A stretch of 53,766 nt of DNA. It comes from Actinomycetes bacterium (GTDB lineage Bacteria; Actinomycetota; CALGFH01). A program made the translations under genes and the position numbers. The DNA is taken from positions 1 through 53,766 of the forward strand of contig DASYUT010000197.1 in assembly GCA_036000965.1 (NCBI GenBank). Direction: 5' to 3'. The notes beneath the pieces are model-generated. The model was not told the DNA's origin, did no database searches, and saw nothing but the letters and a program-made list of their open reading frames with translations. Of this stretch, positions 1 through 53,766 are shown piece by piece; positions within the stretch are counted from its first letter, which is position 1, and each line of letters begins with the position of its first letter.

Positions 1-1
1 C

Positions 2-778
2 ACCCGCGAGCAGGCCGGCGAGGCGATCCGCGCATCCGAATGGAAGATCCACCGGCTGGAGAACGGCCAGGTCGGCTACAAGGAGCGCGACATCGTGGAC
101 CTGCTCAAGCTCTACGACGTCACCGACCCGCTCGAGGTCGCGCTGCTCCTCGCGATGGCCCGCGAGGCCAACGCCCAGAGCTGGTGGGTCGAGTACAGCG
201 ACGTCCTACCCCAGTGGTTCCGGGCCTTCGTGGACCTGGAGTCCGCCGCAGGGCTCATCCGGACCTACGAGGGCCAGTTCGTCCCCGGCCTGCTGCAGAC
301 CGAGGACTACATGCGCGCGGTGATCCGGGGCGCGCAGCTGGACGACTCGCCGGAGGAGCTGGAACGAAAGATCACGCTGCGGCTGACCCGCCAGCGGCTG
401 CTCGCCCAGGACGACGGCCCGCGGCTGTGGGCGGTGGTGGACGAGGCGGCGCTGCGCCGGCCGGTCGGCGGCCGGAAGGTGATGCGTGTCCAGCTCGAGC
501 GGCTGGTCGAGGCCGCCGGGCTGCCGAACGTGGTCTTGCAGGTCCTGCCGTTCAGTGCCGGCGCGCATCCGGCCATGGTGGGGGCGTTCAGCATCCTGCG
601 GTTCCCCGACGAGGAGCTGCCGGACGTGGTCTACCTCGAGCACCTGACCAACGCCGTCTATCTGGACAAACGTGACGACGTCGACCAGTACCTGCATGTC
701 ATGGAGAGCATCTGCGCCCGTGGTGCGGCTCCTGACAAGACCGCGGCGATCCTCGGCGCGATCCTTGGCCAGGAGTGA
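2..778 (+). CDS. XRE-family regulator with DUF5753 domain (5' end missing)
   Basis: The frame is open from the window edge, so the true start lies upstream. The first ~35 codons are the end of an XRE helix-turn-helix (ending WKIHRLENGQVGYKERD). The remaining ~220 residues match the DUF5753 effector domain, with the typical strings YEGQFVPGLLQTEDYMRA, VDEAALRRPVGG and LQVLPFSAGAHP. In actinomycetes such proteins are DNA-binding regulators linked to development and antibiotic control; their ligand is unknown. A close paralogue lies at 46211-47089 on the opposite strand. The usual small DUF397 partner (WxKSSxS-type protein) is not found downstream. Family assignment is firm; target and ligand cannot be read. 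Confidence 0.9.
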   Translation, partial: TREQAGEAIRASEWKIHRLENGQVGYKERDIVDLLKLYDVTDPLEVALLLAMAREANAQSWWVEYSDVLPQWFRAFVDLESAAGLIRTYEGQFVPGLLQTEDYMRAVIRGAQLDDSPEELERKITLRLTRQRLLAQDDGPRLWAVVDEAALRRPVGGRKVMRVQLERLVEAAGLPNVVLQVLPFSAGAHPAMVGAFSILRFPDEELPDVVYLEHLTNAVYLDKRDDVDQYLHVMESICARGAAPDKTAAILGAILGQE

Positions 779-952
779 CGAGCAGGCGACGGAAGTCCCA
801 CCGCCCAGATCAACTGCATCCCGCCACAGCGCCACGGATCACACCCGCGGCGACGGTGCGATGGTGATCGTGTCGAGGGCTGCCACCTGCTGTGGACGGG
901 AAATCAACGTCGACGTGAAGGTGATCCTGGGCAGGGCCGGTGCGCTCCTGCG

Positions 953-958
953 TATGAT
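953..958 (+). promoter_or_regulatory. Candidate -10 element
   Basis: TATGAT matches the sigma-70 consensus at 5 of 6 positions in an otherwise GC-rich gap, 68 nt upstream of the start at 1026. No clear -35 sits 16-18 nt upstream, so this is only a candidate. Confidence 0.3.
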
Positions 959-1025
959 CCAGTTGCGCGGCGGCTCGCGGGCCGCGAGGCCTCGCGCTTC
1001 AGGCGACGCGGACGGAGGGACGGGG

Positions 1026-1367
1026 ATGGCCGAGAGCAGGCAGGCATGGGACGACGTGGGGGAGCGCTTCGCCGCCCTCGGTCGCCGGGTGAAGCAGCAC
1101 TACGAGGAGCGGGGCGGGCAGGAAGGGGCCGCGCCGGCCGACCGCAGGGAGATGGAGGCAGCGCTCCGCAGGCTCGCGGACTCCCTGGACCAGGCGTTCA
1201 CCGCGGTCGGGAACGCCGTGCGCGACCCGGCGTTCGGGGAGGAGACCAAGCGGGCGGCGGACTCGCTGGGCGAGGCCCTGTCGACTACCTTCGCCGAGGT
1301 CAGCGACGACCTGCGCGACCGGTTCAAGGGCAAGGGAAAGGGACCGGGAGGACCGGCCCCGGCGTGA
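1026..1367 (+). CDS. Small helical protein of unknown function (113 aa)
   Basis: ATG at 1026 is preceded by GGAGG at 1015-1019 and a G-rich stretch. The product is short, charged and almost wholly alpha-helical: an N-terminal MAESRQAWDDVGERFAALG segment, an amphipathic middle, and the string ADSLGEALSTTFAEVSDDLR, then a basic lysine/glycine tail. Small actinobacterial proteins with this 'W..VG.RF..LG...K' start and 'AL..TFAEVSDELR' end are common but uncharacterised. There is no signal peptide and no membrane segment. The frame stays open further upstream, but the Shine-Dalgarno site and protein composition favour 1026. Confidence 0.75.
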   Translation: MAESRQAWDDVGERFAALGRRVKQHYEERGGQEGAAPADRREMEAALRRLADSLDQAFTAVGNAVRDPAFGEETKRAADSLGEALSTTFAEVSDDLRDRFKGKGKGPGGPAPA

Positions 1368-1464
1368 GGAGGGCCAGGCCCGGCTTGAGCGGCCACCCGT
1401 CCCCCCTGCTCCGCGACGGCGGCCGGACCGACCCTGGGCCGCGACCCGGGCGGCGCCACCGCTC

Positions 1465-2337
1465 ATGACCACCCATCCCGCGTCTGGCACCGACTCGGAC
1501 TCGGAGCCCTCGGGGTCGGTGCTCGCCCGGCTCGAGGCCTACTACGACGCCGTCCCCCGGACGGCGGCCCGGGCCGAGACGGTCGGGCCACTCACCCTGT
1601 TCGTCGCCGATGGGCCCGGCTGGCCGTACTACGCCCGGCCGCGGCTCGGTGCGGCCGCGGTCGGAGCCGAGGACGTCGCCGCCATGCGCCGGCTGCAGCG
1701 CGCGCTCGGCGTGCCCGAGGCGTTCGAGTGGGTCGCCGAGACCACACCGGACCTCAAGCCAGCGGCCGAGGCGGCCGGCCTCGCCGTCGCCGAGCTACCG
1801 CTCATGGTGCTGGCCGCCGACGACGCCCGCTCCGTACCGCCGCCCGAGGGAGTCGAGCTCCGCCTGGTCACGCCCGAGGACGACCTCGCGCCCGTGACGG
1901 CCGTGGCCCAGGTCGCGTTCTCCGCACCGGGCACGGCCGTGGGCGCCGCCGGACCGGACGCCCTGGCCGGGCTGGCCGCCGAGCTCCCTCCCCAGCGGCT
2001 GGCCTTCATGCGCGACCGGCTGGCCACCGGGCGCACCGTGACCGTGGTCGCGCGGCTCGGCGGCCAGCCGGTCGCGGTCGGCAGCCACCAGCCCGTCGGC
2101 GCCGTCACCGAGGTCGTCGGGGTCGCCACCCTGCCGGCGATGCGCCGCCGCGGCTTGGGCGCCGCCGTGACCAGCCTGCTCGTCCAGGACGCGGGCGCCC
2201 GCGGCATCACCACCGTGTTCCTGTCCGCGGGCGACGTCGCGGTCGCCCGCGTCTACGCCCGCCTCGGGTTCCGCCGGGTGGGCACCGCCTGCATCGCTGA
2301 GCCAGCCGGCACCGGCGACGGCCACCCCGCTGGCTAG
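1465..2337 (+). CDS. GNAT-family N-acetyltransferase
   Basis: A 290-residue protein whose C-terminal half is a GNAT fold: the acetyl-CoA-binding motif RRRGLGAAV follows beta-strand EVVGVATLP, and the closing strand-helix ARVYARLGFRRVG is typical of the family. It should transfer an acetyl group from acetyl-CoA to an amine; the acceptor cannot be read. The N-terminal ~130 residues are more divergent and may be a second, degenerate GNAT unit. ATG at 1465 has no strong Shine-Dalgarno site. It stands alone between a helical small protein and the LacI remnant. Confidence 0.85.
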   Translation: MTTHPASGTDSDSEPSGSVLARLEAYYDAVPRTAARAETVGPLTLFVADGPGWPYYARPRLGAAAVGAEDVAAMRRLQRALGVPEAFEWVAETTPDLKPAAEAAGLAVAELPLMVLAADDARSVPPPEGVELRLVTPEDDLAPVTAVAQVAFSAPGTAVGAAGPDALAGLAAELPPQRLAFMRDRLATGRTVTVVARLGGQPVAVGSHQPVGAVTEVVGVATLPAMRRRGLGAAVTSLLVQDAGARGITTVFLSAGDVAVARVYARLGFRRVGTACIAEPAGTGDGHPAG

Positions 2338-2508
2338 GGAGCCGGCGCAAGCACCACGGCGTCGCCTGGCTCGCCAGCCGGACCGGCCGCTGGCGCAGCG
2401 GATCTGGCCCTGAGCCGCATCCTGCCATGTCGCCACGCACGCCGGTTGGCCTGTTGCCGCAGCCAGTTAGCATGACCACGATCACTCCCGCGTCGAGAGA
2501 CTTCCTTC

Positions 2509-3066
2509 ATGGCAGCCGAGCAGGTCCGCCCCGAGGCGCAGGTGCGGCTCAAGGACGTCGCCAAGCTGGCTGGCGTCGACACGTCGGTGGTGTCGCGCGT
2601 GCTCTCCGGCGACCGCCGGCTCTCCATCCGGCCGGAGACCCGCCAGCGGGTCCTGGACGCCTCCAGGCGGCTGAACTACCAGCCCAACACGGCTGCCCGC
2701 AGTCTCAAGACCCAGCGGACCATGGCCATCGGCATGGTCGTCCCCGACCTGGGCGACGCAGTCTTGGCGCGGGTGGCCACGAGCGCCGGGGAACGCGCGG
2801 CCGCCGCCGGCTACGCGCTGCTGGTGGCGACCGGTCCGCTGACCGAGCGCGTCCCGGCCCTGACGGGGTGGGTCGACGGGCTCCTCCGGGTCGCCGCACC
2901 CGGCGAGCGCGTGCGGCCGGGCGACCTCGGCGGCCTGCCGGCGCTGCTGGTCGGCGGGCGCGGGCCCCCCGGGGTCCCCAGCGTCACCGTCGACGACGAG
3001 GCCGGGGCGACCCTGGCCGTCGAGCACCTGGTCGCACTCGGGCACCGGCGCGTCGCCCACCTTGGG
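2509..3066 (+). pseudogene. LacI-family regulator, C-terminal half lost
   Basis: From ATG 2509 the first ~186 codons are a normal LacI-type regulator: the HTH (LKDVAKLAGVDTSVVSRVLS), the hinge (NYQPNTAARSLKT) and the first part of the periplasmic-binding-like domain up to EHLVALGHRRVAHLG. Family members are ~330-350 residues long. Here similarity ends at about 3066, followed by composition unlike the family. The frame is not stopped there: it stays open, out of phase, through hemE to 4134, so automatic calling can produce a false 541-residue chimera. A short tandem repeat begins ~60 bp after the break. The DNA-binding domain could still be made. Confidence 0.8.
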
Positions 3067-3124
3067 CGGCGGGGCCGTGGAGCGCCTGCCGCAACCGTCC
3101 CGTGGCCGCCTCGCGTACCCTTCA

Positions 3125-3170
3125 TGGGTGACTCTCAGTGGGTGACTCTCATGGGTGACTCATGGGTGAC
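3125..3170. repeat. Short tandem repeat between the LacI remnant and hemE
   Basis: Four head-to-tail units beginning TGGGTGACTC: two near-complete copies (TGGGTGACTCTCA, 3125 and 3139), a shortened copy at 3152 and a partial one at 3163. The array separates the broken LacI gene from hemE and lies in the hemE leader. It may mark the deletion joint or act as a regulator site; nothing in the sequence decides. Confidence 0.75.
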
Positions 3171-3217
3171 GCCGTCGAGAGGGAGGCCCGTTGCCGCCAG
3201 GAACGAAGGAGCCGAGC

Positions 3218-4294
3218 ATGACGGGCGAGCAGCGCATGCTCGCCGCCTGCCGCCGCGAGCAGGTCGACGCCACGCCGGTGTGGTTCATGCGCCAGGCCGG
3301 GCGGTGCCTGGCCGGCTACCGCGAGCTGCGCGACCGCCACGACATCCTGACGATGACGCTGACGCCGGAGCTGTGCGCCCAGGTCACGCTGATGCCGGTG
3401 GACGTGCTCGGGGTCGACGCCGCGGTGCTGTACGCCGACATCATGCTGCCGCTCTACGGGATGGGCGTGCCGTTCTCCATCGACCCGGGCGTCGGGCCGA
3501 TCGTCCACGCCCCGGTGCGAGACGAGCAGGCGATCGACGGGCTTCGGGTCGTCGACGCCGAGGACGCCACCCCCGGGCTGTTCGAGGCGATCCGGCTGGT
3601 CCGTCAGGAGCTGGCCGGGCGGGCGGCGGTCATCGGCTTCGCCGGCGCGCCCTACACGGTCGCGTCCTACCTCGTCGAGGGCCGTGCGTCCAGAGACCAC
3701 GCCCATTCCAAGGCGCTCATGTACGGGCGGCCCGACCTGTGGCACCGGCTGATGGCCACCCTCACCGAGGTCACCATCCGCTACCTGCGGGCCCAGGTCG
3801 ACGCGGGCGCCCAGGTCGTCCAGCTGTTCGACTCCTGGATGGGCGACCTCGGCCGCCGCGAGTACGCCGAGCACGTCCTGCCCTACAGCCGGCGCATCTT
3901 CGAGGGGCTGGCCGGCGCCGGCGTGCCCCGCATCCACTTCGGCACCGGCACCGTCGGCCTGCTCGAGCAGATGGCCTCGGCAGGCTGCGACCTGGTCAGC
4001 GTCGACTGGCGGGTGCCGCTGGACGAGGCCTGGTCCCGCATCGGCACGGGCCTCGGGATCCAGGGCAACCTCGACCCGGCCGTGATGCTGGCCCCGATGG
4101 AGGTGGTCGAGCGCGAGGCCGGCCGCATCCTTGACGCGGCCGGCGGCCGGCCCGGCCACGTGTTCAACCTCGGCCACGGCGTCCTGCCCGACACGCCCTC
4201 CGACAACCTCGCCGCCCTGGCGGAGCTGGTCCACGCGGCCACCGCCCGCGGCGGCCGCGCGGCGGCCGCCATGGCACCGGCCGGCCAGGCCTGA
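3218..4294 (+). CDS. hemE: Uroporphyrinogen III decarboxylase
   Basis: Removes the four acetate carboxyls of uroporphyrinogen III to give coproporphyrinogen III in heme synthesis; cytosolic. The 358-residue product shows the N-terminal signature WFMRQAGR (residues 22-29), the VLYADIMLPL segment with the invariant aspartate (~72), GFAGAPYTVASYL (~140) and LFDSWMGDL (~205); length is normal. ATG 3218 has AAGGAG at 3206-3211; an in-frame TTG at 3191 has no such site. hemH follows after 14 nt, so the two are probably cotranscribed. A TACCCT hexamer at 3116-3121 could be its -10. Confidence 0.96.
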   Translation: MTGEQRMLAACRREQVDATPVWFMRQAGRCLAGYRELRDRHDILTMTLTPELCAQVTLMPVDVLGVDAAVLYADIMLPLYGMGVPFSIDPGVGPIVHAPVRDEQAIDGLRVVDAEDATPGLFEAIRLVRQELAGRAAVIGFAGAPYTVASYLVEGRASRDHAHSKALMYGRPDLWHRLMATLTEVTIRYLRAQVDAGAQVVQLFDSWMGDLGRREYAEHVLPYSRRIFEGLAGAGVPRIHFGTGTVGLLEQMASAGCDLVSVDWRVPLDEAWSRIGTGLGIQGNLDPAVMLAPMEVVEREAGRILDAAGGRPGHVFNLGHGVLPDTPSDNLAALAELVHAATARGGRAAAAMAPAGQA

Positions 4295-4308
4295 CCCCGG
4301 AGGTGCTC

Positions 4309-5283
4309 ATGCGACACGATCCCGCCTCGGTCAGCCGGCGCCCGGTCGGCGTGCTGCTCATGACCTACGGCTCGGCCGTCACCGCCGACGACGTCCCCGC
4401 CTACCTGCGGAGCGTCTACCGGGGCCGCGACCCCGACCCGGCGCTGGTGGCCGAGTTCCAGCGGCGCTACCGGCTGGTCGGCCGGTCCCCGCTGGTCGAC
4501 ATCACCCGGGCCCAGGGCGCGGCCCTGCAGGAGCTGCTCGACGCCGAGCCCGGCCCGGGCCGCTACCGGGTCGAGGTCGGCATGCTGCACTCGGCGCCCT
4601 GGATCGCCGACGCGGTCGCGCGGCTCGCCGGCGCGGGCGTGCGGCGGCTGGTGGGCGTCGTGCTCGCCCCCCAGTACTCGCCGGTCATCATGGGCGGGTA
4701 CGGGCGGGCGGTGGACGCGGCCGCGCCGGCGCTCGGGCCCGACACGGCCGTCACGGTGGCCGGATCCTGGCACGAGACCCCGGCGTTCCTGGACTCGCTG
4801 GCCGGGCGGGTCGGCCAGGCGCTCGACCGCCTCCGCGCCGCGGGCCAGGGCGGCATCCCGGTCGTGTTCACCGCCCACAGCCTGCCCAAGGCGGTCGTGG
4901 ACCGCGACCCCGGCTACCTCGACCAGCTCCGGGCCACCGTGGACGCCGTGGTGGCCAGGACCGGGCTCGAGGCCGGACGCTGGCAGTTCGCCTACCAGAG
5001 CGCCGGCCACACCCCCGAGGAGTGGCTCAAGCCCGACCTGAAGGACCTGCTCCCGGGGATCCGGGCGGCCGGGCACGCCGGCGTCCTGGTCGTGCCGATC
5101 CAGTTCCTCGCCGACCACCTCGAGATCCTCTACGACATCGACGTGGCCGCCCGCGAGGAGGCCGAGCAGGCGGGCCTCGAGTTCCACCGCATCGAGCTGC
5201 CCAACACCTCCCCGGCGTTCATCCAGGCCCTGGCCCAGGTGGTCCACCATGAGGAGGCGGCCGCGCTGGCCAGCCCGGCCTGA
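4309..5283 (+). CDS. hemH: Ferrochelatase (coproporphyrin III type by context)
   Basis: Inserts Fe2+ into a porphyrin. The 324-residue protein has the ferrochelatase signatures: TAHSLP with the metal-binding histidine (H190) and DHLEILYD with the conserved glutamate (E272), plus QYSPVIMGGY. Gram-positive ferrochelatases usually act on coproporphyrin III, before HemQ decarboxylates the product; that is family knowledge, not visible here. ATG 4309 lies 5 nt after GGAGG (4299-4303), whereas an in-frame GTG at 4303 overlaps that site, so 4309 is preferred. It sits directly downstream of hemE. No hemQ or hemY is in the window. Confidence 0.94.
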   Translation: MRHDPASVSRRPVGVLLMTYGSAVTADDVPAYLRSVYRGRDPDPALVAEFQRRYRLVGRSPLVDITRAQGAALQELLDAEPGPGRYRVEVGMLHSAPWIADAVARLAGAGVRRLVGVVLAPQYSPVIMGGYGRAVDAAAPALGPDTAVTVAGSWHETPAFLDSLAGRVGQALDRLRAAGQGGIPVVFTAHSLPKAVVDRDPGYLDQLRATVDAVVARTGLEAGRWQFAYQSAGHTPEEWLKPDLKDLLPGIRAAGHAGVLVVPIQFLADHLEILYDIDVAAREEAEQAGLEFHRIELPNTSPAFIQALAQVVHHEEAAALASPA

Positions 5284-5307
5284 GCGGCCCGCGAGGCGCT
5301 CGAGTCG

Positions 5308-5331
5308 CCGGCGCCGCTCGGCCGGCGCCGG
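5308..5331 (+). terminator. GC hairpin after hemH
   Basis: CCGGCGCC (5308-5315) pairs perfectly with GGCGCCGG (5324-5331) across an 8-nt loop, 25 nt after the hemH stop. There is no T tract, as is common for hairpins in high-GC actinobacteria, so termination is inferred from position only. Confidence 0.45.
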
Positions 5332-5497
5332 TACTCACCGGCCTGGTCCCGTGGGCAACGTCGGCACCGTCCCCCGCCCCTGAGCCTCGCCCGCCGGTAT
5401 CGCGGCGGCCTCCCGCGTGGCAGACTGCGCGCAGCGCCGGGCAGACCCGCCCGCACGGGCGCGGTCGCGGGCCGCCGGCACCCACGGGAGGTGGTCG

Positions 5498-7453
5498 ATG
5501 CGCGGGCGCCTGGCCGCGTCCTGGCGGTCGCTCGCGCTGCTGGCCCTGCCCGTCGCGGCCACGCTCGCCGGCTGCACGGGCGACGGCGAGGAGGGCCGGC
5601 CGTCGGTCTCGGTCGACATGTTCGACAACTTCTACGCCCGCGACGTCACCCGGGTCCCGGTCGGCACGCCGGTCCGCTTCGAGAACCAGGGCTACACGGT
5701 CCACAACGCGGTCGCGGTCGGCGGCGCCTGGCGGACACCGCAGACCATCGAGCGCGACCGGGCCGCCGAGATCGTCGCCGACCGGCCCGGCGTCTACCGG
5801 TTCTACTGCACCTTCCACGCCACCTCGGACGGTAGCCAGGGGATGGCCGCGGTCCTCGTGGTCGGCGACGCCGCCTACGACCCGCGCACCGCCGCGGGCG
5901 GGGTGGCGGCCCCGGCCACGCCCAGGCCGAGCGGCGTGACCAGGCGGGTTCCCGGCGCGTACCGGACCATCCAGGGAGCGGTCGACGTGGCCGGGCCGGG
6001 CGACCTCGTCCTGGTCGAGCCGGGGGTGTACAGGGAGGAGGTCAAGGTCCGCACCCCGTCGCTCACGATCCGCGGCCGCAACCGCAACACGGTCGTTGTC
6101 GACGGCGAGTACCGGCGCGCCAACGGCATCAGCGTCACCGCCGACGGGGTCGCGGTCGAGAACCTCACCGTGCGCAACGGCAAGGTCAACGGGCTGTTCT
6201 GGACCGGGGTCAAGGGCTTCCGGTCCTCCTACGTCACCGCCTACAACAACGAGGTCTACGGGATTTACGCGTTCGACTCCACGGACGGGCTGTTCGAGCA
6301 GTCGTGGGCGTCCGGCTCCTACGACGCCGGGTTCTACATCGGCCAGTGCAACCCCTGCGACGCGGTGATCGACGGCGTCACCTCGTTCGGCAACGGCCTC
6401 GGCTACTCGGGCACCAACGCCGGCGGCGACCTCCACATCATCCGCTCGACCTTCCGCGGCAACGTCTCCGGGATCGTGCCCAACACCCTGGACAGCGAGC
6501 TGCTGCCGCCCTTCTCCCGGGTCGACCTGGTCGGCAACCTGGTCGAGGGCAACGGCAGCCGCACCGCACCGGTCGAGGCGATCGAGTGGAGCTCGTTCGG
6601 CAACGGGATCATCCTCGCCGGCGGCAACGACAACCGGGTCGAGCGCAACCGGGTGGTGAACCACCCCAACCACGGCATCCTTGTCACCCCCAACCTCGAC
6701 AAGCACCTGTGGACCGCCTCCCGCAACCAGGTCCGCGGCAACCTCGTGGAGGGCTCGGGGCGCGCCGACATCGCGCTGTCGGGCCCGGCCGGGGCTGGCA
6801 ACTGCTTCACCGGCAACCGCATCCGCACCTCCATCCCGGTCGGGATCGAATGGCTGCAGCCCTGCCGCGGCCTGCGGCTGCCGGCCCGCATGGACCTGTC
6901 GACCACGGTGCAGAGCCTCGGCCTGGTCGCCGAGGGCAACACCGGAGCGTACCCGCGCAACCAGTCCAGGGACGCGCCGCCGCCACCGCCGCAGCGGCAG
7001 CTCCCCGGCGGCGCGGGCGCGCCCGTGCGCCCGGCCGTGGGCGTCTACCAGAGCCTCGACCTCGACCTGGACCGGATCGCGCTGCCTGCCGCCCCGGCCG
7101 GCCTCGACGTCACGACCCGCAAGGAGCCCACCGTGCTCGGCGTCCCCATCCTGGCCACTTCGGTCTGGCAGGCCCTGTTCGGCCTGTACGCCTACCTGCT
7201 GCCGTTCGTGCTCTACACGGCGTGGACCTCGCTCGCGCTGTGGGACCTGGCCCGGCGCGACGACCTCGGCCGGGGCGCCACCAGCGCCTGGGTCCTGGTC
7301 GTGTTCCTGGTGCCGTTCCTCGGCGTGCTCGCCTACCACGTGGCCGGCCGCCCGCGGCTCCCGGCCTGGCTGCGGGCCGTGGTGATCGGCGGCGGCATCG
7401 CCTCCTACCTGGTCATCCTGGCCATCGGCGCGGTGGTCGGCGGCATCGTGTGA
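5498..7453 (+). CDS. Lipoprotein fusing cupredoxin, beta-helix and PLDc_N-like membrane domains
   Basis: ATG 5498 follows GGGAGG (5486-5491). The 651-residue product starts with a lipoprotein signal (lipobox LAGC, lipidated C26). Residues ~35-130 are a plastocyanin-like cupredoxin with plausible type-1 copper ligands H69, C104, H107 and M116. Residues ~150-500 are a right-handed parallel beta-helix rich in turns such as GNLVEGNGS and ENLTVRNGKVNG, in the style of NosD or carbohydrate-binding helices. The last ~90 residues hold three hydrophobic segments with the W..L.R.D........WVLVVFLVPFLG pattern of the PLDc_N family. Probably a surface-anchored copper or redox protein; substrate unknown. 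It stands alone. Confidence 0.85.
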   Translation: MRGRLAASWRSLALLALPVAATLAGCTGDGEEGRPSVSVDMFDNFYARDVTRVPVGTPVRFENQGYTVHNAVAVGGAWRTPQTIERDRAAEIVADRPGVYRFYCTFHATSDGSQGMAAVLVVGDAAYDPRTAAGGVAAPATPRPSGVTRRVPGAYRTIQGAVDVAGPGDLVLVEPGVYREEVKVRTPSLTIRGRNRNTVVVDGEYRRANGISVTADGVAVENLTVRNGKVNGLFWTGVKGFRSSYVTAYNNEVYGIYAFDSTDGLFEQSWASGSYDAGFYIGQCNPCDAVIDGVTSFGNGLGYSGTNAGGDLHIIRSTFRGNVSGIVPNTLDSELLPPFSRVDLVGNLVEGNGSRTAPVEAIEWSSFGNGIILAGGNDNRVERNRVVNHPNHGILVTPNLDKHLWTASRNQVRGNLVEGSGRADIALSGPAGAGNCFTGNRIRTSIPVGIEWLQPCRGLRLPARMDLSTTVQSLGLVAEGNTGAYPRNQSRDAPPPPPQRQLPGGAGAPVRPAVGVYQSLDLDLDRIALPAAPAGLDVTTRKEPTVLGVPILATSVWQALFGLYAYLLPFVLYTAWTSLALWDLARRDDLGRGATSAWVLVVFLVPFLGVLAYHVAGRPRLPAWLRAVVIGGGIASYLVILAIGAVVGGIV

Positions 7454-7497
7454 CCCGTCGCGGGTCGGGCGGCGCTCCTCCGGCCGGCTGGCGGACG

Positions 7498-7535
7498 CCG
7501 GCCCGCCGCGCCTGGTTGACGACCCGGCGGGCCGG
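7498..7535. terminator. GC hairpin between the cupredoxin gene and the AidB-type gene
   Basis: An 11-bp perfect stem (CCGGCCCGCCG 7498-7508 with CGGCGGGCCGG 7525-7535) encloses a 16-nt loop. It lies 45 nt after the lipoprotein stop and overlaps the next gene's promoter: the -35 is in the loop. It may serve as terminator, as a regulatory structure, or both. Confidence 0.45.
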
Positions 7536-7544
7536 GGCTGTACT
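7516..7544 (+). promoter_or_regulatory. Promoter of the AidB-type acyl-CoA dehydrogenase gene
   Basis: TTGACG (7516-7521), a 17-nt spacer and TGTACT (7539-7544). The ATG at 7551 is 7 nt past the -10, where transcription would begin, so the message would be leaderless or nearly so. Confidence 0.55.
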
Positions 7545-7550
7545 GAGGAG

Positions 7551-9314
<1,764 letters not shown>

Positions 9315-10303
9315 CGGCCGAACCGGGCGGCGCCATTCAGCCGGGCCCGGTGGTAGTAGGCCCGCTGGGCTGCCGGGCCGTTGGCGGGCACGCCCTTCCA
9401 GGCCTTGAGCGCCGGGGCCTGCAGCGCGCGCCCGTAGGAGAAGCTGAGCTGCCACGGCTGCGGGCCGAGCCGGTTCATCGCGTTCAGGTGCGCGGTGGCC
9501 GCCTCGTCGGTCTGGCCGCCGGACAGGAAGACGATGCCAGGCACGGACGCGGGCACGCTGTCGCGCAGGCAGCGGACGGTCGCCTCGGCGACCTCCTGCA
9601 CGCCGGCCTGCTCGGGACAGTCGCCGCCCGACAGGACCATGTTCGGCTTGAGGAGCATGCCGTCGAGCTGGACGCGGTGCTCCCGCAGCACAGCGAACAC
9701 GGCGCCGAGCGTGTCGGCGGTCACCTCGTGGCAGCGCTCGATCGTGTGGGCGCCGTCCATCAGCACCTCGGGCTCGACGATCGGCACGAGCCCCGCCTCC
9801 TGCGACAGCGCGGCGAAGCGAGCCAGCGCGTCGGCGTTGGCGGCGATGCAGGTACGGGTCGGGATCCCGTCGCCGATGGTGATGACCGCCCGCCACTTGG
9901 TGAACCTCGCGCCGAGGTCGCAGTACTCGGCCAGCCGGCCGCGGAGGCCGTCCAGGCCCCCGGTGATCTTCTCGCCGGGGAACCCGGCCAGGTCAGTGGT
10001 GCCTTTGTCCACTTTGATGCCGGGGATGATGCCCTGGCGGCTGAGCACCTCAGGGAGCGGGGTCCCCTCGGCCGCCCGCTGCCGGATCGTCTCGTCGAAC
10101 AGGATGACCCCGCTGATGAACTCGCCCGCGCCGTCGGTGGTGAACAGCAGCTCTCGGTAGGCCCGGCGGTGCTCCTCGGTCGAGGCGACGCCGATGGACC
10201 GGAAGCGCTTCTCGATCGTTCCGGAGCTCTCGTCGGCGGCGAGGATGCCCTTGCCCGGGGCGACGATCGCCTTCGCGGTGGTGGTGAGGTCCTGCGCGTT
10301 CAT

Positions 10304-10702
10304 CGCTTACTCCTCGTCGATAGCGGATGCCGGTGCGGTCTCGGGTCTTGCCCTCCTCGCTCGCGCTGGCAGCGTCGCAGCCTGCCCGCCGGCTGGCCAG
10401 GGCCGAGGGTCCGCGCGCGGCGGGCCGTGGCCGTGCCAGGGAGGCTACCGGCTTCCCTCCCTGCGGGACAGCGATCCCGCAGAGCGGCGTCGGACGGCAT
10501 GGCGGGTAGGATGCCGATCGGGCCGACGAGGTGTCCAGGAGCACCTTCCAGCGCCGGGCCGGCTGGCGGCTGGAGAAGCTCCCACACCCGGGGGTTTGTG
10601 GGACCGGGCGGCGGACGACACCTTGGCACGAGGCGCCCGCTGGGCGCGACGCACGGGCGCGCCTGTGGGCGCGGCGGGCCGGGAGCGGACAGGAGGAGCC
10701 AC
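10304..10702. other. Divergent intergenic region, nothing recognised
   Basis: 399 bp between the aldolase start (minus strand) and the YhdH-type gene (plus strand). Promoters for both should lie here. A TAGGAT hexamer at 10507-10512 is the best -10-like match for the plus strand but has no convincing -35. The open frames through it have no family resemblance. Confidence 0.6.
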
Positions 10703-11698
10703 GTGGAGAGCTTCAGGGCGCTCGTCGCCGAGCGGCACGACGACCGGGTCGACCGGCGGATCGACTCGCTGACCCTGGACGACCTGCCCGACGGGCAGGT
10801 CACGGTGCGGGTGGCCTGGTCGAGCGTCAACTACAAGGACGCGCTCGCGGTCAGCCCCAACGGGCGGGTGGCCAGGATCTCGCCGCTCGTGCCAGGCATC
10901 GACCTGGCCGGGGAGGTGGTCGCCAGCGACGCGCCCGAGCTGGGCCCGGGGGACCGGGTCCTCGCCCACGGCTACGACCTCGGCGTGAGCCACCACGGCG
11001 GCTTCGCCGAGTACGCCCGGGTCCCGGCCGACTGGGTCGTGCCCCTCCCGGACGGCCTCAGCCTGCGCCAGGCGATGGCGCTGGGCACCGCCGGGTACAC
11101 CGCCGCGCTGTCGGTGCAGACCCTCGAGGAACACGGCCTGGATCCGGGCGACGGGCCGGTCCTGGTGCTCGGCGCCAGCGGCGGGGTGGGGTCCACCGCG
11201 GTCGGCATCCTCGCCCAGCGCGGCTACCAGGTGGCGGCGAGCACCGGCAAGGCCGACCAGGAGGCGTTCCTGCGCGACCTGGGCGCCGACGAGGTCCTGC
11301 CGCGCGAGGCTACCTCGGGCGAGAGCGGCAAGCCGCTCGAGTCGGCCCGCTGGGCCGGCTGCGTGGACCCGGTGGGCGGCGCCGGCCTGGCCTACGCCCT
11401 GCGCACCCTGCGCCAGGGCGCGGCGGTGGCCACGAGCGGCAACACCGGCGGCGTCGAGCTGCGCACCACCGTCCTGCCCTTCATCCTGCGCGGCGTGGCG
11501 CTGCTCGGGATCGACTCGGTGCACACCCCGATCGAGGGGCGCCGCCGGGTCTGGGAGCGCCTGGCCGGCGACCTGCGGCCGCGCGGGCTCGACGAGTCGA
11601 TCACCCGCGAGGTCCCCCTCGACCAGGTCGACGCCGTGCTCGACGAGGTGCTGGCCGGCAGGGGCCGCGGCCGCACCGTGGTGCGGGTCGGCGGGTGA
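10703..11698 (+). CDS. YhdH/AcuI-type acrylyl-CoA reductase-like oxidoreductase
   Basis: A 331-residue zinc-free medium-chain dehydrogenase/reductase: SSVNYKDALA near the N-terminus, PGIDLAGEV, the dinucleotide-binding loop LGASGGVGSTAVGIL (~residue 155) and LPFILRGVALLGIDSV near the end. That pattern marks the YhdH/AcuI branch, whose studied members reduce acrylyl-CoA to propionyl-CoA with NADPH; other quinone or enoyl substrates are possible. GTG 10703 follows AGGAGG (10691-10696) at good spacing. A perfect 22-bp tandem duplication spans its stop codon. Confidence 0.9.
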   Translation: MESFRALVAERHDDRVDRRIDSLTLDDLPDGQVTVRVAWSSVNYKDALAVSPNGRVARISPLVPGIDLAGEVVASDAPELGPGDRVLAHGYDLGVSHHGGFAEYARVPADWVVPLPDGLSLRQAMALGTAGYTAALSVQTLEEHGLDPGDGPVLVLGASGGVGSTAVGILAQRGYQVAASTGKADQEAFLRDLGADEVLPREATSGESGKPLESARWAGCVDPVGGAGLAYALRTLRQGAAVATSGNTGGVELRTTVLPFILRGVALLGIDSVHTPIEGRRRVWERLAGDLRPRGLDESITREVPLDQVDAVLDEVLAGRGRGRTVVRVGG

Positions 11699-11723
11699 CA
11701 GGGTGCGGGTCGGCGGGTGACAG
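11680..11723. repeat. 22-bp perfect tandem duplication across a stop codon
   Basis: Two adjacent identical 22-bp copies (11680-11701 and 11702-11723, starting GGTGCGGGTCGGCGGG). The first copy contains the TGA of the upstream oxidoreductase gene; the second is noncoding. Confidence 0.95.
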
Positions 11724-11853
11724 CTGCCGGTACGGTCCGGAACGGGTCGTGATGCATAGGCCGGAACCAGCGGGTTCGTCACATCGGCGGCTGATGTTGT
11801 AGAAGAAGCGATCCTCGTACCTCTGCGCATCGCCATGATGGGGGAGTCGCTTC

Positions 11854-13098
11854 GTGACCGCTGGACCCATGCCGTCCTTGACCGCCGACGCCGCCGACCA
11901 GTGGCTGCTGCGGTTCAGATCGACCCTGGTCGCCATCCTCGGGGCCATCGTGGCCGGCATCGCGTGCCTGGCCTTCTACACGAGCTTCGAGGCCATCCGG
12001 GCGTATGCCACGCGCTCGGCCGGGATCGCGCCCGAGCACGGCTGGGCGATCCCGCTCCTGGTCGACTCGTTCATCATCGTGGCGACCGGCGCCGACCTGT
12101 GGTTCGTCACCACCGCCAGGCAGCGCAAGTGGTGGGAGATCATCTGGCCGAAGCTGCTGCTGTTCGGCGCCGCCCTGGTCAGCTTCATCCTCAACGTCGC
12201 CCACGCCGACCACAACTGGGCCGCCCGGGGCGTCGCGGCCATCCCCCCGGCCGCCCTGGTGCTCGGCGTGGAGCTGCTCATGATGGTCTTGCGCCGCGCC
12301 ACCGCCCTGCGCGCCATGCGCCTGCACGAGGAGGCCATGGAGTTCCAGGCCGCGCTGGCCGGGCAGCTCGCGGTCGCCCAGGCGCCTGCGCCGGCGCCGG
12401 CCGCCCTCGAGGCTGGCGGTCCCGCGCCGGCCCCCCCTGAGGAGCACATCGCGGCCAGCATCGAGCGGGACGTCCAGCCGTCCGCGCCCCACACCGCCCC
12501 GCCCGACACCGCCCCCGCCGGCGCCAGCCCGGCCGGGTCGGCCAGCCCGCGGCGGCTCGAGCGCCCGAGCGAGATCCGCCGGCGGGCGACCCTGGTGGTC
12601 GACGCGGGCAGCGAGCTGGCCCCGCGCACGGCCGCACCGCTGGCCTCGGTCGGCTCGCCCCTGGGCGAGGTGCGCCCGAGCGCGACCAGGCGGAACGCCA
12701 GCCGGGTCCCGGCCCCGTACCTGGAGGCGTCGCGCATCATCGACGAGCGCGAGGATGCCGCCACGCTCACGCCGGAGGGCCTGGTCGAGGCGCTGGCCGC
12801 CGAGGGCGTCGTCGTCGACCTGCGCACCGCCCGCGGCCTGCTCCGGGAGCTCCGCCCGGCCGTGACCGCGCTGCAGTCGCTGCAGCGGCCCAGCAGGGTC
12901 AGCCCGAGCGGCGCGAGCAGCCCGGCCTCGACCCATCCGGCCGGTACCGCCAATGCCGCGCCGGCCCAGCCCGGCAAGGGCACCGGCAAGGCCGCGCCCG
13001 CGGAGGCCAGCCGCGACCGGGCCGAGGGCAACGGCGGCCAGGGCAACGGCGGCCGGCCCATCGGGCTCGTGCAGGCCCCCAAGGGCTCGACCCGCTGA
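11854..13098 (+). CDS. DUF2637 (SpdB-like) membrane protein
   Basis: A 414-residue protein with four predicted membrane helices in the first ~150 residues (e.g. LVAILGAIVAGIACLAFY, LLVDSFIIVATGADLWFV, KLLLFGAALVSFILNV, AALVLGVELLMMVL), the pattern of DUF2637. A long proline/alanine-rich linker follows, then a short helical unit around LTPEGLVEALAAEGVVVD and RTARGLLRELRP resembling a winged-helix fragment, then a glycine-rich tail. DUF2637 proteins are typical of actinomycete conjugative plasmids and integrated elements (spread protein SpdB), yet no rep, tra or int gene is nearby. GTG 11854 has GGGGGAG upstream; ATG 11869 is an alternative. Confidence 0.8.
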   Translation: MTAGPMPSLTADAADQWLLRFRSTLVAILGAIVAGIACLAFYTSFEAIRAYATRSAGIAPEHGWAIPLLVDSFIIVATGADLWFVTTARQRKWWEIIWPKLLLFGAALVSFILNVAHADHNWAARGVAAIPPAALVLGVELLMMVLRRATALRAMRLHEEAMEFQAALAGQLAVAQAPAPAPAALEAGGPAPAPPEEHIAASIERDVQPSAPHTAPPDTAPAGASPAGSASPRRLERPSEIRRRATLVVDAGSELAPRTAAPLASVGSPLGEVRPSATRRNASRVPAPYLEASRIIDEREDAATLTPEGLVEALAAEGVVVDLRTARGLLRELRPAVTALQSLQRPSRVSPSGASSPASTHPAGTANAAPAQPGKGTGKAAPAEASRDRAEGNGGQGNGGRPIGLVQAPKGSTR

Positions 13099-13101
13099 CC
13101 G

Positions 13102-13129
13102 GGTGGCGGGCCCCCGGCGGCCCGCCACC
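13102..13129 (+). terminator. Hairpin after the DUF2637 gene
   Basis: An 11-bp perfect stem, GGTGGCGGGCC (13102-13112) with GGCCCGCCACC (13119-13129), and a 6-nt loop, starting 3 nt after the stop codon. No T tract. Confidence 0.65.
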
Positions 13130-13261
13130 ACTCCCGCCGGGCCTTCCCGCTGGAGCCGATCGGCGGGATGATGGTGATCGCACCCGTTCCTCACGATGTC
13201 CGGGCGCCCGCGGGCCCCGCCTCCCGTGGCCCGGTGGGTGCCCGCCGAGCCGGAGGCAGGC

Positions 13262-14443
13262 ATGGACTTCCGCGACACGCCCGAGGAGGCGAGCTTCCGG
13301 GCGACGCTGCGCGACTGGCTGGGGGAGAACCTGCCCGCCGGCTGGGCCGAGCGTGACCCCAAGGCCGGCCGCAGCGACGAGGCCGAGGCCCGGGCCTGGA
13401 GCCGCAAGCTCTACGAGGCCGGCTACGCCGGGCTGACCTGGCCGAAGCGGTACGGCGGCGGGGGTGCTCCCTACACCTTCCAGGCCATCCTGCTCGAGGA
13501 GCTGGCCCGCACCGAGGCGCCCGACCACGTCAACGTGATCGGCCTGGGCATGGCCGGCCCGACGCTCATGGCCCACGGCAGCGAGGCGCAGAAGGCGCGC
13601 CACCTCGAGCCGATCCTGTCCACCGAGCAGATCTTCTGCCAGGGGTTCTCCGAGCCAGGGGCCGGGTCCGACCTGGCCGCGCTGCGCACCCGGGCGGTCC
13701 GCGACGGCGACGGCTTCGTCCTCGAGGGCCAGAAGGTGTGGTCGTCGTTCGCGCACATCGCCGACTGGTGCATCCTGCTCGCCCGCACCAACCCCGAGGC
13801 GGCAAAGCACCGCGGCCTCACCTTCTTCCTCGTCGACATGCACGCGCCCGGCGTGGAGGTGCGGCCCCTGCGCCAGCTCACCGGGGACCCTGAGTTCAAC
13901 GAGATCTTCCTGACCGGCGTGCGGGTCCCGGCCGAGCAGGTCGTCGGCGAGGTCGACGGCGGCTGGGCGGTGGCCATGACCACACTGCTCCACGAGCGGG
14001 GCACGCTCGGCTTCGCCCTCACCACGCGGCTGGAGGTGCTGCTGCGCAGGCTCGTCACCCTCGCCCGCATCCCGGACGGGTCCGGGCGCCGGCCGGCCGA
14101 CGACCCGCTGGTGCGCGACCGCATCGCCCGCCAGTGGGTGGAGCTGCAGGGCCTGCGCTTCACCAACTACCGGGCCCTCACCAGCCTGGTCCGCACCGGC
14201 GTCCCTGGCCCCGAGGGGTCGGTGGCCAAGCTGCACTGGTCGGAGTCGAACCAGCGGCTCACCAAGCTCGCCCTCGAGCTGCTCGGCCCCGACGCCCAGC
14301 TCGACGGGGACGGCGCCGTGTGGAACGGCTACTGGCAGTACCAGCAGCTCCGCAGCCGGGGCAACACCATCGAGGCGGGGACCTCCGAGGTCCTGCGCAA
14401 CATCATCGCGGAGCGGGTCGTGGGCCTGCCCCGCAGCCGCTAG
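13262..14443 (+). CDS. Acyl-CoA dehydrogenase, first subunit of a pair
   Basis: A 393-residue FadE-type flavoprotein: N-terminal PEEASFRATLRDWL, WPKRYGGGGAP, the FAD/substrate motif CQGFSEPGAGSDLAALRTRA, the beta-domain WSSFAHIADWCILLART and the C-terminal TIEAGTSEVLRNIIAERV. It would oxidise an acyl-CoA to the 2-enoyl-CoA and pass electrons to ETF. ATG 13262 follows GGAGG (13252-13256). A second acyl-CoA dehydrogenase starts 11 nt downstream. Such tandem pairs in mycobacteria form alpha2beta2 enzymes acting on steroid side chains; the pairing here is seen, the substrate inferred. Confidence 0.92.
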   Translation: MDFRDTPEEASFRATLRDWLGENLPAGWAERDPKAGRSDEAEARAWSRKLYEAGYAGLTWPKRYGGGGAPYTFQAILLEELARTEAPDHVNVIGLGMAGPTLMAHGSEAQKARHLEPILSTEQIFCQGFSEPGAGSDLAALRTRAVRDGDGFVLEGQKVWSSFAHIADWCILLARTNPEAAKHRGLTFFLVDMHAPGVEVRPLRQLTGDPEFNEIFLTGVRVPAEQVVGEVDGGWAVAMTTLLHERGTLGFALTTRLEVLLRRLVTLARIPDGSGRRPADDPLVRDRIARQWVELQGLRFTNYRALTSLVRTGVPGPEGSVAKLHWSESNQRLTKLALELLGPDAQLDGDGAVWNGYWQYQQLRSRGNTIEAGTSEVLRNIIAERVVGLPRSR

Positions 14444-14454
14444 GGGGACGCCGG

Positions 14455-15711
14455 ATGGACTTCGCCTTCTCCGAGGAGCAGGAGATGCTGAGGGAGTCGG
14501 CGCGCGACTTCCTCGCCACGCGGCACCCGCTCGAGCGGGTGGCCGAGCTCGCCGACGGCGAGCCGGGCTGGGACCCCTCGTCGTGGGGGCGGCTCGCCAG
14601 CCTGGGCTGGCTCGGCCTTTCGGTGGCCGAGGACCACGGTGGCGCCGGCGCGAGCCTGGTCGACGAGGCGGTGCTGTTCGAGGAGACCGGGCGCGCCCTG
14701 TACCCGGGGCCGTTCCTGGCCACGGTCGGGCTCGCCCTGCCCGCGCTGGAGGCCGCCGCCAAGACCGTCCCTGACGCGCTCGCGGCCGTGCTCGCCGGAG
14801 AGCGCTCGGCCACCCTGGCCTGGGCGGAGCCGGGCGGGCCGCGGACCATCGCCGAGAGCGGCTCGGCGGCCTGCACGGCCGCCCAGGACGGCGACGGGTG
14901 GCACCTGACCGGGACCAAGCGGCTGGTGCCCGACGTGGCGATCGCCGGCGTCGCGGTGGTGGTCGCCCGGGCCGGCGCGGCCGGCGGCCAGCACAGGGGG
15001 GCCGCCGACGCCGGGGACCGCGGCCAGCCGCGGGAGCCCGCCGGCGCCACGGACCGCGACCAGCCGCAGGAGCGGGCCGCCGCCGACGCCGACCGCGACC
15101 AGAACGGGGGGGCTGGCCTGTGGCTGGTCGACCTGACCGACGGGCGGGCCGTGGTGGTGCCCCGCTCGACCGTGGACACCACGCGCCGGCTCGGCGACCT
15201 CGTGCTCGACGCCACGCCCGCGGCCCTGCTCGTCACGCCCGGCGAGGCGGCCCCGGTGCTCGCTGCGACCCGCCTGCGCGCCCTGGCCGCGGTCGCCTGC
15301 GAGGCGGTCGGGGTGGCCGAGCGGGCCCGCCGCTTTGCCACCGAGCACGCCGGCCAGCGCGAGCAGTTCGGCCGCCCCATCGGGTCCTACCAGGCCGTGT
15401 CGCACCGCATCGCCGACGCCTACGTCGCCACCGAGCTGGCCCGCTCCCTCGCCTACTGGGCGGCCTGGTGCGTGGCCAGCGACGACGAGCAGGCGCCGGT
15501 CGCCTGCGCCGCGGCCAAGTCCGCCGCCGGGGAGGCCGCCGTGCTGGCCGCCGAGACCGCCATCCAGTGCATGGGCGGCATCGGCTTCACCTGGGACCAC
15601 CCGCTGCACCGCCTCTACAAGCGAGCCCAGTGGATCGACGCGTTCGAGGGCCACGGCGCCGTCCACCGGGGAGAGCTGGCCGCCGCCCTGCTCGACGGCC
15701 CTCCTGCTTGA
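14455..15711 (+). CDS. Acyl-CoA dehydrogenase, second subunit of the pair
   Basis: A 418-residue partner of the preceding gene: N-terminal FAFSEEQEMLRESARDFL, LGWLGLSVAEDHGGAG, and C-terminal FGRPIGSYQAVSHRIADAYV with QCMGGIGFTWDHPLHRLYKR. It lacks the GTSE motif of the partner, as usual for the beta-type subunit of heteromeric enzymes. Residues ~180-225, in the beta domain, hold a hydrophilic insertion made of repeated aspartate/arginine/glutamine units (DRGQPRE, DRDQPQE, DRDQNGG). GGGGGAC precedes ATG 14455; the 11-nt gap implies one transcript. Confidence 0.9.
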   Translation: MDFAFSEEQEMLRESARDFLATRHPLERVAELADGEPGWDPSSWGRLASLGWLGLSVAEDHGGAGASLVDEAVLFEETGRALYPGPFLATVGLALPALEAAAKTVPDALAAVLAGERSATLAWAEPGGPRTIAESGSAACTAAQDGDGWHLTGTKRLVPDVAIAGVAVVVARAGAAGGQHRGAADAGDRGQPREPAGATDRDQPQERAAADADRDQNGGAGLWLVDLTDGRAVVVPRSTVDTTRRLGDLVLDATPAALLVTPGEAAPVLAATRLRALAAVACEAVGVAERARRFATEHAGQREQFGRPIGSYQAVSHRIADAYVATELARSLAYWAAWCVASDDEQAPVACAAAKSAAGEAAVLAAETAIQCMGGIGFTWDHPLHRLYKRAQWIDAFEGHGAVHRGELAAALLDGPPA

Positions 15712-15772
15712 CAGCCGCGCCGGTGGCAGCGAGCGTACGCGGCACCTAGTCGCCCGACGGAAGGGACCTTCG

Positions 15773-15988
15773 ATGGCGGAAAGCGTCTATACCTTCACCG
15801 AGCTCGTCGGAACCAGCTCCGAGTCCTGGGAGCGGGCCGCGACCGCAGCCGTGGAGACCGCGGCCAAGTCGCTCAGGGACCTGCGCGTGGCCGAGATCGT
15901 CAAGTTCGACATGGTGCTCGAGAACGGCCAGGTGCGCGCCTACCGGGCCAGGGTGAAGATCTCCTTCAAGTACGAGGCCAAGGGCTAG
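15773..15988 (+). CDS. Dodecin
   Basis: A 71-residue protein matching the dodecin family (usual length ~65-75): beta1 with VYTFTELVGTS, a helix WERAATAAVETAAKSLRDL, then strands ending QVRAYRARVKISFKYE. Dodecins assemble as hollow dodecamers that bind flavin and, in actinobacteria, coenzyme A, acting as a store or buffer. That fits a setting of FAD-dependent acyl-CoA dehydrogenases and an acyl-CoA synthetase. ATG 15773 follows GGAAGGGA. The stop codon lies inside a short tandem duplication. Confidence 0.93.
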   Translation: MAESVYTFTELVGTSSESWERAATAAVETAAKSLRDLRVAEIVKFDMVLENGQVRAYRARVKISFKYEAKG

Positions 15989-16008
15989 CGAGCACGAGGC
16001 CAAGGGCT
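15972..16008. repeat. Tandem duplication across the dodecin stop codon
   Basis: ACGAGGCCAAGGGCT occurs at 15972-15986 and again at 15994-16008, a period of 22 bp. The TAG stop begins inside the first copy. Confidence 0.9.
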
Positions 16009-16016
16009 CGCCAAGC

Positions 16017-16035
16017 CGGGCCCGCCGGGGGCCCG
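16017..16035 (+). terminator. Hairpin after dodecin
   Basis: CGGGCCC (16017-16023) and GGGCCCG (16029-16035) form a 7-bp perfect stem with a 5-nt loop, 28 nt past the dodecin stop. Confidence 0.5.
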
Positions 16036-16276
16036 ACCGCCAGGCCTGCTCGAGCCCCCGGCCTCCCGCTCCGAACGCCTGCCCGGCCCCGGTCCCCGGC
16101 CCTGCAGGGGGCGCCTGCCCGGGCCCTCGGTCAGGGCGCCGGCTGCCACTTGGCGGCGCTGGTTCCTGGCCGGCGGCCGGGCCTCGGGGCAACACACGGG
16201 TAGCCAGGTCCTTGACCGGCCAGGAGGGGACAGGCCAGGGGCCGGGCCCTGATCGGCACGCGCCGGTGGCCGGGCC

Positions 16277-16305
16277 TTGATCGGCCCAGGAACGGATGCT
16301 CTGAT
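16277..16305 (+). promoter_or_regulatory. Candidate promoter of the acyl-CoA synthetase gene
   Basis: TTGATC (16277-16282), a 17-nt spacer and TCTGAT (16300-16305), ~36 nt before the ATG. The -35 lies within the second GGCCGGGCC[C/T]TGATCGGC repeat. Confidence 0.4.
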
Positions 16306-16340
16306 TAGGGCGATCAGCCCCCCTCCCGGAAGAGGTCGCC

Positions 16341-18197
16341 ATGCCGACAACGGATGTCTCTGCCGTACGCGCCTCGATCGACGCCGCCATCGACGGTCGG
16401 ACGCTCTGCGACATCCTGCTCCGCAACGCCGAGGAGCGGGGCAGCGAGCCAGCGCTGGCCTGGAAGGAAGGGGATGCCTGGCGGCGGCTGTCGTGGGCCG
16501 ACTACCGGCAGCAGGTCGCCGAGGTCGCCATGGGGCTGGCGGCCCTCGGCGTCGGTCGCGGGGACTTCGTCGCCATCATGGCCCGCAACCGGCCCGAGCA
16601 CCTGATCGCCGACCTCGGCGCCGTCCACGCCGGCGCCACCCCGGTGTCGCTGTACAACACGCTCGCCCCCGAGCAGGTCGCCTACATCGTGGCCCACTGC
16701 GAGGCGAAGGTGGCCGTCGTCGAGGACAAGGGCTTCCTCGAGCGCTTCGAGAAGGTGCGCGACCAGCTCCCCAGCCTCGAGCGGGTCGTGCTCGTGGCCG
16801 ACGGCGCCGCCGACAACGACTGGGTGCTCTCCTGGGAGCGCCTGCGGGCGATCGGCCGGGACGCCCTGGCCGCCGACCGGGATGTGTTCGAGGCGAGCTG
16901 GAAGCAGGTCAAGCCGGAGGACCCGGCCACGCTGATCTACACGTCGGGCACGACCGGCCCGCCCAAGGGCGTCGTCATCACCCACCGCAACGCGCTGTGG
17001 ACGGCCGCGTCGGTGGAGCGGAACTTGGCCGAGCCGGTCGTCCCGGGCACGCCATACCTCTCCTACCTGCCGCTCGCGCACAGCTTCGAGCGGCTCACGG
17101 GGCACTACGTCTGCCTGTGGAGCGCCCAGCAGGTGCACTTCTGCCCGGAGATCCTCGAGGTCATGAAGTACCTCCCCGAGGTCCGGCCGGTCGTGTTCGT
17201 GGCCGTCCCCCGGCTCTGGGAGAAGGCCCACGCCGGCGTGGCCGCAGCGCTGGCCGCCGAGCCCGACGAGCGCAGGCGCAAGCTCGTCGCCCGCGCCCTC
17301 GAGGTCGGCCGCAAGGCCGTCCGCCTCGAGCAGGAAGGCAAGCCCGTGCCCGCCGGCCTGCGGCTGCAGCGCGCCCTGTTCGACCGTCTGGTGTTCGCCA
17401 AGATCCGCGCCAAGCTCGGCCTGGACAACTGCCGCGCGGCGGTCAGCGGGGCCGCGCCCATCTCCGGCGAGGTCCTCGAGTTCTTCCTGGCCCTCGGCCT
17501 GCCCATCGCCGAGGGGTACGGGCTGACCGAGAACACCGCCGGCGCCACCCTCAACCCAGTCGGCCAGACCAGGGTCGGCACGGTCGGCAGGCCCCTGCCC
17601 GGCGTCGAGATCCGCCTGGCCGACGACGGCGAGATCCTGATCCGCGGCGGCAACGTGACCGCCGGCTACTACAAGGAAAAGGACAAGACCGCCGAGACCT
17701 TCGACGCCGACGGCTGGCTGCACACCGGCGACGTCGGCAGCATCGACCCCGACGGCTTCATCCGGGTCGTGGACCGCAAGAAGGAGCTGATCGTCACCGC
17801 CGGCGGCAAGAACATCTCGCCCGCCAACCTCGAGACCCTGCTCAAGCGCCACCCGCTGGTCGGCCAGGCCTGCGCGATCGGCGACCGCAGGCCGTTCGTG
17901 TCCGCCCTCGTCGTGCTCGACCCCGAGGTCGCGCCCGCCTGGGCCAAGCAGCACGACCTGCCCTCGGTCAGCGTCGAGTACCTCGCCAAGGACGAGCGCG
18001 TCGTGGCCGAGGTCAAGCGCGCCGTCGACGACGCCAACGAGCACGTCTCGCAGGTCGAGCAGGTCAAGAAGTTCGTCATCCTGCCGGCCGAGTGGACCCC
18101 GGCCAGCGAGGAGCTGACCCCCACCCTCAAGCTCAAGCGGCGCGTCATCCTGGAGAAGTACGCGGCTGAGATCGAGTCGATCTACAGGCCGGCCTGA
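16341..18197 (+). CDS. Long-chain fatty acyl-CoA synthetase (FadD15-like)
   Basis: A 618-residue adenylate-forming enzyme that makes acyl-CoA from fatty acid, ATP and CoA. The AMP-binding loop YTSGTTGPPKGV lies at residues 200-211; GYGLTENTAG (A5), GWLHTGDVG (A7) and VDRKKELIVTAGGKNISP (A8) follow in order. Length and the SYLPLAHSFER string match the long-chain group, including mycobacterial FadD15. ATG 16341 has GGAAGAGG upstream. The 3' end overlaps the convergent repeat-protein gene by 16 bp. With dodecin and the acyl-CoA dehydrogenases it suggests fatty-acid or isoprenoid side-chain oxidation. Confidence 0.94.
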   Translation: MPTTDVSAVRASIDAAIDGRTLCDILLRNAEERGSEPALAWKEGDAWRRLSWADYRQQVAEVAMGLAALGVGRGDFVAIMARNRPEHLIADLGAVHAGATPVSLYNTLAPEQVAYIVAHCEAKVAVVEDKGFLERFEKVRDQLPSLERVVLVADGAADNDWVLSWERLRAIGRDALAADRDVFEASWKQVKPEDPATLIYTSGTTGPPKGVVITHRNALWTAASVERNLAEPVVPGTPYLSYLPLAHSFERLTGHYVCLWSAQQVHFCPEILEVMKYLPEVRPVVFVAVPRLWEKAHAGVAAALAAEPDERRRKLVARALEVGRKAVRLEQEGKPVPAGLRLQRALFDRLVFAKIRAKLGLDNCRAAVSGAAPISGEVLEFFLALGLPIAEGYGLTENTAGATLNPVGQTRVGTVGRPLPGVEIRLADDGEILIRGGNVTAGYYKEKDKTAETFDADGWLHTGDVGSIDPDGFIRVVDRKKELIVTAGGKNISPANLETLLKRHPLVGQACAIGDRRPFVSALVVLDPEVAPAWAKQHDLPSVSVEYLAKDERVVAEVKRAVDDANEHVSQVEQVKKFVILPAEWTPASEELTPTLKLKRRVILEKYAAEIESIYRPA

Positions 18198-18934
18198 CGG
18201 TCGGGCCTGGCGGTCACGTCCGGAAACGCGTCGTAGGCGAGGACCAGGCATACCAGCCCGGCGCCGGTGTCCACCATGCGGGTGGCGCGCACGCTGCCGC
18301 CCGGGCCGACCGGCCCCTCCGCCGCGACGAGCAGCGCGGCCCCGACGAACAGCCCGGTGCGGAACCACGGGTCCCAGGTCGCGCGCACGTCGGTGACCGG
18401 CGTCGGCTGGGAGGGCAGGGAAGTGGCGAGCCGCGCCAGGTCCCGGGCGACCGCTTCGGCCGCCGGGTCGCCGGCACGCTCGTCGAAGAACCAGCCCAGC
18501 TCGGCCAGGCCCTCGTCGAGCAGCACCATGAACGCCCCGGCGGCCTGGAACCCGTTGGCCACCTTGCTCAACGTCACCGAGACCTGCCCGTACAGCCGCG
18601 CCGTCTCCAGCCGCGACAGGTTGGCCATGGTCCACTCCATGATCGGCCAGCTGTCGGAGATCCGCAGGGCAGCGAAGGCCTGGTCGGCGAGCTGGGCGCT
18701 GCGCAGCCGGGACAGGTTCGCGAACACCCGCTCAAACAGCATGGCCGGGTCGATCCGGGCCAGGTTGGCGAACACCTGGTCGTAGAGCTGCCCGGTGTCC
18801 ACCTGGTACAGGTCGGCGGTCAGCCGCTTGATCGTCGCCGTCCGGTCGGCCGCGGTGGCCCGCGGGGCGCCGCCCCCGCCGGACCGCTCGCCGCCCTGGC
18901 CGAAGGCCCTGCCGTTGAACGAGTGCACGCTCAC
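18182..18934 (-). CDS. Unrecognised protein with six 16-residue repeats
   Basis: I do not recognise the family. From GTG 18934 the product has 250 residues: a glycine-rich N-terminus, then six contiguous 16-residue units (residues 34-129) with a consensus near L-x-x-Q-V-F-A-N-L-S-R-L-x-x-A-x (for example LFERVFANLSRLRSAQ and LYDQVFANLARIDPAM). Each unit looks like one amphipathic helix. The C-terminal ~120 residues include WFRTGLFVGAALLVAAEG and GAGLVCLVLAYDAF, which might be buried or membrane-associated strands. No signal peptide. It is divergent from a phage-type amidase gene and overlaps the fadD-like stop. The Shine-Dalgarno site is weak, so the exact start is uncertain. Confidence 0.7.
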   Translation of the reverse strand: MSVHSFNGRAFGQGGERSGGGGAPRATAADRTATIKRLTADLYQVDTGQLYDQVFANLARIDPAMLFERVFANLSRLRSAQLADQAFAALRISDSWPIMEWTMANLSRLETARLYGQVSVTLSKVANGFQAAGAFMVLLDEGLAELGWFFDERAGDPAAEAVARDLARLATSLPSQPTPVTDVRATWDPWFRTGLFVGAALLVAAEGPVGPGGSVRATRMVDTGAGLVCLVLAYDAFPDVTARPDRQAGL

Positions 18935-18982
18935 GTGGGGAAGCCGCCTTTGGAGGGGCGTTGGGCCTTGTGGGCCGAGCCG

Positions 18983-19052
18983 ACGGGGGTGGCCGGAGCT
19001 CTGGGACGGGGGGGTGGGCGGAGCTATGGACGGGGGGTGGCCAGAGCTATGG
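18983..19052. repeat. Three imperfect ~24-bp tandem repeats
   Basis: Units of the form ACGGGGGGTGGCCAGAGCTATGG recur at about 18983, 19006 and 19030, with a fragment GGAGCTAT after. They fill part of the divergent gap between the repeat protein and the amidase and are followed by a short AT-rich patch (~19060-19120), the likely promoter zone. Confidence 0.75.
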
Positions 19053-19199
19053 GGGGAGCTATATGTTACCGACGCCGAACCCTGGTTCGTCAACATTGCC
19101 AACCTGAATTCCGCCCGCCCACCGGCGGCGGCAGTACCAGCACGCGTCGGGGCTGGGAATTGCGTTACCCTTGTGCGGGCAGTCGACGCGGACTGGGAC

Positions 19200-20159
19200 A
19201 TGATCGACTTCGCGAGGATCCTCGAGAGAGCGGGCCTGCCGGTCCGTGAGGTGAACGGGTGGCAGCGGCGCGGCCGCCCGCCCAGCACCAACCCGCGGGA
19301 CCCCGCCTACCCCGCCGCCACCAGGTTCGCCGGCATCGGCCTGCACCACACCGCCGGGCACAACGACCTCAACGTCGTGGTGAACGGCAGGCCGGGCATC
19401 CCCGGTCCGCTCGCCAACCTCTACGTGGCCAGGGACGGCAGGGTGTTCGTGGTCGCGGCCGGCCGGGCCAACCATTTCGGGGCGGGTGCGGTCGAGGTGT
19501 ATCGGCGCACCCTCAGGGACCTCGCCCCGCTCGGCGACGCGGCCGACGTCGGCCTCCGCGACTCCACCGTCGGCAACGGCGTCTACGTCGGCATCGAGGT
19601 CGAGAACTTCGGCACCGCCGGGGACCCCTACCCCCGGGTGCAGATCGACTCGCTGGAACGGGCGTGCGCGGCCCTGTGCGAGGAGATGGGCTGGACGGCC
19701 AACCGCTGCGTGCAGCACCGGGAATGGACCCGGCGCAAGGTCGACATGAGCTACCGGGGGCCCCTGCGCGAGGTCGTCGCCGCGCTGCTGGCAAAGGAGG
19801 AACTCATCTTGGACGCCGCCACCAAGGCCTACTTCGACAAGCAGTTCGAGCTGCTGCGGGTCGGGGACAACCCCGACCCTACGACCGGCGACACCCACCC
19901 CTTCAGCTTCGAGAACGTGCTGCGCCGCCTCGACCGCATCGAGGGCCAGCTCCACCTCATGTGGAAGGGGGACGAGCCGGAGCCGCCCCAGGGCGAGACC
20001 CACCCGCAGAACCTGGAGACCGTCTGGCAGCAGGGCAAGGCCACCGCCGCCGCCCTGCAGGCCCAGGAGGTCAACCTGGCCGCGATCAAGGACGACGTCG
20101 AGGCCATCAGGCGAGAGCTGGAGGTCATCAAGGTGGCCACCGGCGCCGGCCACTCCTGA
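19200..20159 (+). CDS. Phage-type N-acetylmuramoyl-L-alanine amidase with repeated C-terminal motif
   Basis: Residues ~40-200 are an Amidase_2/PGRP domain, which cuts the muramic acid-L-alanine bond of peptidoglycan. Metal-ligand region LHHTAGHND (H49, H50) and the C-terminal HREWTRRKVDMS (zinc histidine and catalytic lysine area) are present. Residues ~225-300 contain a duplicated motif: GDNPDPTTGDTHP and GDEPEPPQGETHP. A C-terminal coiled coil (LAAIKDDVEAIRRELEVIK) follows. There is no signal peptide, as in phage endolysins that need a holin; none is nearby. ATG 19200 has no clear Shine-Dalgarno site; GTG 19173 is an alternative. Probably a captured phage gene. Confidence 0.85.
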   Translation: MIDFARILERAGLPVREVNGWQRRGRPPSTNPRDPAYPAATRFAGIGLHHTAGHNDLNVVVNGRPGIPGPLANLYVARDGRVFVVAAGRANHFGAGAVEVYRRTLRDLAPLGDAADVGLRDSTVGNGVYVGIEVENFGTAGDPYPRVQIDSLERACAALCEEMGWTANRCVQHREWTRRKVDMSYRGPLREVVAALLAKEELILDAATKAYFDKQFELLRVGDNPDPTTGDTHPFSFENVLRRLDRIEGQLHLMWKGDEPEPPQGETHPQNLETVWQQGKATAAALQAQEVNLAAIKDDVEAIRRELEVIKVATGAGHS

Positions 20160-21052
20160 CCGGGCCCCGCCTCCTCGACGGGGCCGTCGCGCTGGTGACC
20201 GGCGGCGCCAGCGGCATCGGGCTGGCGGTGGTGCGCCGGCTGGCCGCCGCCGGGGCCCGCGTGGTGGTCGCCGACGTCGACGAGGCGGGCGGGGCGGCTG
20301 CCGCCGCCGAGGCCGGCGGCAGGTTCGTGGCCACCGACGTGGGCGACCCGGACGCCATGCAGGCCGCGGTCGACGCGGCCGAGGCCGCCTACGGCGGGCT
20401 CGACCTGGTCCACCTGAACGCGGGGATCACCACCGGCACGCCCGCGCTCGACCGCCTCGACCTCGAGCGGTACCGGCGCGTGGTCGCGGTCAACCTCGAC
20501 GGCGTGGTGTTCGGGATCCGCTCGGCGCTGCCCGCGCTCCGCCGCCGGGGCGGCGGCGCCATCGTGGCCACCGCCTCCCTGGCCGGCCTCACCGCCTACC
20601 CGGGCGACCCGGTCTACTCGATGACCAAGCACGCCGTGGTCGGCCTCACCCGCACTCTGGCCGAGCCGCTGGCCGCCGACCGGGTCACGATCAACTGCGT
20701 CTGCCCCGGGTTCGCCGACACCCCGATGCTGGACCGCTTCGCGGGCGGCTTCCGCGCCGCCGGCTTCCCGCTGCTGTCGGCCGACGAGGTCGCCGCGGCC
20801 GTGCTGGCCGCCGCCACCGGCGGCGGCAGCGGCCAGGCGTGGGTCTGCCAGCCCGGCCGCCCGCCCGAGCCCTTCCGCTTCGGCGGCGTGCCCGGCCCCC
20901 GGGTGCCCGGCGGCCACGGCCCCCCGCCCCTCCCACCCGACCCCGGGACCCCTGACGCCCACGGCCAGCCGCCGGCCGCGCCATCAGACCCCGGGACTCC
21001 CGGCGCCCACGGCCTGGCGCGGGCTGTCCCGCCGCCCAACCCGGCTCCCTGA
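20156..21052 (+). CDS. Short-chain dehydrogenase/reductase, probable CTG start
   Basis: A classical SDR: TGGASGIG (residues 15-22), the LNAG segment, catalytic Y154 and K158 in YSMTK, with the serine in ATASLAG. No ATG, GTG or TTG lies in a position that keeps the first beta-strand. The CTG at 20156 overlaps the amidase TGA as CTGA and gives a standard SDR N-terminus (MTGPRLLDGAVALVTGG, 298 residues). The overlap suggests translational coupling. The last ~50 residues are a proline-rich tail with a repeated DPGTPxAHG unit. Substrate unknown. Confidence 0.8.
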   Translation: MTGPRLLDGAVALVTGGASGIGLAVVRRLAAAGARVVVADVDEAGGAAAAAEAGGRFVATDVGDPDAMQAAVDAAEAAYGGLDLVHLNAGITTGTPALDRLDLERYRRVVAVNLDGVVFGIRSALPALRRRGGGAIVATASLAGLTAYPGDPVYSMTKHAVVGLTRTLAEPLAADRVTINCVCPGFADTPMLDRFAGGFRAAGFPLLSADEVAAAVLAAATGGGSGQAWVCQPGRPPEPFRFGGVPGPRVPGGHGPPPLPPDPGTPDAHGQPPAAPSDPGTPGAHGLARAVPPPNPAP

Positions 21053-21053
21053 C

Positions 21054-21186
21054 CGTGGCCGGGCCATCGTCCTGTTCGACGCCACCGGGTATACCGGCCG
21101 GCTGGTGGCCCGTTCCCTGGCCGCCGCCGGCGCCAGGCCGGTGCTGGCCGGGCGGGACCAGGGCCGCCTGACCGCCCGCTTACCTG
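21054..21186 (+). pseudogene. Remnant of a saccharopine dehydrogenase-like gene
   Basis: Immediately after the SDR stop an open frame encodes AIVLFDATGYTGRLVARSL and then RPVLAGRDQGRLTARL, the N-terminal NAD(P)-binding unit of saccharopine dehydrogenase/trans-acting enoyl reductase-like proteins (usual start IVLFGATGFTGRL). No start codon fits in frame, and similarity ends near 21186, just before the 3' end of the convergent acyl-CoA dehydrogenase gene. About 45 of ~400 codons remain. The single TTA codon at its end falls where similarity stops. Confidence 0.7.
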
Positions 21187-21220
21187 TCGCGCGCCACTCG
21201 GCGGGGCTCACCGTCCCGGG

Positions 21221-22456
21221 CTACCCGCCGCTGGGCCGGGCGGGGCCGCCCTCGGCGAAGTCCCAGCCGGCGCCCTCCTCGAACGCCTTGAGGATGCGGC
21301 GGCTCACCACCATCCGGTGGACCTCGTCGGGGCCGTCGTAGATGCGGGCGGCCCGTGCCTCCCGGTACATGCTCGCCAGCGGGGTGCCGTCGGTCAGGCC
21401 GAGCGCGCCGTGGACCTGGATGGCGCGGTCGATCACGTCGTGGAGCACGGCCGCGGCGTGGAACTTGATGAGCGAGACCTCGACCCGCGCCTCGTCGCCC
21501 TGGTCGATCTTGTGGGCGGTGTCCAGGGTGAGCAGGCGGCAGGCCTGGATCCCGGCGGCCGAGTCGGCGATCCAGTTCTGCACCGTCTGCTTGCCGGCCA
21601 GCGGGCCGCCGAACGCCTCGCGCTCGAGCGAGTAGGAGCAGAGCAGCTCGAAGGCGCGCTGCATCTGGCCGAGCCAGCGCATCACATGGTGGATGCGTCC
21701 TGGCCCGAGGCGCTTCTGGGCGATGCGGAAGCCGTCGCCGGGCTCGCCGACCGTGTTGGCCACCGGCACCCGCACGCCGCTGTAGCGGACCTCGCAGTGG
21801 GTGCTCCAGCCCCGGCCCCGGTGGCCCATGGTCGGGATCGCGCGCACCACCTCCACGCCGGGGGTGTCGGCGGGCACGACGATCTGGGACGCGCGCCGGT
21901 GCGGCGGTGCGTCCGGGTCGGTGACCGCCATGACGATCCCGAAGGCGGCGCCCTCGGCCCCGGAGCTGAACCACTTGTGGCCGTCGACCACCCAGTCGTC
22001 GCCGTCCCGGACCCCCCGGGTGCGCAGGCCGGTCGGGTCGGAGCCGGACACCTCCGGCTCGGTCATGGAGAAGAACGAGCGGACGTCGCCGGCCACCAGC
22101 GGGCGCAGCCAGCGCCGCTTGAGCTCGGGGGAGCCGAACAGGTTGAGGATCTCGGCGTTGCCGGCGTCGGGGGCCTGGCAGCCGAACACCAGCGGCGCCC
22201 AGTGGCTCCGCCCGATGAGCTCGTTGAGGTAGGCGTAGGGGAGGAAGCCGGTGCCGGTCCCGCCGGCGTCGGGCCCGATGTGGGGCGCCCAGATCCCGGC
22301 CGCCTTCACCCGGCCCTGCAGCTCCTTGACCAGCGCCTCGGCCTCGGCGTCCTCCCGCTCGAAGACCGGCTCGGCCGGGTAGACGTGCTCGTCCATGAAG
22401 GACCGGACACGGCCACGCAGCTCGCGCAGGTCCGCGGTCATCTCAAGCTCGCGCAT
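21221..22456 (-). CDS. Acyl-CoA dehydrogenase (ACAD10/11-like)
   Basis: A 411-residue flavoprotein starting MRELEMTADLRELRGRVRSF, with FSMTEPEVSGSDPTGLRTRA-like FAD motif (FFSMTEPEVSGSDPTGL), the WFSSGAEGAAFGIVMAVT strand and the C-terminal QVHGALGLTDGTPLASMYRE with IYDGPDEVHRMVVSRRIL. That ending is characteristic of the ACAD10/11-like branch, often acting on long or 4-hydroxy acyl-CoA. ATG 22456 is preceded by GAGGAGG. It is divergent from the SDR gene at 22563; 106 bp separate them. Confidence 0.92.
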   Translation of the reverse strand: MRELEMTADLRELRGRVRSFMDEHVYPAEPVFEREDAEAEALVKELQGRVKAAGIWAPHIGPDAGGTGTGFLPYAYLNELIGRSHWAPLVFGCQAPDAGNAEILNLFGSPELKRRWLRPLVAGDVRSFFSMTEPEVSGSDPTGLRTRGVRDGDDWVVDGHKWFSSGAEGAAFGIVMAVTDPDAPPHRRASQIVVPADTPGVEVVRAIPTMGHRGRGWSTHCEVRYSGVRVPVANTVGEPGDGFRIAQKRLGPGRIHHVMRWLGQMQRAFELLCSYSLEREAFGGPLAGKQTVQNWIADSAAGIQACRLLTLDTAHKIDQGDEARVEVSLIKFHAAAVLHDVIDRAIQVHGALGLTDGTPLASMYREARAARIYDGPDEVHRMVVSRRILKAFEEGAGWDFAEGGPARPSGG

Positions 22457-22562
22457 CGCGCCTCCTCTCGGCACCAGCACCGATCGGCACCGGCACCGAC
22501 GATAACCCGAAGGCGGGTAGGCTGCGCCCGGCAATCTGGCGACGGGGGAATGAGGAGGCGAC

Positions 22563-23339
22563 GTGCGCACGCTGGACCTGTTCGACCTGCGCGGCAAGGT
22601 GGCGATCGTGACCGGCGGCGCGGCCGGGATCGGCAGGCAGATGGCCGAGGGCCTGGCCGAGCTGGGCGCCGACCTGGTGCTCGGCGCGCGCAAGGCCGAG
22701 CGCTGCGCCGAGGTCGCCGCCGAGCTGGCCGCCTCGGCCGGGGTGGCGGTGGTCGGGGTCGGCTGCGACGTGGCCGACCCCGAGCAGGTGGAGGCCATGG
22801 TGGCCACCGCCGTGGACCGTTTCGACCGGGTCGACGTGCTGGTCAACAACGCCGGCACGACCTGGGCGGCGCCGGCCGAGGCGACGCGGCTCGAGGACTG
22901 GCGCAAGGTGCTCGACGTCAACCTGACCGGCGCATTCCTGTGCTGCCAGGCGGCCGGCCGGGTGATGATCGGGCAGGGCGGCGGCAAGATCGTCAACATC
23001 GCCTCGGTCGCGGGGTTCGGTGGGTCGCCCCCGGAGCTGATGGACACCGTCGCCTACAACGCGAGCAAGGGCGGGCTCATCACGCTCACCCGTGACCTGG
23101 CCGTCAAGTGGGCACGCCACGGCATCAACGTCAACGGGATCGCCCCCGGCTGGTTCCCGTCGCGCATGAGCGGCTGGACGCTCGAGCACCACGGCGACAC
23201 GCTCAGCCAGCTCATCCCGCTGCGCCGCTTCGGCGGCCCCCACGACCTCAAGGGCGCGGTGGGCTACCTCGCCTCGGCCGCGTCCGACTACATGACCGGG
23301 CACGTGCTGGTCGTCGACGGCGGCACCTCCGCCTACTGA
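22563..23339 (+). CDS. Short-chain dehydrogenase/reductase
   Basis: A 258-residue classical SDR: TGGAAGIG at residues 17-24, NNAG, catalytic tyrosine and lysine in YNASKGG (Y165, K169), and the C-terminal YMTGHVLVVDGGTSAY. Insertion PPELMD just before the active tyrosine resembles gluconate 5-dehydrogenase and RhlG-like members. It reduces or oxidises a carbonyl/alcohol with NAD(P)(H); substrate unknown. GTG 22563 follows GAGGAGG (22552-22558). A TAGGCT hexamer at 22517-22522 may be its -10. Confidence 0.92.
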   Translation: MRTLDLFDLRGKVAIVTGGAAGIGRQMAEGLAELGADLVLGARKAERCAEVAAELAASAGVAVVGVGCDVADPEQVEAMVATAVDRFDRVDVLVNNAGTTWAAPAEATRLEDWRKVLDVNLTGAFLCCQAAGRVMIGQGGGKIVNIASVAGFGGSPPELMDTVAYNASKGGLITLTRDLAVKWARHGINVNGIAPGWFPSRMSGWTLEHHGDTLSQLIPLRRFGGPHDLKGAVGYLASAASDYMTGHVLVVDGGTSAY

Positions 23340-23397
23340 CGCGACCGCCAGGTGCGGACCGGGTCGAGGCTGGCCAGGCGGCCAGCAGCCCCTCGTT

Positions 23398-23532
23398 GGC
23401 CGGGGTTTCGCAGTACCGCCGGCCGGGTCCTCGCGGCGCCGCCGGCCGGGGTCTCGCAGTGCCGCCGGCCGGGGTCTCGCGGTACCGCCGGCCGGGGTCT
23501 GGCGGCGCCGCCGGCGGGTCTGGCGGTGCGGG
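23398..23532. repeat. 23-bp tandem array, about six copies
   Basis: Five complete contiguous 23-bp units and a shortened sixth: 23398, 23421, 23444, 23467, 23490 and 23513. Consensus begins GGCCGGGGTCTCGC and ends CCGCC; most variation is at positions 12-18 of the unit. There are no spacers, so it is not a CRISPR array. Confidence 0.95.
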
Positions 23533-23540
23533 AGGTGCTC

Positions 23541-23570
23541 ATGCCTGCCCATGCCTGCCCATGCCTGCTC
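23541..23570. repeat. 10-bp unit repeated three times
   Basis: ATGCCTGCCC twice and ATGCCTGCTC once, head to tail, shortly after the 23-bp array. Confidence 0.95.
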
Positions 23571-23670
23571 ATCGCATCGGGTCTGCCGACCGGTCCACCG
23601 TCGCGGGCCTGTTCGCCACGGGCTCCGGGTGCGTACCCTGGCGGTGGAGGCAGCAAAAGGGAGGCGGGGG

Positions 23671-24612
23671 ATGGAAGCAGTCGGCGCGGCGTCGCGGTTC
23701 GCCGATCTGGGCGGGCCCGTCCACTACCTCGACTTCGGGGGCGCCGGCCCCACGATGGTGCTGGTGCACGGGCTCGGCGGCTCGCACGTGAACTGGCTCG
23801 CGGCCGGGCCGCTGCTGGCCGCCCGGGCCCGCGTGCTCGCGCTGGACCTGGCCGGGTTCGGCCGCACCCCGCCGGCCGGCCGCTCCACCCGGGTGCGGGC
23901 CAACCAGCGGCTGCTCGGCCGCTTCGTCGAGGAGGTCGCCGGCGCGCCCACGGTCCTGGTCGGCAACTCGATGGGCGGCATGATCTCGGTGCTCGAGGCG
24001 GCTCAGCACCCCGAGCGGGTGGCCGGGCTCGTGCTGGTCTCCCCGTCCGTTCCGCGCCCCCGCGGCGTGCCCCTGGACCGCCTGGTCGGCGCGGCCTTCG
24101 CCGCCTATGCGATCCCCGGGGTGGGGGAGCGGTTCCTGGCCCGCCACCGCGCCCAGCTCGGCACCGAGGGGGTCGTGCGCGAGACCCTGCAACTGTGCTG
24201 CGTGGACGCGGGCCGGGTGCCGCCCGAGGTGGTGGCGGCCGGGCTGGCGCTCGCCCGCGAGCGGGAAGGGATGCCGTGGGCTGACGCGGCCTTCCTGCAG
24301 GCGGCCCGCTCGCTGCTCGCCGTGCTGGCCCGCCCCGGGGGCTACCTGCGGGTGATCGGCTCGGTCACCGTCCCGACCCTGCTCGTCCACGGCACCGGCG
24401 ACCGCCTGGTCCCCCTCGGGAGCGGCCGCAACCTCGCCCGGCTCCGGCCTGACTGGGCCTTCGAGGTGCTCGACGGCATCGGGCACGTGCCGCAGATCGA
24501 GGACCCGGGCCGCTTCGCCGAGGTGGTGACCGCCTGGCTGGACGGCCCCGGCCGCCCAGCCGCGACGGCCGCTGGACACGCCAGACCCCGCGGTGAGGCG
24601 GCCGGGGCGTAG
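23671..24612 (+). CDS. Alpha/beta-fold hydrolase
   Basis: A 313-residue serine hydrolase: oxyanion loop HGLGGSHVNW, nucleophile S100 in GNSMGG, acid D244 in GTGDRLVP and H272 in GIGHVPQIE. ATG 23671 has GGGAGG at 23660-23665. It lies 22 nt upstream of the WS/DGAT gene, so they are probably one operon, and an esterase or lipase role is plausible. The specific substrate cannot be read from sequence. Confidence 0.9.
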   Translation: MEAVGAASRFADLGGPVHYLDFGGAGPTMVLVHGLGGSHVNWLAAGPLLAARARVLALDLAGFGRTPPAGRSTRVRANQRLLGRFVEEVAGAPTVLVGNSMGGMISVLEAAQHPERVAGLVLVSPSVPRPRGVPLDRLVGAAFAAYAIPGVGERFLARHRAQLGTEGVVRETLQLCCVDAGRVPPEVVAAGLALAREREGMPWADAAFLQAARSLLAVLARPGGYLRVIGSVTVPTLLVHGTGDRLVPLGSGRNLARLRPDWAFEVLDGIGHVPQIEDPGRFAEVVTAWLDGPGRPAATAAGHARPRGEAAGA

Positions 24613-24634
24613 CCGGGCGACGGAGGAGGCTGCC

Positions 24635-26032
24635 ATGGACCGCCTGAGCCCGCAGGACGCCTCGTTCCTCCACATCGAGGACGACGTCAACCACATGCAT
24701 ATCGGCTCGGTGGCGATCTTCGAGGGTCCAAGCCCGGCCTATGCCGACGTGGAGCGGATGGTGGCCGGCAAGCTGCCGCTCGCCCCGCGCTACCGCCAGC
24801 GGGTGCGGACGGTGCCGTTCGCCGTCGGGCGGCCGGTCTGGTCCGACGACGTCCACTTCCGGCTCGGCTACCACCTGAGGCACACCGCCCTGCCGCAGCC
24901 CGGCGGCCGCGAGCAGCTCCGCAACCTGGTCGGCCGCGTCATGTCCCAGCAGCTCGACCGGACCAAGCCGCTCTGGGAGCTGTGGGTCGTCGAAGGCCTC
25001 GAGGACGGCCACTGGGCCCTGTTCACCAAGGCGCACCACTGCATGGTCGACGGCATCGCCGGCACCGACCTGCTCACCGTGCTGCTCGACGACACCCCGG
25101 AGCCGTCGCCGGCCGTGCCCGACACGTGGCGGCCCGTGCCCGAGCCGTCCAGCCTGCGCCTGGCCGGGGAGGCCGTCATCGACTACCTGGCCAGCCCCTA
25201 CGAGCAGTGGCGGGCGGCCCGGGCCGTGACCGGGGCGCCTCTGCGCCTGGCCCGGCTGCTGGCCGACACCGCCCGCGGCCTGGCCACCGTGCCCGGCCTG
25301 GTGCGCGTGGCGCCCGGCTCCTCGCTGGCCGGGCCGATCGGCCCGCACCGTCGCTGGGGCTGGGCGGCGGCGACCCTCGACGACGTGCGGACGGTCCGCA
25401 CCGGGCTGGGCGGAACCGTCAACGACGTGGTCCTGGCAGCCGTCACCCGTGGGTTGCGGGACCTCTTGCTCGCCCACGGCGACACCCCCGAGGGCGCGGT
25501 GGTCCGATCCCTGGTCCCGGTGTCGGTGCGCCGCCCGGGGGAGCGGGGCAGCTACAACAACCGGGTCTCGGCGATGGTCGCCGAGCTGCCTGTCGGGGTC
25601 GCCGACCCGGCCGAGCGGCTGGCCGCGGTCCGGCGCCAGATGGACGGGCTCAAGCAGTCGAGGCAGGCGGTGGCGGCCGAGACGCTGACGTCGCTGTCCG
25701 GGTTCGCCCCGCCGCTGCTGCTGGCGCTCGGCGCCCGCGTCGCCATCAGGGCCCTCGGCCGCTTCGGGCAGGGCAGCGTCAACACCGTCACCACCAACGT
25801 GCCCGGCCCCCAGCACCCCCTGTACGCGCTCGGCCGGCGCCTGGTCGAGGCGTGCCCGTACGTGCCGCTGGCCAGCCCCATGCGGGTCGGCGTGGCGGTC
25901 TTCTCCTACGACGGCCGGCTCACGTTCGGCGTCACCGCCGACTACGACAGCGTCCCCGACGTCGAGGTCGTCTGCCAGGGCATCGAGGCCGGCCTCGCCG
26001 AGCTGGTCAAGCTTGCGGTAGTAACAGGGTAG
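24635..26032 (+). CDS. Wax ester synthase/diacylglycerol O-acyltransferase
   Basis: Joins acyl-CoA to a fatty alcohol or diacylglycerol, making storage lipid. The 465-residue protein has the catalytic HHxxxDG motif (H134, H135, D139 in KAHHCMVDGIAG), the N-terminal LSPQDASFLHIED, and the C-terminal TNVPGPQHPLY typical of the family. ATG 24635 follows GGAGGAGG (24622-24629). With the adjacent hydrolase and the acyl-CoA enzymes upstream it points to triacylglycerol or wax storage, common in soil actinobacteria. Confidence 0.95.
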   Translation: MDRLSPQDASFLHIEDDVNHMHIGSVAIFEGPSPAYADVERMVAGKLPLAPRYRQRVRTVPFAVGRPVWSDDVHFRLGYHLRHTALPQPGGREQLRNLVGRVMSQQLDRTKPLWELWVVEGLEDGHWALFTKAHHCMVDGIAGTDLLTVLLDDTPEPSPAVPDTWRPVPEPSSLRLAGEAVIDYLASPYEQWRAARAVTGAPLRLARLLADTARGLATVPGLVRVAPGSSLAGPIGPHRRWGWAAATLDDVRTVRTGLGGTVNDVVLAAVTRGLRDLLLAHGDTPEGAVVRSLVPVSVRRPGERGSYNNRVSAMVAELPVGVADPAERLAAVRRQMDGLKQSRQAVAAETLTSLSGFAPPLLLALGARVAIRALGRFGQGSVNTVTTNVPGPQHPLYALGRRLVEACPYVPLASPMRVGVAVFSYDGRLTFGVTADYDSVPDVEVVCQGIEAGLAELVKLAVVTG

Positions 26033-26201
26033 AAGTCTCGTTCGTACAGTTAGACCGGAAATTGGTCTCCACAGTGGCGATGCGCGACGATGGCGCCTCC
26101 TGACGTCGTCAGCGCGTACGAGGTCGCCCCAGCCGGCAGGTGTCCGGCCAGGGCCGGCAGGTCGCCGGCCAGGGCGTCCGCCCGCGCCTCCGGAGACGCT
26201 G

Positions 26202-27509
26202 ATGGGGGACCGCTTCCCGCGAAGAGACGATGAGCACGGGCAGGTCGCCGTTATCGTGGCCCTGGTCCTCACGCTCATGCTCGCGTTCGGCGCCCTGGTC
26301 GTCGACGTCGGCCTCAGCTGGGCCGCCCGGTCGGAGGCGCAGACGGCCGCCGACGCGGCCGTGCTGGCCGGCCTGGCCGAGCTGCCCGGCGACCCGGCCG
26401 GCGCGGTCGCCGCGGTCAAGGCGTACCTGAACAGCAACGTCCCCGGCCTGGACGACGGCACTGGCTGGGACGTCAACGCCACCGACGCCGATGGCGACAT
26501 CACCTGCTGGGCGCCGCCCGCTCCGGTCCCGGCCCCCGGCGCTGGCTGCCATGCCGGCAACACGGCCATCCAGGTGGTCACCCCGCCGCTCGAGCCCACC
26601 TACGCGTTCGCGGGCATCCTGGGGCGGCGCTCCGGCGCGGTGAAGGCGCTCGCCGCGGCCGGTCCGACCAGCGGCATCACTCCCTGCGCGCTGTGTGTGC
26701 TCGACCGGGACGCGGCCCAGGCCCTCGCGGTCACCGGCGGCGGGGGGATCACCGTGAGCGGCGCCGGGGTCGTGGTCAACTCCGACGCCGTGAACGCCGC
26801 GGTGCTGAGCGGCGGCGGCGGCGTCACCGCCCCCTCCATCGGCGTGGTCGGCGGGGTGCAGGCCAGCTCGAGCGGGCAGTTCACGCCGAGCCCGACCCTC
26901 GGCATCCCTCCGGTCGAGGACCCCCTGGCCGGCTTGCCCACCCCCGACCAGGTCCGGGCCCTGCCCCCGCGCGGCACGGTGGTGGCGAGCCCCTCCACCC
27001 CGCCCGTCAACGAGGGCGTCTACGACCGCATCGTGGTGGGCGGCGGCAGCACCACCCTGCGCATGAACCCTGGCATCTACGTGGTGACCGGTGAGTTCAC
27101 CTTGAGCTCGAGCGCGACGGTGCTGGGCGCCGGGGTCACGGTGTACCTCGCCTGCCCCCAGTATCCACAGCCCTGCAACGGCCCCGGGGCGACGTTCAGC
27201 CAGAACTCCACCGCCCGGTACCTCGTCACCGCTCCCGCCAGCGGGCTGTACAAGGGCCTGTCGATCTTCGCCGACCAGACCAACACCTCTCCCATCACCC
27301 TGACGAGCAGCAGCACCGGCAGCTTCACCGGCACGATCTACGCGGCAGCGGGCGGGCTGCACCTCTCGTCGGATGGGGGGATCCTGCAGCTCAACTCCCT
27401 CGTCGTGGCAGGCACCATGCAGATCAGCTCCGGCAGCGGGACCAACCTGGTCTACAACCCGAGCCAGAACGCCACGATCACCCCGTCCGGCAGCAGGCTC
27501 ATCAGGTAG
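26202..27509 (+). CDS. TadG-like surface protein with a beta-rich C-terminal domain
   Basis: The N-terminus (GQVAVIVALVLTLMLAFG then DVGLSWAARSEAQTAADAAV) is the TadE/TadG-type membrane anchor of pilus-assembly proteins. The remaining ~380 residues are rich in glycine, serine, threonine and valine, with repeated short strands (e.g. VTGGGGITVSGAGVVVNSD, LSGGGGVTAPSIGVVGG, SSSTGSFTGTIYAAAGG) suggesting a beta-solenoid. No von Willebrand A domain is visible and no other tad/flp gene is in the window. ATG 26202 has GGAGA at 26192-26196. Probably an exported cell-surface protein; function unknown. Confidence 0.75.
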   Translation: MGDRFPRRDDEHGQVAVIVALVLTLMLAFGALVVDVGLSWAARSEAQTAADAAVLAGLAELPGDPAGAVAAVKAYLNSNVPGLDDGTGWDVNATDADGDITCWAPPAPVPAPGAGCHAGNTAIQVVTPPLEPTYAFAGILGRRSGAVKALAAAGPTSGITPCALCVLDRDAAQALAVTGGGGITVSGAGVVVNSDAVNAAVLSGGGGVTAPSIGVVGGVQASSSGQFTPSPTLGIPPVEDPLAGLPTPDQVRALPPRGTVVASPSTPPVNEGVYDRIVVGGGSTTLRMNPGIYVVTGEFTLSSSATVLGAGVTVYLACPQYPQPCNGPGATFSQNSTARYLVTAPASGLYKGLSIFADQTNTSPITLTSSSTGSFTGTIYAAAGGLHLSSDGGILQLNSLVVAGTMQISSGSGTNLVYNPSQNATITPSGSRLIR

Positions 27510-27625
27510 CGCCGCCCTTCGTGGGCACGAGCGGAAACCACTCGAAGCGCGGGCGACATTCCCGGTAGCATGGCGGGCTTGCGCCGGGATTCGGACCACC
27601 CGGCGTCTCCTCGGGGGTCGGATCG

Positions 27626-29695
27626 TTGAGCGGACACGGCGGCGCGCTCGCGTGCGAGCTGCGGGCCGAGCGCGCGCAGCTCGCGCGGGCACGAGCGTGC
27701 CTTGCGGAGATGCGGCGCCGGGCGGAGTCCCTCGACGCGACCGGTGGCGACGAGATCGCCGAGGAGGTGGTGCGGGCCCGGCTCCGGCTCCGGGTCGCCG
27801 CGCTGGCCGACGACGGGACGGTGCCGCTGTTCTTCGGCCGCATCGACTACGACGAGGCGGCCGAGCTCGCCGACGAGGCGGCCGAGCTCGCGGGGGAACG
27901 GTTCCACATCGGGCGCCGCCACATCCACGACGACCTGATGGACCCGGTGGTGGTGGACTGGCGCGCCTCGGTCGCCCGGCCCTTCTACCGGGCGAGCCCG
28001 CAGGACCCCTGGGGGCTGTGGCGCCGGCGCCGCTTCGGGTTCTCCCAGGGCGAGCTGACCTCGTTCCAGGACGAGCACTTCGAGGACGACGCCGACCTGG
28101 CCATCGCCGAGGCGGCGCTGCGGGCCGAGATCGAGCGGCCCCGGGTCGGCCCGATGCGCGACATCGTCGCCACGATCCAGCCCGAGCAGGACGACCTCGT
28201 GCGCGCCTCCCTCGGCGAGACCATCTGCATCCAGGGCGGCCCGGGCACCGGCAAGACCGCCGTCGGCCTGCACCGGGCCGCGTACCTGCTCTACGAGCAC
28301 CGCGACCGCCTGCGCACCGACGACGTGCTGGTGGTCGGCCCGAGCCGGGCGTTCATGGCGTTCATCAGCCAGGTGCTCCCCGGCCTGGGCGAGGTCGACG
28401 TCACCCAGCGGACGATCGGGGAGCTGGTCGGGGGCGTCACCGTGCGGGGCACCGACACCCCGGCCGCCGCCGCCGTCAAGGCCGACGCGCGCATGGCCGA
28501 GGTCCTCCGGCGCGCGGTGTACAGCCGGGTCCGCCTGCCGGCTGAGCCGCTCGCGATGCCGTTCGGGTCGAGCGCCGTCTGGCTCCCGGCGAGCCGCCTC
28601 CGGGCCATGGTGGCGGCCCTGCGGGACCGGGGCGTACCCTACGCCGCGGCCCGGGAGCTGTTGTGGGAGCAGCTCGGCCGCGCCTGCCAGACCCAGGCCG
28701 AGCGGGGCGGGCACGCCGGGTTCGAGTCGATCGACGACGCCGTGAAGGCGGCGCGCAGGTCCAAGGCGGCCCGCAGGCTGGTCGACGCAGCCTGGCCGGC
28801 CCTCCAGCCCGCCAGGCTGCTGTTCGACCTGCTGGGCGACGAGGAGGCGCTGCGCGCCGCGGCCGGCGGGGTCCTCGGCGACGTCGAGCAGAAGGAGCTG
28901 GCCTGGGCGCGGCGGCCCCGGAGCCGCGCCGCCGCGCCCTGGACGGCGGCCGACGCGTTCCTGCTCGACGAGCTGGCCGCCCTGCTCGACGCGCCCCGGT
29001 CCTACGGCCACGTGGTGGTCGACGAGGCCCAGGACCTGTCGGCCATGCAGCTCCGGGCGCTCGGCCGGCGCTGCCGGTACGGCTCGGCCACGCTCCTCGG
29101 AGACCTCGCGCAGGGCACGACCCCCTGGGCGGTGGACGACTGGGGGACCGCGCTCGCCCACCTCGGCAAGCCCGAGGGCGAGATCCGCTCGCTCCCGCGG
29201 GCGTTCCGGGCGCCGCGCGCCGTGCTCGACCTCGCCAACCGGCTGCTGCCCCACATCGCGCCGGGGCTCACGCCGGCCCGGTCGGTGCGCGAGGTCTCCG
29301 GCGCGCTGGAGCTGCGCCAGGTCGAGCCGTCCGGGCTCGCCGCGGCCTGGGTGCGGGCCGTGCGCGACGCCCTGCGGGCCGAGGGGTCGGTCGGCGTGAT
29401 CGCCGCCGACGGCGAGGTCGACCGGGTGGCCGGGGAGCTGCGCCGCCACGGGACCGACCTGGCAGCGCTGGACCGGCTCGGGCAGGCGGCTCGCGTCACC
29501 GTCGTCCCCGCCTCCCAGGCCAAGGGCCTGGAGTACGACCAGGTGGTCGTGGTGGAGCCGGCCGCCATCGTGCAGGCCGAGCCGCTCGGCCTCCGGCGGT
29601 TGTACATCGTGCTGAGCAGGGCGGTGACCCACCTCACGGTGGTCCACGCCGAGCCGCTGCCAGCGCTCCTGGCCGGACCGGCCGGGTCACCCTAG
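27626..29695 (+). CDS. HelD/HelR-type RNA polymerase-associated ATPase
   Basis: A 689-residue UvrD/Rep-like superfamily 1 protein with HelD architecture: N-terminal antiparallel helices (ELRAERAQLARARACLAEM), Walker A GGPGTGKT at residues 204-211, a long insertion, motif II VVDEAQDLSAMQ, motif III GDLAQGT and the C-terminal ASQAKGLEYDQVVVVEP and LYIVLSRAVTHL. HelD proteins remove RNA polymerase from DNA and some actinobacterial HelR types give rifampicin tolerance. TTG at 27626 is the only start giving the expected N-terminus. I see no complete palindromic rifamycin-associated element upstream. Confidence 0.9.
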   Translation: MSGHGGALACELRAERAQLARARACLAEMRRRAESLDATGGDEIAEEVVRARLRLRVAALADDGTVPLFFGRIDYDEAAELADEAAELAGERFHIGRRHIHDDLMDPVVVDWRASVARPFYRASPQDPWGLWRRRRFGFSQGELTSFQDEHFEDDADLAIAEAALRAEIERPRVGPMRDIVATIQPEQDDLVRASLGETICIQGGPGTGKTAVGLHRAAYLLYEHRDRLRTDDVLVVGPSRAFMAFISQVLPGLGEVDVTQRTIGELVGGVTVRGTDTPAAAAVKADARMAEVLRRAVYSRVRLPAEPLAMPFGSSAVWLPASRLRAMVAALRDRGVPYAAARELLWEQLGRACQTQAERGGHAGFESIDDAVKAARRSKAARRLVDAAWPALQPARLLFDLLGDEEALRAAAGGVLGDVEQKELAWARRPRSRAAAPWTAADAFLLDELAALLDAPRSYGHVVVDEAQDLSAMQLRALGRRCRYGSATLLGDLAQGTTPWAVDDWGTALAHLGKPEGEIRSLPRAFRAPRAVLDLANRLLPHIAPGLTPARSVREVSGALELRQVEPSGLAAAWVRAVRDALRAEGSVGVIAADGEVDRVAGELRRHGTDLAALDRLGQAARVTVVPASQAKGLEYDQVVVVEPAAIVQAEPLGLRRLYIVLSRAVTHLTVVHAEPLPALLAGPAGSP

Positions 29696-29717
29696 CGGCA
29701 CCCGAGGACGGTCTCGC

Positions 29718-30680
29718 CTACCCGTCGTCGCCGAGGGCGGCGAGGCGGTCGCGGCACTCGGGCCGGCCGAGGCGGCCCAGAGCCGACTCGTAGGCGCGGC
29801 GCACGACCGGGTAGCGGCGCCTGGGGTTCATGGAGTTCAGCCCCATCACCTCCAGGTCGGCCGCGGTGGGCTGGAACGCCACCACCAGGGTGCCCTGGCG
29901 GCGCACGCGCCACGCCTCGTCGGCCAGGCGCAGGCGCAACGCCCGGCGCGCGGGCAGGTCCACCGAGCGGCGGCGGACGCCCCTGGCCACCGACATCGGC
30001 GCGCTGACCACGACCAGGTCGAGCCCGAGGCCGGCCACCGCGTCGAGGTTGGTGGGGGAGTGGACGCCGCCGTCGATGTACCAGTTTCCGCCGATCTGGG
30101 CTGGCGCGAACCAGCCGGGGATGGCGCAAGAGGCGGCCACGGCCGTGCCCACGTCGGTGGCTGGCGCGCCAGGCTGGCCGAGCACCACGCGCCGCCCGTC
30201 GCGCAGCCGGACCGCGCACAGCCACAGCGCCGCCTCGGGCCAGCCCGACTCGAACAGCCAGCGCAGGCGGGCGGCGAACGGGTCGAGGGAGACCCGGCCC
30301 CGGGGCAGGGCGGCCGCCGTCAGCGACCCCAGCCGCGGCGCCTGCCACGGGCGGACCACGCTGCGCAGCAGCAGCCCGGGCGAGGCCATCCCGACCGAGC
30401 GGCTCCGCGGGCCGGGAACGGGTTCGTTCGGGCCGATCCGGCGCAGGATGCGAGCGCCCTCGGCGGAGACCGGATCGCCCGCGGTCCGCGCCGCGATGTC
30501 GGCCGCGCTGAAGCCCCCGCGCAGCAGGGCGGCGACGTGCGCCCCGGCGGAGGTGCCGACGACCAGCTCGGCCGAGCGCGGGTCCCAGCCGGTCGTCTCG
30601 GCGAGCGCGCGCAGCACGCCAGCGTGGAAGGCGTGCCCGACGACGCCCCCTGCCCCGAGAACCAGCCCGACCCGGCCCAT
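29718..30680 (-). CDS. Patatin-like phospholipase
   Basis: A 320-residue serine acyl hydrolase: glycine-rich oxyanion loop LGAGGVVGHAFHAG near the N-terminus, nucleophile S44 in GTSAGA and the dyad aspartate D203 in IDGGVHSPTN. Length is normal for bacterial patatins. ATG 30680 follows GGGAGG. Transcribed toward, and separated by 22 bp from, the HelD-type gene. No signal peptide, so likely cytosolic; lipid substrate unknown. Confidence 0.93.
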   Translation of the reverse strand: MGRVGLVLGAGGVVGHAFHAGVLRALAETTGWDPRSAELVVGTSAGAHVAALLRGGFSAADIAARTAGDPVSAEGARILRRIGPNEPVPGPRSRSVGMASPGLLLRSVVRPWQAPRLGSLTAAALPRGRVSLDPFAARLRWLFESGWPEAALWLCAVRLRDGRRVVLGQPGAPATDVGTAVAASCAIPGWFAPAQIGGNWYIDGGVHSPTNLDAVAGLGLDLVVVSAPMSVARGVRRRSVDLPARRALRLRLADEAWRVRRQGTLVVAFQPTAADLEVMGLNSMNPRRRYPVVRRAYESALGRLGRPECRDRLAALGDDG

Positions 30681-30940
30681 GCGACCTCCCGCCTGCTTGC
30701 AAGTGTAGAGCCGCGCCTGGGTATCCCGCGTACCAGACGTCGACACGGCAAAGGCCACGGCCCACAGCGGCCCACGGCAGCGGGCCCGCCGCCCGATGAC
30801 CTGGCCAGGCCGAGTGCGCGCACCTCGGCACGGCGCAACTCGGCACGGTGGCGCTGGGACGACCAAGTTGTTGGCCGGCGGGCCCGAAGGCCACGGCCCC
30901 GGCGGGATGCCGGGGCCGTGGCCATGGAACGGGTATCCGC

Positions 30941-31669
30941 TCAGCGGTTGCGCAGCGCCGAGATCAGCTCGTCCTTGCCCATCGAGGAGCGACCCTCGAT
31001 GCCGAGCTCCTTGGCCCGCTCGCGCAGCTCCTCGACGCTCCGCTCCTCGTAGGAACGGGTGTCGCGGCCCTTGCGGGGGGCGCTGGCGGTGGTCGCCTTG
31101 GCGGCCTCGGGCCTGGGAGCGGCGGTCGTGCGGACCTCCACGGCCTGGTCGCTGCGGGCGCTCCCGACGACGATCTCGCGGTCGGCCTTCGGCTCGGTCT
31201 TGCTGGCGGCGATGTCGGCGGCCTTGTCGACGGCCCCGGCGGTGTCGACGGCCTCGGCGGTCTCGCCGGCGGCCCGGGTCACGCTGGTGCCGGCGGCCTT
31301 CACCCGGCTACGGGCGGTGCGGACCTGGTCGGCCGCGTCCCCGGTGGCGGAGCTGGTGCGGATCGAGTGGACCAGCTCGCGGCCGCGCCTGGCCAGCCCG
31401 TCGAACTCCTGCCCGGCCTGGCCGCGGAGGGTGCGGAGCCGCTCGGGGGCCTCCTTGCCGAGAGTCCGGACCTGCTTGGGGGTCTCGACGCGGACCCGGT
31501 CGATGGACCGGATCAGCTCGACGGCGGCCTCGCCAGCGCCCACGGTGGCGTAGGCGGAGTCGGCGAGCAGCGACCGCAGGGTGCGCTGGGCCTGCATGGC
31601 CTGCTCACGAGCCGCGTGGACCTGCTTGCGGGCACGCTCCCTGGTCCTGGTGGTGGTGGTGGTTGCCAT
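30941..31669 (-). CDS. Alanine-rich helical protein with C-terminal Rho-N/SAP-like motif
   Basis: 242 residues. Residues ~1-120 are long amphipathic helix (ARKQVHAAREQAMQAQRTL and following), as in apolipoprotein- or heparin-binding-hemagglutinin-like actinobacterial proteins. A lysine/alanine-rich linker follows. The last ~37 residues (SVEELRERAKELGIEGRSSM then GKDELISALR) match the Rho N-terminal/SAP-like helix-extension-helix that binds nucleic acid. It may bridge DNA or membrane surfaces; this is inference. ATG 31669 has GAGGGAG upstream, and an AT-rich patch at ~31722-31740 suits a promoter. Confidence 0.75.
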   Translation of the reverse strand: MATTTTTRTRERARKQVHAAREQAMQAQRTLRSLLADSAYATVGAGEAAVELIRSIDRVRVETPKQVRTLGKEAPERLRTLRGQAGQEFDGLARRGRELVHSIRTSSATGDAADQVRTARSRVKAAGTSVTRAAGETAEAVDTAGAVDKAADIAASKTEPKADREIVVGSARSDQAVEVRTTAAPRPEAAKATTASAPRKGRDTRSYEERSVEELRERAKELGIEGRSSMGKDELISALRNR

Positions 31670-32075
31670 GTGGTGGCTCCCTCAGTCGTGTGCGATGGTG
31701 GGTCTGCTTACTGCGGTACTCCCATGATAAACAATTGCAAGCACAGGCGCAACTCCGCAGGTAGGAGCCGGGCGGGTTCGGCCTCAGCTGATCCCGACTG
31801 CTCCGCGACCCGCCTGGACGCCCACCGCTTCCCGGCGGCACCTACGAGTCGCCGTGCATGCCCGACACCACCTCGTCCGCCTGGACGCCCACCGCTTCCC
31901 GGCGGCCCATCGACAAGGACTCGGGCCGGTTCGTCCTCGAGGTCACCCGCGGCGGCCGGCAGCGCGGCCGGGGCGCGGTCGCGCACCCCGGCCGCCCCTT
32001 CTACGATGGGTCCATGACCAAGCCCGCGACCGACGCCCAACCCAGGACCGACCTCCAACCCAGGACCGGCCAGCA
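31670..32075. other. Noncoding gap with promoter-like and repeated sequence
   Basis: 406 bp. An AT-rich patch near 31722-31740 probably drives the minus-strand helical protein. A 30-bp direct repeat occurs at 31810-31839 and 31877-31906. Shortly before menF the unit CCAACCCAGGACCG is duplicated (~32037-32065). No recognisable gene. Confidence 0.6.
31810..31906. repeat. 30-bp direct repeat, copies 67 bp apart
   Basis: An identical 30-bp unit (starting CCGCCTGGACGCCCACC) is found at 31810-31839 and 31877-31906, separated by 37 bp. Confidence 0.9.
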
Positions 32076-33359
32076 ATGAGCGACCAGGACGGGGACGACC
32101 CGAACCCGGTGGCCTCGAGCACCCGGCTGCACAGCCGGGTGCTGCGCCTGGCATCCGACCTCGACCTCCTGGACCTCGCCGCGGAGCCGGGGTTCGCCTG
32201 GGCCTCGCCAACCGGCGAGCTGGTGACCGCCGGCGTGGCGGCCCGGATCGAGGTCGCGACCGGGCGGGACCGGATCCAGCGGGCGGCCGACGAGGCCGGC
32301 GCGCTGCTGCGCGGCGCCCGCATCGACGACCCCCAGGGCAGCGGCCTGGGACCGTTGGCAGTCGGCGCGATCCCGTTCGGCGACGCCACCCCGGGCCGGC
32401 TCACCGTGCCCGAGCTGGCCCTCCGGCGCGGCCCGGGCCGCGCCGTGTGGGCGGTGGTGACGGCCGCGGGCCGCTGGCCCGACCCGCCCGACCTGCGCGC
32501 CCGGCCGCCAGCCGGTGCGAGCGACGGCGCCTGGCCGGGCATGCTCGCGGTCCGCTCCCCCGCCGGCCAGGACCGCGCCGGCTTCCAGGCCGCTGTGGCC
32601 GCTGCCCTGGACCTGATCGCCGCGGGCCGGCTGGACAAGGTCGTGCTCGCCCGCGAGCTGCTGGTCGAGGCGGCCGCGCCGTTCCGGAGCGCGGCGGTGC
32701 TGCGCCGCCTCCGCGACCGGTCGGCCGGCTCGTTCATGTACGCCAGCGACGGGTTCGTCGGCGCGAGCCCGGAGCTGCTGGTCGCGAGGAGGGGGAGGGT
32801 GGCCACCTCCCGGCCGATGGCCGGCACGGTCGCCCGCGGCGGCACGGCCCACGAGGAGGCCCGCCGGGTGGCCTGGCTGCGCTCCTCCGGCAAGGAGGCC
32901 GTCGAGCACCGCCTGGTGGTCGACATGGTGGCCGAGACGCTCGCCAAGGTGGCCGACGACGTCGCGGTCGCGCCGGTCGAGGTGGTGCGCCTGCCGACCG
33001 TCGCCCACCTCGCCACCCGGGTGTCGGCCGCGCTGACCGAGCCGCTGCCGTCCGCGCTCGAGCTTGCCGGCCTGCTGCACCCGACCCCGGCCGTGGCCGG
33101 AGCGCCCCGGGAAGCGGCCCTCGAGGTGCTCGCCTGGCTGGAGCCGTTCCACCGGGGCGCCTATGGCGGGCCGGTGGGCTGGGTCGACCACCGCGGCGAC
33201 GGCGAGTGGGCGGTCGCCCTGCGCTGCGCGACGCTCGACGGCCCGGTCGCGCGGCTGGTGGCTGGCGCCGGGATCGTGGCCGGCTCCGACCCCGAGGCCG
33301 AGTGGGCCGAGTCCGGCTACAAGCTCGAGGCGATGCTGCGGGTGCTCACCAGCGCCTGA
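32076..33359 (+). CDS. menF: Isochorismate synthase
   Basis: Converts chorismate to isochorismate, the first menaquinone-specific step. The 427-residue protein is a chorismate-binding enzyme: LDKVVLARELLVEA, FMYASDGFVGASPELLV, SRPMAGTVARGG, SGKEAVEHRLVVDMV, LHPTPAVAGAP and the final GAGIVAGSDPEAEWAESGYK are all family signatures. A siderophore or salicylate role is less likely because menD, menH, menA, menB and menE lie within 9 kb. ATG 32076 has only a weak AGGA upstream. Confidence 0.93.
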   Translation: MSDQDGDDPNPVASSTRLHSRVLRLASDLDLLDLAAEPGFAWASPTGELVTAGVAARIEVATGRDRIQRAADEAGALLRGARIDDPQGSGLGPLAVGAIPFGDATPGRLTVPELALRRGPGRAVWAVVTAAGRWPDPPDLRARPPAGASDGAWPGMLAVRSPAGQDRAGFQAAVAAALDLIAAGRLDKVVLARELLVEAAAPFRSAAVLRRLRDRSAGSFMYASDGFVGASPELLVARRGRVATSRPMAGTVARGGTAHEEARRVAWLRSSGKEAVEHRLVVDMVAETLAKVADDVAVAPVEVVRLPTVAHLATRVSAALTEPLPSALELAGLLHPTPAVAGAPREAALEVLAWLEPFHRGAYGGPVGWVDHRGDGEWAVALRCATLDGPVARLVAGAGIVAGSDPEAEWAESGYKLEAMLRVLTSA

Positions 33360-33410
33360 CCGGGTCCAGCCCGGCACGCCCGCCACCTGTCGAAGGGAGC
33401 AAACCGCGAC

Positions 33411-33890
33411 ATGGACATCCAGGAGACGGCCCTGCCCGGGGTGGGGCTGCGCCACGACTTCACCACCCGCGCCGGGCGCCAGCTCGGCGTGGTCACCCAC
33501 CGCAGCGGCCGGCGCGACCTGCTGCTCTACGACCGGGCCGACCCGGACGCCTGCCAGGAGGTCGTCCAGCTCACCGACGAGGAGGCCGACGCGCTGGCCG
33601 AGCTGCTGGGCGCCGCCCGGATCGTCGAGCGCCTGGCCGACCTGCAGCAGCAGGTCGAGGGCCTGGCCATCGACTGGCTGCCGATCCGGCCCGGCTCCCC
33701 CTACGGCGGCCGGACGATCGCCGACACCCAGGCCCGCACCCGCACCGGGGTGTCGATCGTCGCGGTCCTCCGGAACGGCAGCGCCGTGCCCGCGCCCGCC
33801 CCGGACTTCCAGCTCCAGCCGGGCGACACCCTGGTCGTGGTCGGGACCGCCCCCGGCGTCAGGTCGCTGGCCGGCATCCTGGGGAGCTGA
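33411..33890 (+). CDS. KhtT-like regulatory subunit of a K+/H+ antiporter
   Basis: A 159-residue soluble protein whose C-terminal half is a TrkA-C (RCK_C) domain: TRTGVSIVAVLRNG and LQPGDTLVVVGTAPGVRSL. It precedes a CPA2-type antiporter gene by 5 nt, the arrangement of khtT-khtU in Bacillus, where KhtT gates the transporter and binds c-di-AMP. Ligand binding here is inferred. ATG 33411 follows AAGGGAG (33393-33399). Confidence 0.88.
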   Translation: MDIQETALPGVGLRHDFTTRAGRQLGVVTHRSGRRDLLLYDRADPDACQEVVQLTDEEADALAELLGAARIVERLADLQQQVEGLAIDWLPIRPGSPYGGRTIADTQARTRTGVSIVAVLRNGSAVPAPAPDFQLQPGDTLVVVGTAPGVRSLAGILGS

Positions 33891-33895
33891 CCGCC

Positions 33896-35107
33896 ATGCA
33901 CGGCGCGACCCTGCTGCTGGAGCTTGGCGGGGTCATCCTCGGGCTCGGGATCCTCGGCCGGCTGGCCGGCCGGCTCGGGCTGTCGGCCATCCCCCTGTAC
34001 CTCCTGGCCGGCCTGGCGTTCGGAGAGGGCGGACTGCTGCCGCTGGTCACCGCCCAGGAGTTCATCGAGGTGGGCGCCGAGATCGGCGTCATCCTGCTGC
34101 TGCTGCTCCTCGGCCTCGAGTACTCCGCCGACGAGCTGGTCGGCAGCCTGCGCGCCGCCGCACCGGCCGGCCTGGTCGACCTCGCCCTCAACTTCACTCC
34201 CGGCGTGCTGGCCGGACTGCTGCTGGGCTGGTCCCCGCTGACCGCGGTCGTGCTCGGCGGGGTGACCTACGTGACCTCCTCGGGCATCGTCGCCAAGGTC
34301 CTCAGCGACCTCGGGCGGCTGGGCAACCGCGAGACCCCGATGGTGCTGTCGATCCTGGTCATCGAGGACCTCGCCATGGCCGTCTACCTGCCGCTGGTCT
34401 CCGGGCTGCTGGTCGGCGGGAGCCTGCTGGCCGCCGCGGGACCCCTGGGGCTGGCGCTGGCCACCGTCGTGGCCGTGATCGTGCTCGCCGTCCGCTACGG
34501 CACCGCCCTCAGCCGCCTGGTGTTCAGCCCCAACGACGAGGTCCTGCTCCTGCTGATCCTCGGCCTCGCCCTGGTCGTGGCCGGACTCGCCCAGCGGCTG
34601 CAGGTCTCGGCCGCGGTCGGGGCGTTCCTGGTCGGCATCGCGCTGTCGGGCCCGGCCGCGGACGCCGCCCGCCCCCTGCTCACCCCGCTGCGCGACCTGT
34701 TCGCAGCGGTGTTCTTCGTGTTCTTCGGCCTGCGCACCGACCCCGGCTCCATCCCGGCCGTCGCCCCGGCCGCAATCGGCCTCGCCCTGGCCACCACGGC
34801 GACCAAGGTGGCCACCGGCTGGTGGGCGGCCCGCCGGGCCGGCGTCGGCACCAGGGGACGCTGGCGCGCCGGGGCCGTGCTGGTCGCCCGCGGCGAGTTC
34901 TCGATCGTGATCGCCGGGCTGGCCGTGTCCGCCGGCCCGGAGCCGGCCCTCGGCCCGCTGGCCGCCACCTACGTGCTGATCCTCGCCGTGCTCGGCCCGC
35001 TCCTGGCCCGGGTGGTCGACCCCCTGGTCGCGGCGGTGCGGCGCCGGGCCCGCCGCCGAGCGGCTCCGCAGGCGGCGGCCTCCGGACCCGGCGGCAGAGA
35101 CCCGTAG
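33896..35107 (+). CDS. KhtU-like cation:proton antiporter (CPA2)
   Basis: A 403-residue polytopic membrane protein of the Na+/H+ exchanger (KefB-type) family with ~11-12 hydrophobic segments, such as IGVILLLLLLGLEYSADEL and VLLLLILGLALVVAGLAQ. The ion-binding region SILVIEDLAMAVYLPL carries the conserved acidic pair. It has no C-terminal RCK_N domain; that role is taken by the preceding gene. It should expel K+ in exchange for H+. GGGGAG at 33881-33886 precedes ATG 33896. The next gene, menD, is convergent, ending 21 bp away. Confidence 0.92.
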   Translation: MHGATLLLELGGVILGLGILGRLAGRLGLSAIPLYLLAGLAFGEGGLLPLVTAQEFIEVGAEIGVILLLLLLGLEYSADELVGSLRAAAPAGLVDLALNFTPGVLAGLLLGWSPLTAVVLGGVTYVTSSGIVAKVLSDLGRLGNRETPMVLSILVIEDLAMAVYLPLVSGLLVGGSLLAAAGPLGLALATVVAVIVLAVRYGTALSRLVFSPNDEVLLLLILGLALVVAGLAQRLQVSAAVGAFLVGIALSGPAADAARPLLTPLRDLFAAVFFVFFGLRTDPGSIPAVAPAAIGLALATTATKVATGWWAARRAGVGTRGRWRAGAVLVARGEFSIVIAGLAVSAGPEPALGPLAATYVLILAVLGPLLARVVDPLVAAVRRRARRRAAPQAAASGPGGRDP

Positions 35108-35128
35108 CCGCAGGGCGGGGCCGAACGC

Positions 35129-36976
35129 CTACGGTCGCCCTGACCGGTCGCGCTCGCCCAGGGCCTCGGCCACGGCGCGGGCGGCCGCGCGGTGCCTGGC
35201 CAGGTTGACCGCGCGGTCGCCCGGGACCAGCAGCACGGTCGTGCGGTGCGCGGCGAGCGCCTCGGCGACAGCCGGGACCAGGTCGCCGGCGCGGGTCACC
35301 CGGTGGCAGGCCAGGCCGGCGGCGGCGGCCAGGGCGCCCAGGTCGAGGCCGTGCGGGGTGCCGAACAGGGGCTCGAAGTACCGCTCGGGAAGCTCGGCCT
35401 GAGGCAGGAACGAGAAGATCCCGCCACCGTCGTTGTCGCAGACGACGAATACCACCGGCTCGGCCCGGCGCCCGGCGCCGAGGACGCTGCTCGCGTCGTG
35501 GAGGAAGGTCAGGTCGCCGCAGAGCGCGGCGACCGGCCCGCCGCCGGCCGCGGCGACGCCCAGGGCGGTCGCGACGAACCCGTCGATGCCGCTCGCGCCC
35601 CGGTTGGCCACGAACGCCAGGCCGTCGCGGGCGCGGGCGAAGGTGTCCACGTCGCGCACTGGCATGCTCGACCCGACCACCAGGGTCGCCCCGCCGGGCA
35701 GGCCAGCCACCAGGTCGCGGGCGACCCGGCCCTCGAACGGCTCCTCCCAGCCGTCGAGCAGGGCGTCCATGGCCGACCCGGCCAGCGCGTCCGCGGAGGT
35801 CCAGGCGTGCAGCCAGGCCGCGGCTCCCGCGGCCCGCTCGGGTCCGGTCAGATCCGGGGACCGGCCAGCTCCCAGGCAGTGCGCCGGGACCGAGTCCCCC
35901 GCCCCCCGGCAGGCCGATGCCGAGTCCCCTGGCCCGCGGCACCCCGGGCCGAGCGCGGCCGCGACCGCGCCGAGCAGCGCGGACGCATCGGCCACGAGGC
36001 GGGTGGCGGCGGCCCGGCCCGGGTCGGGCCAGGCCCCGTCCGGGTCGACGAGCACCTGGGGCACGCTCGCGTCCAGCCAGGTGCCGAGCGCCTTGCTGGT
36101 CGGGCCGGCACCCACCCGGACCACCAGCTCTGGCCGGTGGGCGGCGGCGAACCCAGGCACCCGGAGCAGGGCGTCGTAAGCGGCCACGGCGTGCGGTCCG
36201 CGGCGGTGGCCCGACAGCGGGTCGGCCAGCACCGGCCAGCCAGCCGCCCGGGCGAACGCGTCGGCAGCCTCCAAGCCCAGCCCCGAGCCCCAGCCCACGA
36301 CGAGCAGGCCGCGCGAGGCGGCCCGGACCCGCTCGGCCAGGGCGTCCACCTCGGCCGGAGCTGGCCGCCGGGGGAACGCAGCCGACACCGTCCAAGGCGC
36401 CCCGCCGGGACGGCCGGGCGCGGGCTCACCGCCCAGCTCGCCCGGGACCAGCGGCTCGGCAAAGGCGAGATTGAGATGGACGGGGCCGGCGGGCGGGCCG
36501 GCCGCGGCGGCCACCGCCCGGGCGGCGAGCGAGCGCCAGTACCGGCCGGCACCCGGACCGTCCACCGGCAGGCTCACCTCGCAGAACCAGCGCACCGCGT
36601 CCCCGTACAGCCTCAGCTGGTCGACGCTCTGGTTGGCGCCGGTGTCGCGGAGCTCCGGGGGCCGGTCCGCGGTCAGCACCAGCAGCGGCACCCTGGCGTG
36701 ATGCGCCTCGAGCACGGCCGGGTGGAAGTTGGCCGCCGCCGTCCCCGAGGTGCACACCACCGCCGCCGGCCGCCCTGACCGCTTGGCCGCGCCCAGCGCG
36801 AAGAACCCGGCCGACCGCTCGTCGACGTGCACGTGCACGCGCACCCCGGGGTGCTCGGCGAGGGCGAGGGCGAGGGGGGCCGACCGCGACCCGGGGGCCA
36901 GGCAGGCGTCGGCCACCCCACCCCGGACCAGCTCGTCCACCAAGGTGAGCGCGAACGTCCGCCCCGCGTCGCTCAC
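35129..36976 (-). CDS. menD: SEPHCHC synthase (menaquinone synthesis)
   Basis: Thiamine-diphosphate enzyme that adds the succinyl semialdehyde unit of 2-oxoglutarate to isochorismate. The 615-residue protein shows ACLAPGSRSAPLALAL, the ThDP glutamate region VHVHVDERSAGFFALG, CTSGTAAANFHPAV, LTADRPPELRDTGANQ, and the cofactor/Mg site GDLTFLHDASS with DNDGGGIFSFLPQ. A linker insertion contains a 10-residue duplication (CRGPGDSASA, CRGAGDSVPA). GTG 36976 has no Shine-Dalgarno site. It is divergent from menH, only 32 bp apart. Confidence 0.95.
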   Translation of the reverse strand: MSDAGRTFALTLVDELVRGGVADACLAPGSRSAPLALALAEHPGVRVHVHVDERSAGFFALGAAKRSGRPAAVVCTSGTAAANFHPAVLEAHHARVPLLVLTADRPPELRDTGANQSVDQLRLYGDAVRWFCEVSLPVDGPGAGRYWRSLAARAVAAAAGPPAGPVHLNLAFAEPLVPGELGGEPAPGRPGGAPWTVSAAFPRRPAPAEVDALAERVRAASRGLLVVGWGSGLGLEAADAFARAAGWPVLADPLSGHRRGPHAVAAYDALLRVPGFAAAHRPELVVRVGAGPTSKALGTWLDASVPQVLVDPDGAWPDPGRAAATRLVADASALLGAVAAALGPGCRGPGDSASACRGAGDSVPAHCLGAGRSPDLTGPERAAGAAAWLHAWTSADALAGSAMDALLDGWEEPFEGRVARDLVAGLPGGATLVVGSSMPVRDVDTFARARDGLAFVANRGASGIDGFVATALGVAAAGGGPVAALCGDLTFLHDASSVLGAGRRAEPVVFVVCDNDGGGIFSFLPQAELPERYFEPLFGTPHGLDLGALAAAAGLACHRVTRAGDLVPAVAEALAAHRTTVLLVPGDRAVNLARHRAAARAVAEALGERDRSGRP

Positions 36977-36996
36977 GGCCCGGGCCCGGGGCGGGC

Positions 36997-37002
36997 TACC
37001 AT
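36997..37002 (+). promoter_or_regulatory. -10 element of menH (leaderless)
   Basis: TACCAT fits the TAnnnT pattern; six nucleotides later comes GTG 37009, which lacks a Shine-Dalgarno site. It lies in the 32-bp gap shared with divergent menD. No canonical -35 is visible. Confidence 0.5.
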
Positions 37003-37008
37003 CCCCAG

Positions 37009-37764
37009 GTGCTGCACCGCACCGTCGAGGGGACGGGCCCGCGGGTCGTCCTCGCCCACGGCTTCACCCAGACCCTTGCCTCCTGGGAGCCGCTGGCCGC
37101 GCGCCTGCGCCCGCGCTGGCAGGTGGTCCGCGCCGACCTGCCCGGCCACGGCGGCTCGGGCGCGGCCCGGGCCGACCTGACCGGCGCCGCCCGCCTGCTC
37201 GGCCAGGCCGGAGGGCGGGCCGCCTACGCCGGCTACTCGCTCGGGGGGCGCGTCTGCCTGCGCCTGGCCCTGGACCGGCCCGACCTGGTCCGGGCGCTGG
37301 TCCTGGTGGGCGCCTCGCCCGGCATCCAGGACCCTGCCGCCCGGGCCGAGCGCCGGGCCGCCGACGAGACCCTGGCCGCCCGGATCGAGCGCGACGGGGT
37401 CGAGGCGTTCCTCGACCGCTGGCTGGCTGGGCCGCTGTTCGCCACCCTGCCCGCGGAGCGGGCCGGGCGGGCCGCCCGGCTGGCCAACACCGCCGAGGGC
37501 CTGGCCGCCGCCCTGCGCCTGCTCGGCACCGGCAGCCAGGAGCCGCTCTGGGACCGGCTGGCCACCCTCCGCCCGCCGGCCCTGCTTCTCGCCGGGGCCC
37601 TGGACGCCAAGTTCGCCGCCCTGGCCGGGCAGATAGCGGCCGCGATCGGCCCGCGCGCCCGCACCGCCCTGGTTCCCGGGGCCGGTCACGCCGCCCACCT
37701 CGAGCGCCCCGACAAGGTCGGCGAGCTGGTCGAGAGGTTCATGGGCGAGCACATCGACCGGTAG
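37009..37764 (+). CDS. menH: SHCHC synthase (alpha/beta hydrolase fold)
   Basis: Removes pyruvate from the MenD product to give SHCHC. The 251-residue alpha/beta protein has the MenH-like LAHGFTQTLASW loop, nucleophile motif GYSLGGR (~residue 80) and the terminal histidine in VPGAGHAAHLERP. The men neighbours support this over a generic esterase. GTG 37009 lacks a Shine-Dalgarno site and sits 6 nt after TACCAT. Confidence 0.88.
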   Translation: MLHRTVEGTGPRVVLAHGFTQTLASWEPLAARLRPRWQVVRADLPGHGGSGAARADLTGAARLLGQAGGRAAYAGYSLGGRVCLRLALDRPDLVRALVLVGASPGIQDPAARAERRAADETLAARIERDGVEAFLDRWLAGPLFATLPAERAGRAARLANTAEGLAAALRLLGTGSQEPLWDRLATLRPPALLLAGALDAKFAALAGQIAAAIGPRARTALVPGAGHAAHLERPDKVGELVERFMGEHIDR

Positions 37765-37774
37765 TCCTCGGTCA

Positions 37775-37892
37775 GTGTGGGGGAGCTCGCTCTGGCGTGG
37801 CGTGTAGTCTCGCTCGATGTGGGGGAACTCGCTCTGGTGTAGCGTGCCCCTGACCGTAGTCCTTGTTCGATGTGGGGGGAGCTCGCTCCCCC
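37775..37892. repeat. Three copies of a ~30-bp dispersed unit
   Basis: Copies at 37775-37804, 37817-37846 and 37870-37892 share the core TGTGGGGGAGCTCGCTC (A/G at one position), just after the menH stop. Confidence 0.9.
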
Positions 37893-37975
37893 CGCGGCCC
37901 CCCAAGAGCGCCTGCGCCATGGCCGGGTGGATCCCGCCGCCGCGGCCCCCCAACAGCGCCTGTGCCATGGTCGGG
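37893..37975. repeat. 35-bp direct repeat, two copies
   Basis: Copies at 37893-37927 and 37941-37975, period 48, differing at three positions; each starts CGCGGCCCCCCAA and ends ATGG[C/T]CGGG. On the minus strand each reads [11 protein letters not shown], but without a convincing gene context. Confidence 0.9.
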
Positions 37976-38006
37976 GATCCGCAGTCCGGCTGGCGGGAGC
38001 CTTGGC

Positions 38007-38870
38007 TCACGACAGCCACAGGCCCGCGGCCAGCAGCACGCCGAGGGCCAGCTGGAGCCGGGCGGTGCCGGCCAGGGCGGCGATCAGGCCGGGGCCGTCC
38101 TCGCGCCGCCGCACCAGGTGGACAGGGGAGAGGGCCAGGGGCGCTGCGGCCAGCGCCAGCAGCACCGGCGGGCGGGACAGGCCGAGCAGCGCGACGGCCA
38201 CGAACACCGCGGCCACGACCAGGACGAACAGCGCCCGCGAGCGGGACCGGCCCAGGCGGACGGCCAGGGTGCGCTTGCCGGCGCGCCGGTCGCCCTCGAT
38301 GTCGCGGATGTTGTTGGCGATCAGGAGGGCGACCGCGGCCAGCCCGACCGGCACCGAGGCGGCCAGCGCAGCGGGCGGGACCCGCCCGAGCTGGACGTAG
38401 GCCGAGCCGCAGGTGGCCACCACACCGAAGAAGACCAGCACCGAAAGCTCGCCGAACCCGGCGTACCCGTAGGGCCGCGGGCCGCCGGTGTACAGCACCG
38501 CGGCTGCGACGGCGGCCACCCCGACCGCGAGCAGGCGCAGGTCGACCGCGACGGCCAGGGCGAGCCCGGCCGCCATGGCCACCGCGAAGGCCAGGCCGGC
38601 GGCCCGCTTCACCTGGCCGGGGGTTGCCAGGCCGGTGGCGACCAGCCGGGCCGGGCCCAGGCGTGCCGGGCTGTCGGCACCCCGCACGCCGTCGGAGTAG
38701 TCGTTGGCGTAGTTGGCCCCGACCTGCATGCCGAGCGCGACGACCAGGGCGGCCAACGCCCGCCAGGCGACCGCCGGCCGCTCGGCGGCGGCCGCGGCCG
38801 TGCCCACCAGCACCGGCACCACCGCGGCGACCAGGGTCCTCGGGCGGGCGCCCCGCAGCCAGACGTCCAT
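38007..38870 (-). CDS. menA: 1,4-dihydroxy-2-naphthoate polyprenyltransferase
   Basis: Attaches the polyprenyl chain to dihydroxynaphthoate in the membrane, giving demethylmenaquinone. The 287-residue protein has ~8 hydrophobic helices and both aspartate-rich motifs: [14 protein letters not shown] (~residue 65-78) and [21 protein letters not shown] 38870 lies 5 nt after the menB TGA, implying translational coupling. Confidence 0.94.
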
Positions 38871-38875
38871 GCCGG

Positions 38876-39688
38876 TCAGGGCCGGCGGGGGAACTTGGAG
38901 AAGTCGGGCGGGCGCTTCTCGCGGAAGGCGTTGCGGCCCTCCTGGGCCTCCTCGGTCATGTAGTAGAGCAGGGTGGCGTCCCCGGCGAGCTGCTGGATGC
39001 CCGCGAGCCCGTCGGAGTCGGCGTTCAGGCCCGCCTTGAGCAGCCGCAGCGACAGCGGGCTCTTGTCGAGGATCTTCCGGCACCAGGCGACGGTGGTCTC
39101 CTCGAGCCGGTCCACGGGCACCACGGTGTTGACCAGGCCCATGGCCAGGGCCGCCTCGGCGTCGTACTGCTCGCAGAGGAACCAGATCTCGGCCGCCTTC
39201 TTGCGGCCGACCGTCCGGGCCAGCAGCCCGGCCCCGTAGCCGCCGTCGAACGACCCGACCTTGGGGCCGGTCTGGCCGAAGCGGGCGTTGTCGGCCGCGA
39301 CGGTGAGGTCGCAGACCAGGTGCAGCACGTGCCCACCGCCGATCGCGTAGCCGGCCACCATCGCGATCACCGGCTTGGGCAGGCGCCGGATCTGCACCTG
39401 CAGGTCCAGGACGTTGAGGCGGCCGACGCCGTCGTCGCCGACGTAGCCGTCCTCACCGCGGATGCGCTGGTCGCCGCCGGAGCAGAACGCCTCGGTGCCC
39501 TCGCCGGTGAGCACCACCACGCCGACCCCGGGGTCGTTGCGGGCCAGCTCGAACGCTGCCGAGAGCTCGAACAGGGTCCTGGGGCGGAACGCGTTGCGCA
39601 CCTCGGGACGGCAGATGGTGATCTTGGCGATGCCGTCGGCGGTCTCGTACCGGATGTCGCTCCACTCGCCATGCTGGTGCCACTCCAC
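38876..39688 (-). CDS. menB: 1,4-dihydroxy-2-naphthoyl-CoA synthase
   Basis: Crotonase-fold enzyme closing the second ring of menaquinone by Dieckmann condensation of succinylbenzoyl-CoA. The 270-residue product has the oxyanion motif [48 protein letters not shown] and the terminal [19 protein letters not shown] typical of MenB. GTG 39688 has GAAGGAG ~10 nt upstream. It heads a menB-menA operon and is divergent from menE (56 bp apart). Confidence 0.96.
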
Positions 39689-39731
39689 GGGCGCTCGCGC
39701 TCCTTCGTCGGCTCGGTCGGGATGCGGCTGC

Positions 39732-39737
39732 TAGGGT
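39732..39737 (+). promoter_or_regulatory. -10 element of menE (leaderless)
   Basis: TAGGGT ends 7 nt before the GTG at 39745, which has no Shine-Dalgarno site. It lies in the 56-bp gap between divergent menB and menE. Confidence 0.5.
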
Positions 39738-39744
39738 AGCCCTC

Positions 39745-40914
39745 GTGTCCGGCTCCCTCCACACCCCGCTGGTGGCGGTCGCCCTGCCCCGGGCGGCGGC
39801 TGCCACGGCCGTGATGAGCGCCTGGGAGGCGGGGGAGGCGGTGCTGCCGCTCGACCCCGGGGCGCCAGGCCCCGAGGTCCGGCGCCTGCTCGACGCGGCC
39901 CGTCCCACGCATCTGGTCGACGGCGACGGCCGGGCCCGGCGGCCCGGCGGGCGCCCGGCCGAGGCCGACGTGGCCGCGGTCGTCGCCACCTCGGGAACGG
40001 CCGGGACCCCGAAGCTGGTCGAGCTGACCGCCGCCGGGATCCGCGCGTCGGCGCTGGCGGTGTCGGCGGCGGTCGGCGCCGGCCCAGGGGACCGCTGGCT
40101 CGCCTGCGTGCCCATGCACGGCGTGGCCGGGCTCGCCATCGTCGCCCGGGGCTGGCACACCGGGGTCCCGGTCGAGGTCCACGACCGCTTCGACGTCGCC
40201 CTGGTCGACGGGGCCGCCGCTGACGCCACCCTGGTGTCGCTGGTCCCGACCATGCTCCGGCGACTGCTCGAGGACGGCTGCGACCTGCGCCGCTTCCGCC
40301 GAGTCCTGCTCGGCGGCGCCGCAGCCCCGGCCGGGCTGCTCGCCGCAGCGACCGGGGCCGGTGTGCCGCTGACGCGCACCTACGGGCTCACCGAGACGTT
40401 CGGGGGTGTCGCCCACGACGGCCACGCCCTGGCCGGGGTGGAGCTGTCGGTCGCCGCCGACGGCGAGATCGGCGTGCGCGGGGAGATGGTGCTGCGACGC
40501 TACCGGGACGATCCTGAGGCGACCGCGGCCGCCCTGCGCGGGGGCGTGCTCCACACCGGCGACCTGGGCCGGCTGGAGCCGGACGGCCGCCTGGTCGTGC
40601 TGGGGCGGCGCGACGACCTGATCGTCAGCGGCGGCGTGAACGTGCACCCGGTGGAGGTTGAGGGGGCCCTGTCGGCCCATCCGGCGGTGGCCGACGCGGC
40701 CGTGCGCGGCCTGCCCGACCCCGAGTGGGGCCAGCGCGTGGTCGCGTTCGTCGTCCCGGCCGACCCGGACCGCCCGCCGACCCTCGACGACCTGCGCGGG
40801 TTCGCCCTGGACCGCGTGGCCGCGGCCAAGGCACCCCGCCAGCTCGTCCTGGTCGAGCGGGTGCCGAGGACATCCTCCGGCAAGGTGCTGCGCCGCCTGC
40901 TCATCGCCCCGTAG
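39745..40914 (+). CDS. menE: o-Succinylbenzoate-CoA ligase
   Basis: Adenylate-forming enzyme that activates o-succinylbenzoate as its CoA ester, the substrate of MenB. At 389 residues it is short but complete for an actinobacterial MenE: P-loop VATSGTAGTPKLVELT, TRTYGLTETFGGVAHDG, GVLHTGDLG, VLGRRDDLIVSGGVNVHP and the final lysine motif PRTSSGKVLRR. Assignment rests on motifs and on the men neighbours. Confidence 0.92.
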   Translation: MSGSLHTPLVAVALPRAAAATAVMSAWEAGEAVLPLDPGAPGPEVRRLLDAARPTHLVDGDGRARRPGGRPAEADVAAVVATSGTAGTPKLVELTAAGIRASALAVSAAVGAGPGDRWLACVPMHGVAGLAIVARGWHTGVPVEVHDRFDVALVDGAAADATLVSLVPTMLRRLLEDGCDLRRFRRVLLGGAAAPAGLLAAATGAGVPLTRTYGLTETFGGVAHDGHALAGVELSVAADGEIGVRGEMVLRRYRDDPEATAAALRGGVLHTGDLGRLEPDGRLVVLGRRDDLIVSGGVNVHPVEVEGALSAHPAVADAAVRGLPDPEWGQRVVAFVVPADPDRPPTLDDLRGFALDRVAAAKAPRQLVLVERVPRTSSGKVLRRLLIAP

Positions 40915-40950
40915 GCGCCCGTGCCGGCACGGCACGGGATGCGGAGTGCG

Positions 40951-40987
40951 GAGGAGGCGGCCCGCGCGCACCGCGGGCCGCCTCCTC
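40951..40987. terminator. Strong bidirectional hairpin between menE and a minus-strand gene
   Basis: A perfect 16-bp stem, GAGGAGGCGGCCCGCG (40951-40966) with CGCGGGCCGCCTCCTC (40972-40987), and a 5-nt loop. It lies 37 nt after the menE stop and 19 nt beyond the minus-strand gene's stop, so it can end transcription from both sides. Confidence 0.85.
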
Positions 40988-41005
40988 GCCGCCCGGGACC
41001 GCGGC

Positions 41006-41227
41006 TCAGGTCGCCGGGACGGCTGGCCCGCTGGCGGGGACACGCCCGGCTGGCCCGCTGGCGGGGACACGCCCCTCGCACGGCTCCACCCCGCGCAACC
41101 GGTGGAACACCGTGCACCAGAGCAGCCGCTCCAGCTCGTCGAACCGCTGGCACACCTCCTCCCAGGTCACGACGCCACGGTCGTAGCCCCGCCGGACGGC
41201 GGAGAGCTCCGCATCCACCAAGGACAT
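41006..41227 (-). CDS. Small protein with a duplicated nine-residue tail (73 aa)
   Basis: From ATG 41227 (AAAGGA upstream) the product begins [18 protein letters not shown] and continues [18 protein letters not shown], an acidic helical protein I cannot place. The C-terminal tail contains GRVPASGPA twice in perfect tandem, encoded by the 27-bp duplication at 41021-41074. An in-frame GTG at 41269 would add 14 residues. The promoter at 41295-41323 and the strong terminator at its end support a real gene. Confidence 0.65.
41021..41074. repeat. 27-bp perfect tandem duplication inside a gene
   Basis: Two identical 27-bp copies (41021-41047 and 41048-41074). The length is a multiple of three, so the minus-strand reading frame is kept. 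Confidence 0.95.
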
Positions 41228-41294
41228 GCCCGGATCCTTTCGCCGGCGCACCACTGTGGTCCCAATCACGCTTGTCTGTCCTGCACGCTTCGAG

Positions 41295-41323
41295 ATTCTC
41301 GCGCCGTTCTGTCACCGGTGCAA
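41295..41323 (-). promoter_or_regulatory. Promoter of the small minus-strand gene
   Basis: Reading the minus strand: TTGCAC (41323-41318), a 17-nt spacer, GAGAAT (41300-41295). Transcription would start near 41288, 19 nt before GTG 41269 and 61 nt before ATG 41227. Confidence 0.45.
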
Positions 41324-41356
41324 GCTGGGCCGGCCAGCATCGACCGCCGCCGGGGC

Positions 41357-41476
41357 CTTCGCCGGCTCGGTTGCGGCACCGTCCAGGGCTTCCACGTGGG
41401 CCGGCCCCTCCCGGCCGACCTGGCCTTCGCCGCCATCGGCACCGCCGCCGTCGGGATGCTCACCGGGCAGCGCTGA
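41357..41476 (+). pseudogene. C-terminal fragment of an EAL-domain protein
   Basis: The frame ending at TGA 41474-41476 reads [20 protein letters not shown] then ADLAFAAIG. This matches the EAL phosphodiesterase C-terminus (LGCDxxQGYxxxRPLPA). The usual upstream VAEGVET segment is absent and no start codon with a ribosome site precedes it, so only ~35-40 codons of a ~250-residue domain remain. Confidence 0.6.
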
Positions 41477-41499
41477 CGGCGACGGAGCGTCCCGCCGGG

Positions 41500-41660
41500 C
41501 GAATCGACAGCGAGGCCGCCGACGGCGCCCAAGACATAGCCAAGGCCGCCGACGGCAACGCCCCGAAACGACAGCGAACGCCGTCGACGGCAACGCCCAT
41601 GACGACAGCCAAGGCCGCCCAGCGCGCGCCAAGACCACAGCCAAGGCCGCCGACGGCGAG
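41500..41660. repeat. Dispersed AGCCAAGGCCGCC repeats
   Basis: The core AGCCAAGGCCGCC recurs at about 41538, 41606 and 41638, mostly followed by GACGGC, with related GAGGCCGCCGACGGC at ~41512. In one forward frame it reads AKAADG repeatedly, but I do not consider it a gene. Confidence 0.65.
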
Positions 41661-41806
41661 CCTAAGGTGGCTAGGACCTGCCCGGTCCGACAATGAGGTG
41701 GGCGGGGTGGGCAACCTAAGGCGACCGCCCGATTCGGACCCAGGCACCTCAGACCTAGTCTGGTCACGGAAGCAGACGAGACCCGAGCCAGGACGAGGTG
41801 ACCAAG

Positions 41807-41989
41807 ATGCAGAGCATGATGCTGGAGCTCCTGGGCCAGGAGCGGGTGGCGGAGTACCGCCGGGACGCCGAGCAGGCCGGTCTTGCCAAGATCGTGCGGC
41901 GCAGGGCCAGGAGGGCCCGGCGCTACGCTTCGGCCAGCGGGCGCGTTCAGGTCGCGCCGCGACACCCAGCCGGACGCGCCGTGGCCTGA
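41807..41989 (+). CDS. Putative small basic protein (60 aa)
   Basis: ATG 41807 follows GAGG (41795-41798). The product [20 protein letters not shown] then [19 protein letters not shown] is an amphipathic helix and an arginine cluster. Many actinobacteria carry short, unstudied proteins of this kind (short helix, ERxxEYxRxAEQxRLAR-like pattern, basic end). GTG at 41798 is an alternative start. No function can be assigned. Confidence 0.5.
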
Positions 41990-42077
41990 CCGTGCCCGGC
42001 ACCGGCAGCGCGACCAACCGGCACGAGCCGGCGGATCCCACCCCCGCCGGCTCGTGCCCACCCATGTCCGGGGAGGC

Positions 42078-42083
42078 CATACT
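42078..42083 (+). promoter_or_regulatory. -10 element of the AAA-LuxR gene (leaderless)
   Basis: CATACT, then 7 nt, then ATG 42091, which has no Shine-Dalgarno site at useful distance. The same CATACT hexamer precedes the hemolysin-III gene. Confidence 0.5.
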
Positions 42084-42090
42084 GGACGGC

Positions 42091-45000
42091 ATGAGCGGCC
42101 GCTTCTCCTGCCCGACGTTCATCGGGCGCACGCGCGAGCTCGCCCACCTCGACGAGGCGCTCGAGCGGGCGGGCGCGGGGATCCCGGTCGTGCTGGCGGT
42201 CGGCGGCGAGGCCGGCGTCGGCAAGACCCGCCTGGTGGACGAGCTGGTCGGCCGGGCCAGGAGGGCCGGCGCGGCCGTGCTCACCGGCGGCTGCATCGGT
42301 CTCGGGGAGGAAGGCGTGCCCTTCGCCCCGGTGGTGGAGGCGCTGCGCACCATGCTGCGGACCACCGAGCCCGACGCGGTCGAGCGCTGGTTCGCCCACG
42401 CCCGGGTCGAGCTGGCCCGGCTGCTGCCTGAGCTGGGCCCCGCCCGTCCGGTCGACGACCCGCGCGAGCTCGACCTCGCCAGCGGCCAGGGCCGCCTGTT
42501 CGAGCTGCTGCTCGGCGTGCTCGAGCGGCTCGCCGCCCAGCGGCCGGCCGTGCTGGTCGTCGAGGACCTGCACTGGGCCGACCACTCCACCCGAGCCCTG
42601 CTGGCGTTCCTGATCCGCAACCTGCGCCAGGGGCGGCTGCTGCTGGTGCTCACCTACCGGACCGACGAGCTGCACCGCCGCCACCCGCTGCGGCCGTTCC
42701 TGGCCGAGCTGGACCGGAGCTGGTGGGTCGAGCGGCTGGAGCTGCAACGGTTCGAGCGGTCCGAGCTGGTCGCCCAGGTGGCCGGGATCCTCGGCCGGCA
42801 GCCAGAGGCCGAGCTGGTCGACGAGCTGTTCGCCCGCGGCCAGGGCAACGCCTTCTTCACCGAGGAGCTGCTCGCCGCCGCCTGCGGCGTGGCCGGGGAG
42901 CTGCCGCCGACGCTGCGCGACACCCTGATGGCCCGCATCGAGCTGCTGCCCGACCGCACCCAGCACGTGCTGCGGGTCGCGTCCGCCGCCGCCCGGGAGG
43001 TCGAGCACCGGCTGCTGGCCGCGGTGGCCGGCCTGGCCGAGCCGGAGCTGTTCGAGGCGCTCCGCGAGGCGGTCTCCTCCCACGTGCTGGTGGTCGACAA
43101 CGCCGACGAGACCTACGCCTTCCGGCACGCGCTGGTGCAGGAGGCGGTCTACGGCGACCTGCTGCCGGGCGAGCGGAGCCGGCTGCACGCCGCCTTCGCG
43201 GCCCGGCTCGACGCGCTGCCGAGCCGCGGCGACAGCTGCCACGACGCCACCATCGCGGCCGAGCTCGCCCACCACTGGTACGCCGCCCACGACCTGGAGC
43301 GGGCCCTGCCCGCCGCGGTCACCGCGGGCCTGGCCGCCGAGCGCGTCCACGCCAACGCCGAGGCCAGGCGCCAGTTCGAGCGTGCCCTGGAGCTGTGGGA
43401 GCGGGTGCCCGCCGTGCACGGCACGCTCGCGCTCGACCGGGCCAAGCTGCTCTGGCACGCCGGCGAGGCGGCCTACCGGACCGGCGAGCAGGACCGGGCC
43501 ATCGCGCTGCTGCGGGCCGCGATCGACGCCGCCGACCCGGCCGCCGACCCGCTCCGGGCCGGTGTGATCACCTCCCGCCTGGGCCACTTCCTGCGCAACG
43601 CCGGCAAGGAAGGCGCGTTCGCGACCCTCAAAGAGGCGGTCCGGCTCGTCCCGCCCGACCCGCCCACGCCCGAGCGGGCCCAGGTGCTGGCAGCCCTGGG
43701 CCAGGCGCTCATGCTCAAGCCGCTCTGGGAGGAGTCCCGGGCCGTCTGCGAGGAGGCGATCGCGATCGCGCGCTCGGTGGGCGACCGGGCCGTCGAGGTC
43801 CATGCCATGGACACCCTCGGGGTGGTGCTCGCCCACCTCGGCGACACCCAGACCGGCCTCGCCCACCTCCGGGAGGCGCGGCGGGTCGCCATGTCGCTCC
43901 ACGACGACGAGCAGCACCCGGTCGACGAGGCCGTGCGCGCCTACGCCAACCTCACCGACGTCCTCGACCTGGTCGGTGACCTCGAGCAGGCGGCGGCGAC
44001 CGCCCTGGAAGGCGTCGAGGTCGCCCGCGAGCACGGCCTCGAGCGCGCCATCTGCGCCCACCTGGTCGCCGACGCCGCCAGCGCGCTGGCCAAGCTCGGC
44101 CGCTGGGACGAGGCCGACCGCCACCTGCGGGCCAGCCTGGACGTCAACGTCTCCGGGCACAACGCGAGCCTGCTCCACCTCACCCGGGCCGCGCTGGAGC
44201 TGCGCCGGGGGCACTTCGAGCCCGCCCTCGAGCACCTCGGCACCGCCCGGCGCCTGTTCGGCCGCACCCACGCGGGCGCCCAGATCACCGGCCCGATCTT
44301 CCAGGGGCTGGCCGAGACCGCGGTCTGGCAGGGGCGCCACGACGACGCGCGGGCGGCGGTGGCCGAGGGCCTGTCGCTCACCCTGGCCGTGGACGGGTGG
44401 CGGCACGCGCGCCCGCTCTACCCGGTCGGCCTGGCGGCCGAGGCGGACCGGGCCGACCGGGCCCGGGCCCGGCGGGCCGCCGCCGAGGCCGAGGACGCCC
44501 GCCGGGTCGCCGCCGGCCTGCTGGAGGGCGCCCGCACGCTGCCCGGCGGGACCAGCGCGGAGGCCGACGCGCTGCTGGCCACCTGCGAGGCGGAGTGGAC
44601 CCGGGTCGAGGGCACCTCCGACCCGGGCCGCTGGCAGGCCGTTGCCGACGCCTGGGACAAGGCCATGCAGCCCTACCCGGGTGCGTACGCCCGCTGGCGG
44701 CTGGCCGAGGCGTTCCTCGGCGCGCGGCTGGACCGCGAGCAGGCCGAGCGGGCGGTCCGGGAGGCCCACGCCACCGCTGCCCGGCTCGGTGCCGCGCCGC
44801 TCCGCACCGAGGTCGAGCGGCTCGCCCGGCGCAGCCGGATCGACCTGGCGCCCAGGCCCGCCCGACCGGACCAGGCCGCCGCCGCCGAGCCCGACACCAC
44901 GGGCCTGGCCGGCGAGCTCGGCCTGACCCCGCGCGAGCTGGAGGTGCTCCAGCTGGTCGCCGACGGCCGCAGCAACAGCCAGATCGCCGAGGCGCTGTTC

Positions 45001-45126
45001 ATCAGCGCCAAGACGGCCAGCGTCCACGTGTCCAACATCCTGGCCAAGCTGGGCGTGGCGAGCCGGGTCGAGGCGGCCGCGGTCGCCCACCGCCTGGCCC
45101 TGTTCGACGAGCCGGCCGGACGCTGA
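42091..45126 (+). CDS. Large AAA-ATPase LuxR-family (LAL-type) regulator
   Basis: 1011 residues from ATG 42091. N-terminal AAA module: Walker A GEAGVGKT (residues 39-46) and Walker [12 protein letters not shown]. The central ~600 residues are TPR-like helical repeats (e.g. [30 protein letters not shown]). The last ~65 residues are a LuxR helix-turn-helix, [20 protein letters not shown] then [20 protein letters not shown]. Such regulators bind a small ligand or protein and activate transcription. The frame is open far upstream, but start 42091 gives the normal FIGRTREL start and fits the -10. An 18-bp duplication spans its stop. Confidence 0.93.
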
Positions 45127-45150
45127 CCTACGGCCGGACGCTGACCTACG
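45115..45150. repeat. 18-bp tandem duplication across the LuxR-gene stop
   Basis: GCCGGACGCTGACCTACG occurs at 45115-45132 and 45133-45150, with a partial third copy after. The TGA stop of the regulator lies in the first copy. Confidence 0.95.
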
Positions 45151-45214
45151 GCCGGCGCGGACCACGAGCGGGCGCCGACCTAAGGCGGCGCGCGCCGGAC
45201 CCGAGCATCCTACG

Positions 45215-45232
45215 GGCCCGCGACAGCGGGCC
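45215..45232 (+). terminator. Short hairpin between the LuxR gene and the methyltransferase
   Basis: GGCCCGC (45215-45221) pairs with GCGGGCC (45226-45232) over a 4-nt loop. It overlaps the -35 of the next gene, so its role as terminator is uncertain. Confidence 0.4.
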
Positions 45233-45249
45233 GCCTCGTGGCAGAGAAT
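45220..45249 (+). promoter_or_regulatory. Promoter of the methyltransferase gene (leaderless)
   Basis: GCGACA (45220-45225), an 18-nt spacer and GAGAAT (45244-45249). ATG 45256 begins 6 nt after the -10 and lacks a Shine-Dalgarno site. Confidence 0.45.
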
Positions 45250-45255
45250 GCCGGC

Positions 45256-46152
45256 ATGCAGCCTCAACCCCCCGGCCCGGCCGCATCCGGCCCGGCCTCC
45301 TCCGGCGCGGCCGCATCCGGCCCGGCCGACCCGGTCCAAGCCTGGCGGGCCCAGCTCGAGGCCTGGGCGATCCCGGATGAGATCCTGGCCCGCGCTCCGG
45401 AGTCGCCTTGGGGGTTCCCGGTCGGGCTGTTCCGGGCACGGGCCGAGCAGGCGGGCGCCCGGGAGCCGACCACCTCGGACCGGGAGGCGGCCCGCTGGCT
45501 GCCGGCCGGCGGGACCGTGCTCGACGTGGGCGCGGGCGGGGGAGCGGCCAGCCTGCCCCTGGCCCGGGCCGCCGGCCGGATCGTGGCCGTGGACGAGTCG
45601 GCCCCGATGCTCGAGGCGTTCCTGGCTGCGGCCAGTGCCGCCGGGGTGCCGGCCGCGACCGTGGAGGGACGCTGGCCCGACGTGGCCGGCCAGGTGACTC
45701 CGGCCGACGTGGTGGTCTGCCACCACGTCCTGTACAACGTGGCCGACCTGGCGCCGTTCGTGGCCGCCCTGACCGGCCACGCGCGCCACCGGGTGGTGGT
45801 GGAGCTGACCGACCGGCACCCGCTGGTCGAGATCGGGCCCTTGTGGCGTCGCTTCCACGGCCTGGACCGCCCGGCCGGGCCGACCGCCGGCGACGCCGAG
45901 GCCGCCCTGCGTGCCCTCGGGCTCGAGGTCCAGCGCGAGGACGGGCCGGGCGCCCCCCGGACCGGCTTCGAGCGCTGGGAGGACCTGGTCGCCTTCACCC
46001 GCCGCCGCCTCTGCCTGCCCGCCGAGCGCGAGCCGGAGGTGGCCGAGGCGCTGGCGCCGTTCCGGGCCGAGACCGGGCTCGGCGTGCGCGCCGACCGGGG
46101 TGCACGCTCGCTCGTCACCCTGTCCTGGCCCGGGTCGGCCCCGCAGGCTTGA
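45256..46152 (+). CDS. SAM-dependent methyltransferase (class I)
   Basis: 298 residues. An N-terminal low-complexity stretch (AASGPASSGAAASGPA, a nucleotide-level duplication) precedes a class I fold with the SAM motif VLDVGAGGGAASLPLARA (~residues 88-105), the acidic VAVDESAPM and the post-motif VVVCHHVLYNVADLAPFV. Substrate unknown; it is not an obvious MenG because the MenG/UbiE signatures are missing. ATG 45256 follows a -10-like GAGAAT. Confidence 0.85.
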   Translation: MQPQPPGPAASGPASSGAAASGPADPVQAWRAQLEAWAIPDEILARAPESPWGFPVGLFRARAEQAGAREPTTSDREAARWLPAGGTVLDVGAGGGAASLPLARAAGRIVAVDESAPMLEAFLAAASAAGVPAATVEGRWPDVAGQVTPADVVVCHHVLYNVADLAPFVAALTGHARHRVVVELTDRHPLVEIGPLWRRFHGLDRPAGPTAGDAEAALRALGLEVQREDGPGAPRTGFERWEDLVAFTRRRLCLPAEREPEVAEALAPFRAETGLGVRADRGARSLVTLSWPGSAPQA

Positions 46153-46210
46153 GCCGTCGACCTGCACTCGCGATCCGGACCCAGGCGTGGGGACTGCGTC
46201 GTGCGGCTGC

Positions 46211-47089
46211 TCACCGAGAGTAGTCCTGGTCGTGCAGAAGCTCGCTGAGGATCTCCGCGGTCTGCTCGGGTGGTGCGCCATACACACCGATGCTCGACAT
46301 GATGTGCGCGTACTGCGCGACGTCCTCGGGCTTGTCCAGGTACAGGGCGTTGGTGGCATGCTCGAGGTACACCACATCTGGGAGCTCCTGGTCAGCAAAT
46401 CGCAGGATGCTGAACGCGCCCACCATGGCCGCGTGGGCGCCGGCGCTGAACGGCAGGACCTGCAGGGTGACGCTCGGCAGTCTGCTCGCGTCGACGAGCC
46501 GCTCGATCTGGGCGCACAGCACCTTCCGGCCGCCGACCGGCCGGCGCAGCGCCGCCTCGTCCACCACCGCCCACAGCCGCGGGCCGTCGTCCTGGGCGAG
46601 CAGCCGCTGCCGGGTCAGCCGCAGCCTGACCCGCCGTTCCAGCTCCTCTGGCGAGTCGCCCAGCTGCGCGCCCCGCATCACCGCGCGCATGTAGTCCTCG
46701 GTCTGCAGCAGGCCGGGGACGAACTGGCCCTCGTAGGTACGAATCTGCGCCGCGACGGCCTCCAGGTCCACATAAGCCCGGAACCACTGCGGCAGCACGT
46801 CGCTGTAGGCGTTCCACCAGCCGGGCATGTTGGCCTCGCGGGCCATGGTGATGAACGTGGCGATCTCGACCGGGTCGGTCACGCCGTAGAGGGTGACCAG
46901 GTCGGTGACATCGCGTTCCTTGTAGCCGACCTGGCCGTTCTCCAGCCGTTGGATCTTCCACTCCGACGCCCGGATCGCCTCGCCGGCGTCCTCGCGGGAG
47001 ATGCCGGCCTCGGTCCGGAGCCGGCGGAGCTGGGCGCCAAGCAGCATCCGGCGAGCCGTTGGCCCGGCTCGCGGCTGCTCCTCGGTCAC
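46211..47089 (-). CDS. XRE-family regulator with DUF5753 domain
   Basis: 292 residues, complete. An N-terminal XRE helix-turn-helix (LGAQLRRLRTEAGISREDAG, IRASEWKIQRLENGQ) and a C-terminal DUF5753 domain with YEGQFVPGLLQTEDYMRA and LQVLPFSAGAHAAMVG. It is a close paralogue of the truncated gene at the window start, on the opposite strand. GTG 47089 follows GAGGAGG. No DUF397 partner gene follows; downstream is the convergent methyltransferase. Confidence 0.94.
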   Translation of the reverse strand: MTEEQPRAGPTARRMLLGAQLRRLRTEAGISREDAGEAIRASEWKIQRLENGQVGYKERDVTDLVTLYGVTDPVEIATFITMAREANMPGWWNAYSDVLPQWFRAYVDLEAVAAQIRTYEGQFVPGLLQTEDYMRAVMRGAQLGDSPEELERRVRLRLTRQRLLAQDDGPRLWAVVDEAALRRPVGGRKVLCAQIERLVDASRLPSVTLQVLPFSAGAHAAMVGAFSILRFADQELPDVVYLEHATNALYLDKPEDVAQYAHIMSSIGVYGAPPEQTAEILSELLHDQDYSR

Positions 47090-47375
47090 GCTGGCCTCCT
47101 CGCTCTGAGGGCAGACGGTCCACCGCGACGACCGGTCCCCGCGCTGCCGTGGCGACCAATGACGCTGTGCGGACTATCGCACGCCTGGCATCCGTCGCGG
47201 AGCGTCAGACTCGATCGTAGCGCCCAGCTCGCCGGGACCTTCCCGCCTCTGGTAGCCGCCTGGCGCTGACCTGGATCCCCCGGATGGTCGACCAGACCGG
47301 GGTCGGCGGTGCGCCGGCGCAGCCGCGCATCAGCCAGGAGGCGTGCCGGCTGTCATGTGGTCCAAACGGAGACCC

Positions 47376-48401
47376 CTAAGGGGACCCCTGACCGGTAGCT
47401 GGACGGCTCGCCTCGATGACGCTCATCGGCCCGGGACTGGGCACCACCCGCTCGAACCGCCAGCCGGTGCGCTCCAACAGGCGCCGGAACTCGCCGGCGG
47501 TGCGCTCGCGGCCGCCGTCGAACAGCAGCAGCATCAAGACGTCGCTCATCTTGGCACGGTGCGGTGTGGCGTCGTCTGGCAGCAGCATCTCGAACACCCG
47601 CAGGCGAGTGGACCGGGTGGCGCCGCGGCCGAGCGCGGCAAGGATCTGTGCCGCGCTGTCGTCGTCCCAGTCGTGCAGCACGCTGGCCAGCAGGTACAGG
47701 TCGGCCGGGGGTGGGGGTGCGAACAGGTCCCCGGGGTGCAGCACGCAGCGGTCGCCGACTCCCTGGCGCTCCAGGAACAGCCGCGCGCGCTCGAGCACAT
47801 GCGGCTGGTCCACAACGATCCCCTGGGCGCCCGGCGCGGCCTGGAGCACGGCAGCCATCAGGGTGCCGACACCGCCGGCGATGTCGGCGACCGTGCCTGT
47901 TGAGGGCCAGTCCAGCACCGGCACGCAGGCAAGCGACAGCAGCGGTGCCCGCTGCTGCATCCCCTCGTCGAACAGCGCTTGCTGCTCTGGGTGCGCGGCC
48001 AGGTACTCCCAGTACGGCGCGCCGAGCACCGTCGGCGCGGCCGGCTGGCCGGTCCGCAGCGTGTCGGTCAGTGCATGGGCGACGTCTGGGGGCCCGACCG
48101 TGGCGAAGGCGGCCTGCAGCGACAACGGATGGTCCCGGCACAGCAGCCGTCCTCGGCCGGTGAGGCCGACCCGGTCTTGCTCGACGGCCACGATCTGATG
48201 GTCGCCGAGCAGCCGCAGCACCCGGTGCAGCGCTTCCTCGTGGGCGCCGACGGCTGCGGCCAGCTCCGACACCGGCAGTGGCCCGGCCGCCAGCCGCTCG
48301 GGAACCTCGAGCCGAGTGATCGCGCAGACGCAATGCCACAGCAGCCCCACGTTGATCACGTCGACCAAGGCCTGACGGTCAGCCAATGGGTCAGCAGCCA
48401 T
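47376..48401 (-). CDS. O-methyltransferase (family 2, hydroxyindole-OMT-like)
   Basis: 341 residues: an N-terminal dimerisation/winged-helix unit (residues ~15-100) and a C-terminal SAM domain with VADIAGGVGTLMAAVLQA, VVDQPHVLERA and SVLHDWDDDSAAQIL, where the histidine of HDWDD is the general base. Members methylate hydroxyls of polyketides, phenolics or indoles. No biosynthetic cluster surrounds it. ATG 48401 follows GAGGAG (48407-48412). Transcribed in the same direction as the XRE regulator, 286 bp apart, and divergent from the hemolysin-III gene. Confidence 0.9.
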   Translation of the reverse strand: MAADPLADRQALVDVINVGLLWHCVCAITRLEVPERLAAGPLPVSELAAAVGAHEEALHRVLRLLGDHQIVAVEQDRVGLTGRGRLLCRDHPLSLQAAFATVGPPDVAHALTDTLRTGQPAAPTVLGAPYWEYLAAHPEQQALFDEGMQQRAPLLSLACVPVLDWPSTGTVADIAGGVGTLMAAVLQAAPGAQGIVVDQPHVLERARLFLERQGVGDRCVLHPGDLFAPPPPADLYLLASVLHDWDDDSAAQILAALGRGATRSTRLRVFEMLLPDDATPHRAKMSDVLMLLLFDGGRERTAGEFRRLLERTGWRFERVVPSPGPMSVIEASRPATGQGSP

Positions 48402-48660
48402 GTCGCTCCTCGACCAGTGCCGAGCCGGTACCCATCGCGCCTGGCCGGCAGCCGCAGACCAACGCGCACGCCGCTGGGCACGGACGAACATGGCAGCTCC
48501 CGCATCCGGAATCCACACCCGCCCCGCCCGGCGCTGGTTCACCGCCGGGCTCCCAGGGTGACCGGGGTGACCGGGTGGCGTCTACGGTCGGCCCGAGCCG
48601 CTGCCGAGGTGGCGCTGCTCGCCCACGCGGTAGGCCTCGGCGACCCAGGCGCCAAGACTG

Positions 48661-48689
48661 GTGACGGACGGCGGGCGGCGCCCCATACT
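48661..48689 (+). promoter_or_regulatory. Promoter of the hemolysin-III gene (leaderless)
   Basis: GTGACG (48661-48666), a 17-nt spacer and CATACT (48684-48689); ATG 48696 is 6 nt downstream with no Shine-Dalgarno site. Confidence 0.55.
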
Positions 48690-48695
48690 GGTGGC

Positions 48696-49346
48696 ATGAC
48701 CGACTCACGGGGGGCGCCGGCCAAGCCGTTGCTGCGCGGCCGGCTGCACCAGGTCGCGTTCGTCGCGTCGGTCCCGGCCGGGCTCGCGCTCGTGCTGGCC
48801 GCCCGGACCGGCCCGGCCCGGCTCGCTGCCGCGGTCTACGCGCTCAGCCTGGCCGGCCTGTACGGCACCAGCGCCGCGTTCCACCTGGGGCGCTGGTCGG
48901 ACGCGGTGCACCGGCGCATGGACCAGGCCGACCACGCCATGATCTACGTGCTGATCGCCGGGAGCTGGACGCCGTTCGCGGTGCTCGCGCTGGGCGGGCC
49001 GTGGGGGCTGACCGTCCTCGTCGGGGTGTGGGCAGCTGCCATCGGCGGGATCGTCGTGGTGATCCTGTGGCACCGCATCCGCATCGTCGGGATCACGCTG
49101 TACCTGACCCTCGGCTGGCTGGGGCTGGTGACCCTGCCGTGGCTGGCCGGCAGGCTCGGCATCGCCAAGCTGACGCTGCTGGTCGCGGGCGGCATCTTCT
49201 ACACCGTGGGCGCGGTGGTGCTGGGCAGGCAGCGCCCGGACCCCAACCCCAAGGTCTTCGGCTACCACGAGGTCTGGCACGCCTTCACCATCGCCGCCGG
49301 CGCCTGCCACTACGCCCTGGTGTGGCTGCTGGTCAGCGTGGCCTGA
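48696..49346 (+). CDS. Hemolysin III/PAQR-family membrane protein
   Basis: 216 residues with seven hydrophobic segments. Family metal-site motifs are present: SAAFH (with LGRWSD), DHAMIYVLIAGSWTPF and the C-terminal YHEVWHAFTIAAGACHY. Bacterial members resemble the adiponectin receptors, which have a zinc-dependent hydrolase fold; their role in bacteria is thought to concern membrane lipid homeostasis. The start at 48696 is set by its fit to the family N-terminus and the promoter. Confidence 0.93.
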   Translation: MTDSRGAPAKPLLRGRLHQVAFVASVPAGLALVLAARTGPARLAAAVYALSLAGLYGTSAAFHLGRWSDAVHRRMDQADHAMIYVLIAGSWTPFAVLALGGPWGLTVLVGVWAAAIGGIVVVILWHRIRIVGITLYLTLGWLGLVTLPWLAGRLGIAKLTLLVAGGIFYTVGAVVLGRQRPDPNPKVFGYHEVWHAFTIAAGACHYALVWLLVSVA

Positions 49347-49356
49347 CCCGGGCGTA

Positions 49357-49378
49357 GTGGCAGGCGCCGCGCTGCCAC
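49357..49378 (+). terminator. Hairpin after the hemolysin-III gene
   Basis: GTGGCAG (49357-49363) pairs with CTGCCAC (49372-49378) over an 8-nt loop, 10 nt after the stop codon. Confidence 0.5.
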
Positions 49379-49542
49379 GCCGGCGCCACGGGAACAATGC
49401 ACGTGCTGGACGAGGTGGACCCCGGGCACCGCACCGCCTGGAGCGCACGCAGCCGGCGCCCGGCCGGGTTGACGGCGGCTGCCCGGTGGCGAAGACTCGC
49501 AGGACCCTGCCCGCAGCCCCCGGCCGCGAGGAGTCGCCCGGC

Positions 49543-50286
49543 GTGCGTGTCGCCCTGTTCGTCACATGCTTCAACGACACGATGTTTCCCGAGACCGGGA
49601 AGGCGGTCGTCCGGCTGCTCGAGCGCCTCGGCCACCAGGTCGAGTTCCCGGACGAGCAGACCTGCTGCGGCCAGATGCACTACAACACCGGCTACCAGCG
49701 TGAGGCCGCGCCGCTGGCGCGCCGCTTCGTCGACGTGTTCGCCGGCTACGAGGCGGTGGTGACCCCGTCCGGCTCCTGCGCCGGCATGGTCCGGGAGCTG
49801 TACCCCAAGCTCGCCGAGGACACCGGGGACCGCGTCCTGGCCGGGCGGGCGGCCGACCTCGCCCCCCGGGTCTTCGAGCTGTCGGAGTTCCTGGTCCGCC
49901 GGCTCGGCATCACCGACGTAGGCGCCTACTACCCCCACCGGGTCACCTACCACCCAACCTGCCACTCCCTGCGCGTGCTCCGGGTGGGGGACGCGCCCCT
50001 GCGGCTGCTGCGCGCGGTCCGCGGCATCGACCTCGTCGAGCTTGCGGAGAGCCAGGAGTGCTGCGGCTTCGGTGGCACGTTCGCGGTCAAGAACGCCGAC
50101 ACCTCCATGGCGATGCTCTCCGACAAGCTCCGCCACGTGCTCGACACCCGGGCCGAGGTGTGCACCGCGGGCGACAACTCCTGCCTCATGCACATCGGCG
50201 GGGCCCTGTCCCGCCAGCGCACCGGGGTCCGCGCCGTCCACCTGGCCGAGATCCTGGCCGCCACCGAGGAGGACCCGCGCACGTGA
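49543..50286 (+). CDS. lutA: L-lactate utilisation protein LutA (CCG domains)
   Basis: 247 residues with two cysteine-rich CCG units: CCGQMHYNTGYQ with the later GSCAG, and HPTCHS with CCGFGGTFAVKN. Such proteins carry an iron-sulfur cluster and form, with LutB and LutC, the membrane-peripheral L-lactate dehydrogenase complex that oxidises lactate to pyruvate. GTG 49543 follows GAGGAG (49528-49533). Its TGA overlaps the lutB start as GTGA, so the genes are coupled. Confidence 0.94.
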   Translation: MRVALFVTCFNDTMFPETGKAVVRLLERLGHQVEFPDEQTCCGQMHYNTGYQREAAPLARRFVDVFAGYEAVVTPSGSCAGMVRELYPKLAEDTGDRVLAGRAADLAPRVFELSEFLVRRLGITDVGAYYPHRVTYHPTCHSLRVLRVGDAPLRLLRAVRGIDLVELAESQECCGFGGTFAVKNADTSMAMLSDKLRHVLDTRAEVCTAGDNSCLMHIGGALSRQRTGVRAVHLAEILAATEEDPRT

Positions 50287-51767
50287 CCGCGTCCCCGTCC
50301 CCGGGCGCGTCCCCGTCCCCGGCCGACCGGCGCGCCCACCCCGGGGACGCCCACCAGGGCCGGCCCTGGAAGTTCCCGGAGGCGGCCCGGCTGGCGCTCG
50401 CCGACACCCAGCTCCGCCGCAACCTCGGGCACGCCACCGCCACCATCCGGCGCAAGCGCGCCGCGGTCGTCGGCGAGCTGCCCGACTGGCAGGAGCTGCG
50501 CGAGGCAGGGCGCGCGATCAAGGAGCGGGTGCTGCGCCACCTCGACACCTACCTCGAGGAGCTCGAGGCGAGCGTGCGGCGCGCCGGCGGGGTGGTGCAC
50601 TGGGCGCGGGACGCCGAGGAGTGCAACCGTGTCGTGGCCGACGTGGTCAAGGCGCACGGCCAGACCGAGGTGGTCAAGGTCAAGTCGCTCACCACCGACG
50701 AGACCAAGCTCAACGAGGCGCTCGCGGCCGAGGGCATCGACGCCTGGGAGACCGACCTGGCCGAGCTGATCGTGCAGCTCGGCGAGGACGCGTCCTCCCA
50801 CATCCTGGTGCCCGCCATCCACAAGAACCGGGCCGAGATCCGCGAGCTGTTCCAGCGCACCCTCGACGTCGACACCAGCGGGCTCACCGACGAGCCCGCC
50901 GCGCTGGCCGAGGCGGCCCGGCTCCACCTGCGCAAGCGGTTCCTGGGCGCCAAGGTCGGGATCAGCGGGGTCAACTTCGCGGTGGCCGAGACCGGCACCG
51001 TGTGCGTGGTAGAGTCCGAGGGCAACGGCCGCATGTGCCTGACCCTGCCCGAGGTGCTGGTCAGCGTGATGGGCATCGAGAAGCTCATCCCCACCTGGCG
51101 CGACTTCGAGGTGTTCCTCCAGCTCCTGCCGCGCTCCTCGACCGGTGAGCGGATGAACCCGTACACCTCGTTCTGGACCGGCGTCCACCGCGGCGACGGG
51201 CCGGGCGAGTTCCACCTCGTGCTGCTCGACAACGGCCGCTCCCGGGTGCTGGCCGACCCGGTCGGCCGCCAGACGCTCAACTGCATCCGCTGCTCGGCCT
51301 GCCTGAACGTCTGCCCGGTGTACGAGCGCACCGGTGGCCACGCCTACGGCTCGGTGTACCCGGGGCCGATCGGCGCGATCCTCACCCCGCAGCTCGAGGG
51401 GCTGGACCGGGCCGGCACGCTGCCGTACGCCTCCACCCTGTGCGGCGCGTGCTACGAGGTCTGCCCGGTCAAGATCGACATCCCCGAGGTCCTGGTCCAC
51501 CTGCGCGCCGCGGTCGTCGAGCACAAGCGTGCGGCCCGCCGGCTGCCTGGCCCGGAGGCGGCGGCGATGGAGGCGATGGCGTGGGTCTTCGCCGACCGGC
51601 GCCGGTACGAGCTGGCCCAGAAGCTGGCCCGGGTCGGGCAGCTCCCCCTGGCCCGCTCGGGCCGGATCCGGCGCCTGCCCGCGGCCCTGTCGGGCTGGAC
51701 CGAGATGCGCGACGCGCCCGCGATCCCCGCCCAGACGTTCCGGGACTGGTGGCGCAGCCGCCGATGA
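50283..51767 (+). CDS. lutB: L-lactate utilisation protein LutB (iron-sulfur)
   Basis: 494 residues. An N-terminal LUD domain region (VAETGTVCVVESEGNGR) is followed by two 4Fe-4S clusters: CIRCSACLNVCPVY (from ~residue 334) and CGACYEVCPVKI (from ~387). It moves lactate electrons through the complex. GTG 50283 overlaps the lutA stop by four bases. The N-terminus carries a repeated SPSPGASPSP stretch absent from typical LutB. Confidence 0.95.
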   Translation: MTASPSPGASPSPADRRAHPGDAHQGRPWKFPEAARLALADTQLRRNLGHATATIRRKRAAVVGELPDWQELREAGRAIKERVLRHLDTYLEELEASVRRAGGVVHWARDAEECNRVVADVVKAHGQTEVVKVKSLTTDETKLNEALAAEGIDAWETDLAELIVQLGEDASSHILVPAIHKNRAEIRELFQRTLDVDTSGLTDEPAALAEAARLHLRKRFLGAKVGISGVNFAVAETGTVCVVESEGNGRMCLTLPEVLVSVMGIEKLIPTWRDFEVFLQLLPRSSTGERMNPYTSFWTGVHRGDGPGEFHLVLLDNGRSRVLADPVGRQTLNCIRCSACLNVCPVYERTGGHAYGSVYPGPIGAILTPQLEGLDRAGTLPYASTLCGACYEVCPVKIDIPEVLVHLRAAVVEHKRAARRLPGPEAAAMEAMAWVFADRRRYELAQKLARVGQLPLARSGRIRRLPAALSGWTEMRDAPAIPAQTFRDWWRSRR

Positions 51768-51798
51768 CCCCACCCCTGCACACGGAAAGGCGTTCCTG

Positions 51799-52446
51799 GT
51801 GACCACTGCGCGGGAGGAGATCCTGCAGCGCGTACGGTCGGCCCTGGCCGACGTCCCCGACGACGAGCGTCCCGAGGACGTGCCGGTGGAGCGCGGCTAC
51901 CGCACCGGCGGCGCGGGGGAGCCGGGGGAGCGGGTGGCCCGCTTCGCCGAGCGGGTGGCCGACTACAAGGCCACCGTGCACCGGGTCGCCGCGGCCGAGC
52001 TGCCCGGGGCGCTCGCCCGCGCCTGCCAGGCCAGGCAGGTGCGGCGGCTGGTGGTGCCCGAGGACCTGCCCGAGGCATGGCGGCCGGCCGACGCCGAGCT
52101 GCTGGTGGACGGGCAGCTCGCCAACGAGGTGCTGGACGCCGCCGACGGCGTGCTGACCGGCTGCGTGCTCGGCATCGCCGACACCGGCACGATCGTGCTC
52201 GACGGCGGCCCCCGGCAGGGCCGGCGTGCGATCACCCTGCTGCCCGACTACCACCTGTGCGTGGTCGAGGAGGGGCAGATCGTGGGCTCGGTGCCCGAGG
52301 CGGTCGCCGCCCTGGGCGGGTCCGCAGCCACAGAGCACCGCCCGATCACCTTCGTGTCCGGCCCGTCGGCAACCTCCGACATCGAGCTCAACCGGGTCGA
52401 GGGCGTGCACGGCCCCCGCACCCTCGAGGTCCTGATCGTCGGCTGA
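51799..52446 (+). CDS. lutC: L-lactate utilisation protein LutC (LUD domain)
   Basis: 215 residues; LUD domain with LTGCVLGIADTGTIVLDGG, RAITLLPDYHLCVVEEGQIV and the terminal SATSDIELNRVEGVHGPRTL, the family signature. Third subunit of the lactate-oxidising complex. GTG 51799 has GAAAGG upstream; 31 nt separate it from lutB, consistent with one operon. A tandem array begins right at its stop. Confidence 0.94.
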   Translation: MTTAREEILQRVRSALADVPDDERPEDVPVERGYRTGGAGEPGERVARFAERVADYKATVHRVAAAELPGALARACQARQVRRLVVPEDLPEAWRPADAELLVDGQLANEVLDAADGVLTGCVLGIADTGTIVLDGGPRQGRRAITLLPDYHLCVVEEGQIVGSVPEAVAALGGSAATEHRPITFVSGPSATSDIELNRVEGVHGPRTLEVLIVG

Positions 52447-52620
52447 GTCGTCAGCGAGGCCCCGTCGCGGGTGGTCCGCGTCGCGCGAATGGTCAGCGGG
52501 CCCGTCGCGAGTGGTCCGCGTCGCGAGTGGTCGGGAAGGTGCGTCGCGAGTGGTCAGCGAGGCCTCGTCGCGAGTGGTCGGCCTGGCCCGTGGCGGAGTC
52601 GTCAGCGAGGCCGCGTGGCG
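52445..52620. repeat. Degenerate tandem array between lutC and tetR
   Basis: About eight head-to-tail units of 16-25 bp with a consensus close to AGTGGTCAGCGAGGCCCGTC and a GCG end, starting at the lutC stop and running to the tetR 3' end. These two genes are convergent, so the array fills the whole gap. Confidence 0.9.
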
Positions 52621-53231
52621 GCCAGCGGCTCGCGGGAGTGCGCCCTCGCGCGGGCCTGGAAGGCGGTGATCCCCTCCTGCCAGGCGGCGTCGAGGTCCGC
52701 ACCAGGCGGGAAGCGGTCGGTCAGCTCGAGCATGACCATGCCGTGGGCGAACGCCCAGACAGCCCGCGCGCGCGCCAAGCTCCCGGCGGCCCGGAGCAGC
52801 GGCGCGGCGGCGCGGTCCTCGACACCCGCGGGCAGGCGGTCGCGGGGGAGCGGCTGGTCGGTCATCAACCGGTACAGGTGGGGGTGGGCGAGCGCGAAGG
52901 CGCGGTAGGCGGCGGCCAGGGCGGCCAGCGGCTCGGCCTCGGCGCCCAGGGCCGCGTCGAGGGCCGCCTCAAGGGTGGCGGCCACGTCCTCAAGCCCGGT
53001 CGCGATGATGGCGGCCTCGAGCGCGGCCTTGTCGGGCAGGTGCTTGTACAGGGAGGGGGCGCGGATGCCGAGCCGGTCGGCGAGCCGGCGCATCGTCAGG
53101 GCCGCCGCCCCCTCCTGTTCGAGCAGCTCCCGGGCGGCCGCGACGACCTGGCGGGCGCGCGGGGTGAGCGGCTCAGCCACGCTTGAACCCCTGCGGAGTG
53201 CGTGCTGGCGGGTCGCGGGTATGGGCCTCAT
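52602..53231 (-). CDS. TetR-family repressor
   Basis: 209 residues: an N-terminal TetR helix-turn-helix (ALTMRRLADRLGIRAPSLYK, HLPDKAALEAAI) and a C-terminal TetR_C/WHG-type ligand domain (FALAHPHLYRLMTDQPL). ATG 53231 overlaps the TGA of the SRPBCC gene as ATGA, which favours it over GTG 53180 despite an 18-residue extension. It is the second gene of an operon whose promoter holds two palindromes, so autoregulation is very likely. Confidence 0.92.
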   Translation of the reverse strand: MRPIPATRQHALRRGSSVAEPLTPRARQVVAAARELLEQEGAAALTMRRLADRLGIRAPSLYKHLPDKAALEAAIIATGLEDVAATLEAALDAALGAEAEPLAALAAAYRAFALAHPHLYRLMTDQPLPRDRLPAGVEDRAAAPLLRAAGSLARARAVWAFAHGMVMLELTDRFPPGADLDAAWQEGITAFQARARAHSREPLAATRPR

Positions 53232-53671
53232 GACCGGGGTTGCTCGGCGCGGCGCTTGAGAGCCTGGTTCATCTGCTCGAAGGCGGGCAGAGTATGGCGG
53301 TCCAAGGACCTGGCCATGAGGGGCACGAGCAGCCCGCGGAACTGCTCCTGCTGGACCAGGCGGACCCGGCCCTGGCCGAGCGGCTCGATGGTGAAGCGGT
53401 GCTCGCCGTCGAAGACCCCGGACACCAGCAGATGGCCGATCCAGCGCAGCTGCCGGCCGGGGTCGGCCTCCAGCACGGTGGGCCGCATGGTCATGCCGCG
53501 GCTGCCGACGGGCTGCATCCGGATGGTCAGGCGCTCACCGCGGCGGGCGGTGCCGCTGGCCTTGGCCAGGAACGGGTTCCACTCGGGGTAGGCGGCGAAG
53601 TCGGTGAGGACGTGCCAGACCCGTTCGGGGGTGGCCTGGATGTCGACCTGGGCGTGGAGCTGCTTGGCCAT
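53228..53671 (-). CDS. SRPBCC-family (START-like) protein
   Basis: 147 residues of the SRPBCC ligand-binding fold: start QVDIQATPERVWHVLTDFAA with YPEWNPFL, a middle GSRGMTMRPTVLEADPGRQL and an end helix DRHTLPAFEQMNQALKRR. Proteins of this type bind hydrophobic ligands or act as polyketide cyclase-like enzymes. ATG 53671 follows GAGGAGG. First gene of the SRPBCC-tetR operon. Ligand unknown; it may be the compound sensed by the repressor. Confidence 0.92.
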   Translation of the reverse strand: MAKQLHAQVDIQATPERVWHVLTDFAAYPEWNPFLAKASGTARRGERLTIRMQPVGSRGMTMRPTVLEADPGRQLRWIGHLLVSGVFDGEHRFTIEPLGQGRVRLVQQEQFRGLLVPLMARSLDRHTLPAFEQMNQALKRRAEQPRS

Positions 53672-53688
53672 CGGGCCCCTCCTCGGGA

Positions 53689-53705
53689 GGCTAACTATGT
53701 TAGCC
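53689..53705. promoter_or_regulatory. Operator O2: perfect 17-bp palindrome
   Basis: GGCTAAC-TAT-GTTAGCC, a perfect inverted repeat with a 3-bp centre, lying over the predicted transcription start of the SRPBCC-tetR operon. Typical of a TetR-dimer site. Confidence 0.85.
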
Positions 53706-53707
53706 AG

Positions 53708-53736
53708 ACCGTAGGCGAACGCTGTTAGCCTGTCAA
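53708..53736 (-). promoter_or_regulatory. Promoter of the SRPBCC-tetR operon
   Basis: Reading the minus strand: perfect -35 TTGACA (53736-53731), a 17-nt spacer, and -10 TACGGT (53713-53708). Transcription would start near 53701, within O2. Confidence 0.8.
53714..53730. promoter_or_regulatory. Operator O1: 17-bp palindrome filling the promoter spacer
   Basis: On the minus strand GGCTAAC-AGC-GTTCGCC, matching O2 in one arm exactly and in the other with one mismatch. It occupies exactly the 17 nt between -35 and -10, so a bound repressor would exclude RNA polymerase. Confidence 0.85.
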
Positions 53737-53766
53737 GTCCTCGGCCCCGGTCAGCCTGTAGGCCCT

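Follow-up and report, generated by a model that had tools for sequence, protein, structure and literature searches.

Genomic organization of the locus

The window analyzed here is a stretch of 53,766 nucleotides from an actinobacterium-like, deep-branching and GC-rich genome whose class is poorly known. Within it, a gene encoding a protein with a core of six short repeats (hereafter, the repeat protein; Table 1) runs tail to tail into an acyl-CoA ligase gene (16341–18197), with a 16 bp overlap, and diverges on its other side from a gene for an Amidase_2 protein. A codon-usage model trained on the other genes of the window selects precisely positions 18182–18934 for the repeat protein. The GC fractions at codon positions 1/2/3 are 0.72/0.53/0.97, compared with 0.72/0.45/0.97 in the adjoining acyl-CoA ligase, and the antisense frame shows an un-gene-like pattern by the same measure. 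The neighbor, noted in the preliminary description of this DNA as a phage-type amidase in head-to-head arrangement, was confirmed as such an amidase by its PF01510 and phrog_880 matches. The region between the two genes contains no sigma-70-like promoter match, and its three direct repeats are GC-rich (GGGGGTGGCCGGAGCTCTGGGACGG and variants); they could be regulatory or derived from slippage.

Table 1 Features of the repeat protein gene and its divergent neighbor, in window coordinates
Feature	Position	Strand	Basis
Repeat protein gene (P0001), 250 aa, GTG start	18182..18934	-	ORF and codon usage
N-terminal 33 residues, Gly/Ala-rich, probably disordered	18836..18934	-	Sequence; AF2 pLDDT
Six 16-residue units, residues 34–129	18548..18835	-	Lag analysis and per-unit test
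Unit 1, TIKRLTADLYQVDTGQ (divergent)	18788..18835	-	Per-unit shuffle p=0.00025
Unit 2, LYDQVFANLARIDPAM	18740..18787	-	Per-unit shuffle p <5e-5
Unit 3, LFERVFANLSRLRSAQ	18692..18739	-	Per-unit shuffle p <5e-5
Unit 4, LADQAFAALRISDSWP (divergent)	18644..18691	-	Per-unit shuffle p=0.0054
Unit 5, IMEWTMANLSRLETAR	18596..18643	-	Per-unit shuffle p <5e-5
Unit 6, LYGQVSVTLSKVANGF (divergent)	18548..18595	-	Per-unit shuffle p=0.0002
Residues 130–172, predicted pair of longer helices (123–151, 157–172)	18419..18547	-	AF2 single-sequence, pLDDT 64–81 mostly
Residues 183–250, predicted helices 183–204 and 215–235, polar tail	18185..18388	-	AF2 and hydropathy
Intergenic region, repeat gene to amidase; three 25-nt direct repeats at 18985–19057	18935..19199	.	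Divergent genes
Amidase_2 protein, phage-endolysin type, divergent neighbor	19200..20159	+	Pfam PF01510 E 2.4e-15; phrog_880 E 9e-33

The surroundings are rich in lipid-metabolism genes. According to a Pfam scan of the window proteins, positions 7551–30680 encode four acyl-CoA dehydrogenase-type proteins, an acyl-CoA ligase, SDRs, an alpha/beta hydrolase, a wax ester synthase/DGAT (WS/DGAT, 24635–26032) and a patatin. The scanned proteins are chromosomal in kind, including those for heme synthesis and an aldolase, and the amidase alone looks phage-like. A tandem array with a 23-bp unit in about five copies lies between an SDR and a hydrolase (23398–23529), and arrays of about 24, 40 and 47 bp occur toward the window's right-hand end (52448–52620). 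Elsewhere we observed a 409-residue DUF2637 protein (11869–13098), with no other mobile genes recognized nearby, and a large regulator of 1020 residues (42064–45126) with AAA_16, TPR and LuxR-type DNA-binding domains; the DUF2637 domain occurs in actinobacterial transfer elements. An 89-nt tRNA-Glu(ctc) called by ARAGORN at 16095–16183 is probably a false positive, as Rfam yielded no tRNA at its gathering threshold.

Six gapless units maintained as protein

The self-similarity of residues 34–129, scored with BLOSUM62, peaked at lags of 16, 32 and 48 only (z 7.8, 8.2 and 6.2); lag 5 rose weakly (z 2.4), and no further lag exceeded z 2. Over the whole protein, 16 was the best of the lags from 10 to 45, scoring 73 against a maximum of 49 among 5000 shuffles (0/5000 match). 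We then scored every unit in register against the remaining units and compared the result with shuffles. All six units fitted, whereas the adjoining 16-residue flanks were out of register both before (p 0.55) and after (p 0.30) the units, so that six is the right number and the phase given in Table 1 the right one. Lag analysis and per-unit test thus agree with the preliminary division of residues 34–129 into six gapless 16-residue units. The consensus proposed with it, L..QVFANLSRL..A, describes units 2, 3 and 5 well but not units 1, 4 and 6, which are strongly diverged and match most of the other units at 2–5 residues. A seventh unit at residues 158–173 was rejected as marginal (p 0.015), with unrelated amidase helices scoring nearly as high. 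An A/B alternation, corresponding to a 32-residue double unit, was also rejected; the alternating split ranked second of ten and was not significant.

Comparison of the units by codon position revealed that agreement among units 2, 3 and 5 reached 0.58 at first and 0.73 at second positions versus 0.26 expected, and 0.52 at third positions versus 0.48 expected (p 0.33). When the six units were taken together, third positions agreed at 0.56 versus 0.48 expected (p 0.03), slightly above chance. With the first two positions conserved and the third at or near chance, the repeat is old and has been kept as protein; its units are not recent DNA repeats. Because no homolog was found (see below), this comparison between units is the strongest sign of selection and translation at hand. 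It also bears on the alternative that the locus encodes no real protein and that its frame stays open by chance in GC-rich DNA. A homolog search that was empty everywhere would fit such a frame, and a GC content of about 75% makes open frames common. Against it stand the gene-like codon usage, the gene-like position-specific GC and the conservation of the repeat at the first two codon positions but not at the third, a pattern that would not arise in an untranslated frame, and we regard a chance frame as extremely improbable.

Predicted fold and comparison with known repeat proteins

Averaged over the units, the hydrophobicity profile gave a moment maximum at 100 degrees and low values at 160–180 degrees (column shuffling, p about 0.02, two scales), with a hydrophobic stripe at unit positions 1, 2, 5, 6, 9 and 12. 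Individual units, each scored alone, were not significantly amphipathic. The amphipathic helices proposed earlier hold insofar as the repeats are probably helical and their averaged profile is amphipathic, but not at the level of single units; the helical state and the hydrophobic stripe are supported but not proved. A period of 16 is incompatible with a continuous helix of constant face (16 residues at 100 degrees leave a remainder of 160 degrees) and so fits one helix and one turn per unit.

Two single-sequence AlphaFold2 (AF2) runs, one on the whole protein and one on residues 24–180, yielded mean pLDDT values of 53 and 42, with the repeat region mostly below 50. Both runs predict one helix of about 11–14 residues in each of units 2–5 (47–58/47–59, 63–74/63–76, 80–90 and 97–108/96–106). 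Unit 1 is mostly covered by a longer helix (residues 28–44), and unit 6 differs between the runs, appearing either as coil followed by a helix at 123–151 or within a helix at 112–131. Over residues 1–20 the pLDDT is 25–32, and the first helix begins not before residue 28. At such low pLDDT, the models lend support to predicted helix-turn units and to no arrangement of these units. A Foldseek search with the whole-protein model against the PDB and viral models returned no match at E ≤ 0.001, as expected for a model of this low confidence. Beyond the repeat, the weakly hydrophobic segments of residues 183–250 reach a 19-residue Kyte–Doolittle maximum of 1.33, below the cut-off of 1.6 usually applied to a membrane span.

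Alpha-solenoids of the TPR, HEAT, ARM, ankyrin and TALE-like families are likewise built of helix-turn units arranged in tandem, with a stripe of hydrophobic residues. Ankyrin, TPR and TALE repeats comprise 33–34 residues, and two of the present units comprise 32; the alpha-solenoid families differ from the repeat protein, which has one helix per 16-residue unit, and none of these known families gave a Pfam match with either the natural protein (E ≤ 10) or a tandem consensus. A tandem period of 16 residues is shared with the bacterial ice nucleation proteins, which are beta-solenoids with outward-facing Thr/Tyr arrays (PMC9418140), whereas the repeat protein displays helical periodicity and no Thr/Tyr motif. 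A beta-solenoid was rejected on the basis of the moment profile described above, with its maximum at 100 degrees and its low values at 160–180, and of the helices predicted by AF2. The recurring ANLSRL of the units resembles the A(N/D)LXX motif of pentapeptide-repeat proteins; this assignment was likewise rejected, with no 5-residue register across the units (lag 5, z 2.4) and no Pfam match.

The units could also belong to a helical bundle or an oligomerizing coiled-coil-like domain, in which the repeat would be a trace of origin and not a functional array. Such a fold would accommodate the strong divergence of units 1, 4 and 6, as well as the uncertainty of the single-sequence models, but the absence of a 7- or 11-residue period and a register kept gaplessly by all six units argue against it, and we judge it distinctly unlikely.

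A possible role at lipid surfaces

The neighboring lipid genes suggest a lipid-surface role for the repeat protein, and this is the main rival to the explanation that we prefer, although we consider it unlikely. The protein would act on lipid inclusions or membranes, with its amphipathic helices lying flat against the surface of a neutral-lipid droplet or a membrane and its hydrophobic C-terminal helices serving as an anchor, in the service of the lipid genes. The position of the gene among acyl-CoA dehydrogenases, the tail-to-tail acyl-CoA ligase, WS/DGAT and patatin is consistent with this role, as is the amphipathic averaged profile of the units. Lipid-inclusion surface proteins (mycobacterial, phasins, apolipoprotein-like) likewise combine repeated amphipathic helices with a lipid-metabolism neighborhood. 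Of the candidate lipid-inclusion proteins of mycobacteria, about 56% were predicted to contain amphipathic helices, for which a function in targeting has been proposed; since roughly half of the candidates lack one, the feature is weakly diagnostic (PMC10699116). Lipid-inclusion surface proteins further differ in their period of 11 or 22 residues, compared with 16 and short capped helices here, and gave no sequence match. An apolipoprotein-like or perilipin-like 11- or 22-residue period is absent, the only lags above z 2 being 5 (weak), 16, 32 and 48, and repeats of 7, 11 and 22 residues are ruled out by the 16-residue period. In addition, the predicted helices are short and interrupted and carry little charge, the repeat gene shares no transcription unit with the lipid genes, and the C-terminal segments fall under the usual transmembrane cut-off.

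Search for relatives of the repeat protein and the amidase

We found no relative of the repeat protein in its own genome or in the two classmate genomes, which together make up the class of the source organism in the collection searched (three genomes). At the orthologous ligase loci of the classmates, we saw no conservation of gene order beyond the ligase at the DNA level and no diverged copy of the repeat gene. Searches of 396 genomes of the phylum, using both the natural protein and an artificial tandem consensus as queries, were also empty, as were those of four more samples drawn from other classes (39, 297, 66 and 198 genomes), which partly overlap the 396-genome sample. Two GTDB-wide contig scans and two IMG/VR scans, all sensitive to close relatives only, yielded no relative, and neither did tblastn against plasmids and against phages. 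The same genome search recovered the adjoining ligase at 39–56% identity and the amidase at 36–59%, and is thus able to detect moderately diverged proteins. Weak matches (E 0.001–0.1) were discarded: they were scattered and partial, several ran across stop codons, and those examined had no 16-residue period.

Profile and database searches gave a similar picture. The natural protein had no credible match in Pfam and NCBIfam scans up to E 10 or among PHROGs, PADLOC or PDB sequences; Mycobacteriophage_Gp67 and other Pfam matches were short, arose with the idealized tandem consensus and disappeared with the natural protein. As judged by these comparisons, the repeat protein is an orphan at the sensitivity used, and its initial classification as unrecognized holds across all of these libraries and Foldseek. 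Remote relatives may exist that are visible just to profile-profile or structure comparison. The preliminary description had also looked to homologs with a conserved unit length as a sign of a new family; none was found in any genome, phage, plasmid or IMG/VR search, and from a single sequence a new repeat family cannot be claimed.

The amidase is also absent from both classmates, and its relatives occur in actinophages as well as elsewhere in the phylum. The amidase relatives inspected, from genomes of the phylum and one viral contig, have no repeat-protein neighbor within flanks of about 1.5–4 kb. The expected co-occurrence of the two genes was thus not observed, and their head-to-head placement is best seen as adjacency only. 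Both the new family and the amidase link are left unsupported because their tests came out empty. The closest amidase relative (49% identity) lies on a short contig beside what reads as a fragment of a phage-type family A DNA polymerase.

A phage-derived lysis or wall-remodeling pair, in which the repeat protein would regulate or localize the amidase, would explain why the gene stands head-to-head with an Amidase_2 gene of phage-endolysin type and why neither gene is present in the two other genomes of the class. However, besides the amidase relatives that lack such a neighbor, the Pfam-scanned proteins of the window include no phage gene except the amidase, PHROGs and the phage tblastn were empty for the repeat protein, and the two genes are divergent and hence not one operon. 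We regard such a pair as quite improbable.

Discussion

The explanation that we favor, with about an even chance of being correct, is that the protein is an orphan whose helix-turn units form an array and serve as a scaffold for packing or binding. It would be a lineage-restricted protein, cytoplasmic or at the membrane surface, whose core goes back to a single 16-residue helix-turn element that was duplicated in tandem long ago. In each element, a helix of about 12 residues would lead into a tight turn that begins with an Asp/Ser/Thr/Pro-type cap. The analysis establishes the repeat with its unit number and phase, its maintenance at the amino-acid level and the lack of detectable relatives. 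We infer that the six elements stack via their hydrophobic stripe (positions 1, 2, 5, 6, 9 and 12) to give a small all-alpha array, followed by the longer C-terminal helices. The polar side (positions 3, 4, 8, 10 and 11) would probably be exposed as a binding or scaffolding surface. Several findings count against an array: a solenoid would be expected to have more than six divergent units, the AF2 models are of low confidence, Foldseek was empty, and unit 6 was modeled in two ways.

A broader proposal, which we consider doubtful, makes the repeat protein the first known case of a small class of alpha-repeats in which every 16-residue unit contributes one short helix to a minimal stacked solenoid; relatives of this bacterial class that have yet to be sampled would carry it too. 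As the orphan status is well supported but the fold is only predicted, the finding carries modest weight. If the units stack regularly, they would rank among the shortest helical repeat units in nature and be of use in the classification and design of repeat proteins, and the protein would exemplify the origin of a repeat protein inside a single narrow lineage.
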